Assembly: GCA_903873475.1 (NCBI GenBank)
Contig: CAIQON010000324.1
Span: forward strand, 1-46,157
From: an uncultured bacterium
GTDB taxonomy: Bacteria > Pseudomonadota > Gammaproteobacteria > Burkholderiales > CAIKXV01
Length of the DNA: 46,157 bases
Direction of reading: 5' to 3'
A model generated the notes under the pieces. It searched no databases and had not been told where the DNA came from. It saw only the letters and a program-made list of their open reading frames with translations. Both the position numbers and the translations under genes were made by a program. This document shows positions 1 to 46,157 of this stretch, one piece after another. How positions within the stretch are numbered: position 1 is the stretch's first letter; each line of letters starts with the position of its first letter.

Positions 1-492
1 GGTGCGCTGTTCACCATCAACGCGCTGAGGACAGGCGCATTCTGGGGCCGCCCGACCTGGGGCGCCTACTGGGTCTGGGATGCGCGGCTGACGTCGACGC
101 TGATCCTGTTCTTTCTCTACATCGGCTACATGGCCCTGCGCGCGTCGATCGACGATCCGCGCCGCGCCGACCGTGCCGGGGCCCTGCTCACGCTGGTCGG
201 CGTGGTGAACATCCCGATCATCTATTTCTCGGTCAAGTGGTGGAACACGCTGCACCAGGGTGCGTCGGTGAAGCCGGGCAGCTCGTCCATGGCCACCGTG
301 ATGCTCACCGGCATGCTGGTGATGGCATTCGCGGCGTGGATGTACACGATCGCCATCTCGCTCGCGCGGGTGCGTTCGATCATCGTGGAGCGCGAGCAGC
401 ACAGTGCGTGGGTCGGCGAACTGCTGGTGGCCGAAGAGAAGGCCGGAACCTCCGGCGATGTGCCGGGGTCCAAGGCAGAGGGGTCACGATGA
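1..492 (+). CDS. ccmC: Heme exporter protein CcmC (5' truncated by window edge)
   Basis: CcmC is the inner-membrane partner that loads heme onto CcmE in system I cytochrome c maturation. The frame is open from base 1, so the start lies outside the window and only the last 163 residues are present. The tryptophan-rich heme-handling segment is visible at the left edge ([13 protein letters not shown]), followed by hydrophobic spans and, further on, [17 protein letters not shown], which is typical of CcmC. The C-terminal tail is short and polar. The stop overlaps the next ATG by four bases (489-492), as at every junction in this operon. ccmA and ccmB would be expected upstream but are not in view. 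Confidence 0.93.
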
Positions 493-671
493 ACTGGTCG
501 AGCTTTTCCGACTTCCTCGCGATGGGCGGCTATGCGTTCTTCGTCTGGATGTCGTACGGCGCGACGGCGCTGCTGGTCGTGGCCGAAATCGCCTGGGTCG
601 TGAAGCAGCGCCGGCAATCGCTGGCGCGCGCGCGGGTCCAGCGCAAGATCCGGGAATGGAGCAGCACATGA
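489..671 (+). CDS. ccmD: Heme exporter protein CcmD
   Basis: This is a 60-residue protein with one membrane span (about residues 15-37, [20 protein letters not shown]) and a basic C-terminal tail ([15 protein letters not shown]). That is the size and topology of CcmD, the small subunit that releases heme-loaded CcmE from the CcmABCD complex. Its place between ccmC and ccmE supports the name more than the sequence does, because CcmD proteins are poorly conserved. The start overlaps the ccmC stop (ATGA 489-492) and the stop overlaps the ccmE start (ATGA 668-671), so translational coupling is likely. Confidence 0.88.
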
Positions 672-1135
672 AACCGCGGCAGAAACGGCTGGCGATCATC
701 GGTGGCGGCCTGGCCGCGCTCGCGGTTACCGCGGCGCTGGTGCTCAACGCCTTCGAGGACAACCTGCTGTTCTTCTTCAGCCCGACGCAGGTCTACGCGA
801 AAGAGGCACCGCTCGACCGGCCGTTCCGCATCGGCGGGCTGGTCGAGGCCGGCAGCGTGAAGCGCGAGGCCGATGGCCTGACGGTCGCATTCAAGGTCAC
901 CGACACCGCGCAGGTGGTGCCGGTCACCTACAAGGGCATCCTTCCCGACCTGTTCCAGGAGGGCAAGGGCGTGGTCGCCCGGGGCAAGCTCGGCACCGAC
1001 GGCATCTTCCGCGCCGACCAGGTGCTGGCCCGCCACGATGAGAACTACATGCCGCCCGAGGCCGCGCACGCGCTCGAGCAGGCGAAGAAGTCACAGGGCT
1101 CGGTCGTCGCGCCCGCAGGAGGCTCCGGCAAGTGA
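668..1135 (+). CDS. ccmE: Cytochrome c maturation heme chaperone CcmE
   Basis: This is a 155-residue periplasmic heme chaperone anchored by one N-terminal span (about residues 9-28). The diagnostic HxxxY motif is present: H123 in [11 protein letters not shown] is the residue that binds heme covalently, and Y127 is the axial ligand in characterised CcmE proteins. The core beta-barrel segment ([30 protein letters not shown]) matches the family. The C-terminal tail after the heme motif is Lys/Gly/Ala-rich and probably flexible. The start overlaps the ccmD stop and the final codons overlap the ccmF GTG start (GTGA 1132-1135). Confidence 0.95.
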
Positions 1136-3360
1136 TTCCAGAACTCGGCCATTTCTGCCTGATCCTCGCGCTGGTGCTCGCCGGCATCCAGGCGGTGTTT
1201 CCGCTCGTCGGCGCCCAGCGCGGCATCGAATCATGGATGGCGATGGCACGCCCGGTCGCGCAGGGCCAGGGCGTGTTCGTCACGCTCGCCTTCGGGACGC
1301 TCGCCTACAGCTTCATGGCGCAGGACTTCTCGGTGCTGAACGTCGCGCAGAACTCGCACTCGCAGCTGCCGATGACCTACCGCTTCACCGCCACCTGGGG
1401 CTCGCACGAGGGCTCGCTGCTGCTCTGGTCGTTCATGCTTTCCGGCTGGACGGTCGCGGTCACCGTGTTCAGCCGCCAGCTGCCGGCGCCGCTGGTGGCG
1501 CGCGTGCTGGCGGTGATGGGCATGATCAGCGTCGGCTTCCTGTCGTTCATGCTGTTCACGTCGAACCCGTTCGAGCGGCTGATCCCGGCTGCCGCAGATG
1601 GCCGCGACCTGAACCCGCTGCTGCAGGACATCGGCATGGTGATCCACCCGCCGCTGCTCTACATGGGCTATGTCGGCTTCTCGGTCGCCTTCGCCTTCGC
1701 GATCGCGGCGCTGATCTCGGGCGAACTCGATTCCACCTGGGCGCGCTGGTCGCGGCCGTGGACGACCATCGCCTGGATGTTCCTCACCCTGGGCATCGCG
1801 CTCGGCTCGGCCTGGGCCTACTACGAGCTCGGCTGGGGTGGCTGGTGGTTCTGGGATCCGGTCGAGAACGCCTCGTTCATGCCGTGGCTGGTGGGCACCG
1901 CGCTGATCCACTCGCTGGCGGTCACCGAGAAACGCGGCGCGTTCAAGAGCTGGACGGTGCTGCTGGCGATCAGCGCATTCTCGCTGTCGCTGCTGGGCAC
2001 CTTCCTCGTGCGCTCGGGCGTGCTGACCTCGGTGCATTCGTTCGCCTCAGACCCCGAGCGCGGGCTGTACATCCTCGCCTTCCTGGTGGTCTCGATCGGC
2101 GCCTCGCTCGCGCTCTATGCCTGGCGCGCGCCGAAGATCGGCCTGGGCGGCTCGTTCGACCTGGTGTCGCGCGAGTCGGCCCTGCTCGGCAACAACGTGC
2201 TGCTGGTGGTGGCTGCGGGCTCGATCCTGCTCGGCACGCTGTATCCGCTGATCATCGATGCGCTGGGCCTGGGCAAGCTGTCGGTCGGCCCGCCCTACTT
2301 CGATTCGGTCTACCTGCCGCTGATGTCGCCGCTGATGTTCCTGATGGGCATCGGCCCGATCGCCAAGTGGAAGAAGGCGACGCTGCCCGAGATGGCGGTG
2401 CGCCTGCGCTGGGCGTTCGGCATCAGCGTGGTGGCGGCGATCGTCGTGCCGCTGGCGATGGCGGCGCAGACCGGCATCGGCACCTTCAGCCCGGTCGCGT
2501 CCTTCGGCATCCTGTGTGCGATGTGGATCGCCTCGACCGCGATCGCCTCGCTGGTGCAGCGCGTGCGCCAGGGCGAGGGCTCGATGTTCGCGCGGCTGTC
2601 GCGTCCGACCGCCAGCTTCTACGGCATGCTGCTCGCGCACTTCGGCGTCGCGGTGTTCGTGGTCGGCGTGACGATGGTGCGCGGCTACGAGAGCGAACAG
2701 GACGTGCGCATGCGCGTGGGCGAAGTGGTGCAGTCAGGCGGCTACACCTTCCGCTTCGACGGCGTGCGCGAGGCGCCGGGCCCGAACTTCCGCGCGATGG
2801 AAGGCACGATCACCGTGCTGAAGAACGGCGCGTTCGTCGAGACGCTGCATCCGCAGAAGCGCGTGTACAACGCCTCCGGCATGGTGATGACCGAAGCGGC
2901 GATCGACTCCGGCTTCACCCGCGACCTGTACGTGTCGCTGGGCGAACCGGTCGACAACGGCGAATCGTGGATCGTGCGCGTGTACCACAAGCCCTACATC
3001 GACTGGATCTGGGCCGGCTGCTTCCTGATGGCCCTGGGCGGCCTGCTCGCCGTCTGCGACCGCCGCTACCGCGTCAAGGTCCGCGACCGCTTCCGGAAAC
3101 CCGGGTCAGACACGGGTTTCCCGGACACGGGCCCCTTGCCGCACGGATTCCCGAAACCCGGGTCAGACACGCATTTGCCGGGGATGACTGCGGGTACGCC
3201 TGCAGCGGCAGGCGCGGGCTCGATCGCGCAGGTCGCGGCGCCGCTTGCGAGGGCCGCGCTCGGGCCAGACAGTGCGTCCGGGAAACCCGTGTCTGACCCG
3301 GGTTTCGACCCAGGTTTTGGGAAATCCGTGTCTGACCCGGGTTTTGGGGGACGGCGATGA
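1132..3360 (+). CDS. ccmF: Cytochrome c heme lyase subunit CcmF with repeat-derived C-terminal extension
   Basis: CcmF joins CcmH and CcmI to attach heme to apocytochrome c. The polytopic core shows the WWD domain ([18 protein letters not shown], about residues 233-250) and many membrane spans. The GTG start overlaps the ccmE stop. The reading frame is 742 residues, while the family is usually about 640-670. The normal terminus appears to be near residue 655 ([13 protein letters not shown]). The remaining 87 residues are encoded by four REP-like repeat units and the sequence between them, giving peptides such as KPGSDTGF and KPVSDPGF. All four units sit in the same codon phase and the ATGA overlap with ccmG is intact. 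Whether the tail is tolerated, cleaved or functional cannot be told from sequence. Confidence 0.95.
3096..3345. repeat. Array of four REP-like palindromic units inside the ccmF 3' end
   Basis: Two forward units (3096-3120 and 3153-3177) and two reverse units (3282-3306 and 3321-3345) share the core GGGTCAGACAC or its complement. Each unit is a small palindrome: arms AAACCCG and CGGGTTT flank the 9-base loop GGTCAGACA. The unit at 3096 extends this to a 9-base-pair stem. The order is forward, forward, reverse, reverse, so the block as a whole is also an inverted arrangement. Starts of the AAA triplets are 57, 129 and 39 bases apart, all multiples of three. This looks like an accumulated short interspersed palindrome rather than coding sequence in origin. 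Confidence 0.85.
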
Positions 3361-3881
3361 ACAGGGCGTGGCTGCCGCTGGTGGGGTTCGGGGTGCTGGC
3401 TGCGTTCCTCGGGATCGGGCTTACGCTCAATCCGCGCGAGGTGCCCTCGCCGCTGATCGGCAAGGCGGCACCGGCCTTCTCGCTGCCGACACTGGCCGAG
3501 CCGCAGAGGCAATTCTCGGTCGAGGATGCGAAGGGCAAGGTCTGGCTGCTCAACGTCTGGGCCTCTTGGTGCACGCCCTGCCTGGAAGAGCACCCGGTGA
3601 TCGACGCGCTGTCGAAGCGGGGCATCCCGGTCTACGGGTTGAACTACAAGGACAAGGAAGCTGCGGCCACTGACTGGCTCAGGCGCCACGGCGATCCTTA
3701 CCTGCTGTCGGTGGTCGATCCGACCGGCCGCGTCGGCATCGACTACGGCGTGTACGGCACGCCAGAGACCTACCTGATCGACAAGCAGGGCGTGATCCGC
3801 TTCAAGCATGTCGGCCCGCTCAACCCGCAGGTGGTCGAACGCACGTTGCTGCCGCTGATCCAGAAACTGCGCGCATCGTGA
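3357..3881 (+). CDS. ccmG: Thiol:disulfide interchange protein CcmG/DsbE
   Basis: This is a 174-residue membrane-anchored periplasmic thioredoxin that reduces apocytochrome c or CcmH before heme attachment. An N-terminal span (about residues 5-23) is followed by a thioredoxin fold with the active site WCTPC (C72, C75) in the context NVWASWCTPCLEEHP. The family cis-proline region is visible as YGVYGTPETYLID. The start ATG overlaps the ccmF stop (3357-3360) and the stop overlaps the ccmH GTG. The repeat block directly upstream lies inside ccmF and does not disturb this gene. Confidence 0.94.
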   Translation: MNRAWLPLVGFGVLAAFLGIGLTLNPREVPSPLIGKAAPAFSLPTLAEPQRQFSVEDAKGKVWLLNVWASWCTPCLEEHPVIDALSKRGIPVYGLNYKDKEAAATDWLRRHGDPYLLSVVDPTGRVGIDYGVYGTPETYLIDKQGVIRFKHVGPLNPQVVERTLLPLIQKLRAS

Positions 3882-4510
3882 GCGCGCGGCAGACGATCCA
3901 CGCAGGCCCGGTACGGAGGCTCGCGTCGTTGCGCGAACCGTTGCGCGCCCTGATGCTGGCGTCGCTGCTGGCCGTGGCCATGCCTGCCCCGGCGGCAAGC
4001 ACCGGCAGCGGCACCGGCACCGACAGCGGTAGCGGTAGCGGCGCCGCCAGCGCGCCAGTCGCGCCCGGCGTCGCCCGCCCGAACGCGCAGGACCCGGTGC
4101 TCGAGCAGCGGCTGATCGCGGTGACGAAGGAACTGCGCTGCCTGGTCTGCCAGAACGAGTCGATCGCGGATTCGCATGCCGCGCTGGCGATCGACATGCG
4201 CAACGAGATCCGCGAGCAGCTCAAGAGCGGCCTGACCGACCGCCAGGTGCTCGACTTCATGGTCGCGCGCTACGGCAACTTCGTGCGCTTCCGCCCGCCG
4301 CTCGACTGGACCACGATCGCGCTCTGGTTCGGCCCCGGCCTGCTGCTGGTGATCGGGCTCGGCGTTCTGGTTGCGCAGCTGCGCCATCGGCGCACGCTGG
4401 CCGAGGCGCGCGCGGTGCCCGCGCTGTCGGATGCGGAACGCGCGGCACTCGCCTCGCTCGCCACCGGCAACGACCGTACGACGCAGGATGACAGGATGGG
4501 TAATCGATGA
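3878..4510 (+). CDS. ccmH: Cytochrome c maturation protein CcmH (CycL type)
   Basis: CcmH is a membrane-tethered thiol-reductase that handles the apocytochrome CxxCH cysteines. The redox motif is ELRCLVCQNESIADS with C88 and C91. A C-terminal membrane span follows at about residues 148-168 (IALWFGPGLLLVIGLGVLV). The N-terminus is longer than usual: a basic and hydrophobic segment ending PAPAA looks like a signal peptide, then a Gly/Ser/Thr-rich spacer of about 15 residues precedes the conserved domain. I chose the GTG at 3878 because it makes the same 4-base overlap (GTGA) as its neighbours. The internal ATG at 3953 would leave only a short signal sequence and is the alternative. Confidence 0.92.
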   Translation: MSARQTIHAGPVRRLASLREPLRALMLASLLAVAMPAPAASTGSGTGTDSGSGSGAASAPVAPGVARPNAQDPVLEQRLIAVTKELRCLVCQNESIADSHAALAIDMRNEIREQLKSGLTDRQVLDFMVARYGNFVRFRPPLDWTTIALWFGPGLLLVIGLGVLVAQLRHRRTLAEARAVPALSDAERAALASLATGNDRTTQDDRMGNR

Positions 4511-5742
4511 CGCTGTTCTGGATGCTGTGCGCGCTGCTGGCGCTGCTGGCGGTCGCCTTCGTCGCGCTGCCGTTGCTGCGCGCGAGCCGCATCGATGCCG
4601 GGCCGGCGCGCGCCGCGTTGAATGCCGAGGTCTATCGCGACCAGTTGCTCGAACTCGACCGTGAACTGGCCGACGGCGTGATGTCGGTCGAGCAGCATGC
4701 GATCGCACGCGCGGAACTGGACCGGCGGGCGCTGTCGGAAGCTGCGGTACCGGCCGCTGCGGCCGACGGCGCTCCCACCGTGCGCCGCGGCCGCTGGCTC
4801 ACCTCCAGCATGCTGGCGCTGGTACCTGTGCTGGCGTTCGTCGGCTACCTCTCGCTCGGCAACCCGGCCGCGCTCAATCCCCCGGACCAGCAGTTCCTGG
4901 AGATGGTCGATGCGCTCGCCGAGAAGATGAAGACGAACCCGGACGATGCCCAGGGCTGGGTGATGCTCGCGCGCGCCTACCAGATCACCGGACGCATGCC
5001 GGAGTCGATCGCCGCCTTCGAGAAGGCCAGCGCCCTTCGCCCCGACGACGCGAACCTGCTCGCAGGCCACGCCGATGCACTGGCGATGGTGCAGGGCAGC
5101 CTGTCGGGCAAGCCGTTCGAGCTGATCGTGAAGGCGCTCAAGCTCGATCCGAAGAACCAGACCGCACTCGCGCTGGCCGCGACCGCCGCGATGGAGAATG
5201 GCCAGTTCGCCGAATCGATCGCACTGTGGCGCAGGCTCGCGGCCGTGGTCGAGCCCGGGTCGGCCGATCGCGCGGCCGTGGACCAGGCGATCGAGCAGGT
5301 CCGGCAGGTCGCGCTCGCGAAGGGTGTGACGCTCGCGGACGCGCCGCCGGTGGCGGCCGGCGCAGGAAGTACGCAATCCAAGGGCCCCGCTGCGGCCGGC
5401 GCCAGCATCAGCGGCGAGGTGACGCTCGCGCCCGAGCTGATGCGCCAGGCGAAGCCGGACGAGGCAGTATTCATCTTCGCGCGCGCGGTCGATGGCCCGC
5501 CGCTACCGCTGGCTGTGGTGCGCGCAACGGTGAAAGACCTGCCGATCCGCTTCACGCTCGACGACTCGACAAGCATGGCGCCCACGGCGAAGCTGTCGAT
5601 GCACAAGCAGGTGGTGGTGTCGGCCCGGGTCTCGCGCTCCGGACAGGCGATGCCGCAGCCGGGTGACCTCGTCGGCACCGTGCAACCGGTGGCTGTCGGG
5701 GCGACCGGCGTACAGGTTCGCATCGCGGATGTCGTGCGCTGA
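4507..5742 (+). CDS. ccmI: Cytochrome c maturation protein CcmI (CycH)
   Basis: This is a 411-residue apocytochrome c chaperone. Two membrane spans (about 4-23 and 98-117) flank a cytoplasmic loop with the conserved NAEVYRDQLLELDRELADG segment. A periplasmic TPR region follows (DAQGWVMLARAYQITGRMPESIAAFEKASALRPDD in outline), then a C-terminal beta-rich domain (about 300-411, ISGEVTLAPEL and FIFARAVDG) typical of CycH/CcmI proteins. It overlaps ccmH by ATGA (4507-4510). It ends the ccm operon proper, though plsC starts inside its last codons. Confidence 0.93.
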   Translation: MTLFWMLCALLALLAVAFVALPLLRASRIDAGPARAALNAEVYRDQLLELDRELADGVMSVEQHAIARAELDRRALSEAAVPAAAADGAPTVRRGRWLTSSMLALVPVLAFVGYLSLGNPAALNPPDQQFLEMVDALAEKMKTNPDDAQGWVMLARAYQITGRMPESIAAFEKASALRPDDANLLAGHADALAMVQGSLSGKPFELIVKALKLDPKNQTALALAATAAMENGQFAESIALWRRLAAVVEPGSADRAAVDQAIEQVRQVALAKGVTLADAPPVAAGAGSTQSKGPAAAGASISGEVTLAPELMRQAKPDEAVFIFARAVDGPPLPLAVVRATVKDLPIRFTLDDSTSMAPTAKLSMHKQVVVSARVSRSGQAMPQPGDLVGTVQPVAVGATGVQVRIADVVR

Positions 5743-6532
5743 CCGCCGCGGCGCCTTCGTCCGCACCTGGCGCATCACCCGCGCGACGGCGCTGATGGTG
5801 CGCGGGCTGCTGGTCGCGCTGTTCGTGCTCGATCGCCCGGACGTGCGCCTGCGCAACCGTCACATGCAGCCCTGGTCGGCGGCGCTGCTCGACGTAATGG
5901 ACATCGGCCTGGACGTGCATGGCGAACTGCCGAGCGACGATGCACCGGTGTTCATTGCAGCCAACCATGTGTCCTGGCTCGACATCTGGGTGATCAACGC
6001 CGTCTGCCCGACGCTGTTCGTGGCCAAGTCCGAGATCCGCGGCTGGCCGGTGTTCGGCTGGCTGGCGGCGCGCGTCGGCACGCTGTTCATCGAGCGCGGC
6101 CGGCGTACCGACACGCGCAAGGTCAACGACCGCATCATCGCGCGGCTGGCGGTGTCGGGCGAGCGTATCGCCGTGTTTCCGGAGGGTACGACCACCGACG
6201 GCTCGGTGGTACGGCCGTTCCATGCATCGCTGTTCCAGCCGGCCGTCGGTGCGCAGGCACGGGTGCATCCGGTGGCGATCCGCTATGTCGACGAGGCCGG
6301 CATGCGCAGCGATGTTCCGGCGTACATCGACGATGTCTCGCTGGTGGTGTCGATGTGGCGCATCGCGGGTGCGCAGGGGCTGCGCGCCGAGCTGCATTTC
6401 CTGGAACCGATCGAGCCGTTCGTCGTATCCGGCGAGGCAGGCGGGGCGGACGGTCCGGAACTGCGCACGCAGAGGCGCAGGCTCGCCGCGATCGCGCAGG
6501 AGCGCGTCGCGGCGAAGATACCGGCCGAGTGA
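5729..6532 (+). CDS. plsC: 1-acyl-sn-glycerol-3-phosphate acyltransferase family protein
   Basis: This predicted 267-residue membrane-associated acyltransferase should transfer a fatty acyl group to lysophosphatidic acid or a related lysolipid. The catalytic HxxxxD motif is NHVSWLD (H80, D85). The glycerol-phosphate-binding block is FPEGTTTDG (about 150-158), and the intermediate block GTLFIERGRR is also present. The ATG at 5729 overlaps the ccmI stop by 14 bases and gives a normal family length. A more upstream start at 5663 would overlap ccmI by 80 bases and adds non-conserved sequence. The symbol follows the family; substrate specificity (PlsC versus a lyso-ornithine acyltransferase) is not decided by sequence. 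Confidence 0.88.
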   Translation: MSCADRRGAFVRTWRITRATALMVRGLLVALFVLDRPDVRLRNRHMQPWSAALLDVMDIGLDVHGELPSDDAPVFIAANHVSWLDIWVINAVCPTLFVAKSEIRGWPVFGWLAARVGTLFIERGRRTDTRKVNDRIIARLAVSGERIAVFPEGTTTDGSVVRPFHASLFQPAVGAQARVHPVAIRYVDEAGMRSDVPAYIDDVSLVVSMWRIAGAQGLRAELHFLEPIEPFVVSGEAGGADGPELRTQRRRLAAIAQERVAAKIPAE

Positions 6533-6535
6533 CGC

Positions 6536-7426
6536 CTATCGGTTGGTCTTGATCTGGTAGGCCACCGCAGCGCGGATCTGCGCTTCGGTCAGCGACGCGT
6601 TCCCACCCTTGGGCGGCATGATGCCGATACCCTTCAAGGCCGAGGCAACCAGCGCCTCTTCGCCCTTCTTGATGCGCGGCGCCCAGGCGGCCTTGTCACC
6701 GCTCTTCGGCGCGCCGGCGGCACCGGACGCGTGGCAGGCCGCGCAGGCCTGCTTGTAGACGGCTTCGCCATCGACCGCGGCAGCGGCCGGTGCAGCGGCG
6801 GCCGGTGCGACCGCAGCGACGGTCATCGCAGCAGCAGCAGCAGCGGCTGGTGCGGCAGGGGCAGCAACCGGAGGCTCCTTGAACTTCGCGCCGGCAGAGT
6901 TCGCCAGGTAGGCCACGGCGCGGCTCATCTCGATGTCGGTCAGCGCGGGGTTGCCGCCGCGTGCCGGCATCTGGCGAATGCCTGCGATCGCCTGCTTGGT
7001 CAGCCCGGCATGGCCCTCGGGGATCAGCTTCGCCCAGGCGGCGTTGTCGCCGAGTTTCGGTGCATTCATGGCACCGGTGGTGTGGCAGCCGGCGCAGGCC
7101 GACTTGTAGACCTCTTCACCGGTCTTCTCGACCTTGACCGCTGCCACGGCAGCCACGGCGACCGCGCCGGCCGGGGGCGCTTCGCCGGCGATCCAGACCT
7201 GGCCGACCGGACGCATGCGCTCGGCGATGACTGCAGCAGCCTTCGCCTGGCTGCCAGCCGGCTCGGTGTTCTTGGCGCCGGTGACGAACGACACCAGCAG
7301 CACGATGCCGATGATCGGCACGAGGAACGAGGCCACGACCACCGTGATCAACTGCTTCGGCGTGTTGATCAGGCCCTGGCTTTCGGTGCCGTGGCCTTCT
7401 GAACCTTCTCCGTGCTGCGCGCTCAT
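6536..7426 (-). CDS. Membrane-anchored diheme cytochrome c (c5-like)
   Basis: This is a 296-residue protein with an N-terminal membrane anchor (about 27-49) and two cytochrome c domains. Heme motifs are CAGCH at 111-115 and CAACH at 228-232. Probable distal methionines are M153 (RQMPARGG) and M270 (IMPPKGG), both in the spacing usual for cytochrome c5. The domains are joined by an Ala/Pro-rich linker (about 186-216), and another Ala-rich stretch precedes the first. It is probably an electron carrier facing the periplasm. Its convergent neighbour plsC ends three bases away. Being next to the ccm operon fits, since it needs that machinery. A GGAGAG ribosome site precedes the ATG. Confidence 0.9.
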   Translation of the reverse strand: MSAQHGEGSEGHGTESQGLINTPKQLITVVVASFLVPIIGIVLLVSFVTGAKNTEPAGSQAKAAAVIAERMRPVGQVWIAGEAPPAGAVAVAAVAAVKVEKTGEEVYKSACAGCHTTGAMNAPKLGDNAAWAKLIPEGHAGLTKQAIAGIRQMPARGGNPALTDIEMSRAVAYLANSAGAKFKEPPVAAPAAPAAAAAAAMTVAAVAPAAAAPAAAAVDGEAVYKQACAACHASGAAGAPKSGDKAAWAPRIKKGEEALVASALKGIGIMPPKGGNASLTEAQIRAAVAYQIKTNR

Positions 7427-7521
7427 CGAATGACTCTCCGTCGGTACCGGTCGTTGCCTGTGGGTTGCCGCAGCCCCATGGGGTATGTCGTGGGGAGTGA
7501 CGCCATGCGGAATAACCCGAA

Positions 7522-7527
7522 ATTATA
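7522..7527 (-). promoter_or_regulatory. Candidate -10 element for the diheme cytochrome gene
   Basis: On the minus strand this hexamer reads TATAAT, a perfect match to the sigma-70 -10 consensus, in an otherwise GC-rich 257-base divergent gap between the cytochrome and amidase genes. The expected -35 position (around 7545-7550) reads only TGTCCA, a weak match. A TTGACA lies at 7561-7566 but is 33 bases away, too far for a normal promoter. I see nothing else convincing in this gap. Confidence 0.35.
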
Positions 7528-7683
7528 TCGCCAACCCGTGTCCGTGGACATCGGCGGGGGTGTCAAGCCGCACCGGCGGTGCTGGCAATGCGACAATCCG
7601 TGTGAAGACAGACGGCTGACTGCACTGTCCGTAACGGCCTTCCCGCTCGTTCCGCACCCTCCGCTGCCCTCCGCCACCCTCAG

Positions 7684-9120
7684 ATGACCGAACTCACCCG
7701 CCTCACAGCCTGCGCCGCGGTCGACCTGCTCGAGCGCCGGGAAGTCTCGCCGCTCGAACTGGTCGAAGCGGCCGCTGCGCGCATCGCAGCCACCGACGGC
7801 GCACTCAATGCGCTGCCCACGCTCTGCCTTGACCGCGCGCGCGACCATGCGAAGCGGCTGATGGCCGCGCCACGGCCCGCGCCCAGCGGCCCGCCCGGTC
7901 CACTGGGTCGATTGCACGGGTTGCCGATCGCCGTGAAGGACAACATCGACGTCGGCGGCGTGCGCTGCACCAGCGGCTCGCTGGCCTTCGAGCATCGCAT
8001 CGCGCCGGCTAACGACGTGGTCGTCGACCGGCTCGAGGCCGCTGGTGCGATCGTGATCGGCAAGTCGAACCTGCCGGAGTTCGCGGCCGGTGGCACCACG
8101 CACAACGAGGTGTTCGGTACCACGTACAACCCGTGGGACACCACGAAGACCTGCGGCGGTTCGTCCGGCGGATCCGCTGCGGCGCTGGCTGCCGGCCAGG
8201 TCTGGCTCGCCACCGGCAACGACTTCGCCGGCAGCATCCGGATACCGTCGTCGTTCTGCGGCACCGTGGGCCTGCGCCCGACGGCCGGCACGGTCGCGCG
8301 CATCCAGCGCCAGGCCTATTCGCCGCTGTCGGTCGAAGGCCCGATGGGGCGCACCGTCGCCGATGTCGCGCTGATGCTCGACTGCCAGGCCGGCGAACTC
8401 GGTGCCGATCCGCTGTCGCGGCCGGCACCGGCGCGCACGTTCCTGTCCGCAGCCCGTGCGCCAGCGCTGCCGGCCCGCATCGCCTTCAGTACCGACCTCG
8501 GCATCGCGCCGATGATCGATCCGGAAGTCGCGCGCCTCTGCCGCACCACCGCGAGCGTGATGCAGGTACCCGGTTCGCGCGTCGAAGAGGCCTGCCCCGA
8601 CCTGCAGGATGCCGACCTCGTGTTCCAGGTGCTGCGCAGCTTCCTGTACGTCGGCCGGCTCGCGCACATCATGGACCAGCACCGTGACCGGATGTCGCCG
8701 AACGTGGTCTGGAACACCGAGCAGGGCCTCGCGCGCAGCACGCGCGAGGTGGTCGAGGCCGACGTGGCGCAGGCCGCGATCGCGCGGCGCGTGGTGCGCT
8801 TCTTCGACGACCACGACCTGCTGCTGTGCCCGGTGGCGATCAGCCCGGCCTTCGACGCACGGCAGCATCAGCTCGACGAGTTCGGCGGCGTGCGCTTCGG
8901 CTTCTACTACCAGTGGATGATGATGACCTATGCGATCACCGTCACCGCCTGCCCGTCGCTGGCGGTGCCCTGCGGCTTCACCGCAAGCGGGCTGCCGGTC
9001 GGCATGCAGCTGATCGGGCCGCCGCGCTCGGAGCACCGGCTGCTGGCGGCCGGCGCCTGGCTGGAACAGCAGTTCGGCCTGCACGAGCGCGTACCCCTCC
9101 TCCCCCAAACCCGTGTCTGA
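7684..9120 (+). CDS. Amidase signature family hydrolase
   Basis: This is a 478-residue amidase-signature enzyme. The Ser-cisSer-Lys triad is visible: K85 in IAVKDNID, S160 in CGGSSGGSAAALAAG, and nucleophile S184 in DFAGSIRIPSSFCG, with the family spacing of 24 between the two serines. The family residue pair before the nucleophile is usually TG or LG; here it is FA. The substrate amide is unknown, and no gatB or gatC lies nearby, so it is unlikely to be GatA. The last residues (QTRV) and the TGA stop are encoded by a REP-like unit that starts at about 9107, so the native terminus may have been slightly altered by the repeat. Confidence 0.88.
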   Translation: MTELTRLTACAAVDLLERREVSPLELVEAAAARIAATDGALNALPTLCLDRARDHAKRLMAAPRPAPSGPPGPLGRLHGLPIAVKDNIDVGGVRCTSGSLAFEHRIAPANDVVVDRLEAAGAIVIGKSNLPEFAAGGTTHNEVFGTTYNPWDTTKTCGGSSGGSAAALAAGQVWLATGNDFAGSIRIPSSFCGTVGLRPTAGTVARIQRQAYSPLSVEGPMGRTVADVALMLDCQAGELGADPLSRPAPARTFLSAARAPALPARIAFSTDLGIAPMIDPEVARLCRTTASVMQVPGSRVEEACPDLQDADLVFQVLRSFLYVGRLAHIMDQHRDRMSPNVVWNTEQGLARSTREVVEADVAQAAIARRVVRFFDDHDLLLCPVAISPAFDARQHQLDEFGGVRFGFYYQWMMMTYAITVTACPSLAVPCGFTASGLPVGMQLIGPPRSEHRLLAAGAWLEQQFGLHERVPLLPQTRV

Positions 9121-9168
9121 CCCGGGTTTTGGCCTGGGTGCTGGAAAACCCGGGTCAGACACGCTTTT
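9107..9168. repeat. Two REP-like units between amidase and gcvH
   Basis: A reverse unit (9107-9130, containing GTGTCTGACCC) and a forward unit (9145-9168, containing GGGTCAGACAC) diverge from a 14-base spacer. They belong to the same family as those in ccmF and after trkH. The TGA in the core of the first unit is the amidase stop codon. The second unit ends 12 bases before the gcvH ATG, so it forms the gcvH leader. The two cores are complementary and could pair into one larger hairpin. Confidence 0.85.
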
Positions 9169-9180
9169 TCGAGTGTGAAC

Positions 9181-9570
9181 ATGACTGAAACCTTGCCGCC
9201 GGACGACCGGCGTTATGTTCCGACACACCAGTGGGCGCGGCAGGTCGCGCCCGGTCGGGTCGAAGTCGGGATCACGGCGTTCGCGCAGGATGCGCTGGGC
9301 GACGTGGTGTTCGCCGACCTGCCGAAGGTGGGTGCGGTGCTGGTCGCCGGCGAGCCGTTCATGGTGATCGAGTCGGTGAAGACCGCCTCCGACGTGCATG
9401 CGCCGGTGGCTGGCACGGTAGTGGAGGTGAACGAGGCGCTGCGCGACAGCCCGGAGTCGCTGAACGCCGACCCGTACGGTGCATGGCTGGTGCGCGTCGA
9501 GGCGGCGCCGGATGCGCTGGCGACGACCGGGCTGCTCGATTCGGCGGCCTATGCCGCCGTCATGGGCTGA
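9181..9570 (+). CDS. gcvH: Glycine cleavage system H-like lipoyl protein (orphan)
   Basis: This 129-residue protein has the lipoyl-domain signature of GcvH: the HQWAR start, the block VGITAFAQDALGDVVFADLP, and the lipoylation site ESVKTASDV with K67. H protein shuttles the aminomethyl group between the P and T proteins in glycine cleavage, or can act as a lipoyl relay. No gcvT or gcvP lies in the window, and the neighbours (amidase, dgkA) are unrelated, so it may be a second or specialised copy. The ATG at 9181 is chosen by family alignment; a GTG two codons upstream is possible. The leader is repeat sequence with no clear ribosome site. Confidence 0.88.
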   Translation: MTETLPPDDRRYVPTHQWARQVAPGRVEVGITAFAQDALGDVVFADLPKVGAVLVAGEPFMVIESVKTASDVHAPVAGTVVEVNEALRDSPESLNADPYGAWLVRVEAAPDALATTGLLDSAAYAAVMG

Positions 9571-9581
9571 ACCTGACCCGC

Positions 9582-9983
9582 ATGGCCGAACAGCCCACCG
9601 AACCCCGGCCCGGGGCAGAAAGCCCGCACAAGGGGCGTAGTGGCTTGCGCCGTATCGTCAATGCGTTCGGCTATTCGATGTCCGGGCTGGCCGCCGCCTA
9701 CCGCAACGAGGCGGCGTTCCGGCAGGAGGTGCTGCTGGCGGCGGTGCTGGTACCGCTCGCGCTGTTCCTGCCGGCCAGCGGTGCCGGACGCGCGCTCATG
9801 GTGGGGTCGGTGATGCTGCTGCTGGTGGTCGAACTGCTGAATTCGGCGGTCGAGGCTACCGTCGACCGGGTATCGCTCGACGACCATTCGCTCGCCAAGC
9901 GCGCGAAGGACATCGGCTCGGCTGCGGTGATGATCGCGCTGGTCAACGTGCCGATCACCTGGGCGCTGGTGCTGCTGGGCTGA
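9582..9983 (+). CDS. dgkA: Diacylglycerol kinase (DgkA)
   Basis: This is a 133-residue integral membrane kinase that phosphorylates diacylglycerol to phosphatidic acid. The family core is plain: NEAAFRQE near the first amphipathic helix, then ELLNSAVEATVDRVS followed by KRAKDIGSAAV, which carries the active-site Glu, Asn and Asp/Lys residues. Three membrane spans are visible after residue 45. The N-terminus is about 10 residues longer than the E. coli enzyme and polar. It starts 11 bases after gcvH and is probably cotranscribed with it. Confidence 0.94.
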   Translation: MAEQPTEPRPGAESPHKGRSGLRRIVNAFGYSMSGLAAAYRNEAAFRQEVLLAAVLVPLALFLPASGAGRALMVGSVMLLLVVELLNSAVEATVDRVSLDDHSLAKRAKDIGSAAVMIALVNVPITWALVLLG

Positions 9984-10004
9984 ACGGCGGAAACCACAAG
10001 AATG

Positions 10005-10010
10005 AAGGAG
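10005..10010 (+). promoter_or_regulatory. Strong Shine-Dalgarno site for the SMP-30 family gene
   Basis: AAGGAG lies eight bases before the ATG at 10019 and fixes that start. It is one of the clearer ribosome sites in a window where most starts are overlap-coupled. Confidence 0.7.
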
Positions 10011-10018
10011 GCAACCCG

Positions 10019-10936
10019 ATGAGCTGGACCTTCGAACTGCTGATGAAGCCGCCGCGCAGCGTACCGCTGACCGAAGGCCCGGTGTGGGACGGCGAGCAGC
10101 TTCTGTTCACCCATATCCAGGCCAGCACGATCCTGCGCATGGACGTGGCCAGCGGTGCAATCAGGACGTGGCGTACCGGCACCAACCGCACCAACGGCCT
10201 GGCCTTCGACAGCCGGGGCCGCCTGTTCGGCTGCTGCTCCGGTGGCCGCTCGGTGTTGCGCTTCGACGGTACGTCACTGGTCGAAGGCGAGACGACCGTG
10301 GTCACCGACCGCATCGACGGCAAGCGGCTCAACACGCCCAACGACCTGGCGATCGACCGCGAGGGCCGCATCTGGTTCAGCAACCCGATCAACGCCGGCA
10401 ACTGGGACAAGACCGAGCAGACCGAACTGCCCGACCAGTCGGTGCTTCGCTGCGATCCGCAGCCCGACGGCAGCTACACCACCACCCGCGCGACCTTCGA
10501 CACCACGATGCCCAACGGCGTGCTGCTGTCGCAGGACCAGCGCACGCTGTATGTCGCCGAGAGCGGCTATGCGAAAGGCGTGCCGCGCGAACTGCGCGCC
10601 TACCCGATCCTCGACGACGGCAGCCTGGGCACCTTCAGGACGCTGTTCACCTGGGGCGAGGATGCACGCGGCGTACACCGCGGCATCGACGGCATGTGCC
10701 TGGACCGCGACGGCAACATCGTGGCCACCGCCGGCTGGGAAGTGGCGGGCGCAGGGCCGATGATCTACGTGTTCGCGCCGTCCGGGCGCGTGCTCGAGAC
10801 GCATCCGGTGCCGGCGATCCGCCCGACCAACTGCGCGTTCGGCGGCGCGGACATGACAACGCTGTTCGTCACCACCACCGAAGGCCACCTGTTCCGCGCG
10901 CGCACCGACCGGGTCGGCTGGTCGATGTATCCGTGA
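10019..10936 (+). CDS. SMP-30/gluconolactonase/LRE family protein
   Basis: This 305-residue six-bladed beta-propeller belongs to the SMP-30/gluconolactonase family of metal-dependent lactonases. Expected metal-site residues can be seen: Glu in LTEGPVWDG near residue 20, Asn and Asp in NTPNDLAIDREGRIWFSNP, and Asp in GIDGMCLDRDGN. There is no signal peptide, so it is probably cytoplasmic. The substrate lactone is unknown. It follows dgkA by 35 bases and ends 35 bases before the convergent pap gene. It could also act on non-sugar lactones or phosphotriester-like compounds, as some family members do. Confidence 0.85.
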   Translation: MSWTFELLMKPPRSVPLTEGPVWDGEQLLFTHIQASTILRMDVASGAIRTWRTGTNRTNGLAFDSRGRLFGCCSGGRSVLRFDGTSLVEGETTVVTDRIDGKRLNTPNDLAIDREGRIWFSNPINAGNWDKTEQTELPDQSVLRCDPQPDGSYTTTRATFDTTMPNGVLLSQDQRTLYVAESGYAKGVPRELRAYPILDDGSLGTFRTLFTWGEDARGVHRGIDGMCLDRDGNIVATAGWEVAGAGPMIYVFAPSGRVLETHPVPAIRPTNCAFGGADMTTLFVTTTEGHLFRARTDRVGWSMYP

Positions 10937-10950
10937 CGCGGTGACCCGCG

Positions 10951-10977
10951 CACCTGCAGCACCTGCAGCACCTACAG
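10951..10977. repeat. Three tandem 9-base repeats at the pap 3' end
   Basis: CACCTGCAG occurs twice in tandem, followed by the variant CACCTACAG. The third copy contains the pap stop codon (CTA on the plus strand at 10972-10974). It lies in the 35-base gap between the convergent SMP-30 and pap genes. It probably arose by slippage; I assign no function. Confidence 0.7.
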
Positions 10978-12468
10978 CGCCTGCTCGACCCGTTCGACCA
11001 GCGTCGCGAGCACCTTGATCCGGGCGTAGAGCTTGTTGTTCGACTCGATCAGCGTCCACGGCGCGACGTCGGTCGAGGTGCGATCGACCATGTCGCACAC
11101 GGCCTGGTGGTAGGCCGCCCAGCGCTTGCGGTTGCGCCAGTCGTCGGCCGTGATCTTGAAGTTCTTGAACGCCACCTGCTCGCGGTCGCGGAAGCGGCGC
11201 AACTGCTCCTCCTTGCTCACCTGCAGCCAGAACTTGGCGATGATGACGCCGTGCGCATCGAGCTCGCCCTCGAACTCGTTGATCTCGCCATAGGCGCGGC
11301 GCCAGTCGGCCTCGCTGCAGTAACCCTCCACCCGCTCGACCAGCACGCGCCCGTACCACGAGCGATCGAACAGCGCGAAGCGACCGCGCCGCGGCAGGTC
11401 GCGCCAGAAGCGCCACAGGTAGGGATGCGCGCGTTCCTCCTCGCTTGGCGCACCGACCGGGATGCCCTGGTATTGCCGGGCATCGAGTGCGGCGGTGATT
11501 CGGCGGATCGCACCGCCCTTGCCGGCCGCGTCGCTGCCTTCGAACACCACGACGGCCGCGCGCTTGCGGAACTTCACGTCGCGCGACAGCCGGTTGAGCC
11601 GGCCCTGCAGCAATGCGAGCGCCGGTTCGTAGACCTCGCGCGTCATCGGCTGGTCGAGCTCGAGCATCGACAGCACGTCGCGCTGGTCGATCGCGGGCAG
11701 CCTCGGGGCAGGCTGCGCGGTGGGGGTGGGGGTCGCAGACGGCGGGTTGGTGCCCGGCCCGTCCAGGCGCTGGCGCATCGCGGCGAGCAGCGTCTCGCCG
11801 ACGGTCAGCGCGCGGTAGCACTCGTCGACGCCCTCCACCACGATCCACGGCGCGGCCGGGGTGGAAGTCCGCCGCACCAGCAGCTCGGACACCTTGCGGA
11901 AGCGGTCGTACTTCTCGAAGCGGTGCCAGTCTTCCCGGGTGACCCGCCAGTGCGTCAGCGGCTCTTTCTCGAGCGCCTTCAGCCGCGCCTGCTGGTCCTT
12001 CTTCGACAGGTGGAACCAGAACTTCAGCAGCAGCACGCCCTCGTCGGCGAGCATCCGTTCGAACCGCTCGATCTCCTGCAACTGCTGTTCGAAGCGGTCG
12101 CTGCCAGTGCGCCGGTACGCCCGGTCGAGCACCGGCTGCGAATGCCAGGCACCGAACAGCATGCCGATGCGGCCGTTCGACGGCAGCACCCGCCAGAAGC
12201 GCCACATGCGCGGCCGCTCGGCCTCTTCGTCGGAGGGCGCGCCGAACGCATGGGTGTCGATATGGCGCGGGTCCATCCACTCGTTGAGCAGGTTGACCGT
12301 CTCGCCCTTGCCCGCGCCGTCGACGCCGCCGACCACGATCAGCACGGGGAAGCGCTTCAGCGCAGCGAGGTCGAGCTGGGCCTGCAGCAGCGCGGCCCGC
12401 AGCGCGGGCTCGCGCCGGCGGTACTCTTCGCGGTCGATGCGATGGCCAACCTCGGCGGATTCGAACAT
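10972..12468 (-). CDS. pap: Polyphosphate:AMP phosphotransferase (two-domain PPK2)
   Basis: This 498-residue protein has two fused PPK2 domains, the class II layout that uses polyphosphate to phosphorylate AMP to ADP. Walker A motifs are GGVDGAGKGE (47-56) and EGSDAAGKGG (310-319). The C-terminal domain has the PPK2 motif FDRSWYGRVL (367-376). The N-terminal domain has FGAWHSQPVL (105-114) instead, so I infer that the C-terminal domain is the catalytic one. The Pro/Thr-rich linker lies at about 240-258. A GAGGAG ribosome site precedes the ATG. It is last in a minus-strand run after ppk1, the CHAD protein and sixA, so it would spend polyphosphate made by PPK1. Confidence 0.9.
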   Translation of the reverse strand: MFESAEVGHRIDREEYRRREPALRAALLQAQLDLAALKRFPVLIVVGGVDGAGKGETVNLLNEWMDPRHIDTHAFGAPSDEEAERPRMWRFWRVLPSNGRIGMLFGAWHSQPVLDRAYRRTGSDRFEQQLQEIERFERMLADEGVLLLKFWFHLSKKDQQARLKALEKEPLTHWRVTREDWHRFEKYDRFRKVSELLVRRTSTPAAPWIVVEGVDECYRALTVGETLLAAMRQRLDGPGTNPPSATPTPTAQPAPRLPAIDQRDVLSMLELDQPMTREVYEPALALLQGRLNRLSRDVKFRKRAAVVVFEGSDAAGKGGAIRRITAALDARQYQGIPVGAPSEEERAHPYLWRFWRDLPRRGRFALFDRSWYGRVLVERVEGYCSEADWRRAYGEINEFEGELDAHGVIIAKFWLQVSKEEQLRRFRDREQVAFKNFKITADDWRNRKRWAAYHQAVCDMVDRTSTDVAPWTLIESNNKLYARIKVLATLVERVEQAL

Positions 12469-12540
12469 GCGGCGCTCCTCTGCTGCCGGGCAGCCCTGCC
12501 CGATGCGGCCGATGTTACGCCGGCCGCGCCCGCCCGATGC

Positions 12541-12993
12541 TCAGAGCAGGTCGGGCGACATCGCGACCCGCAGCGAGGTCTCGCCGCCCGCGTCGCGCTC
12601 CCGGTACGAGATCCACCACAGTGCGCCCTTGCGGATCATCCAGCCGGCGGGCTCGCCGGCGAGTACCGTCGCGGCCGCCGCGCCCAGCGTCGGCTGGTGG
12701 CCGACGACGATCACGGTGCCGCTGCCGTGCGGCCAGTCGACCGCGGCCAGCAGCGACGCATACGAGGCGCCCGGGTCCAGGTTCGCATCGACCTTGAACT
12801 TCTCGGTCAGTGCGCGCGCCGTGTCCTGCGAGCGCCGGGCGCGCGAGCAGAGCACCTTGTACTTGTCGGGCAGCCGCGCCTCCAGCCAGGCGGCCATCCG
12901 CTTGGCCTGCCGCTGCCCCTTCGAGGTGAGCGCACGCGCCAGGTCGTTGCTGTCGTCTTCTGCTTCGGCATGCCGCCAGAGGATCAGGTTCAT
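12541..12993 (-). CDS. sixA: Phosphohistidine phosphatase SixA
   Basis: This 150-residue histidine phosphatase of the SixA branch removes phosphate from phosphohistidine in phosphorelay proteins. The catalytic RHG-type motif is WRHAEAE (R7, H8). Further residues are SRARRSQDTA (R51 region) and the second catalytic histidine H99 in VVGHQPTLG. It lies 21 bases after the CYTH-CHAD gene and 72 before pap. Placement among polyphosphate genes suggests co-regulation. Whether it acts on a histidine kinase, the PTS Ntr system or a phosphorylated polyphosphate protein is open. Confidence 0.9.
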   Translation of the reverse strand: MNLILWRHAEAEDDSNDLARALTSKGQRQAKRMAAWLEARLPDKYKVLCSRARRSQDTARALTEKFKVDANLDPGASYASLLAAVDWPHGSGTVIVVGHQPTLGAAAATVLAGEPAGWMIRKGALWWISYRERDAGGETSLRVAMSPDLL

Positions 12994-13014
12994 CGTGTCG
13001 GGGCTCCTTCGTCG

Positions 13015-14667
13015 TCACCAGAACCGGTCGGCTTCGCGAAACCGGTTCCACGCGCGGTCGGCATCGTCGAGTACGGCAGCACACAGGCCGAGGCGCCATC
13101 CGGACAGCAGGGCCAGCCCTGCATCGTCGATCGCACCGTCGAACGGACCGCCCTTCCCGCCCGCGACCAGCGCCTCACCCGTGGCCATGTCGTTGAGGAT
13201 CCCGAGCGATTGTTGCAGCCATGCCATCGCAGCCAGGTAGGTACCGGCGGCCTTCTCCGACTTGCCGCCCTGCAGGCTGGCGAACGACTCGGCCGCGTAG
13301 CGCAGCTTCTTCACCGCGATGCGCAGTTCATGGCGCGCCTCGGCATCCAGCCCGGACGGCTTGCCGCCGATGGCGATCACCGCGCGATGGCGGCGATCGA
13401 GCGTGCCCGCCGCGAAGCGGCGGATGCCGGCCTTCTGGCGCCGCAGCTCGGTGCGGTCACCGGCAGCCCGGCCCGGGTCGGCCTTCGCGGGGCCCGGCTT
13501 CACGGCGCCCGGTGGTGTGGCGGCTGCGGCAGTTGCAGCTGTTGCAGCAGGTGCGGATGCGGGTGCCGACGCGGATGCGGGTACGGACGCCGCCCGCCAG
13601 GGCGCACTGTCGATCCAGCGCAGCAGGTGCAGCACGAACACCGTGTATCCGGGCGCGGACAGCGCCTCGGCGGCCTGCTGCCGCGCCTGCTGGCGCAACG
13701 TGGCCAGGCGCTCGAACGCAGCCGCCAGCCGCGTCGCATGCCCGGCCGCCGCGAGCGGCGCCAGCGTCCCTTCCTCGAACACGTCGAGGTCGCGTGCGGC
13801 ACCGAGCGCCGAGGCGAGCCGCCGCGCCTCGATCGAGATGGCGTCGCTGCATGAACGCGGGATCGCGCGCCGGAACGTCACCAGCGTGGAGCGCATCCGG
13901 CGCAGCGCGACACGCGCCTGGTGCACGTACTCCGGGTCGTCTCCCACGCGCGCGCCAGCCGCGTTGCCCTGCAGCTGCGCGAGGCAGTTGAGCATCACCG
14001 ACACGAAGGCCTGTTCCGCCGTCGCCTCGCCCTCGAGCTGCAGCTTCGGCGCGCGCATGGGCGCGCGCTTCGCACCGGTCGACAGCATGAAGCCGCGGGC
14101 GGCCTTGCTGCGCGGTTCGGGCATCAGCGCATGGGCGCGGTTCAGGTCGAGCGCGAAGGCATAGAGCCCGTCGACCGGGCCGCCCTTGAGTTCGAGCTCG
14201 AGTTCGAGGATCGGTTCGCTGCGCTCGCCCGCGATCACGTTGCCGCGATCGATCGCAAGCTCGATCGACGTTTCGCCATGGTCGACCAGCGCGCTCGCGC
14301 GGGTGAAGCGGGTCTCGAAGGCCGGGGCCAGGGCCTCGCGATTGCGCGGCTTCGCGAACCAGTCGGCGAGCGGGGTCTCGGCGAGCACGTCGAGGTCGAG
14401 CTGCGCGCTCGCCACCGGCCATTCCCATTCGCCGCGCCGGTGCTCGGGCCCGTCGGGCAGTTCGCACTTGAAGGTCTGCACCCAGCGCCGGCCGACCCGG
14501 CGCACGCGCAGGCCGGCCCGACGGGCGGCGAGCGCGAAGTCGGGCGTGTCGAAGTAGATGCTCGACAGCGGCTGGCGGCGCAACCCGGCTGCGACCCGCG
14601 GGTCGGCAAGGATCGCGCGCGCGCGCGCAGCGTCGAGCTGGAAGCGCAGTTCGGTCTCGATCGCCAT
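13015..14667 (-). CDS. CYTH-CHAD domain protein (inorganic triphosphatase-like, polyphosphate-associated)
   Basis: This 550-residue protein has an N-terminal CYTH domain (about 1-205) opening with the ETELRF motif at 4-9 and showing the expected Arg/Lys/Glu strands (RWVQTFKCEL, EPILELELEL). The C-terminal CHAD domain (about 215-550) has the basic helices HQARVALRRMRS (249-260) and HELRIAVKKLRYAAE (446-460), which bind polyphosphate in characterised CHAD proteins. An Ala/Pro-rich insert at about 360-395 splits the CHAD domain. YgiF-like enzymes hydrolyse inorganic triphosphate. Position directly after ppk1 (25-base gap) supports a polyphosphate role. The ATG at 14667 opens the CYTH motif; the frame reads further upstream only into ppk1. 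Confidence 0.88.
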   Translation of the reverse strand: MAIETELRFQLDAARARAILADPRVAAGLRRQPLSSIYFDTPDFALAARRAGLRVRRVGRRWVQTFKCELPDGPEHRRGEWEWPVASAQLDLDVLAETPLADWFAKPRNREALAPAFETRFTRASALVDHGETSIELAIDRGNVIAGERSEPILELELELKGGPVDGLYAFALDLNRAHALMPEPRSKAARGFMLSTGAKRAPMRAPKLQLEGEATAEQAFVSVMLNCLAQLQGNAAGARVGDDPEYVHQARVALRRMRSTLVTFRRAIPRSCSDAISIEARRLASALGAARDLDVFEEGTLAPLAAAGHATRLAAAFERLATLRQQARQQAAEALSAPGYTVFVLHLLRWIDSAPWRAASVPASASAPASAPAATAATAAAATPPGAVKPGPAKADPGRAAGDRTELRRQKAGIRRFAAGTLDRRHRAVIAIGGKPSGLDAEARHELRIAVKKLRYAAESFASLQGGKSEKAAGTYLAAMAWLQQSLGILNDMATGEALVAGGKGGPFDGAIDDAGLALLSGWRLGLCAAVLDDADRAWNRFREADRFW

Positions 14668-14692
14668 CGGCCCTCCGCGCCCGGCCGCCGCG

Positions 14693-16801
14693 CTACCGGC
14701 CCGTTTCGGGCAACGGCAGCTGCGCGAGCTCGGCGAGCAGCGCCTGCTGCGCGGAGTACGGCCGCGCACGCGCCGCGCTGCGCCGGCGGTAGACGCCGTC
14801 GCCGTTCATCTCCCACGACTGCAGGTTGTCGCGCAGGTACGGACGCAGCGCCTCGGTGATCATCCGCCGCTTCAGCCTCGGGTCGAGGATCGGCACGCAG
14901 ATCTCGACGCGGCGGAAGAAGTTGCGGTCCATCCAGTCGGCGCTGGACAGGTACACGTTGTCCTTGCCGCCGGCATGGAACCAGAAGATGCGCGAATGCT
15001 CGAGGAAGCGTCCGAGGATGGAGCGCACGCGGATGTTCTCGGACAGCCCCGGCACGCCCGGGCGCAGCGCGCACACGCCGCGCACGATCAGGTCGATCTT
15101 CACGCCCGCCTGCGAGGCCTTGTACAGGGCCTCGATCGTGTACGGCTCGAGCAGCGCGTTCATCTTCGCGACGATCTGCCCGCGCCGGCCGGCACGCGCG
15201 GCCTTCGCCTCTTCGTTGATCGCCGCGACGATGTTCTCCTGCAGCGTGAACGGCGCCTGCCACAGGTGGTGCAGCCTGCTCGCCTTGCCCAGGCCGGTGA
15301 GCTGCTTGAAGGTCTCGTTCACGTCAGAGCAGATCTGCTCGTTGCAGGTGAACAGCCCGAAGTCGGTGTACAGGCCCGCAGTGCGCACATGGTAGTTGCC
15401 GGTCGACACATGCACGTAGCGGCGCAGCACGCCCTCTTCGCGGCGCACCACCAGCGACATCTTGGCATGCGTCTTGTGGCCCACGACGCCGTAGACGACA
15501 TGCGCACCGGCCTGCTCGAGCTTCGAGGCCCAGCTGATGTTGGCCTCTTCGTCGAAGCGCGCGAGCAGCTCGACGATCACGGTCACTTCCTTGCCGCTGC
15601 GCGCCGCCGCGACCAGGGTCTCCATCAGCACCGACTCGTTGCCGGTGCGGTAGATCGTCTGCTTGATCGCGACCACCGCCGGGTCGGCCGCCGCCTGCTG
15701 CACGTAATCGACCACCGGGGCGAACGACTGGAACGGATGGTGCAGCAGGATGTCGCCGCGGCGGATCGCCTCGAACACGTCGGCGCGGCGCATCAGCGTG
15801 CTCGGCACGCCCGGGGTGAACGGCTTGAACATCAGGTCCGGGCGGTCGACCCAGTCGGGCACCTGCATCAGCCGCACCAGGTTCACCGGCCCGGGTACGC
15901 GGTAGATGTCGTCCTCGCCGAGGTTGAACTGCATGCGCAGGAACGCGGTCATCGCATCGGAGCAGTTGTCCGCGACCTCGAGGCGTACCGCGTTGCCGAA
16001 GTGCCGCTGCGGCAGTTCGCCCTGCAGCGCGATGCGCAGGTTCTTCACCTCTTCCTCGTCGACGAACAGGTCGCTGTTGCGCGTGACGCGGAACTGGTAC
16101 GAACCGAGCACCTGCATGCCGGCGAACAGTTCGCGCATGTTCGCGTGCAGCACCGCCGACAGGAACACGAACCCGTTGGGGCAGCCGGCGACCTGCGGCG
16201 GCAGCCGTACCACCCTCGGCAGCACGCGCGGCGCCTGCACGATGGCGGCGCCGGACTTGCGGCCGAACGCGTCCTTGCCTTCGAGCTCGACGGCGAAGTT
16301 GAGCGACTTGTTCAGCACGCGCGGGAACGGATGCGCAGGGTCCAGGCCGATCGGCGTGAGTACCGGCATCACCTCGCGGAAGAAATACGCGCGCACCCAT
16401 TCCTGCTGGGCGGGCGTCCAGTCGTTGCGGCGCAGGAAGCAGATGCCCTCGGCGGCCAGCCTGGGCAGCAGTTCGTCGTTGAGCAGCCGGTACTGGCGGT
16501 CGACCAGTTCGTGTGCACGCTGCGCCACCAGCGGAAACAGCTGGCGCGGCGAGATGCCGTCGGGCTGCGCGCCGGCTGCGCCGAGGGTGATCTGCTCTTT
16601 CAGGCCGCCGACCCGTATCTCGAAGAACTCGTCGAGGTTGCTCGACACGATGCACAGGAAGCGCAACCGTTCGAGCAGCGGGTTCTTCCGGTTCTCGGCC
16701 TCTTCCAGCACGCGCATGTTGAACGCGAGCAGGCCGAGCTCGCGGTTCAGGAAGTGGTCAGGCGGGGGCAGGCGCTTCTTTTTCACCGCGGCGGTGCTCA
16801 A
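14693..16801 (-). CDS. ppk1: Polyphosphate kinase 1
   Basis: This 702-residue PPK1 polymerises ATP gamma-phosphate into polyphosphate. Domains appear in order: N-terminal domain with FLNRELGLLAFNMRV (17-31) and SSNLDEFFEIRVGG, head domain, then two PLD-like catalytic domains. The autophosphorylated histidine is H445 in GHKTHAKM, and the second conserved histidine is H602 in EHSRIFWFH. The length matches the family. It starts the four-gene polyphosphate module with pap last. A possible Pho box lies about 50 bases upstream, between this gene and yggX. Confidence 0.95.
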   Translation of the reverse strand: MSTAAVKKKRLPPPDHFLNRELGLLAFNMRVLEEAENRKNPLLERLRFLCIVSSNLDEFFEIRVGGLKEQITLGAAGAQPDGISPRQLFPLVAQRAHELVDRQYRLLNDELLPRLAAEGICFLRRNDWTPAQQEWVRAYFFREVMPVLTPIGLDPAHPFPRVLNKSLNFAVELEGKDAFGRKSGAAIVQAPRVLPRVVRLPPQVAGCPNGFVFLSAVLHANMRELFAGMQVLGSYQFRVTRNSDLFVDEEEVKNLRIALQGELPQRHFGNAVRLEVADNCSDAMTAFLRMQFNLGEDDIYRVPGPVNLVRLMQVPDWVDRPDLMFKPFTPGVPSTLMRRADVFEAIRRGDILLHHPFQSFAPVVDYVQQAAADPAVVAIKQTIYRTGNESVLMETLVAAARSGKEVTVIVELLARFDEEANISWASKLEQAGAHVVYGVVGHKTHAKMSLVVRREEGVLRRYVHVSTGNYHVRTAGLYTDFGLFTCNEQICSDVNETFKQLTGLGKASRLHHLWQAPFTLQENIVAAINEEAKAARAGRRGQIVAKMNALLEPYTIEALYKASQAGVKIDLIVRGVCALRPGVPGLSENIRVRSILGRFLEHSRIFWFHAGGKDNVYLSSADWMDRNFFRRVEICVPILDPRLKRRMITEALRPYLRDNLQSWEMNGDGVYRRRSAARARPYSAQQALLAELAQLPLPETGR

Positions 16802-16849
16802 GTGGCGCGCTCATCCAGTCAGGGAGAACACGAAGGTTATGTCGCATGC

Positions 16850-16867
16850 GTTTCAGGCTGATGACAC
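16850..16867 (-). promoter_or_regulatory. Possible Pho box upstream of ppk1
   Basis: On the minus strand this reads GTGTCAT, four bases, then CTGAAAC. It matches the PhoB consensus halves CTGTCAT and CTGTCAC at about 11 of 14 positions, with the normal 4-base spacer. Eight bases further on, CATAAC could act as a -10 element. It lies in the 83-base gap between yggX and ppk1. PhoB control of ppk is known in enteric bacteria; here it is only inferred from the match. Confidence 0.35.
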
Positions 16868-16869
16868 CC

Positions 16870-16883
16870 TGCCTGCGCAGGCA
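16870..16883. repeat. Perfect 14-base palindrome after yggX
   Basis: TGCCTGCGCAGGCA is a perfect palindrome starting one base beyond the yggX stop codon. It has no loop and no T-tract, so it is a poor intrinsic terminator. It could be a protein-binding site next to the putative ppk1 promoter. Confidence 0.4.
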
Positions 16884-16884
16884 C

Positions 16885-17154
16885 TCAGCCCGGCGGCACG
16901 TAGCCCTGCACCGCGTCGGCACCGGCGCCGAAGAAGTGCTCTTCCATCTGCGTCGCGAGGTACTTGCGCGCCTTCGGATCGGCGAGGCTCAGGCGGTTCT
17001 CGTTGACCAGCCGCTTCTGGTGTTCGAGCCAGAACTGCCAGGCTTCCTTGGACACGCTGTCGAAGATGCGGTGGCCGAGCGCACCGGGATAAGGCGGGAA
17101 CTCGAGGCCCTCGGCGTCGCGGCCGAGCTTGATGCAATGGACGGTACGGGGCAT
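16885..17154 (-). CDS. yggX: Fe(2+)-trafficking protein YggX
   Basis: This 89-residue protein matches YggX, linked to iron handling and protection of Fe-S clusters from oxidation. The conserved core is visible: [21 protein letters not shown] at the N-terminus with the family cysteine C7, then [25 protein letters not shown] and the C-terminal QMEEHFFG. The length equals the family norm. GGGAG five bases before the ATG is a fair ribosome site. It lies between argA and ppk1 on the same strand, with gaps of 118 and 83 bases. Confidence 0.95.
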
Positions 17155-17272
17155 GGGTACTCCCAGGGACTTGCGGGATCGGCCGTCAAGTGTAATCTCC
17201 GCGCGGCGTCGACGGACAACGGAGTGTACGTGGCACGCCCACCCCTCCGAACAATGTCTGCCAGCGGGCCGC

Positions 17273-18601
17273 CTACAGCGACTTCACGAACACCTTGGAG
17301 CGCCGCTGCCAGTTGTAGAGCTGGCGCCGCTCGGCCGGCAGTTCGCTGACGTCCACCTCGTGAAAGCCGTTCTCGACGAACCAGTGCGCGGTGTGGGTGG
17401 TCAGTGCATAGAGCCTGTCGAGCTTCTGTGCACGCGCACGCGCTTCGATATGCAGCAGCAGTGCCTCGCCATGGCCGGCGTTCCGATGGTCGGGATGCAC
17501 GACCAGGCAGGCGAGCTCGGCGGCGCGGGCCGACGGAAACGGGTACAGCGCGGCGCAGCCGATCAGGCGCCGGTCGTGGTCGATCACGGTGAAGTAGCCG
17601 ATCTCGCGTTCGATCCGCTCGCGGCCGCGCTTGACCAGCGTGCCCTCGGCCTCGAGCGGCGCGATCAGCTGCAGTACCGCGCCGACATCGTCGATGCGCG
17701 CCGGGCGCAGCCGCTCGAGCGAATCGCGCGAGATCATCGTGCCGATGCCGTGGTGGGTGAACAGTTCGAGCAGCAGCGCGCCGTCGACATGGCGGCTGAC
17801 CAGGTGCGCGCGCGCGACGCCGCGCCGGCAGGCATCGATCGCCGCCGGCAGGAAGCGTTCGATGTCGGTGCCGCGTCCGACCTTCGACTTCTTCGTGCGC
17901 GCGATCCAGCTCTCGGCACTCGACAGGGTCAGTTCGCGCAGCAGCCGGCCGCGGCCGCGCTGCACGCCGGGCCCGTCGATCATGAAGATCAGCTTCTCGG
18001 CGGCCAGCGCGGTGGCCACCGAGGTCGCGACGTCCTCGACGGTGAGGTTGAACGCCTCACCGGTCGGCGAGTAGCCCAGGGGCGAGACCAGCACGATCTC
18101 GCCGGCGTCCAACCGCCCCCGCAGCGCCGGTACGTCGACCTTGCGCACCGCGCCGGTGTACTTGAGGTCGATGCCCTCGTACACGCCGCGCGGGCAGGCG
18201 ACCACGAAGTTGCCGCTGGCGACGTTCACCGCCGCATTGGCCATCGGCGTGTTCGGCAGCCCGGTCGACAGCAGCGCCTCGATCTCGATGCGCACGATGC
18301 CGTTGGCCTGCTTGACGCAGCCCATCACCGCGTCGTCGGTCACGCGCAGCCCGTTCGCGTACTGCGCCTCGATGCCCTGCCGCGCCATCAGCACCTCGAG
18401 CTGGGGGCGCACGCCATGCACCAGCACCAGGCGCACGCCGAGGCTCGCCAGCAGCGCGACATCGTGCGACAGGTGCACGAGCTGCCCCTCGTCGACGACC
18501 TCGCCGCCGAAGGCGACCACGAAGGTCTTGCCGCGGAACGCGTGGATGTAAGGCGCGGCGGCGCGGAACCAGGTGACGAACGAGGGAGGCGATGTGTTCA
18601 T
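17273..18601 (-). CDS. argA: Amino-acid N-acetyltransferase (N-acetylglutamate synthase)
   Basis: This 442-residue bifunctional-looking ArgA makes N-acetylglutamate, the first step of arginine synthesis. The N-terminal amino-acid-kinase-like domain (about 20-275; [33 protein letters not shown]-like [10 protein letters not shown]) binds arginine and regulates. The C-terminal GNAT domain (about 295-440) has the acetyl-CoA loop as [14 protein letters not shown] and ends with the ArgA signature [23 protein letters not shown] in outline. The ATG overlaps the rsmE stop by four bases, so the two are cotranslated. Confidence 0.95.
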
Positions 18602-19419
18602 GTCGTGGCGGGGGACGAGGCCTGGCGGGGGGTGGATGGAGCCGGCGGGGAGAAGTCGTCGACGATGGCGCGCAGCGCGGCCAGCGCCGCCAGCGCGGCA
18701 GTTTCGGTGCGCAGCACCCGCGGCCCGAGCGTGACCGGACGGTAGCCCGCCGCGCGCGCCAGCGCCGCCTCGACCGGCGAAAAACCGCCCTCGGGCCCGA
18801 CCAGCAGCACCAGCGAACGCGCCGACCCGCCCTCGGGATCGGCCAGCAGTGCCGTCAACTCCTGGGTGAGCGAACGCTCACCTTCAGGATCGAGCAGGCA
18901 CAGCAAGGCACCTGCATCATGCGGCCCGGCGCACGCCGCGTCCAGCGCCATTACCGGGCGGACGTCGAGCAGCCGGTTCAGGCCGCACTGCTCGCTCGCC
19001 GACACCGCCAGCGCCTGCCAGTGGGCGGCCCGTTTCGCCGCCCGCTCGCCCGACAGGCGCACGACGCTGCGCTCGGCCAGCACGGGTGTGAACCGGCGCG
19101 CGCCGAGTTCGACCGCCTTCTCGACCACCCAGTCCATCTTCTCGGTGGCGACCACCGACTGCTGGACATGCACGTCGATGCGCGGCGCGCGGTCGGCCGC
19201 ATGGAAGGCGCCGAGCAGCACCTGTGCCGACTTGCCGCGGCCGGGCTCGAGTACCGCCTCGTACTCGCCACCATGGCCGCAGAACACGGCGACCGGCTGC
19301 CCTTCACGCAGGCGCAGGACGCGCAGCGCATGATGCGAGGCGTCCGGCGGCAGCTCGACGCGGGCGCCGCGGGCGAGCCCGGGAACGGCCTGCGGGCAGT
19401 GAAACCGGGGCGTGAGCAT
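18598..19419 (-). CDS. rsmE: 16S rRNA (uracil-1498-N3)-methyltransferase RsmE
   Basis: This 273-residue SPOUT methyltransferase has an N-terminal PUA-like domain (HHALRVLRLREGQPVAVF) and a C-terminal knot. Key knot motifs are KMDWVVEKAVELGARRFTPV, LLVGPEGGFSPVE and LGPRVLRTETAALAAL, which bind S-adenosylmethionine in the family. It methylates U1498 of 16S rRNA. The ATG at 19419 begins MLTPRFHC, a typical RsmE start. The frame remains open far upstream, but that sequence runs antisense to the phosphatase gene and is not conserved. It heads the minus-strand run toward argA. Confidence 0.94.
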   Translation of the reverse strand: MLTPRFHCPQAVPGLARGARVELPPDASHHALRVLRLREGQPVAVFCGHGGEYEAVLEPGRGKSAQVLLGAFHAADRAPRIDVHVQQSVVATEKMDWVVEKAVELGARRFTPVLAERSVVRLSGERAAKRAAHWQALAVSASEQCGLNRLLDVRPVMALDAACAGPHDAGALLCLLDPEGERSLTQELTALLADPEGGSARSLVLLVGPEGGFSPVEAALARAAGYRPVTLGPRVLRTETAALAALAALRAIVDDFSPPAPSTPRQASSPATT

Positions 19420-19423
19420 CCGT

Positions 19424-19449
19424 GTCCTGGGGTCGGGTCCTGGGGTCGG
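19424..19449. repeat. Tandem 13-base duplication before rsmE
   Basis: GTCCTGGGGTCGG is repeated exactly, head to tail, immediately upstream of the rsmE start in the 171-base divergent gap. It would lie in the 5' leader of rsmE. It is probably a slippage product; no known operator matches it. Confidence 0.5.
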
Positions 19450-19590
19450 AACAGGCCGCTTGCAGCGGGACCGCTGCGGCACAATGGTAGAGTCATCCGA
19501 TTCTACACACCCACCCGTGGCGCACGGCCCGACCAGCGCCGCCGCGACTGCACCCCTCGTATCCATCGCACCATCGTCGTGACCCCACCC

Positions 19591-20442
19591 ATGCCCGACC
19601 CGGCTGCTCCCCCCGCCACCCGGCCGTCCGCGCTGCTCGCCGCCACCGTGGCGGTGGTGCGCGATGTCGCGGCCCGCGAAGTGATGCCGCGCTTCCTGAA
19701 CACCCGGCAGTCGCGCAAGGTCGACGGCAGCGTGGTGACCGAAGCCGACATCGCCGCCCAGCATGCGCTGGCGCCGCTGCTGCGCGAACTGGTCGACTGC
19801 GGCTTCGTCGGCGAGGAGATGACCCACGCCGAGCAGCAGGATGCCTGGGGCGACGGCGCGCAGACGCTCTGGTGCGTCGATCCGATCGACGGCACGTCGA
19901 ACTTCACCGTCGGGCTGCCCAGCTTCGGTATCTCGGTGGCGCTGGTGCGCGCGGGGCGGCCGGTGCTCGGCGTGATCTACGACCCGGTTGCCGACGAAGC
20001 GTTCCAGGCCGAAGACGGACTGGGGGCGTGGCTGAACGGCACGCCGCTGCCGCTGCAGCGGCGCACGGTCGCGCTGCGCCAGGCGATGGCCGGCATCGAA
20101 TTCAAGCGGCTCGACCGGGCGCTGGCGGCGCGCCTGACCGCGAAGGCCCCCTATTGCTCCCAGCGCAACTACGGCTCGAGCGCACTCGAGTGGTGCTACG
20201 CAGCAGCCGGGCGATTTGACGTGTATCTTCACGGCGGTCAGAAGCTCTGGGACTACGCAGCGGGATGGCTGATCTTTCGGGAAGCAGGCGGGCTCTGTGC
20301 ATCGCTCGACCACGACGACTTCTGGGCCGGCGAGGTCTGGGAGAAATCCGTGATCGCGGCACTCGACCCGGCGGTGTTCGAAGAATGGAAGGGATGGCTG
20401 CGCGCGAACTGGCCGGCCCACGCCGGACCGGCCGCGCCCTGA
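19591..20442 (+). CDS. Inositol monophosphatase family protein
   Basis: This 283-residue member of the Mg-dependent inositol monophosphatase family shows the metal-site motifs in order: GEE at 74-76, DPIDGTSNF at 97-105, and WDYAAGWLI near residue 220. Likely activities are inositol phosphate, histidinol phosphate or 3'-phosphoadenosine phosphate hydrolysis; sequence alone does not choose. The ATG at 19591 was chosen because the motif spacing then matches the family. The open frame extends about 1 kb upstream but only antisense to rsmE. It precedes trkA by 55 bases. Confidence 0.88.
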   Translation: MPDPAAPPATRPSALLAATVAVVRDVAAREVMPRFLNTRQSRKVDGSVVTEADIAAQHALAPLLRELVDCGFVGEEMTHAEQQDAWGDGAQTLWCVDPIDGTSNFTVGLPSFGISVALVRAGRPVLGVIYDPVADEAFQAEDGLGAWLNGTPLPLQRRTVALRQAMAGIEFKRLDRALAARLTAKAPYCSQRNYGSSALEWCYAAAGRFDVYLHGGQKLWDYAAGWLIFREAGGLCASLDHDDFWAGEVWEKSVIAALDPAVFEEWKGWLRANWPAHAGPAAP

Positions 20443-20497
20443 GCCCGCGCATGGCCGCGCGGCGCTCCACGCCGCATGCCCTCGCCCGGCAACCCGA

Positions 20498-21919
20498 ATG
20501 AAGATCATCATCCTGGGCGCTGGCCAGGTGGGGTCCACCGTCGCCGAGAGCATGGTGTCCGAAGCGAACGACATCACCATCGTCGACACCGATGGCGACC
20601 GACTGCGCCAGCTGGCCGACCATCTCGACCTGCGCACGGTCGAGGGCAATGCCGCCCATCCGTCGATCCTGCGTGCCGCCGGCGCGGAGGATGCCGACCT
20701 TCTGGTTGCGGTGACCCAGAGCGACCAGGCCAACCTCGTGGCCTGCAAGCTCGCCTCGACCGTATTCAACATCCCGACCCGCATCGCGCGCATCCGGTCG
20801 GCCGACTACCTCGGCCATCCGGAAGTATTCAGCGCGGGCAACTTCTCGGTCGATGTGACGATCTGCCCCGAGCAGATCATGACCGACTACATCACCCGGC
20901 TGATCGAGTTCCCCGAGTCGCTGCAGGTGCTCGACTTCGCGAACGGCCGGCTGCAGATGGTGGCCGTGCGTGCGTTCACCGGCGGCCCGCTGGTCGGGCG
21001 GCCACTGTCCGAGATCCGCGACCATATCCCGGATGTCGACAGCCGGGTCGCCGCGATCTTCCGCGGCGAAGCGCCGCTGATCCCGACCGGCGACACGGTG
21101 ATCCAGCATGGCGACGAGGTCTTCTTCCTGGCCGCCAGGGAACACATCCGTACCGTGCTGCGCGAGCTGCGCCGCGCCGACCAGCCGGTGCGGCGGGTGA
21201 TGATCGCCGGTGGCGGAAACATCGGCTCGCGCCTGGCCGCATCGCTCGAATCGAAGTACCAGGTGAAGCTGATCGAGGTACACAAGCGCGCGGCCGAGCG
21301 GCTGTCGCAGGAGCTCGACCGGACGCTGGTGCTGTGCGGCGACTCCACCGATGAAGAACTGCTGTCGGACGAGCATGTCGGCGAGATGGACGTGTTCTGC
21401 GCGCTGACCAACGACGACGAGAACAACATCATGTCGTCGCTGCTCGCCAAGCGCATGGGCGCACGCCGGGTGATCACGCTGATCAACCGCGCAGCCTATG
21501 TCGACCTGGTGCATGGCGGCCAGATCGACATCGCGCTGTCGCCGGCCACCGTCACCATCGGATCGCTGCTCACGCACGTGCGGCGCGGCGACTGCGTCGC
21601 GGTGCATTCGCTGCGCCGGGGGGCGGCCGAGGCGCTGGAGATCATCGCGCATGGCGACCCGCGCTCGTCGAAGGTGGTCGGGCGCACCGTCGATTCGATC
21701 GGGCTGCCGAAGGGTGCGACGATCGCGGCGATCGTGCGCCGGCGCGATGCGCTGCCAGCCGACGAGATCGCCTGCGCGATCGGCATGGACGACGAGGTGA
21801 TCATCGCGCACCACGACACGGTGATCCAGCGCAACGACCATGTGATCGTGTTCGCGGTGTCGAAGAACCTGGTGCCGAAGATCGAGAAGCTGTTCGCCGT
21901 CGGCGTCGGCTTCTTCTAG
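20498..21919 (+). CDS. trkA: Trk system potassium uptake protein TrkA
   Basis: This 473-residue peripheral regulator of TrkH has duplicated RCK modules. The first NAD-binding Rossmann motif is GAGQVGSTVAE at the N-terminus and the second is GGGNIGSRLA at about residue 237. Each is followed by a TrkA-C domain (VGRPLSEIRDHIPD and VGRTVDSIGLPKGA). It binds nucleotide in the cytoplasm and gates the K+ channel. The stop lies two bases before the trkH start, so the pair is an operon. Confidence 0.96.
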   Translation: MKIIILGAGQVGSTVAESMVSEANDITIVDTDGDRLRQLADHLDLRTVEGNAAHPSILRAAGAEDADLLVAVTQSDQANLVACKLASTVFNIPTRIARIRSADYLGHPEVFSAGNFSVDVTICPEQIMTDYITRLIEFPESLQVLDFANGRLQMVAVRAFTGGPLVGRPLSEIRDHIPDVDSRVAAIFRGEAPLIPTGDTVIQHGDEVFFLAAREHIRTVLRELRRADQPVRRVMIAGGGNIGSRLAASLESKYQVKLIEVHKRAAERLSQELDRTLVLCGDSTDEELLSDEHVGEMDVFCALTNDDENNIMSSLLAKRMGARRVITLINRAAYVDLVHGGQIDIALSPATVTIGSLLTHVRRGDCVAVHSLRRGAAEALEIIAHGDPRSSKVVGRTVDSIGLPKGATIAAIVRRRDALPADEIACAIGMDDEVIIAHHDTVIQRNDHVIVFAVSKNLVPKIEKLFAVGVGFF

Positions 21920-21921
21920 CA

Positions 21922-23403
21922 GTGGCCGATTTCCGTTCGCGCGAGCTGCACCGCAACCTTTCGGTGCTGCACGTGTTCGGACTGATCACGCTGATCTTCG
22001 GCATCACGATGGCATTGCCGCTGGGCGTGTCGCGCTGGCTCGACGACGGCGCCTCCGCGGGCTTCGACCGCGCGATCGCGATCACCGCGGCGGCCGGCGC
22101 GGTGACGTGGCTGTCCACGCTGCGCTACCGGCGCGAACTCGAGATCCGCGACGCGTTCCTGCTGGTGGCGATGGTGTGGGCCGTGCTGCCCGCGTTCGCT
22201 GCGCTGCCGCTGCACTCGGCGATCGATGGCCTGTCCGCGACCGACGCCTACTTCGAGGCGGTATCGGGCATCACTGCCACCGGCGCGACGGTGCTGAGCG
22301 GCCTCGACCACCTGCCACCGTCGATCAACGTCTGGCGCACGCAGATGCACTGGATGGGCGGCATGGGCCTGATCGTGCTGGCGGTGGCGATCCTGCCGCT
22401 GCTCGGCGTCGGCGGGCGCCAGTTGTTCAAGGCCGAGACGCCGGGCCCGATGAAGGAATCGCGACTCACGCCGCGGCTGGCCGAGACCGCCAAGGGCCTG
22501 TGGACGATCTACGGGCTGCTGTCGCTCGCCTGCTGGCTGGCCTACTGGCTGGCCGGCATGAGCGGCCTCGATGCGTTGATGCACATGTTCTCGACCATGG
22601 GACTGGGTGGCTTCTCGAGCTACGACGCGAGCTACGGCCACTTCGATTCACTGGCGATCGAGGTGGTGGCGATCTGCTTCATGCTCGCCTCGGGCATCAA
22701 CTTCATCACCCACTTCAGCGCGTTGCGCGGCCGCAGCCTGCAGCCCTACCGACGCGACCCCGAAGCGCGGCTGTTCATCGGCGTCACCGTCGGCAGCGGG
22801 GTCCTGATCGCCGTCTACCTGTATTTCCTCGGCGTGTACGAAGACCCGCTGGTGGCGCTTCGCTATGCGATGTTCAACACCATCTCGGTGGCGACCACCA
22901 CCGGCTTCGCCAGCACCGACTACGGCGCATGGCCAATGTTCGCCGGGCTGTGGCTGCTGTTCCTGTCGAGCTTCGCCACCTGCGCCGGGTCGACTGGCGG
23001 CGGCATCAAGATCGTGCGCGCAGCCATCCTGTACCAGCAGGTCTACCGCGAGTTCGTGCGCATCCTGCATCCGTACGCGGTAACCCAGGTGAAGGTCGGC
23101 GGCGCGGTCGTGCAGAACAACATCGTGTTCGCGGTACTCGCCTTCCTGTTCGTGTACATCGCGACGATCGTGATCACCACCCTGCTGCTGGTGGCGACCA
23201 ACCTCGACGTGGTCACCGCGTTCAGCGCCGCCGTGGCCTGCGTGAACAACACCGGCCCCGGCCTGGCCGATGTCGGCCCGGCCACGACCTATGCGGTGCT
23301 GACCGACTTCCAGACCTGGGTGTGCACCTTCGCCATGCTGCTCGGCCGGCTGGAGCTGTTCACCCTGCTGATCGTCTTCACCCCCGTCTTCTGGCGCAAA
23401 TAG
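21922..23403 (+). CDS. trkH: Trk system potassium uptake protein TrkH
   Basis: This 493-residue K+ translocating subunit has four fold-repeats. Pore-loop sequences can be read: ITATGATVLSGLDHLP, the second near TMGLGGFSSYDASYG, the third VATTTGFASTDYG and the fourth NNTGPGLADVGP. Around twelve membrane spans are visible. It starts with GTG two bases after trkA and ends with TAG at 23401-23403. The last base of the stop is the first base of a perfect 30-base inverted repeat that probably ends transcription. Confidence 0.95.
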   Translation: MADFRSRELHRNLSVLHVFGLITLIFGITMALPLGVSRWLDDGASAGFDRAIAITAAAGAVTWLSTLRYRRELEIRDAFLLVAMVWAVLPAFAALPLHSAIDGLSATDAYFEAVSGITATGATVLSGLDHLPPSINVWRTQMHWMGGMGLIVLAVAILPLLGVGGRQLFKAETPGPMKESRLTPRLAETAKGLWTIYGLLSLACWLAYWLAGMSGLDALMHMFSTMGLGGFSSYDASYGHFDSLAIEVVAICFMLASGINFITHFSALRGRSLQPYRRDPEARLFIGVTVGSGVLIAVYLYFLGVYEDPLVALRYAMFNTISVATTTGFASTDYGAWPMFAGLWLLFLSSFATCAGSTGGGIKIVRAAILYQQVYREFVRILHPYAVTQVKVGGAVVQNNIVFAVLAFLFVYIATIVITTLLLVATNLDVVTAFSAAVACVNNTGPGLADVGPATTYAVLTDFQTWVCTFAMLLGRLELFTLLIVFTPVFWRK

Positions 23404-23490
23404 AAAAACCCGGGTCAGACACGGATTTGCGGTACTGCCAGGCAGCAGCGCGCTCCCGGCCCGCAAATCCGTGTCTGACCCGGGTTTTTC
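23403..23490. terminator. REP-like perfect inverted repeat, probable bidirectional terminator
   Basis: Arms at 23403-23432 and 23461-23490 are exact reverse complements over 30 bases, with a 28-base loop. Each arm is one REP-like unit of the family also found in ccmF and before gcvH. The left arm starts on the last base of the trkH stop, and the right arm covers two bases of the convergent gene's stop. Runs of T flank the stem in both reading directions (GGGTTTTTC). The geometry strongly suggests that a repeat pair serves as a shared terminator or mRNA 3'-end stabiliser. Confidence 0.75.
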
Positions 23491-24433
23491 AGGAGAGCCA
23501 GGCGAGGATCCTGGGGTCGAAGCCGCCGCGGTGGCGGGCGATCACGGGTTCGGCGGCGTCGATGAAGGCCTGGCGTTCCTGGGCGGTGGGCACGATCACT
23601 TCGTTCTTTGCGGGGTCGAGCTGCGAGAGTACGAACGCGTCCTCGGCACCGGCCAGTTCGCGCTGGTAGACGGTCGCCTCGCGGGCGGCTTCGAGCACGG
23701 CCTGCTGCACGTCGGTCGGCCAGCTGCGCCACACCTGCGTGTTCAGGATGAAGGCGGTGCCGCCGAACAGGTGGCCAGTCAGCGTCATGTAACGGTGATA
23801 GTCCTGCACGCCGAAGTTGTACGTGTTCGTCAGCGGGTTCTCCTGCGCATCGAAGCGCGGCCCTGCAACCTGCTCGACGAACTCCTTCACGTCGACCGGG
23901 ATCGGCACGAAGCCGAGTGCTGCGAACAGTTCTTCGTGCAGCGCGCTCATCTGGGTGCGGATGGTCAGCCCCCGGCAGTCGGCCGGCGTGCGGATCGGGC
24001 GTACCTTGTTCGAGAGGTGGCGGAAGCCGTTGTCCCAGAGCCCGAGCAGCCGCACGCCGGTGTTCGCATGCATGCCGGCCTCGAGCAGTGCGCCGAGTTC
24101 GCCATCGAAAGCCTTGTGCACCGTCGGCCGGTCGCGCACGATGAACGGCAGCTCGAGCGCGCCGAACTCGGGCACCGGCCGGGTGAAGCGCACCGACGAG
24201 ATGTAGCAGGCCTCGAGCTCGCCGCTCTCGACCATCGACGGCAGGTCGCCGGACGGCCGCCCGAGGTCGAGCACGTTGCCGATGAGTTCGAACTGCACGC
24301 GATCCTCGCCCAGGCGCGCGATGAGCCGCTCGCCGAAGCGCCGCGCCGCCTGGTTGTGGATCGACGCCGGCATCTGGTAGCCGCCGAAGCGGATGCGGAT
24401 CGGGGCAGTGGTCGGTGTATTCGACTGCGCCAT
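23489..24433 (-). CDS. TRAP-type solute-binding protein, DctP family, without visible signal peptide
   Basis: This 314-residue protein has the DctP/TeaA fold signatures: FGGYQMPASIHNQAARRFGE near the N-terminus, DLPSMVESGELEACYIS, and the ligand-site region LTIRTQMSALHEELFAALGFVPIPV with the conserved arginine, plus NPLTNTYNFGVQDYHRYMTLTGHLF. Such proteins feed carboxylates to a DctQM permease. No dctQ or dctM is near. The N-terminus (MAQSNTPTTAPIRIRFGGY) has no hydrophobic signal segment, which is unusual for a periplasmic receptor. The upstream frame offers no obvious longer start with a signal. It diverges from the RND operon. Confidence 0.8.
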   Translation of the reverse strand: MAQSNTPTTAPIRIRFGGYQMPASIHNQAARRFGERLIARLGEDRVQFELIGNVLDLGRPSGDLPSMVESGELEACYISSVRFTRPVPEFGALELPFIVRDRPTVHKAFDGELGALLEAGMHANTGVRLLGLWDNGFRHLSNKVRPIRTPADCRGLTIRTQMSALHEELFAALGFVPIPVDVKEFVEQVAGPRFDAQENPLTNTYNFGVQDYHRYMTLTGHLFGGTAFILNTQVWRSWPTDVQQAVLEAAREATVYQRELAGAEDAFVLSQLDPAKNEVIVPTAQERQAFIDAAEPVIARHRGGFDPRILAWLS

Positions 24434-24563
24434 CGCAGCCTCCTCTCGTGTGGTGTGCAGGCCCGGTTGACGACCTGCAAGCCACGGATGCTATCGCAAA
24501 GCGACGCGTTGCCCGACACGGCCATGCGCCAGGGAAAGCGTGCGTTCCCCGGAGCCTTGGGTC

Positions 24564-24569
24564 TAGAAT
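24564..24569 (+). promoter_or_regulatory. Candidate -10 element for the RND efflux operon
   Basis: TAGAAT matches five of six bases of the sigma-70 -10 consensus. It ends six bases before the GTG start at 24576, so transcription from it would begin at or next to the start codon and give a leaderless mRNA. There is no ribosome site before that GTG. No good -35 element is seen at the right distance. Confidence 0.3.
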
Positions 24570-24575
24570 GCCTCG

Positions 24576-27500
24576 GTGAACGAACCGACGCCTGCCCCAG
24601 CCCCCTCGACCTTCTCCGTCGTCGGGCTCGCGCTCAGGCGGCCGTACACGTTCATCGTGATGGCGCTGCTGATCCTGCTCGCCACGCCGTTCGTCCTGCG
24701 CAACATGGCGACGGACATCTTTCCCGAGATCGACATCCCGGTGGTCTCGATCATCTGGACCTACAACGGGCTGTCGGCACAGGAGATGGGCCAGCGCGTG
24801 GCCAACACCACCGAGCGTGGCCTGACGACCACTGTCAGCGACATCGCGCATATCGAGTCGGTCTCGCTCACCGGCGTCTCGGTGCTGAAGATCTTCTTCC
24901 AGCAGGGTGCGAACATCCAGACCGCGCTCGCGCAGGTGGTGGCGGCGGTGCAGCCGCAGGTGCGCCAGCTGCCCCCGGGCATCACGCCGCCGCTGATCAT
25001 CAAGTATTCGGCCTCGAGCATCCCGGTGGTGCAGCTCGCGCTGTCGAGCCCGACGCTGCCCGAGCAGGCGGTGTTCGACGCCGCGGTGACCCAGTTGCGC
25101 CCGCAGCTGGTGACCATCCCGGGCGCGGCGATCCCGTTCCCGTACGGCGGCAAGATCCGCGTGGTGTCGGTCGACCTGGACATCCCGGCGCTGCAGGCGC
25201 GCGGGCTCGCACCGGCCGACGTGGTGAACGCGGTCAACGCCCAGAACCTCATCCTGCCGGCCGGCACCGCGAAGTTCGGCGACACCGAATACAGCGTGAA
25301 GATGAACAGCTCGCCGGATGCGATCACCGGGCTGGGCGAACTGCCGGTGCGCACCACCGGCGGCACCACGGTCTACCTGCGCGACGTCGCAGCGGTGCGC
25401 GACGGCTTCTCGCCGCAGACCAACGTGGTGCGCCAGGACGGCAACCGCGGCGTGCTGCTGTCGGTGCTGAAGAACGGTGGCGCATCGACGGTCGACATCG
25501 TGAACGACCTGCTCGCGATGCTGCCCAAGGCGGTGAAGATCCTGCCGGAAGACATCAAGGTCACGCCGCTGTTCGACCAGTCGGTGTTCGTGAAGGCGGC
25601 GGTGAACGCCGTGGTGGTCGAGGCGCTGATCGCCGCCGGCCTCACCGCACTGATGGTGCTGCTGTTCCTGGGCAACTGGCGCAGCACGGTGATCATCGCG
25701 ATGACCATCCCGCTGTCGATCCTGGCCTCGATCATCATGCTGCACATCCTGGGCGAGACGCTGAACCTGATGACGCTGGGTGGCCTCGCGCTGTCGGTCG
25801 GCATCCTGGTCGACCAGGCGATCGTGACGATCGAGAACATCGAGCGCCACCTGCATCTGGGCAAGCCGCTGGAAGAGGCGATCCTCGTCGGCGCCGGCGA
25901 GATCGGCGTGCCAGCCTTCGTCGCCACGCTGTGCATCTGCATCGTGTTCGTGCCGATGTTCTTCCTGTCCGGCGTCGCGCGCTTCCTGTTCGTACCGCTG
26001 GCCGAGGCGGTGGTGTTCGCGATGATCGCGTCCTACATCCTGTCGCGCACGCTGGTGCCGACGATGGTGATGCTGCTGATGCGCGACGTGCACGGCAGGG
26101 TTGAGCCTGCCGGCGCCCGGCCGAGCCTGCTGCAGCGGGTCTACCGCGGCTTCGACCAGAAATTCGAGCATGTGCGTCGCGCATACACCATCACGCTGTC
26201 GGCCGCGCTGGCTTCGCGCAAGACCTTCGCGGTGGTGTTCCTCGGCTTCTGCGCGCTGTCCTGCCTGCTGTTCCCGTTCCTCGGCCAGGACTTCTTTCCG
26301 TCGGTCGACGCCGGGCAGATCCGCCTGCACCTGCGCGCGCCGACCGGTACCCGCATCGAGCAGACCGCGCGCATCGCCGACCAGGTCGAGACCGCGATCC
26401 GCGAGATGGTCCCGCCGGAAGAGCTCGAGACCATCCTCGACAACATCGGCGTGCCCAACAGCGGCATCAACCTGTCCTACAGCAACGCCGGCACCATCGG
26501 CACCTTCGACGCGGAAGTGCTGATCGCGCTGAAGAAGGGCCACCGGCCTACCGACGAGATCATCAGCCAGTTACGCCTGGAACTGCCGAAGCGGTTCCCC
26601 GGCGTCGAGTTCTTCTTCCAGCCCGCGGACATCGTCACCCAGATCCTGAACTTCGGCCTGCCGGCGGCGATCGACATCCAGTTCTCCGGCGCACGCATGG
26701 AGCAGAACGCGGCGCTGGCCGGCGAACTGGTGAAGTCGATCCGGCAGATCCCGGGCGCGGTCGACGTGCATGTGCACCAGCGGCTCGACAACCCGGCCAT
26801 CGACCTGCGCATGGACCGCGCGCGGCTGCAGCAGGTGGGCATGACCGCCTTCAACGTCGGCCAGAACGTGCTGATCTCGCTCTCGGGCAGCGCGCAGACG
26901 GCCCCGGCGTTCTGGCTCAACCCGGCCAACGGCGTGGTGTACAGCGTGCAGATGTCGGCGCCGCAGTACAGCATCGATTCGCTCGACGGCCTGCTCAACA
27001 TCCCGGTCGGCGCAGCGGGCGTGGGCAGCCTGGCCGGCAGCGCACCGCAGGTGCTGGGCAACCTGGTCGAAGCGCGGCCGGGGCGCAGCCTGTCGATCGT
27101 CTCGCGCTACAACCTGTCGCCGGTGGTCGATGTCTACGTGAGCGTGCAGGGCACCGACCTGGCCTCGGTCGCGCGCCAGGTCGAGAAGAAAGTCGATGAG
27201 ATCCGTCCGAAGCTGCCGCGCGGCAGCGACGTCACGATCCGCGGCCAGGTGCTGACCATGCAGGAGTCGTTCCTCGGCCTGGGCGTGGGCCTGGCGATGG
27301 CGATCGTGCTGGTCTACCTGCTGATCGTGGTCAACTTCCAGTCGTGGACCGACGCCTTCATCATCATCATGGCGCTGCCCGCGGCGCTCGGCGGCATCGC
27401 CTGGATGCTGTTCATCACCGGCACCACGCTGAGCGTGCCGGCGCTCACTGGCGCGATCATGACGATGGGCGTGGCTACCGCCAACAGCATCCTGGTCGTG

Positions 27501-27845
27501 TCGTTCGCGCGCGACCGGCTGGCGGCCGGGGTGCCGCCGCTGTCGGCGGCGCTGGAAGCCGGTGCCACCCGCATCCGCCCGGTGCTGATGACCGCGCTGG
27601 CGATGGTCATCGGCATGGTGCCGATGGCGCTGGGCATCGGCGAAGGCGCCGAACAGAATGCGCCGCTCGGCCGCGCGGTGATCGGCGGCCTGCTGCTCGC
27701 CACCGTGTCCACGCTGTTCTTCGTGCCGGTGCTGTTCGCCGACGTCCACCAGCGCATCGCCCGGCGCAAGGCCGCGCGCACCGGCACCGGCAACGCAGCC
27801 GGCGATGCCGGGCCGCCGTCGTCGCCCGCGCCAGTCGGCACCTGA
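24576..27845 (+). CDS. RND efflux transporter permease subunit
   Basis: This 1089-residue inner-membrane RND pump has twelve membrane spans and two large periplasmic loops. The family context TDIFPEIDIPVVSIIW follows the first span. TM4 reads GLALSVGILVDQAIVTIEN: D413 is present but the second aspartate expected in AcrB-type pumps is Q414. TM10 reads MTMGVATANSILVV, with Ala at the place of the AcrB lysine (about residue 969). The proton relay therefore differs from AcrB. It is the first gene of a complete tripartite operon. Closest broad class is multidrug or solvent (HAE-like) rather than metal pumps, judged by general sequence; the substrate is unknown. Confidence 0.9.
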   Translation: MNEPTPAPAPSTFSVVGLALRRPYTFIVMALLILLATPFVLRNMATDIFPEIDIPVVSIIWTYNGLSAQEMGQRVANTTERGLTTTVSDIAHIESVSLTGVSVLKIFFQQGANIQTALAQVVAAVQPQVRQLPPGITPPLIIKYSASSIPVVQLALSSPTLPEQAVFDAAVTQLRPQLVTIPGAAIPFPYGGKIRVVSVDLDIPALQARGLAPADVVNAVNAQNLILPAGTAKFGDTEYSVKMNSSPDAITGLGELPVRTTGGTTVYLRDVAAVRDGFSPQTNVVRQDGNRGVLLSVLKNGGASTVDIVNDLLAMLPKAVKILPEDIKVTPLFDQSVFVKAAVNAVVVEALIAAGLTALMVLLFLGNWRSTVIIAMTIPLSILASIIMLHILGETLNLMTLGGLALSVGILVDQAIVTIENIERHLHLGKPLEEAILVGAGEIGVPAFVATLCICIVFVPMFFLSGVARFLFVPLAEAVVFAMIASYILSRTLVPTMVMLLMRDVHGRVEPAGARPSLLQRVYRGFDQKFEHVRRAYTITLSAALASRKTFAVVFLGFCALSCLLFPFLGQDFFPSVDAGQIRLHLRAPTGTRIEQTARIADQVETAIREMVPPEELETILDNIGVPNSGINLSYSNAGTIGTFDAEVLIALKKGHRPTDEIISQLRLELPKRFPGVEFFFQPADIVTQILNFGLPAAIDIQFSGARMEQNAALAGELVKSIRQIPGAVDVHVHQRLDNPAIDLRMDRARLQQVGMTAFNVGQNVLISLSGSAQTAPAFWLNPANGVVYSVQMSAPQYSIDSLDGLLNIPVGAAGVGSLAGSAPQVLGNLVEARPGRSLSIVSRYNLSPVVDVYVSVQGTDLASVARQVEKKVDEIRPKLPRGSDVTIRGQVLTMQESFLGLGVGLAMAIVLVYLLIVVNFQSWTDAFIIIMALPAALGGIAWMLFITGTTLSVPALTGAIMTMGVATANSILVVSFARDRLAAGVPPLSAALEAGATRIRPVLMTALAMVIGMVPMALGIGEGAEQNAPLGRAVIGGLLLATVSTLFFVPVLFADVHQRIARRKAARTGTGNAAGDAGPPSSPAPVGT

Positions 27846-27882
27846 CCTGCAGCGGCATACCGACACACGGAGCCTCGTCTTC

Positions 27883-29202
27883 ATGCCTGAACAACGCCAC
27901 CACGACCTCGCGATACATCCGATCGAGGATACCGACCCCGCCGACCTGATGCAGCGGCGCGCGGTCGTCCGGCGCGGCAAGTGGCTGGCCTTCATCGTCG
28001 TGCTGCTGCTCGCGGTGGGCGCCGGCCGTGCTGTGGTGATCCGGAACACGAACGCCAGTGCGCTGGAAGCCAGCATCGCCGACCTGTCCAAGGTCTATGT
28101 GCGGGTGACCCAGCCGAAGACCTCGGACGTCGGCCAGACAGTGACCCTGCCCGGCACGCTGCAGGGCTACACCCAGTCGCCGATCGGCGCACGCGCCAGT
28201 GGCTACGTGAAGCGCTGGCACCGCGACATCGGCAGCCGGGTGAAGGCCGGCGACCTGCTCGCCGAGATCGACACGCCCGAGATCGACCAGCAACTGGTGC
28301 AGGCGCTGGCCGCGCGCGAACAGACCGCCGCCAGCCTGGCGCTTGCCACGAGTTCGCTCGAGCGCTGGGAGGCCCTGCGCCGGAAGGATGCCGTCTCGCA
28401 GCAGGAACTCGACGAGCGGCGCAGCAACGAGGTTCAGGCCCGCGCCAACCTGGCCGCCGCGGATGCGAACATCGTGCGGCTGCGCCAGCTGGAGAGCTTC
28501 AAGCGGGTGGTCGCACCGTTCTCCGGCGTGATCACCCGGCGCAGCGTCGATGTCGGCGACCTGATCGACGCTGGCGGCGGTGCCGCCCGTGCGCTGTTCG
28601 TGCTGACCCAGACCGAGACGCTGCGCGCCTTCATCTCGGTGCCGCAGAGCTACGCGCACCTGGTGCGCGCCGGCCAGGAGGTGAAGGTCACCCAGATCGA
28701 GCTGCAGGGCCGGGTATTCGCCGGCAAGGTTGTACGTACCTCGTCGGCGATCGACCCCGCCACGCGCACGATGCAGGTGGAGGTGAACCTGCCCAACCCG
28801 GACGGCGCGCTGATGCCGGGCGCGTTCATCCAGGTCGCGCTGCCGCTGAAGGCGAGCCAGGCGACGACGGTCGAGTCGAACACGCTGATGTTCCGTGCCG
28901 AAGGCGTACGGGTCGCGGTGGTCGGCGCCGATGGCGTGGTCAAGCTGCGCCCGGTGCGGATCGGCCGCAACTTCGGCCAGACGGTCGAGATCCTGGAAGG
29001 CATCACGACGGGCGAGCGGGTCGTGATGAACCCGTCCGATTCGATCGGCGAAGGCGACAAGGTGACCGTCGTCACGGCGCCGCCCGCTGGCCGTGACGGT
29101 GCGAAGGGCGCCGCCGGCAAGGGTGCCCCCGACAAGGCGCCCGGCAAGGATGCGGAGAAGGCAGCCGGCAAGGGCACGGCACAGGGGCAGCCGAAGTCAT
29201 GA
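27883..29202 (+). CDS. Efflux RND transporter periplasmic adaptor subunit
   Basis: This 439-residue membrane fusion protein has one N-terminal span (about 32-51), a lipoyl-like half (GYVKRWHRDIGSRVKAGDLLAEIDTPE), an alpha hairpin (EIDQQLVQALAAREQ to NLAAADANIVRLRQLESF), the second lipoyl half (VVAPFSGVITRRSVDVGDLI) and a beta-barrel. The C-terminal tail after residue 405 is Lys/Gly/Ala/Asp-rich and probably disordered. It bridges the pump and the outer-membrane channel. The start ATG at 27883 is 37 bases after the pump gene, and the stop overlaps the next ATG (29199-29202). Confidence 0.92.
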   Translation: MPEQRHHDLAIHPIEDTDPADLMQRRAVVRRGKWLAFIVVLLLAVGAGRAVVIRNTNASALEASIADLSKVYVRVTQPKTSDVGQTVTLPGTLQGYTQSPIGARASGYVKRWHRDIGSRVKAGDLLAEIDTPEIDQQLVQALAAREQTAASLALATSSLERWEALRRKDAVSQQELDERRSNEVQARANLAAADANIVRLRQLESFKRVVAPFSGVITRRSVDVGDLIDAGGGAARALFVLTQTETLRAFISVPQSYAHLVRAGQEVKVTQIELQGRVFAGKVVRTSSAIDPATRTMQVEVNLPNPDGALMPGAFIQVALPLKASQATTVESNTLMFRAEGVRVAVVGADGVVKLRPVRIGRNFGQTVEILEGITTGERVVMNPSDSIGEGDKVTVVTAPPAGRDGAKGAAGKGAPDKAPGKDAEKAAGKGTAQGQPKS

Positions 29203-30677
29203 AGACGGTGCGTGGCCGACCGGATCGACTGCGCCGGCGCACGCTGCTCGCACTGGCCGCGCTGCTGCCCGGGTGCACCGCCGGCCCTGACTACAGGCGC
29301 CCGGTGCTGTCGATGCCCGAGGGCTGGAAGGTCGAGGCGCCGTTTCGTGCAGGCACGCCGGATGACGGCGCGGCGAAGGGCCCGTGGTGGCAGCGCTTCG
29401 GCGATCCGACGCTCGACGACCTGCAGGGCCGGGCGATGCGCGACAGCGCCACGCTGGAGATCGCCGCCGCGCGACTCGCGCAGACCGGCGCGCTGCTCGA
29501 GACCGCGCTGTCGGCGCGTTACCCGCAGGTGGCCGCTGCGCTGCGCGACCAGCGGCTGCGCATCTCCGGGAACCGGCCGCTGACCAACTATGCACAGCGT
29601 CAGTTCACGACGGTGCAGGACGACTACCTGGCCGTGCTCTCGGTGTCCTACGAGGTCGATTTCGCCGGCCGGGTGCAGCGATCGATCGAGGGGGCGCGCG
29701 CCAACGCGGCACAGTCGGCCGCCGACTTCGAGAACGCGCGCCTGCTGCTGTCGGCCGATCTCTCCACCGCCTATTTCAACCTGCGCGCGGTCGATATCGA
29801 ACTGGACGTGCTCGCGCGCTCGATCGCCCTGCAGCAGCGTTCGCTGTCGCTCGCACGTTCGCGGTATGAACTCGGTGCGGCGTCGGGCCTGGACATCGCG
29901 CAGCAGCAGGCGCTGGTCGACAGCACCCTGACGCAGGTCGACCTGCTGCGCCGGCAGCGCAGCCAGTTCGAACACGCGATCGCTACGCTCACCGGCACGC
30001 CGGCACCGCTGTTCTCGCTGCCGCCGCAGGCGCATCCGCTCAATCCGCCAGTGGTTCCGATCGGCGTGCCATCGGACCTGCTCGAACGGCGTCCCGACGT
30101 GGCGGCCGCCGAGCGCGCGATGGCCGTGGCCAACGCGCAGGTGGGCATCGTAGAGGCTGCGTTCTATCCGAGCATCGTGCTCGGCAGCACCTTTGGCGGA
30201 CAGAGCCGCGACCTGTCCAGCCTGTTCACGGTACCCAGCATCGTCTGGTCGATCGGCGCGAGCCTCGCCCAGCCGATCTTCGACGGCGGACGCCTGCGCG
30301 GGCTGTCGGCGAGCGCGCAGGCTGGCTACGACATCGCGGTCGGCAACTACCGGCGTGTCGTGCTGACCGCGATGCAGGAGGCCGAGGACGGCATCCTCGG
30401 CCTGGCTGCGCTCGAACGCGCGCATGCGCAGGCGCTGAAGGCAGTGGCCAGCGCGAACCGGGTATTCGACATCGCGACCGCCCGCTACGAGGGCGGCGTC
30501 GCAACCTCGCTCGACGTGATCGTCGCGCAGCAGTTGCAGCTCAACGCAGAACGGCTGGCGGCACAGCTGCTCGGCCAGCGCATGCTCGCCTCGGTGTTCC
30601 TGGTGAAGGCGCTCGGCGGCGACTGGCAGGGGTTCGAAAAAGCCGCGGCCAAGTCCGCCCCCACGCCCACCCCCTGA
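29199..30677 (+). CDS. Efflux outer-membrane lipoprotein, NodT/OprM type
   Basis: This 492-residue TolC-like channel has a basic N-terminus and lipobox LLPGC with lipidated C26, followed by TAGPDYRRP, which is typical of NodT proteins. Two OEP repeats follow, with signatures WWQRFGDPTLDDL, YEVDFAGRVQRSIE, PSDLLERRPDVAAAERAM and QPIFDGGRLRGLS. The C-terminal helix set ends in Ala/Lys/Pro-rich sequence. It completes the RND operon, starting in a 4-base overlap with the adaptor. It converges with the next gene, 12 bases away, with no hairpin seen in between. Confidence 0.93.
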   Translation: MKTVRGRPDRLRRRTLLALAALLPGCTAGPDYRRPVLSMPEGWKVEAPFRAGTPDDGAAKGPWWQRFGDPTLDDLQGRAMRDSATLEIAAARLAQTGALLETALSARYPQVAAALRDQRLRISGNRPLTNYAQRQFTTVQDDYLAVLSVSYEVDFAGRVQRSIEGARANAAQSAADFENARLLLSADLSTAYFNLRAVDIELDVLARSIALQQRSLSLARSRYELGAASGLDIAQQQALVDSTLTQVDLLRRQRSQFEHAIATLTGTPAPLFSLPPQAHPLNPPVVPIGVPSDLLERRPDVAAAERAMAVANAQVGIVEAAFYPSIVLGSTFGGQSRDLSSLFTVPSIVWSIGASLAQPIFDGGRLRGLSASAQAGYDIAVGNYRRVVLTAMQEAEDGILGLAALERAHAQALKAVASANRVFDIATARYEGGVATSLDVIVAQQLQLNAERLAAQLLGQRMLASVFLVKALGGDWQGFEKAAAKSAPTPTP

Positions 30678-30689
30678 GGCTGCGCCCGC

Positions 30690-31682
30690 TCAGGCGATCG
30701 GCAGGCCCGGCACGGTCGCGCGGCACAGTTCGTCGTGCAGCGCGACCACTGGCGCCACCGCCGGATCGACCGCGCCACTGCCCACGGTCGTGACGTAGCG
30801 ACAGGCTGCGAAGGCCGCGGCCTTCGCTTCGTAACCATCGATCCATGCCGTGCGCGCCGGCAACCGCGCAGCATCCACCGGCCACACGCCGGGCCGTGGC
30901 CGCAGGCGGTCTTCGATGCCGATGCGCCACGGCTTGGCGGTCACGCGCGCACGGAAGCAGCGCTGGTTCAGGCACATCCGCACATAGACCGGGTCGGCAG
31001 CCACGGCCCGGAAGAACTCCAGCGCCTCCGGGTCGGCGGGGTCGAAGGTGCGATGGGTCGCGACCAGGCGCAGCCCGGCCGGTGTGCGGTAGGTACGCAG
31101 GTTCCATCCAGGGTTCGCCGCAAGGAAGCGTTCGATCCGGTACAGCGCGGCCGGCTCCGGGCCGCCGCGCCACCGCACGTACAGGCGCAGGGCGAACGCA
31201 GCCAGCGGCGCGAACAGCACCAGCGACACCGACAGCAGCAGGCCGAACAGCAGCCATGACTGCTGGACCAGCCCGGCGCATACCGAGCCCAGCGCGAGCA
31301 CTGCCAGCAGGACCAGGCTCGCCCGCCAGGCCGAGCCTGGCGCGAAGTCGATATCCGCGAACAGCACGTCGGGCACGTTCAGGCAACGTGCGCCATAGCT
31401 GTTGCGGGTGACCACCACGCTGCCCTGGCGGCCGGTGATCTCCTCGCGGATCGGCACGCCTGCCGCGCCGTTGTACGGCACCTTCGGTTCGCGATTCAGT
31501 TCGCGCCTGGGCAGCGGCTCGCCAGCGACGATACGCTGCATCGCCTCGGCCGCGCGCGCATCGGCCATCGCCTGCGCATCGTCCTGGCCTGCATCGGACC
31601 AGCCGAAGCGGCGCACCGTGACCTGCCGGTCGCCGGCACGCTGCTGCACCCGGGCCTCGGCCCAGTAGGTGGGGACGATCAT
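30690..31682 (-). CDS. Conserved hypothetical two-span membrane protein
   Basis: This 330-residue protein of unknown function has two adjacent membrane spans (about 121-140 and 143-167). The N-terminal half is polar and begins MIVPTYWAEARVQQRAG; it contains an Asp/Ala-rich helix (QDDAQAMADARAAEAMQ). After the spans comes a soluble domain with aromatic-rich blocks (LYRIERFLAANPGWNLRTYRTPAG, ADPVYVRMCLNQRCFRARVTAKPWRIG) that reads like a genuine globular domain. I do not recognise the family. It lies 18 bases after the ureohydrolase on the same strand and could share its transcript. Confidence 0.7.
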   Translation of the reverse strand: MIVPTYWAEARVQQRAGDRQVTVRRFGWSDAGQDDAQAMADARAAEAMQRIVAGEPLPRRELNREPKVPYNGAAGVPIREEITGRQGSVVVTRNSYGARCLNVPDVLFADIDFAPGSAWRASLVLLAVLALGSVCAGLVQQSWLLFGLLLSVSLVLFAPLAAFALRLYVRWRGGPEPAALYRIERFLAANPGWNLRTYRTPAGLRLVATHRTFDPADPEALEFFRAVAADPVYVRMCLNQRCFRARVTAKPWRIGIEDRLRPRPGVWPVDAARLPARTAWIDGYEAKAAAFAACRYVTTVGSGAVDPAVAPVVALHDELCRATVPGLPIA

Positions 31683-31700
31683 GGTGCGCTCAGCCCGTTC

Positions 31701-32693
31701 TCAGGCGCCGGCCAGCTCGAAGCGGCGCACCTCGCCGGGGAACCGGCGCGCGGCCACCAGCATCATGCCCTCGAACATCATGTTCGCCGCCAGGAACGCC
31801 GCCATGCCGTTCACGTCGTGCGGCGGGCTCACCGTGTTCACGTCGACCGCGACGATGTCCAGGCCATGCAGCCGGCGGAACATGTCGATGCCCTCGCGCG
31901 CCGACAGGCCACCCCAGCTCGGTGCGCAGACGCCGGGCGCGCACGACGGATCGAACGCATCCATGTCGAGGCACAGGTAGACCGGCCGGCCTTCCAGCTT
32001 CTGTCGCAGGTCGGCCATCACTGCCGGGATGCCGCGCGCCATCAGCTGGTTCATCGTGACGATGTTGTAGCCGAGCTCGTTCGTGTGGCCGAAGCCACCG
32101 GGCCGGAACACCGTACCGCGCACGCCGACATGCCAGCTGTTGGTGGTGTCGACCAGTTCCTCGACCGCCGCATAGTGGAACTGCGTGCCCGCGTTGTGTT
32201 CGTCCGGCCCGGGCGGCAGCGCGCTGTCGGTATGCGAATCGATGTGCAGCACCGCCATGCCGCGGTGGCGCCGGCCGACGGCGCGGATCACCGGCAGCGA
32301 GATGCTGCCGTCGGCACCCATGGTGATGGGCACCGCGCCACCGTCGACGATCGCGCCGACCGCGGCCTCGATCTGCGCGAACGCCGCATGCGTCTTCGAC
32401 GGCACCAGCTTCACGTCGCCCACGTCGACCAGGCCCAGCTTCTCGGCGACCGGGAAGTCGGCGAACTCCGGGTTCCAGTGGCGCATCAGCCGCGACTGCT
32501 CGCGGATCGAGGTCGGGCCCTGGCGCGCACCGACGCGGAACGCATGCGTACCCACGTCGAACGGGATGCCGAGCACCGCCGCATGGGCGCCGGCGATCTC
32601 GGTCGCGTAGGGCACGCCCATGAAGGTGTTCGGGCCGCTGCACAGATCCTTCAGCGACACGGACGATGGGGTATTCGATTTCGGGTCGTTCAA
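31701..32693 (-). CDS. Ureohydrolase (agmatinase/arginase superfamily) with an altered metal site
   Basis: This 330-residue ureohydrolase-fold protein should hydrolyse a guanidino compound to urea plus an amine. Conserved metal motifs HIDSHTDS and DMDAFDPSCAPG are present. The first motif, normally GGDHS with a manganese-binding histidine, reads GADGS, so residue 129 is Gly where His is expected (codon at 32307-32309). The open frame reaches further upstream, but that part is antisense to the preceding gene. I chose TTG at 32693, one base after the receptor stop; GTG 32660 or ATG 32618 are alternatives. Coupling to a Bug receptor suggests the pair handles one imported compound. Confidence 0.8.
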   Translation of the reverse strand: MNDPKSNTPSSVSLKDLCSGPNTFMGVPYATEIAGAHAAVLGIPFDVGTHAFRVGARQGPTSIREQSRLMRHWNPEFADFPVAEKLGLVDVGDVKLVPSKTHAAFAQIEAAVGAIVDGGAVPITMGADGSISLPVIRAVGRRHRGMAVLHIDSHTDSALPPGPDEHNAGTQFHYAAVEELVDTTNSWHVGVRGTVFRPGGFGHTNELGYNIVTMNQLMARGIPAVMADLRQKLEGRPVYLCLDMDAFDPSCAPGVCAPSWGGLSAREGIDMFRRLHGLDIVAVDVNTVSPPHDVNGMAAFLAANMMFEGMMLVAARRFPGEVRRFELAGA

Positions 32694-32694
32694 C

Positions 32695-33693
32695 TCAGTC
32701 TGCCTTGATGTTCGCTTCGCGCGCGATGCGCCGGAAGAGGGCCAGGTCGCCCTCGATGATCTTCCCGAACTCGGCCGGGGTGCTCGACTTCGGGTCGACC
32801 GCCAGCGTCGGGAAGCGCTCCTTCGCTTCGGGCGTGGCCACCACCCGCACCAGTTCGGCATTGATCGACTGGATCACCGCCTTCGGCGTCGCGCCGGGGG
32901 CGATCACGCCCCACCAGTGGTCGGACACCATGCCCTTGATGCCCAGTTCGGCGAAGGTCGGTACGTCCGGCTGCGACGGATGCCGGCGCACGGCGGCGAT
33001 CGCCAGCACCTGCAGCTTGCCCGCGCCGGCCAGCGCCGCGGCCGAGGCGAAGGTCGAGAACACCGCATCGACCTGGCCACCGGCGGCATCGGCCAGTGCC
33101 GGGGCGGAGCCCTTGTACGGCACGTGCACGATGTCGACGCCTGCAGCCCGCTTGAACAGCTCGACCATGAAGTGGGTGGTGGCCCCGTTGCCGCCGGAGC
33201 CGATGGTCACCTGCCCCGGCTTGGCGCGGGCAGCCACGACCAGCGACTGCGCATCGCGATGCCGGCCGCGACCGCTGAAAAGGTACTGCGCCGAGGTACC
33301 GAGCAGGCCGACCGGCGCGAAGTCCTTCACCGGATCGTACGGCAGGTTCTGCAGCACGCTGGAGGACGCCGGGAACGCGGTGTCGGCGAGCAGCAGCGTG
33401 TAGCCGTCGGGATTGGCCCGCGCCACCACTGCATTGCCGATGGAGGTGCCCGCGCCGGGCCGGGTGTCGATGATCACCGGCTGGCGCAACGTGTCGGTGA
33501 TGCGCGCGCCGACGATACGGGCGATCACGTCGGAGCTGCCGCCGGCGGAGAACGGTACGACCATCCGTACCGGCCGGTCGGGCCAGGCCTGCGCGGCAGC
33601 CGCAGGCAGGTGTGACGCGGCCGCGCACAGCACGGCAGCTGCCAGTGAAACCCGGGCGCGGGCCCCCTTCCCTTCAAGATAGTGTCCGAGCAC
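32695..33693 (-). CDS. Tripartite tricarboxylate transporter substrate-binding protein (Bug family)
   Basis: This 332-residue periplasmic receptor has a signal peptide (basic n-region GKGARAR, hydrophobic core, AAAAQ cleavage region). Bug-family signatures follow: WPDRPVRMVVPFSAGGSSDVIARI, VVARANPDGYTLL, LQNLPYDPVKDFAPVGLL and VHVPYKGSAPALAD. Such proteins capture carboxylates or amides. No TctA or TctB membrane genes are present. I chose GTG at 33693, which gives a normal signal peptide; longer starts add non-conserved sequence. The stop is one base before the TTG of the ureohydrolase, so the two are probably translated together. Confidence 0.87.
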   Translation of the reverse strand: MLGHYLEGKGARARVSLAAAVLCAAASHLPAAAAQAWPDRPVRMVVPFSAGGSSDVIARIVGARITDTLRQPVIIDTRPGAGTSIGNAVVARANPDGYTLLLADTAFPASSSVLQNLPYDPVKDFAPVGLLGTSAQYLFSGRGRHRDAQSLVVAARAKPGQVTIGSGGNGATTHFMVELFKRAAGVDIVHVPYKGSAPALADAAGGQVDAVFSTFASAAALAGAGKLQVLAIAAVRRHPSQPDVPTFAELGIKGMVSDHWWGVIAPGATPKAVIQSINAELVRVVATPEAKERFPTLAVDPKSSTPAEFGKIIEGDLALFRRIAREANIKAD

Positions 33694-33824
33694 CGCTGTG
33701 CCTCGCCTGCGACAGTTGGAAGCGCCGAGTATTGCGCGCAGGCCGCGGCCGGGCAAGGCGCCACGGCAGTGGCCTCCCGATTTCCCTGCGCCGACGACCG
33801 GGGCGCAGGGTATCGATGCTGCAA

Positions 33825-35252
33825 TCAGCTGCCGCGAATGACGTTCGGCGGCATCCACTTGCCGTTGATGATCGCCGGTTCAGCCCAGTAGGCGCGTATG
33901 TAGAGGGAGAATTCGCCCTTGGGTGCCGGCACCCAGTTCGTTTCCTTCTCCTTGCCTGGCGATTTCGCACCGAAGTACAGGGTCAGTGACCCATCCGGGT
34001 TGTACTTCAGGAACGATTTGCTCTTGGTGCCGAGCGAATAGCGATTGAGCGGGTTGGGATGGAAGACATGCTTGTCGTTGTAGACCGTCATTGACCAGAA
34101 CCCCTTCACCGGCGGCTCCTGCCTCTTGGCGAAAGTCACGGTGTAGTTGTACTTACCCTGGAGCTGGCGCCCCTCGCTGTCGTAGTCGCGATAGATGTAC
34201 TTCGTCTCGCTCGGCCGGTTGTCGTACATGTTCGACTTCGCGGTCGCGCTTCGGTTGAGGTAGTCGTTACCCCATTGCGCGTTATTGACCGGCGAGTTCC
34301 AGCCATTACCTGCGGGACGGCCGTTCTGGTCCCAACGGAAGAACGGTGCAATCGTGTCCTTGTCGGCAGCCACGAAGGACTCGATCAGGGCGTCCTTGAT
34401 GGCCGCATCCTTGCCGGCAGCCGTCCACACCGACGCAATCCAGGCATAGAGGGACTCTTCGCCAGGCATCGGCGGCACGAGTTTCATCACGCCGGGCAAC
34501 TGATCGAAGAACTTCTCGGGCACTACCCATTTGGTTTCGCCGACGGCCCCCGGGGGCGTGGGCCACTTCGGCAGCTGGCTCCAGTCGCGGGTCTTCATCT
34601 TGCCGTTGAACTGGTTCAGGGGATAGAACATGACCTGATTGATCAGCGGCTGGACGGCCCTGGTCTCCTCCGCGCTGTCGCCCTTGAAGATGCGCGGGAT
34701 GGAGAACGCGAGTTCGGTGGAAGACCGCACGATCCCCGTGATGCCCTCTGGCCTGGCGCCCTTCCAGCTGGGACCGACCATCATGTAGAAGCCAGGCTTC
34801 GTGCCGTAGGGTTTGCCGATCTGGGCGAACTGATCGGTTCGCGCGTCATAGAGCGCATAGACCCAGAAGCGATCGCCGAAATCCGGCACCTGGAAAACCA
34901 CCGGTTTCTTGTCGAGTGCGTAATAGCCCGCGCCGTAGACCACGTCCTGGTTCGGGCAGGTCACGAAGGTCTGCAGGGGATCGACATAGTCGGTCAGCAT
35001 GGCGGCTTGATTGATCGGCGCCATCGGCACCACGCCACCGTTCAAACCGGCGACATTGCCGTTCTGGCCGGTCAGGTAGGCGAACCCGGCTCGACGGTTA
35101 TGCGAGTTGACCAGCGCATAACCCCAGACATAAGCCATCCTGCCAACCGTCTGCACATAGGCTTTGCTCATCGCCGTACCTGCGGGCGGCGCCGGGACAT
35201 CGGCTGCGGTTCTTGGCAGTGGGACCTGTCGACTTGGTTTCATGGTTCTCAT
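33825..35252 (-). CDS. DUF1254/DUF1214 domain-containing protein
   Basis: This 475-residue protein carries the DUF1254 domain (about 30-170; YVWGYALVNSHNRR, VTCPNQDVVYGAGYYALDKKPVVFQVPDFGDRFWVYALYD in outline) and C-terminal DUF1214 (about 350-470; GFWSMTVYNDKHVFHPNPLNRYSLG). Such proteins are common in proteobacteria and fungi, and their function is unknown. No signal peptide is evident. Two close starts exist: ATG 35252 lies right after AGGGG, and ATG 35243 is about ten bases after it. It is first downstream of the MmgE/PrpD gene in a same-strand cluster. Confidence 0.87.
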   Translation of the reverse strand: MRTMKPSRQVPLPRTAADVPAPPAGTAMSKAYVQTVGRMAYVWGYALVNSHNRRAGFAYLTGQNGNVAGLNGGVVPMAPINQAAMLTDYVDPLQTFVTCPNQDVVYGAGYYALDKKPVVFQVPDFGDRFWVYALYDARTDQFAQIGKPYGTKPGFYMMVGPSWKGARPEGITGIVRSSTELAFSIPRIFKGDSAEETRAVQPLINQVMFYPLNQFNGKMKTRDWSQLPKWPTPPGAVGETKWVVPEKFFDQLPGVMKLVPPMPGEESLYAWIASVWTAAGKDAAIKDALIESFVAADKDTIAPFFRWDQNGRPAGNGWNSPVNNAQWGNDYLNRSATAKSNMYDNRPSETKYIYRDYDSEGRQLQGKYNYTVTFAKRQEPPVKGFWSMTVYNDKHVFHPNPLNRYSLGTKSKSFLKYNPDGSLTLYFGAKSPGKEKETNWVPAPKGEFSLYIRAYWAEPAIINGKWMPPNVIRGS

Positions 35253-35453
35253 TCCCCTAAAGAAAACGGTTTCAAAGGTTCACGCACGCGCCCTGGCTGG
35301 TGCTCGATGTCGTTGAATCGACGACGGACTTCTGCAGCCGGAGAATTCTAGCGGCATCCCGGCCATGATGAACTGGCGCCTCGGCCACGAAGGTGACAGT
35401 CGCCCAAAAGGGTCGTGCGATCAGCCCGGTTTCCCTCTCTGATTCTTCATTCT

Positions 35454-36863
35454 TCAGGCGCCAGCACAGAGGGACCGAACGAGAGGCTGAAGGCTCGCGG
35501 CGTCTTCGAGAATGCCGACCTGCTCGATGCTGGCCTTGATCTGCACGGGATCGAGGATACCGGTGCAGCACTCCTCGTACTTGCCTGCAATGTCGCCCCA
35601 CGTGGCTGGCTGCTCCGGCCAACCGCGGGCGGATGACCGCGCAACGGACAGTCGCCTGCCGTCCTTGAGGCTTACGGAAAGTCGCATCTCCCCCCAGTTG
35701 ACGCCGCCGGTCCACGCACCATGGTGATGTTTCAGATCGGGGGGAACTCGAACCTCCACCCGGCGCATGAGGGCTTGTACATCTGCAGCGCGCACACGTT
35801 GATCCGTATACTGATCGAGTCCCGCCTTTCGATCGATCAGTGCGATCGCCATGCTGTACGGAAGGCAGAAGCGGGCCTTGTGCCCGTCATCCGCCTCTCG
35901 GTATGAACCCAGCTTCATGGCCTGGGTCGTGCATTCGAGTTCAATGCGTTCGACCTGTCCGGGCAACAGGTCATGCTCCTGCGCGAGGTCGACCATCCCA
36001 TCGATTGCCGACGAGGCAGCTGTGTGGCCGGGATGCATCCGGACGACGGTCGTGTTGTCCGCGAGTTCCCATGCTTGTCCGAGATCCTGCGCCATCTTTT
36101 CCAGGCTGTAGTTGCCTGCGCCGTTGAAGGTTTCGGCCAGTCCGAACCGGACATGGCCGTCGATGCCGTCATCGACGCCTTCGATGGCATCGGGGTCGAC
36201 CTTGAATCCGCGACTGGCCAGCAGCGCAGAGAAGATCCCGCAACGAACGGCATGGCCCACATGAAAGGCCTTGCCCATCGAGCCGACGTTCTTGCGTATG
36301 CCGGATGCCTCCGAGGCCGTGATGCCGAGTGCCATCCTGGTCTGCATGACGTCAAGGCCGAGCAGGCGGCAACTGGCCGCGGTCACGCCGAAAGCACCGA
36401 GCAGGCAGGGCGAGTGCCAGCCTCGATCGAACAACTGGGAACCCAGGCCCTTGGAAATGTGCGTCGCGACCTGGAAGCCGATCACGAAGCCTTCGAGCAT
36501 ACGTCTGCCAGTCAGTCCGGCGTATTCAGCGACGGCCAGTGCGCCGGGCACGAGTGATGCGCTGAGATGCGTCACCCTGCGCGTGTAGTCGTCATACTCG
36601 AGCGCGTGTGCGGCGACGCCATTGACAAATCCGGCAAGCTCGACCGACGTGCGGTCCGGGCGTCCGATCAGTGTGACCTGGGCGTGGCCACCGAGCAGGC
36701 TCGCCGTATCCCTAGCGATCCGTGCGGAGTCATGACGTGACCCGGCCACGGTCACGCCCAGGGTATCGAGGAAACGCAGCTTCGCCGAAGCGATCGCCGC
36801 CGGGGGAATGGACCCGGCGGGCGTTTCCACTATGAACTGTGCAAGCTTTTCGGTTACACCCAT
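35454..36863 (-). CDS. MmgE/PrpD family protein
   Basis: This 469-residue member of the MmgE/PrpD superfamily includes 2-methylcitrate dehydratases, cis-aconitate decarboxylase and iminodisuccinate epimerase among its characterised relatives. Family blocks are clear: LRFLDTLGVTVAGSRHDSARIA, GVAAHALEYDDYTRRVTHLSASLVPGALA in outline, GITASEASGIRKNVGSMGKAFHVGHAVRCGI in outline, and MHPGHTAASSAIDGM. No prpB, prpC or acnD is near, so a propionate role is unlikely. A lyase, isomerase or decarboxylase on a polycarboxylate is the general expectation. GAGGGAAC before the ATG is a good ribosome site. Confidence 0.9.
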   Translation of the reverse strand: MGVTEKLAQFIVETPAGSIPPAAIASAKLRFLDTLGVTVAGSRHDSARIARDTASLLGGHAQVTLIGRPDRTSVELAGFVNGVAAHALEYDDYTRRVTHLSASLVPGALAVAEYAGLTGRRMLEGFVIGFQVATHISKGLGSQLFDRGWHSPCLLGAFGVTAASCRLLGLDVMQTRMALGITASEASGIRKNVGSMGKAFHVGHAVRCGIFSALLASRGFKVDPDAIEGVDDGIDGHVRFGLAETFNGAGNYSLEKMAQDLGQAWELADNTTVVRMHPGHTAASSAIDGMVDLAQEHDLLPGQVERIELECTTQAMKLGSYREADDGHKARFCLPYSMAIALIDRKAGLDQYTDQRVRAADVQALMRRVEVRVPPDLKHHHGAWTGGVNWGEMRLSVSLKDGRRLSVARSSARGWPEQPATWGDIAGKYEECCTGILDPVQIKASIEQVGILEDAASLQPLVRSLCAGA

Positions 36864-36905
36864 GATTGTTCCCTCTCGACGTCCATTTGCTGCTCGACTG
36901 CGGGG

Positions 36906-37889
36906 TCATTCGGCCTTCATGCGAACCGAACGGATCACGGCCCCCCACTTTTCGTAGTCCTTCCTGATGAAGGCAGCGAGTGCCGCAGGCGTTCCTCCGC
37001 CGGGCTCGGCCCCGTCGGCCGCCAGGCGCCTTCTCATGTCATCGGTGCCCACGACCCTGTTCAGTTCGGTGTTGAGCCGGTCGATGACAGGTGTCGGAAG
37101 GCCCGCCGGGCCCGACACCGCCCACCATTGAATGGATTCGAACCCGGGCAGGCCGGACTCGGATACGGTGGGCACGCCCGGTTCCAGTTCCATCCGCTTC
37201 AGGCTGGTGACAGCCAGCGCCCGCAGCCTTCCAGCGCGCACCTGAGGGGCCACGCTCGAGTACGCCGCGGTCAGCAGGGTCACGTGTCCGGCAACGGTGT
37301 CGACGACAGCCGGCGCGGCGCCCTTGTACGGGACGTGCAGCATCTTGATGCCGGCGCGCTGGGCAAACATTTCCGCGGTTACGTGAATGATGGTGCCCAC
37401 GCCGCTCGAAGCGAAGCTCATGGCGCCAGGACGCGCGTTCGCCATCGCGATGAAGTCTTTTACGTTCTTCACCGGCAGCGAGGGCGGCACGACGATCATC
37501 TGCGGCGAAGAGGCGATCAGGGCAATGGCAACGAAACTTGCGACCGGGTCGTAGGGGACCTTGTTGATGTGGGGATTGATCGACATCGGACTGGTCGAGG
37601 AGACCAGCAGGGTGTAGCCGTCGGGCGCCGCTCGCGCGACGTTGTCCGTACCGATGGCGCCTCCGGCACCCGAACGGTTGTCGACGATCACCTGGGTCCC
37701 CAATGCTTCGCTCAGTTTCTGTGCAGTCAGTCGCCCCATGATGTCGATGGCGCCGCCCGGCGGAAAGGGCACCACGAGCCGAATCACCTTTTCCGGATAG
37801 GTTCCGGCTTGCGGCATTGCTGCCGTCGGCAGCAATGCAACGATTGCGACTGCAGCCATGGGAACCACGATCCTTGCTGCTTTCTGCAT
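36906..37889 (-). CDS. Tripartite tricarboxylate transporter substrate-binding protein (Bug family)
   Basis: This 327-residue periplasmic receptor has a clear Sec signal (MQKAARIVVPMAAVAIVALLP with cleavage near TAAMPQA). Bug signatures: YPEKVIRLVVPFPPGGAIDIMGRL, NVARAAPDGYTLL, INKVPYDPVASFVAIALI and LHVPYKGAAPAVVD. The C-terminus has GLPTPVIDRLNTELNRVV, also typical. It lies between the MmgE/PrpD gene (42 bases downstream) and the Old Yellow Enzyme gene (46 bases upstream). No TctA/TctB permease genes are near, which is common for Bug receptors in Burkholderiales, where receptors outnumber permeases. Confidence 0.9.
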   Translation of the reverse strand: MQKAARIVVPMAAVAIVALLPTAAMPQAGTYPEKVIRLVVPFPPGGAIDIMGRLTAQKLSEALGTQVIVDNRSGAGGAIGTDNVARAAPDGYTLLVSSTSPMSINPHINKVPYDPVASFVAIALIASSPQMIVVPPSLPVKNVKDFIAMANARPGAMSFASSGVGTIIHVTAEMFAQRAGIKMLHVPYKGAAPAVVDTVAGHVTLLTAAYSSVAPQVRAGRLRALAVTSLKRMELEPGVPTVSESGLPGFESIQWWAVSGPAGLPTPVIDRLNTELNRVVGTDDMRRRLAADGAEPGGGTPAALAAFIRKDYEKWGAVIRSVRMKAE

Positions 37890-37935
37890 CGGGTACCTCA
37901 AATGTGTTCGTGTGCGCGGAGCATGGAATCCGCGA

Positions 37936-39105
37936 TCACTCCACCGATTGCCCTGTGTTGCCGTCGATGCCCCACTGCCACGTGGAAGGCCTGGTACCCG
38001 CCCGGCTGGAAGCCCGTTTTCCAAGCCAGTAGGCCAGGGACTCGCCGACGCCTGCGAACGGCGAGTCGATGCCGAGCTTCTGTGCGGCGTCTATTGGCCA
38101 GTTCGGGTTGTGCAGGAACTCGCGTCCCAGCGCGGTCAGGTCCGCGCCACCGGAACGGATGATTTCGTCTGCCTGATCCGCATGAATGATCAAGCCTACT
38201 GCCATGGTCTTTACGCCCGCGCCATTGCGGATGGCACGGGCGTATGGCACCTGGTAGCCATAACCCGGCGCCTCACCGGTTGCCGCGTCGGACATCCCGC
38301 CGGCGCTGCAGTCAATGACATCGACGCCGACCTCCTTCAGCACGCCTGCCACCCTGATGCTGTCCTCGATGCTCCAGCCGGACTCGTCGACGGCCGATAC
38401 GCGCATGAAGAGGGGCTTGTCTTCCGGCCAGGACTTGCGAACCGCACGGACCACTTCGATGGCGAACCGCATGCGCTTTTCCGGTGATCCGCCATATTCG
38501 TCGGTGCGTTGATTGGCGACTGGCGACAGGAACTGGTGTATCAGATAGCCGTGGGCGCCATGCAGTTCCAGTACCTGAAAACCGGCTTCGAGCGCTCGGC
38601 GTGCGGCCTGTTCCCAGTGTGAAAGCGATTCCTGGATGTCGTCATGCGTCATCTGGCGCGGCATGGAGTACCTGTCGGAGAACGCAATCGCGCTGGGCGC
38701 GATCAATTCCCACTCCTCGCCATGGTCGACGCCCGGGCACTGGGCCATCGGCATACGCCCTTCCCATGGCACGCTGCGGCGCGCCTTGCGTCCGGAATGG
38801 CCGAGTTGTATGCCTGCCACCGCGCCGTTCTTCCTGATCAGGTCGGTGATCCGCTTCAACGGCGCGATGAAATCGTCCTTCCAGAGACCCAGATCGCGCG
38901 GCGTCGAACAGCCGCGCGGATCAACCTTGGTCGATTCGACGAACACCAGGCCAGCACCGCCCGCGGCAAACTTTCCGTAGTGCATCAGGTGCCAGTCGTT
39001 GACGTGACCGTTGTCGGCGCAATACTGCAGCATCGGTGAAACCACGATGCGGTTCTTCAGCGTGATGCCACGGATCGTCAGCGGCGAGAACAATCGGGAG
39101 TCCAT
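37936..39105 (-). CDS. NADH:flavin oxidoreductase, Old Yellow Enzyme family (YqjM-like)
   Basis: This 389-residue FMN-dependent ene-reductase homologue begins MDSRLFSPLTIRGITLKNRI, typical of the class. The active-site region is HGAHGYLIHQFLSPVANQRTDEYGGS with the substrate-binding residues, and QLGHSGRKA lies earlier. The FMN phosphate-binding end GLIIHADQADEIIRSGGADLTALGREFLHNPNWP in outline is present. Relatives reduce activated C=C bonds using NADPH. ATG 39105 is chosen: AAGGAA lies eight bases upstream, and the N-terminus then matches. A GTG at 39126 is possible. It sits between two Bug receptor genes. Confidence 0.9.
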   Translation of the reverse strand: MDSRLFSPLTIRGITLKNRIVVSPMLQYCADNGHVNDWHLMHYGKFAAGGAGLVFVESTKVDPRGCSTPRDLGLWKDDFIAPLKRITDLIRKNGAVAGIQLGHSGRKARRSVPWEGRMPMAQCPGVDHGEEWELIAPSAIAFSDRYSMPRQMTHDDIQESLSHWEQAARRALEAGFQVLELHGAHGYLIHQFLSPVANQRTDEYGGSPEKRMRFAIEVVRAVRKSWPEDKPLFMRVSAVDESGWSIEDSIRVAGVLKEVGVDVIDCSAGGMSDAATGEAPGYGYQVPYARAIRNGAGVKTMAVGLIIHADQADEIIRSGGADLTALGREFLHNPNWPIDAAQKLGIDSPFAGVGESLAYWLGKRASSRAGTRPSTWQWGIDGNTGQSVE

Positions 39106-39193
39106 GTCTTCGATTCCTTGGGTCACACTGTTCCCTGGCGTGCTGCGTGTGATTGAGCGTGAGGGCGCCCGGGACCATACAGACAGTCACGCT

Positions 39194-40168
39194 TCACTCG
39201 GGCTTTATCCCGGCGGACTTCACGACACGCGTCCATTTGGCGATCTCGGCTTCGAGGAAGGGCTTCATGGCGGCGAGCGGCATGTCGAACGGCACCGCAC
39301 CCATGCCGGCAAGGCGCTGCTGTGCGCCTGGCGTCTGCTTGATCTGCGTCACCAGCGCGTTCAGCCTTTCGACGACGCTGGCAGGTACTTTCGAAGGCGC
39401 CACCATGCAATAGAACAACAGGCTTTCGTAGCCTGGAAGTCCGCTCTCGGCAATCGACGGGGTGTCCGCAAGGCTGGGGGTACGGTTGAGGGTCGCTACC
39501 GCGACAGGGCGCAATCGGCCCGACTGGATGTGCGGCAATGCCGCCACCACGTTGCTGAATGCAAGCTGCACGTGTCCACCCACCAAGGCCGCCAGCGCCG
39601 GCGCATCACCCTGATAGGTAACCTGGAGCATGTCGATGCCTGCCATCTGCTTGAAGAGCGCCATGTTCATGTGGGAGCTCGAGCCGATGCTGGAAGTACC
39701 GTGCGTAAGCGCACCCGGCCGCGCTTTCGCCATCTTGATGATCTCGGTCACGGACTTTGCCGCGAATGAAGGATGCGAAACGAGCACGCCGGGTACATGC
39801 GCGGCCATTGCAACCGGCGCAAAATCACGGATCGGGTCATACGGCAACTTGCCGTAAAGGGCCATGCCTGTGGTGAGCACGCCGCTGTAGGTGAAGAGCA
39901 GCGTGTAGCCATCGGGAGAGGCTTTCGCCACCGCAGCCGCCGCGATCTGTCCGTTCGCGCCGCCGCGATTGTCCACGACGACCGGCTGTCCCAGAGAGTC
40001 CTCCATCCCTTGCTGGAAGAGACGACCCAGCATGTCGGTGGCTCCGCCGGGTGGCGACGGAATCAGCATCCGAACCGGCCTGGAAGGGTAGGGCTGTTGC
40101 GCATGGGCGGTGAGACCTGGCCACTGGCAGGCCAGCAGGATGAAAATGATTCGAGACGAAGTCTTCAT
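39194..40168 (-). CDS. Tripartite tricarboxylate transporter substrate-binding protein (Bug family)
   Basis: This 324-residue periplasmic receptor has signal peptide MKTSSRIIFILLACQWPGLTAHAQ. Bug signatures: YPSRPVRMLIPSPPGGATDMLGRL, AVAKASPDGYTLLFTYSG, YGKLPYDPIRDFAPVAMA and LQVTYQGDAPALAALVGG. The last reads TYQGDAPA where the other two receptors have PYKGxAPA, so ligand contacts may differ. It lies 52 bases after the monooxygenase and 88 before the Old Yellow Enzyme start, inside the catabolic cluster. It is a third, divergent receptor rather than a recent duplicate. Confidence 0.9.
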   Translation of the reverse strand: MKTSSRIIFILLACQWPGLTAHAQQPYPSRPVRMLIPSPPGGATDMLGRLFQQGMEDSLGQPVVVDNRGGANGQIAAAAVAKASPDGYTLLFTYSGVLTTGMALYGKLPYDPIRDFAPVAMAAHVPGVLVSHPSFAAKSVTEIIKMAKARPGALTHGTSSIGSSSHMNMALFKQMAGIDMLQVTYQGDAPALAALVGGHVQLAFSNVVAALPHIQSGRLRPVAVATLNRTPSLADTPSIAESGLPGYESLLFYCMVAPSKVPASVVERLNALVTQIKQTPGAQQRLAGMGAVPFDMPLAAMKPFLEAEIAKWTRVVKSAGIKPE

Positions 40169-40220
40169 GCGGGCCCTGATGACATTGAAATGGTCTGTCC
40201 TGCCGTCGCCCCGAAAGCCT

Positions 40221-41990
40221 TCACTTCGGGACGAGTCCTTCCTCGATCGCCTTGATCTGCAGCGCCACGAAGCGCGAGAAGATCCGGCAGTTGGAGAAAC
40301 TTCCCCCTGCGAACCACAAGCCTTCCTGCGCTGTGCGCTTCCACATGTTGTTCATTTCGCCGTCTGGCCCGAGGCCCCACACGGGACCGATCTTTTCTGC
40401 AATGGCTTCGCCCAGAAGCTTCTTCACCACGGCCTGCTGCGGCTCGAAACCGGTGCCCAGGACGATCAGGTCCGCCGGTACCAGGGAGCCATCCTTGAGC
40501 AGGGCACCGCCCGGCGCGAAGCGTTCGATACGCTCGAACTGCAGCAGGCCGACCTCGCCCTGCACGATCAGCTCGGAGCACCCGCCGTCAAGGTTGTAGC
40601 CACCGTATCGCGTCCGTATCAGCATGTTGTGACCGAGGTGGTCATCGCCGTCGTACCACTTGAACCCGCGCGCGATCAGCCCGTCGATGAGCTTCCGGTC
40701 GAACTCGACCATGCGGGCGGTCATGGTCTTGAGGATGCGCTTCAACACCGGCAGGGTGTTTATGGCCACCAGCAGGTCGCCATCGTCGAGCGGAACGCCG
40801 TCATAGACGGCGTAGGTCAGTTTCGCGCTCGGATTGATGCTCAACACCATGCTCGGACCGCGCTGGATGAGCGTGGTCTGGACGCCGTTGGCGTGCAGGT
40901 CCTGTGCGATGTCATGCCCGCTGCTGCCGGTGCCAAGCACCAGCGCCTTCCTGCCACGCCAGTGCGCGCCATTGCTGAATGCGCTGGTGTGCATCAGGTC
41001 GCCCTTGAAGTCCCTGAGGCCTGGCAGGTCGGGGATGCTCGGCTCGCCGACCAGTCCGTTGGCGAAGATCAGGTGCTTCGGCCGCAAGGTGCGCTCGCGC
41101 CCATCCGTCGTGTTGCGTACCACGACAGACCACCTGCCTGCCGCATCATCGTAGCTGCCACGAGCCAGTTCGGTGCTGGTCCAGAAGTTGATTTCCATCG
41201 CCATGACGTAAGCCTCGAACCACTCGGCCAGCATGTCCTTGGGGAGGTACACGGGCCAGTTCGGCGGGAACGGCATATAGGGCAGATGGTTGAATTCCGT
41301 GGGATTGTGCAGCGCGAGAGAGTGGTAACGCGTACGCCAGCAATCGCCGACCCTCGCAAGACGGTCGATCACCAGGGTGTCGACAGAAAGATGACCCAGC
41401 GTTGCGGCCACGGTCAGCCCTGCCTGGCCGCCGCCGACCACCAGCACGGTGGGCTCGCGGTCGATGTACCGCTCACTCGCGATGCGCTGGTCTTTCCAGT
41501 TGGTGCCTCCGAAATTGCGTGAATAAGCCGCCCCGGTCGGACGACGTTCACCGATCTTTTCCTCGAACCCCTTGAGTTCATGCAGATTGGTCATGAACTG
41601 GAAGGCCCGGGTCGGGTCGCTGGCCGGAAGGCGGACCACGCCGAAGCCACTGCCCACTGCGGTCTCGTATCGGAAGATGCCCTCGAATACTTCGGCACCG
41701 GCGCGCAGCACGACCCTGGGCGGTGTGCGCTCCGCCGCGATGACGAAATTGCGCGCCTTCGTGGCGGGCTGCCTGGACATCATCAGGGCGGCGATGGCGA
41801 CAGGGCCCTCACAGGGCGTGATGCTCCATGTAAAGCCAAACAGGTCGCGCCAGTGGCTGTCCAGCCCGAACAGCGCCGCGATGGAGGCCTCGCTGTCCCC
41901 CTGCAGGGCGACATTGAGCCGCTCGAGCCATCGCTCGACGTGAGCCTCTGCCGACTGCGCAGCAGGTGCGGGAACCGCAGGCTGACTGAT
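40221..41990 (-). CDS. Flavin-containing monooxygenase-like FAD/NAD(P) oxidoreductase with NTF2-like N-terminal region
   Basis: This is a predicted 589-residue protein. An N-terminal NTF2-like segment (HVERWLERLNVALQG, then SHWRDLFGFTW) precedes a monooxygenase module with FAD motif GGGQAG (186-191), FMO-type fingerprint FKGDLMHTSAF (328-338) and NADPH motif GTGSSG (353-358). The conserved N-terminal region is open without a stop, but no ATG, GTG or TTG occurs before residue 70 (ATG 41783). An in-frame TGA lies at 42012-42014. The only well-placed start is ATC at 41990, seven bases from a strong ribosome site, in the context ATC-AGT-CAG. A C-to-G change there would give a normal MSQPAV start. 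Function: oxygenation of an unknown substrate. Confidence 0.85.
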   Translation of the reverse strand: MSQPAVPAPAAQSAEAHVERWLERLNVALQGDSEASIAALFGLDSHWRDLFGFTWSITPCEGPVAIAALMMSRQPATKARNFVIAAERTPPRVVLRAGAEVFEGIFRYETAVGSGFGVVRLPASDPTRAFQFMTNLHELKGFEEKIGERRPTGAAYSRNFGGTNWKDQRIASERYIDREPTVLVVGGGQAGLTVAATLGHLSVDTLVIDRLARVGDCWRTRYHSLALHNPTEFNHLPYMPFPPNWPVYLPKDMLAEWFEAYVMAMEINFWTSTELARGSYDDAAGRWSVVVRNTTDGRERTLRPKHLIFANGLVGEPSIPDLPGLRDFKGDLMHTSAFSNGAHWRGRKALVLGTGSSGHDIAQDLHANGVQTTLIQRGPSMVLSINPSAKLTYAVYDGVPLDDGDLLVAINTLPVLKRILKTMTARMVEFDRKLIDGLIARGFKWYDGDDHLGHNMLIRTRYGGYNLDGGCSELIVQGEVGLLQFERIERFAPGGALLKDGSLVPADLIVLGTGFEPQQAVVKKLLGEAIAEKIGPVWGLGPDGEMNNMWKRTAQEGLWFAGGSFSNCRIFSRFVALQIKAIEEGLVPK

Positions 41991-41994
41991 GATG

Positions 41995-42002
41995 CCTCCT
42001 CC
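41995..42002 (-). promoter_or_regulatory. Strong Shine-Dalgarno before the ATC start
   Basis: The minus strand reads GGAGGAGG, an unusually strong ribosome site. It is well spaced only for ATC codons at 41993 and 41990, and no ATG, GTG or TTG follows within 60 codons in the conserved frame. Confidence 0.6.
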
Positions 42003-42156
42003 GTTTAGCCTTCAGGTGACGTCAGGCGCCACTGCTGCGCCGGTACGAATCGACCGGTCGTTGATGTTGCCCGGGCCGGACTGCATCGCCCGGCTTTTAG
42101 GGGAACGCTATTCTGGGGGAAACGCCAGCTTCCCGCACATCGCTGTCCGGGCTCGA

Positions 42157-43749
42157 TCATGGCTCCCGCGCCGTCTCGTGATTCAGCGCGGCATTCGCGA
42201 TGTCGCGCAATCTTGCCTTCTGGATCTTGTTGCCGTTCGCGCTCGGGGTGACCGGGAACGCATCGATGGACAGGATGTGCTCGGGCACCTTGTATTTCGC
42301 GATGCGCTGCGCACAATGCGCGATCAATGCCGGGGCGTCTACCGTGGCGCCCTCGCGCGCGATGACGAACGCCACGGGCCGCGTGCCACGTGGCCCTTCT
42401 ATCCCCACGACCTGGCTCGTGAGCACCGCAGGATGTGCATCGAGCACGGCCTCGATCTCGAGCGGATTGACCAGGAACCCGGCCAGCCGCATCACGTCGC
42501 CCATCCGCGCCACAAAGATGAAGCTGTTGTCCCCGGTCGTGTAACCCAGATCGCCGCTTTTCAGGTAACCGTCAGCCGTAAAAGCGGCGGCCGTCGCAGC
42601 CGGGTTCGCGTAGTACTCGGACATCATGCTCGGCACGTGGAATTCGAGTTCGCCGCGGACGCCGTGGCCGAGAATCGAACCGGTTGCCGGATCGCGCGCA
42701 CGGACACGCCCCTCCGGCGCGATCAGGGTTCCGCCCCCGAGTTCCCGCTCTGCTGGAGGTGCATCGTGCGGGTGGCGCGACAGAAGCGCCTGTACCTCGC
42801 TCATGCCGTAGGTACCCATCAGCGTGAGGCCGCGTGCCTGCGCAGGCGCCGCCTGCCCGCCGCGCGCACCAATCACCATTCGCACGCTCGGGAAAGGCAC
42901 TGCCTCCGTGGTGGTTGCAAGCAGTTGCGCGACGATGTCGCCGACCGCCGGGAAGTGGGTGATGCGATGGTCGCGAATGGCCTGCGCCGCGGCCTGCGCC
43001 TCGAACGTTGGCAAGAGGATGAGCGGACGACCGGCCGCCAGCGCGGCAGTCGCCATGCACAGGCCCATGACACCGCACATCGGGATGGTGAGAAGTACGG
43101 CGGCGCCCTCGGCGTCGAGGCCGAATGCACCTGCCATGGCACCGGCATGGTGGGCAATGGATCGCTGCGAATGCAGAACGAACTTGGGCGCGCGAGTGGT
43201 GCCGGAAGTCGTGAAGATGATGCAGCCGGAGTCCGGCGCCACGCCCTGCGCCGGATACTCGGGCCGGCGCGCAAGGTCATGGTAACGCTTCACCGGAAGC
43301 CCGAGCAGCGACGGGAGCGCAGGGGCTTCGGGCGACTCGTCGTAAGCCACGATCGAGGTCAGTCCAGCCAGTGCGCCGGGCGGAATGTCGGACAGGATGC
43401 CGGCGAAATCGATCTTGCGAAAGCCCGGCCAGAACACCAGCAATTTCGCACCCGAGCGGCCGACGATGTCGGACACCTCGCTGCTCTTGAAGCGCGTATT
43501 CACCGTGACCACGACTGCGCCTATCTGTGCGCAGGCGAAGAAGCAGGCAAGCCAGGCCGGAACGTTGGGCAGCCACAGTGCCACGCGATCACCCGGTCCG
43601 ATGCCGAGGTCGACAAATCCCTGTGCGACGCGCCGACTTTCTTCCGCCAGGTCGCCGTGGCTCAACCGACGCTCCCCGTATATCAGCGCGGGCGTATCCG
43701 CCCCGACTGCAACACGAGGGGAAAGCAATTCCGTCAGGGATGAAGACAT
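42157..43749 (-). CDS. Acyl-CoA synthetase / AMP-dependent ligase family protein
   Basis: This 530-residue adenylate-forming enzyme shows the A3 phosphate loop as FTTSGTTRAPKFV (the family usually has TSGTTGxPK; here Gly is Arg), A5 as GTYGMSE, A7/A8 as GYLKSGDLGY and MRLAGFLVNPLEIE, and the A10 lysine in NGNKIQK near the C-terminus. It probably activates a carboxylic acid with ATP and CoA. Substrate unknown. The ATG is at 43749. The stop is 164 bases before the monooxygenase coding start. It is the first gene of the same-strand catabolic cluster. Confidence 0.9.
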   Translation of the reverse strand: MSSSLTELLSPRVAVGADTPALIYGERRLSHGDLAEESRRVAQGFVDLGIGPGDRVALWLPNVPAWLACFFACAQIGAVVVTVNTRFKSSEVSDIVGRSGAKLLVFWPGFRKIDFAGILSDIPPGALAGLTSIVAYDESPEAPALPSLLGLPVKRYHDLARRPEYPAQGVAPDSGCIIFTTSGTTRAPKFVLHSQRSIAHHAGAMAGAFGLDAEGAAVLLTIPMCGVMGLCMATAALAAGRPLILLPTFEAQAAAQAIRDHRITHFPAVGDIVAQLLATTTEAVPFPSVRMVIGARGGQAAPAQARGLTLMGTYGMSEVQALLSRHPHDAPPAERELGGGTLIAPEGRVRARDPATGSILGHGVRGELEFHVPSMMSEYYANPAATAAAFTADGYLKSGDLGYTTGDNSFIFVARMGDVMRLAGFLVNPLEIEAVLDAHPAVLTSQVVGIEGPRGTRPVAFVIAREGATVDAPALIAHCAQRIAKYKVPEHILSIDAFPVTPSANGNKIQKARLRDIANAALNHETAREP

Positions 43750-43887
43750 GGTGCGTGGCTCCGCGAGTCCGGCACGAGCCGCCCCCGCTGGCCGGCTCGC
43801 ACGTCTGTCATGCTGGTTTCTCGGATGATCGTTTTACATCAATGCGCCCGGGCCAGCGCAGACGGGTTCTGCACGAACATGTCGGCG

Positions 43888-43910
43888 TAACTCGGGTCAG
43901 AGTCACTTTT
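43888..43910. repeat. Degenerate relative of the REP-like repeat
   Basis: On the minus strand this reads GTGACTCTGACCCGAGTTA; it shares the core TCTGACCCG-x-GTT with the eight well-kept units elsewhere in the window, but its outer arms have diverged. It lies in a 233-base gene-free gap between the acyl-CoA synthetase and a small hypothetical gene, at the outer edge of the catabolic cluster. I see no other gene in this gap. Confidence 0.45.
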
Positions 43911-43982
43911 CCACTCGATAAACCGAACGCTGCTTCCTGGCGGCGCCACCGGTAGCCTCGTGTTTTTCTTTGCCGGTAGGCA

Positions 43983-44195
43983 TCAGGCTTCCCGTGGTAC
44001 GGCCAACGTGTCGAGCGCCGCGGTGAAGCGACCGACGTCGCCCACGCAGTACGCCGGGACGAGCCACTCGTCTTCGTCCCGACCGCGCAGGTGGATCCAG
44101 TCCCGCCTTTCGGTCCACGGCGTCCGGCGATAGCCGCTCACGTCCGCGATCGGTCGACGCGTCGACTCGGCGTGCCGGTAGAGAAGCGCGGGCAT
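43983..44195 (-). CDS. Small hypothetical protein
   Basis: This 70-residue protein has unknown function. Its sequence (SGYRRTPWTERRDWIHLRGRDEDEWLVPAYC, given in outline) has the charged and aromatic make-up of a real cytoplasmic protein. AGGAAGG four bases before ATG 44195 supports that start; a GTG at 44231 also exists. After its TGA the same frame stays open for about 50 codons through the degenerate repeat, so the end may have been longer once. It follows the next membrane protein gene closely on the same strand. I do not recognise the family. Confidence 0.5.
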   Translation of the reverse strand: MPALLYRHAESTRRPIADVSGYRRTPWTERRDWIHLRGRDEDEWLVPAYCVGDVGRFTAALDTLAVPREA

Positions 44196-44231
44196 CCGGC
44201 CTTCCTCACGGGGCCTCGATCGGGCTTGCAC

Positions 44232-44675
44232 TTACCGCCCCATGCCACGTGTCGCCCAGAGCGGCGGCACGAACAGCATCAGGAAGCCCGCGTTCAGCAG
44301 GGCGTTCTGCCAGTAGCCGGACCACACCGAGTAGGACGTATCGACCACAAACCATGCACCGACCGAAACGGCAACCAGGGCCCAGGCATCCCGGGAACCC
44401 TGGGCGAACAGCGTCCGTGACACATGGAACAGTGCGCACCCCCAGCCGACCAGCACGCCACCGATCACGGCATGGGCGAGCGAGACATAGCCAGCCGCCT
44501 CCACGCCGAACCTGTCGATGTGCCCCGGGGAGCCGAACACCAGCAGCGAGAAGCCTCGCCGCGTAAGGCCAGGTGCGATCACCATCACCATCCCGAAGAG
44601 GATGACCAGGGCCGAGGCCGCAAGCAGCCAGCGGACCCAGAAGCGTGGAGGCCGGCAGGCAATGTCGCGGTTCAT
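44232..44675 (-). CDS. Hypothetical four-span membrane protein
   Basis: This 147-residue protein has four predicted membrane spans: about 14-34, 60-80, 95-112 and 120-138. Charged residues lie mostly in the N-terminal tail (MNRDIACRPPRFWVR) and short loops, and the C-terminus ends in TRGMGR. Function unknown. The ATG at 44675 is chosen because the span pattern begins soon after it; a longer start at 44789 would add a Pro-rich tail that is not convincing. It is followed 36 bases later by the small hypothetical gene and may be cotranscribed with it. Confidence 0.65.
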   Translation of the reverse strand: MNRDIACRPPRFWVRWLLAASALVILFGMVMVIAPGLTRRGFSLLVFGSPGHIDRFGVEAAGYVSLAHAVIGGVLVGWGCALFHVSRTLFAQGSRDAWALVAVSVGAWFVVDTSYSVWSGYWQNALLNAGFLMLFVPPLWATRGMGR

Positions 44676-44795
44676 CGGCGTGTCTCGGTTAACCACCTGG
44701 CGGGCAGGAAGATACGCTGGAAACATGCACCCCGAAAGACCGGGTGCAGCATCGCGGTGGGCTGGCAGGGGCGCTTGAAAGAACTGCACGCAGCC

Positions 44796-46157
44796 TCACC
44801 CCTTCACCGCCTTGTACAGCGCCAGCGCCCTGAGCCGTCGCTCGGCGTGGTCGACCACCGGCAGCGGATAGTCGCGACCGATCGTGCAGCCGGCCATCTG
44901 CTGCTCGAGCGCCGGCATCGTCCACGGGGCGTGGATGTACTTCGCCGGCACCTTCGCCAGTTCGGGCAGGTAGCGGCGGATGAACTTGCCCTCGGCATCG
45001 AAGCGCTCGGACTGGCTCACCGGGTTGAAGATGCGGAAGTACGGCTGTGCATCGCAGCCGGTCGAGGCGGCCCATTGCCAGCCGCCGTTGTTGGCGGAAA
45101 GATCGAAGTCGTTCAGGTGGTCGGCGAAATAGCGTTCGCCCTGGCGCCAGTCGACCAGCAGGTCCTTCACCAGGAAGGAGGCCACGACCATGCGCAGCCG
45201 GTTGTGCATGTAGCCCGTCTGGTTGATCTGGCGCATCGCCGCGTCGACGATCGGGTAGCCGGTGCGCGCCTCGCACCATGCGGCGAACAGGCCCGGGTCG
45301 TCCTCGAACGCGAGGCGGTCGTACTCGCGCTTCCACGAGCCGCCCACCACGTGTGGATGCTGGGAGAGGATCATGAAGTAGAAGTCGCGCCAGACCAGCT
45401 CCGACAGCCACACCCGCGCGCCTTCGCTGGTGCCACCCCTGGCTGCCGTACGCTCGTATGCGAGCCGCGCCAGTTCGCGGATCGACACCGTGCCGAAGCG
45501 CAGGTGCACCGACAGGTAGGACGGGCCTTTCACCGCCGGGAAGTCGCGCCGCTCATGGTAGCCGTTGATGCGCTTCAGGAAGGCATCGAGCAGCGTGCGT
45601 GCGCCCGACTCGCCGGCCGGGATCTCGAGCTCGGACAGGTTGGTGCGCTCGAAGCCGATCGATTCGAGCGAAAAATCGGACGGGCGCCGTGCACCGGCCG
45701 GCAGCGGCTGCAGCTGGCCGGGTGTCGGTGCGAATGCCGCTTCGGCCAGTTCGCGCCCCCCGGACTCGCCCAGCTTCTTCAGCCAGGCGTTGCGATAGGG
45801 CGTGAACACCCCGAACACGGTGCCGGCGCCGGTGAGGACCTCCCGGCGCTCGAACACGACCTGGTCCTTGCGGGTCTCGAACGCGATGCCGGCAGCGGCC
45901 AGCGCCTCGGCAACCGTTCGGTCGCGTTCGATCGCGTCCGGCTCGTAGTCGTGGTTGGCAAACACCGCCTGTACGCCGAGTTGCCGCGCGAGCGCCGGGA
46001 TCGCCTCGCGCGCGTCGAGGTGGCAGGTGATCAGCCCGCCGCCGGCCGCCGCCAGGCGTTCGTCGAGCTCGAGCAGGCTTGCGCGGATGACCTCGACCCG
46101 CCGGTCTGCCGGCGCCGGCAGCCGGTCGAGGATCGCGCGGTCGTGCACGAACACGCA
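44796..46157 (-). CDS. phrB: Deoxyribodipyrimidine photolyase (5' end cut by window)
   Basis: At least 453 residues of a class I photolyase/cryptochrome remain; the first about 30 lie beyond the window end. The frame at the edge reads CVFVHDRAILDRLP. The photolyase domain is followed by the FAD-binding domain, with signatures VKGPSYLSVHLRFGTVSIRE, WRDFYFMIL, TGYPIVDAAMRQINQTGYMHNRLRM, DFDLSANNGGWQWAASTG and YFRIFNPVSQSERFD. These match the flavin site and the usual lesion-binding region. It repairs cyclobutane dimers by light. The symbol is by family; a cryptochrome role cannot be excluded. Confidence 0.93.
   Translation of the reverse strand, partial: CVFVHDRAILDRLPAPADRRVEVIRASLLELDERLAAAGGGLITCHLDAREAIPALARQLGVQAVFANHDYEPDAIERDRTVAEALAAAGIAFETRKDQVVFERREVLTGAGTVFGVFTPYRNAWLKKLGESGGRELAEAAFAPTPGQLQPLPAGARRPSDFSLESIGFERTNLSELEIPAGESGARTLLDAFLKRINGYHERRDFPAVKGPSYLSVHLRFGTVSIRELARLAYERTAARGGTSEGARVWLSELVWRDFYFMILSQHPHVVGGSWKREYDRLAFEDDPGLFAAWCEARTGYPIVDAAMRQINQTGYMHNRLRMVVASFLVKDLLVDWRQGERYFADHLNDFDLSANNGGWQWAASTGCDAQPYFRIFNPVSQSERFDAEGKFIRRYLPELAKVPAKYIHAPWTMPALEQQMAGCTIGRDYPLPVVDHAERRLRALALYKAVKG

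Follow-up and report, generated by a model that had tools for sequence, protein, structure and literature searches.

An RND permease branch with glutamine at the position of the second TM4 aspartate and no TM10 lysine

The first gene of an efflux operon in the 46,157-nucleotide stretch of bacterial DNA analyzed here (the window) encodes an RND permease in which glutamine occupies the position of the second TM4 aspartate of AcrB (D408) and alanine that of the TM10 lysine (K940). This sequence pattern, its conservation, the absence of a base at 940 throughout a family that otherwise keeps D408, and the association of a changed D408 with a missing base are established. Comparison with known pumps makes it probable that the protein is an efflux permease of the type placed in Burkholderia cluster C by Perrin et al., in which the second TM4 aspartate has become glutamine, and that it is most likely a proton-driven exporter in which Asp413 is the one carboxylate left in the TM4 pair. 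The pump is a genuine variant of a known family, conserved and of mild interest, and judging from its sequence relatives the glutamine change looks tolerated rather than broken.

The gene occupies an open frame at positions 24576 to 27845 on the plus strand, with a GTG start, 1089 codons plus the stop, and no internal stop. Its 1089-residue product matches Pfam ACR_tran at full length (662.4 bits versus a cut-off of 28, residues 17–1057). TM4 reads GILVDQAIVTIEN, including D413-Q414, and TM10 reads GVATANSILVV. In an alignment with E. coli K-12 AcrB (L119) and CusA (L120), Asp413 (codon 25812–25814, plus strand, as are all the following) corresponds to AcrB D407, Gln414 (CAG, 25815–25817) to D408, Ala969 (27480–27482) to K940, Asn970 (27483–27485) to N941, Arg999 (27570–27572) to R971, and Thr1006 (27591–27593) to T978. 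Ser407 (25794–25796) lies at the position of AcrB A401 and CzcA D402, and Ile416 (25821–25823) at that of AcrB I410. An earlier sequence-only reading had described an Asp-Gln pair in TM4 and a missing TM10 lysine on the AcrB relay, in an intact gene with intact bordering motifs, and the alignment bore out both points: the frame is open and the pump keeps G403, D407, E414, N415, N941, R971 and T978 (AcrB numbers). The TM4 motif G-x3-D-x6-E (G409, D413 and E420) is present in the window pump and in 89 of 89 rows of its clade. A pseudogene was ruled out for the window by the open frame and the conserved operon. The predicted model of the pump has a mean pLDDT of 55.6, which is too low for side-chain placement or a fold search. 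By sequence, the nearest protein chain of known structure is MdtB (E 2e-84), and thus there is no solved structure of a close relative.

The sequence-only reading had proposed to check Gln414 in orthologues and to align the pump against RND subfamilies. When this was carried out, glutamine was found at AcrB position 408 in all 89 non-identical rows sharing at least 70% identity with the window pump. These rows comprise the best 80 of 553 confirmed loci together with loci from further searches, after four exact duplicates were dropped; the window pump and L090, which are 99.8% identical, are both among them. A940, N941, R971 and T978 are present in all 86 rows that reach TM10, the aligned pieces of L045, L097 and L099 stopping short of it. 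Since only the best 80 of 553 loci were kept, that set consists of near relatives by construction, with identities to the window pump of 74–99%. In the same 80 loci, Gln414 is encoded by CAG 73 times and by CAA 7 times, and this occurrence of both synonymous codons indicates that it is the residue that is kept. A sequencing error or a single-strain mutation was ruled out by the presence of glutamine in 89 of 89 rows. A FastTree phylogeny of 252 rows was built after removal of the columns covering the TM4 and TM10 motifs, using every fourth Q row including the window (22 rows), with L220, L229, L330 and L331 left out. The 22 Q rows formed one branch with a support of 100, and on this tree the Gln414 of the window's branch arose once.

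Within the membrane ranges used, which are AcrB helix ranges, four positions are fixed in the Q branch and occur at no more than 5% in the wider family, namely S407, Q414, I416 and A927; seven further such fixed positions lie outside these ranges, one of them at the edge of TM5. Ser407 is co-fixed with Gln414 in the sampled Q branch, with Ser in all 86 clade rows where all 100 wider-family rows have Ala, and position 416 is Ile in 86 of 86 clade rows and Thr in 97 of 100 wider-family rows. No acidic or basic membrane residue was gained along with the glutamine; those charged residues that the clade does have in the membrane also occur in D408-bearing relatives. Among the best 80 of 553 loci, 77 records belong to the Betaproteobacteria and 63 to the Burkholderiales by NCBI rank, the rest being in other orders or unranked. 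Among the 274 genomes sampled from the class and the 299 from the phylum, no match other than the window itself was listed at 70% identity or more, and the Q branch thus looks restricted to the window's order. Within the genus, six of ten genomes have a match at E ≤ 1e-100 and four have none, and by this measure the pump is accessory.

From the gene content of the window, the pump is the first gene of an operon for an RND permease, an adaptor and an outer membrane channel. It is followed on the plus strand by a periplasmic adaptor (membrane fusion protein; 27805–29202, Pfam HlyD_D23) and an outer membrane factor (29199–30677, Pfam OEP). The adaptor frame, as listed from 27805, overlaps the 3′ end of the pump gene, and its translation probably starts at the ATG at 27883, as eight listed plasmid homologues match only from residue 25–27. 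With loci sorted by matched stretch, 73 of the best 80 of 553 loci show the full RND-MFP-OMF order; in six of the remainder the locus ends before the order is complete, and in one the RND gene is interrupted by a stop. The latter (L045:4504–7648) is the only split pump gene among these 80 and may reflect either decay or a sequence error. No second intact RND gene scoring at least a quarter of the self score was found in the 80 loci. The divergent gene upstream of the pump encodes a TRAP-type solute-binding protein (DctP; 23489–24433, minus strand), and it is probably not part of the pump system, as a similar neighbor occurs in only 2 of the best 80 of 553 loci, several of which are short. A promoter and terminator scan gave one promoter-like site (0.5 expected), on the opposite strand, and no terminator. 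A PADLOC scan gave a single match (E 0.00094) with no stretch passing alone, which was disregarded.

Comparison with the wider family indicates the order in which the two relay residues were lost. The 100 same-family rows at 42–70% identity carry no base at 940 (Ala in 96, Ser in 4), and yet 89 of them keep Asp at 408, with Glu in 5, Asn in 5 and Leu in 1. Thus, on these comparisons, the TM10 lysine was missing in this family before the second aspartate was replaced. The family members with Glu at 408 are L109, L111, L173, L192 and L199, and all of these except L192 group together in a single branch where Asn at 415 is likewise replaced by Ser.

A similar association was observed across RND pumps in general. 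In a set of 109 near-full-length RND genes from ten genomes, D408 is present in 74 of the 75 genes with Lys or Arg at 940 and in 14 of the 34 genes without such a base, 20 of the latter lacking it. The set was drawn from 118 listed matches, of which 9 partial ones were dropped, and contains no near-duplicates; the genomes (nine from the genome list plus G126) were picked for spread and RND number, not randomly. The first aspartate (D407) is present in all 326 rows with a letter at that position, of 327 aligned. On the 252-row tree, which oversamples the window's family, D408 changed at least 14 times, 13 times on base-less branches and once on a base-bearing branch (L315), although the total branch length is equal (57.8 versus 58.0; binomial p 0.001). 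Restricted to the ten-genome set, the rate test gives a weaker result, with five versus one changes in either direction, one of the five being a regain (p 0.03). An independent-pairs test was powerless because the base itself changed only three times and gave only three sister pairs. Collectively, these sequence comparisons make the association between the base and D408 strong in counts and moderate phylogenetically.

The residues at 408 in base-less pumps also include N, E, L, G, A and S, and among metal pumps the TM4 motif is VDA in CusA and VDG in L002 and L005, both from the window's genome. The sequence-only reading had held that loss of the second aspartate is uncommon, and this fails against the 20 of 34 base-less genes in ten genomes and against the metal pumps. 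Its statement that lysine loss is common in some RND subfamilies agrees with the Burkholderia cluster without K940 described in PMC2891726. The analysis turned up no large, characterized proton-driven clade carrying exactly DQ; in CusA, a pump described as driven by the proton motive force, the pair reads DA. Overall, that earlier interpretation is partly supported. The link between the base and D408 was already anticipated by a 2017 review (PMC5719797), which describes weaker conservation of D408 than of D407, notes that many members possess only one acidic residue, and considers it likely that D408 goes as well when K940 is lost.

These observations suggest a possible history for the window's branch. 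As a first step, K940 would have been lost, or was never present. Without a positive charge at 940, the second aspartate would stay neutral and would act as a hydrogen-bonding group only, as in calculations on AcrB in which D408 is reported to be permanently neutral in K940A (PMC4359379). Asn or Gln could do the same job, so that D408 would be replaceable repeatedly. Asp413 alone of the TM4 pair would then be protonated and released in each cycle, with one proton per cycle, and Arg999, Thr1006 and Asn970 may form a hydrogen-bond network with the polar Gln414 and Ser407, the latter two supplying the polar groups that a single acid is described as needing nearby (PMC5719797). Proton coupling, a one-proton cycle, and the roles of Gln414 and Ser407 are what we infer from the residue pattern. 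AcrB D408N and K940A are both inactive, which the authors attributed to a loss of interface strength in the L and T states (PMC4359379), and a single carboxylate thus cannot be assumed to be sufficient without other changes. A more general proposal would be that D408 is needed only together with a TM10 base and is otherwise a permanently neutral spacer, with Gln taking its place here, Ser at the position of the second aspartate of CzcA, and an obligate one-proton cycle; we regard this stronger form as plausible but somewhat short of an even chance.

Several other explanations of the pattern were considered. The relay may have been rebuilt such that two protons are still moved and a second titratable group elsewhere, e.g., E349 in TM2, E477 in TM6 or E420 in TM4, replaces D408. 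E349 is found in 86 of 86 clade rows and 97 of 100 family rows, base-bearing pumps having mostly Thr there (65 of 102), and E477 in 77 of 86 and 62 of 100, respectively. However, both are common to relatives that keep D408, and E420 (AcrB E414) is present in all 89 clade rows and all 100 family rows; none of the candidate acids thus arose with the glutamine change, and a rebuilt relay is considered unlikely. Ordinary drift, in which position 408 accepts any residue after the loss of K940 and the glutamine has no role, would account for the variety of residues seen there in base-less pumps. The invariance of the glutamine in the sampled branch, together with fixed Ser407 and Ile416, would be unexpected under free drift, and we consider this reading improbable as well.

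The sequence-only reading had also raised different ion use. A carboxylate, an amide and a hydroxyl close together on TM4 (D413, Q414 and S407) could coordinate sodium, which might be used alone or with protons, and the RND pump VexEF is reported to require sodium (PMC10872679). VexEF belongs to another clade, however (H, matched to Perrin clade E and not C; PMC10872679), and the other relay residues of the window pump, D407, R971, T978 and N941 in AcrB numbers, are unchanged, with no new charged membrane residue marking the clade. The suggestion was thus unsupported, and sodium use appears very unlikely. That the pump is uncoupled or decaying, either as a permease on its way to a pseudogene or as one needing a partner subunit, is the most doubtful of all and has hardly any likelihood. 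The abolition of AcrB activity by loss of D408 or K940 (PMC4359379), the four of ten same-genus genomes without a match, and the stop in L045 would fit such decay. The open frame, the retained relay residues, the 74–99% identity over the best 80 of 553 loci, the fixation of glutamine despite synonymous codon variation, the kept operon, and the lack of a second intact RND gene in those loci argue against it.

The window pump scores below the curated NCBIfam cut-offs for the 18 families listed (e.g., 530 of 1250 for RND_permease_2 and 356 of 940 for 2A0602) and, on these profile scores, falls in none of the named subfamilies of RND permeases. A metal pump (HME) was not supported, as the score for the CusA/CzcA family TIGR00914 is 403.7 bits versus a cut-off of 701.45. 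Where the HAE-1 criterion names D407-D408 and K940 or R940, the window pump has Q414 and A969. It belongs to the same Pfam family as AcrB and shares D407, N941, R971 and T978 with it, but the two are only 26% identical over the aligned part and the window pump is without K940 and D408. With CusA and CzcA it has in common that, of the D407-D408 pair, just the first aspartate is present, and that there is no Lys at 940. The CusA relay uses D405, which is the lone aspartate of its TM4 pair in our alignment, along with E939 and K984 (PMC8092243); the latter two are absent from the window pump, and CzrA and NczA are reported to keep only the aspartate of this set (PMC3637150). CzcA has an extra Asp, D402 (numbering from PMC2891726), described as the second acidic residue in TM4 of pumps for divalent metals, and our motif alignment places it at Ser407 of the window pump.

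The nearest described group is cluster C of Perrin et al. (2010), a Burkholderia cluster of uncertain function with an HAE1-like TM4, no K940, and a hydrophobic residue followed by Ala at the FF positions of AcrB (PMC2891726). We took this cluster as CDS14-16 (BCAS0582, BCAM1421 and BCAL2134) from the gene orders in that paper, and the RND-first order given there as that of cluster C. The window pump shares the lack of K940, the retention of D407, R971 and T978, and an RND gene upstream of MFP and OMP, and it has LA at the FF positions; LA, IA and VA are the commonest pairs there in both the Q set and the wider family, with other pairs or no motif in some rows. Compared by the paper's description, cluster C has DD in TM4, whereas the window's branch has DQ with Ser407 and Ile416, and the pump is thus a relative or variant of cluster C and not a typical member. 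A B. cenocepacia record holds a homologue of 64.5% identity (L330). One such pump, RND-16 (BCAL2134-2136, "uncertain function"), appears in a table of a 2021 review alongside minocycline, meropenem and ciprofloxacin (PMC8300704). Table 1 of a 2024 phylogeny carries no mapping of Perrin cluster C (PMC10872679). PMC8277102 and PMC1557404 served as background only. We found no assay of any Q-branch member in the literature and no description of a natural glutamine at AcrB position 408, in a search that covered mainly titles, abstracts and open papers and included a text search for the motif strings; this matched 190 papers, and none of the 10 listed has a title on RND pumps.

The number of protons that an RND pump moves per cycle, one or two, is described as an open question (PMC11058585). 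A conserved natural branch with one TM4 aspartate and no TM10 lysine, having near relatives with both aspartates, provides a built-in comparison. If the one-carboxylate reading is true, the disputed stoichiometry could be tested by comparing DQ relatives, DD relatives without the lysine, and DD relatives with it. For annotation, these results suggest that a missing D408 does not mark a pump as dead when K940 is absent.

Three further pumps were noted in these comparisons. L142, from genome G530 of the same class, also has Gln at 408 and no TM10 base, but it differs from the window pump in its low identity (40%), in Ala at 401 and in having no Asn941, and on the 252-row tree its glutamine arose separately inside a small N408 group. 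L315 (genome G536) pairs Lys at 940 with Asn at 408, which no other RND pump in these comparisons does, and is the exception to the general rule. L302 (genome G405) combines DD in TM4 with Glu at 940 (motif VTEVG) and represents a further kind of relay.
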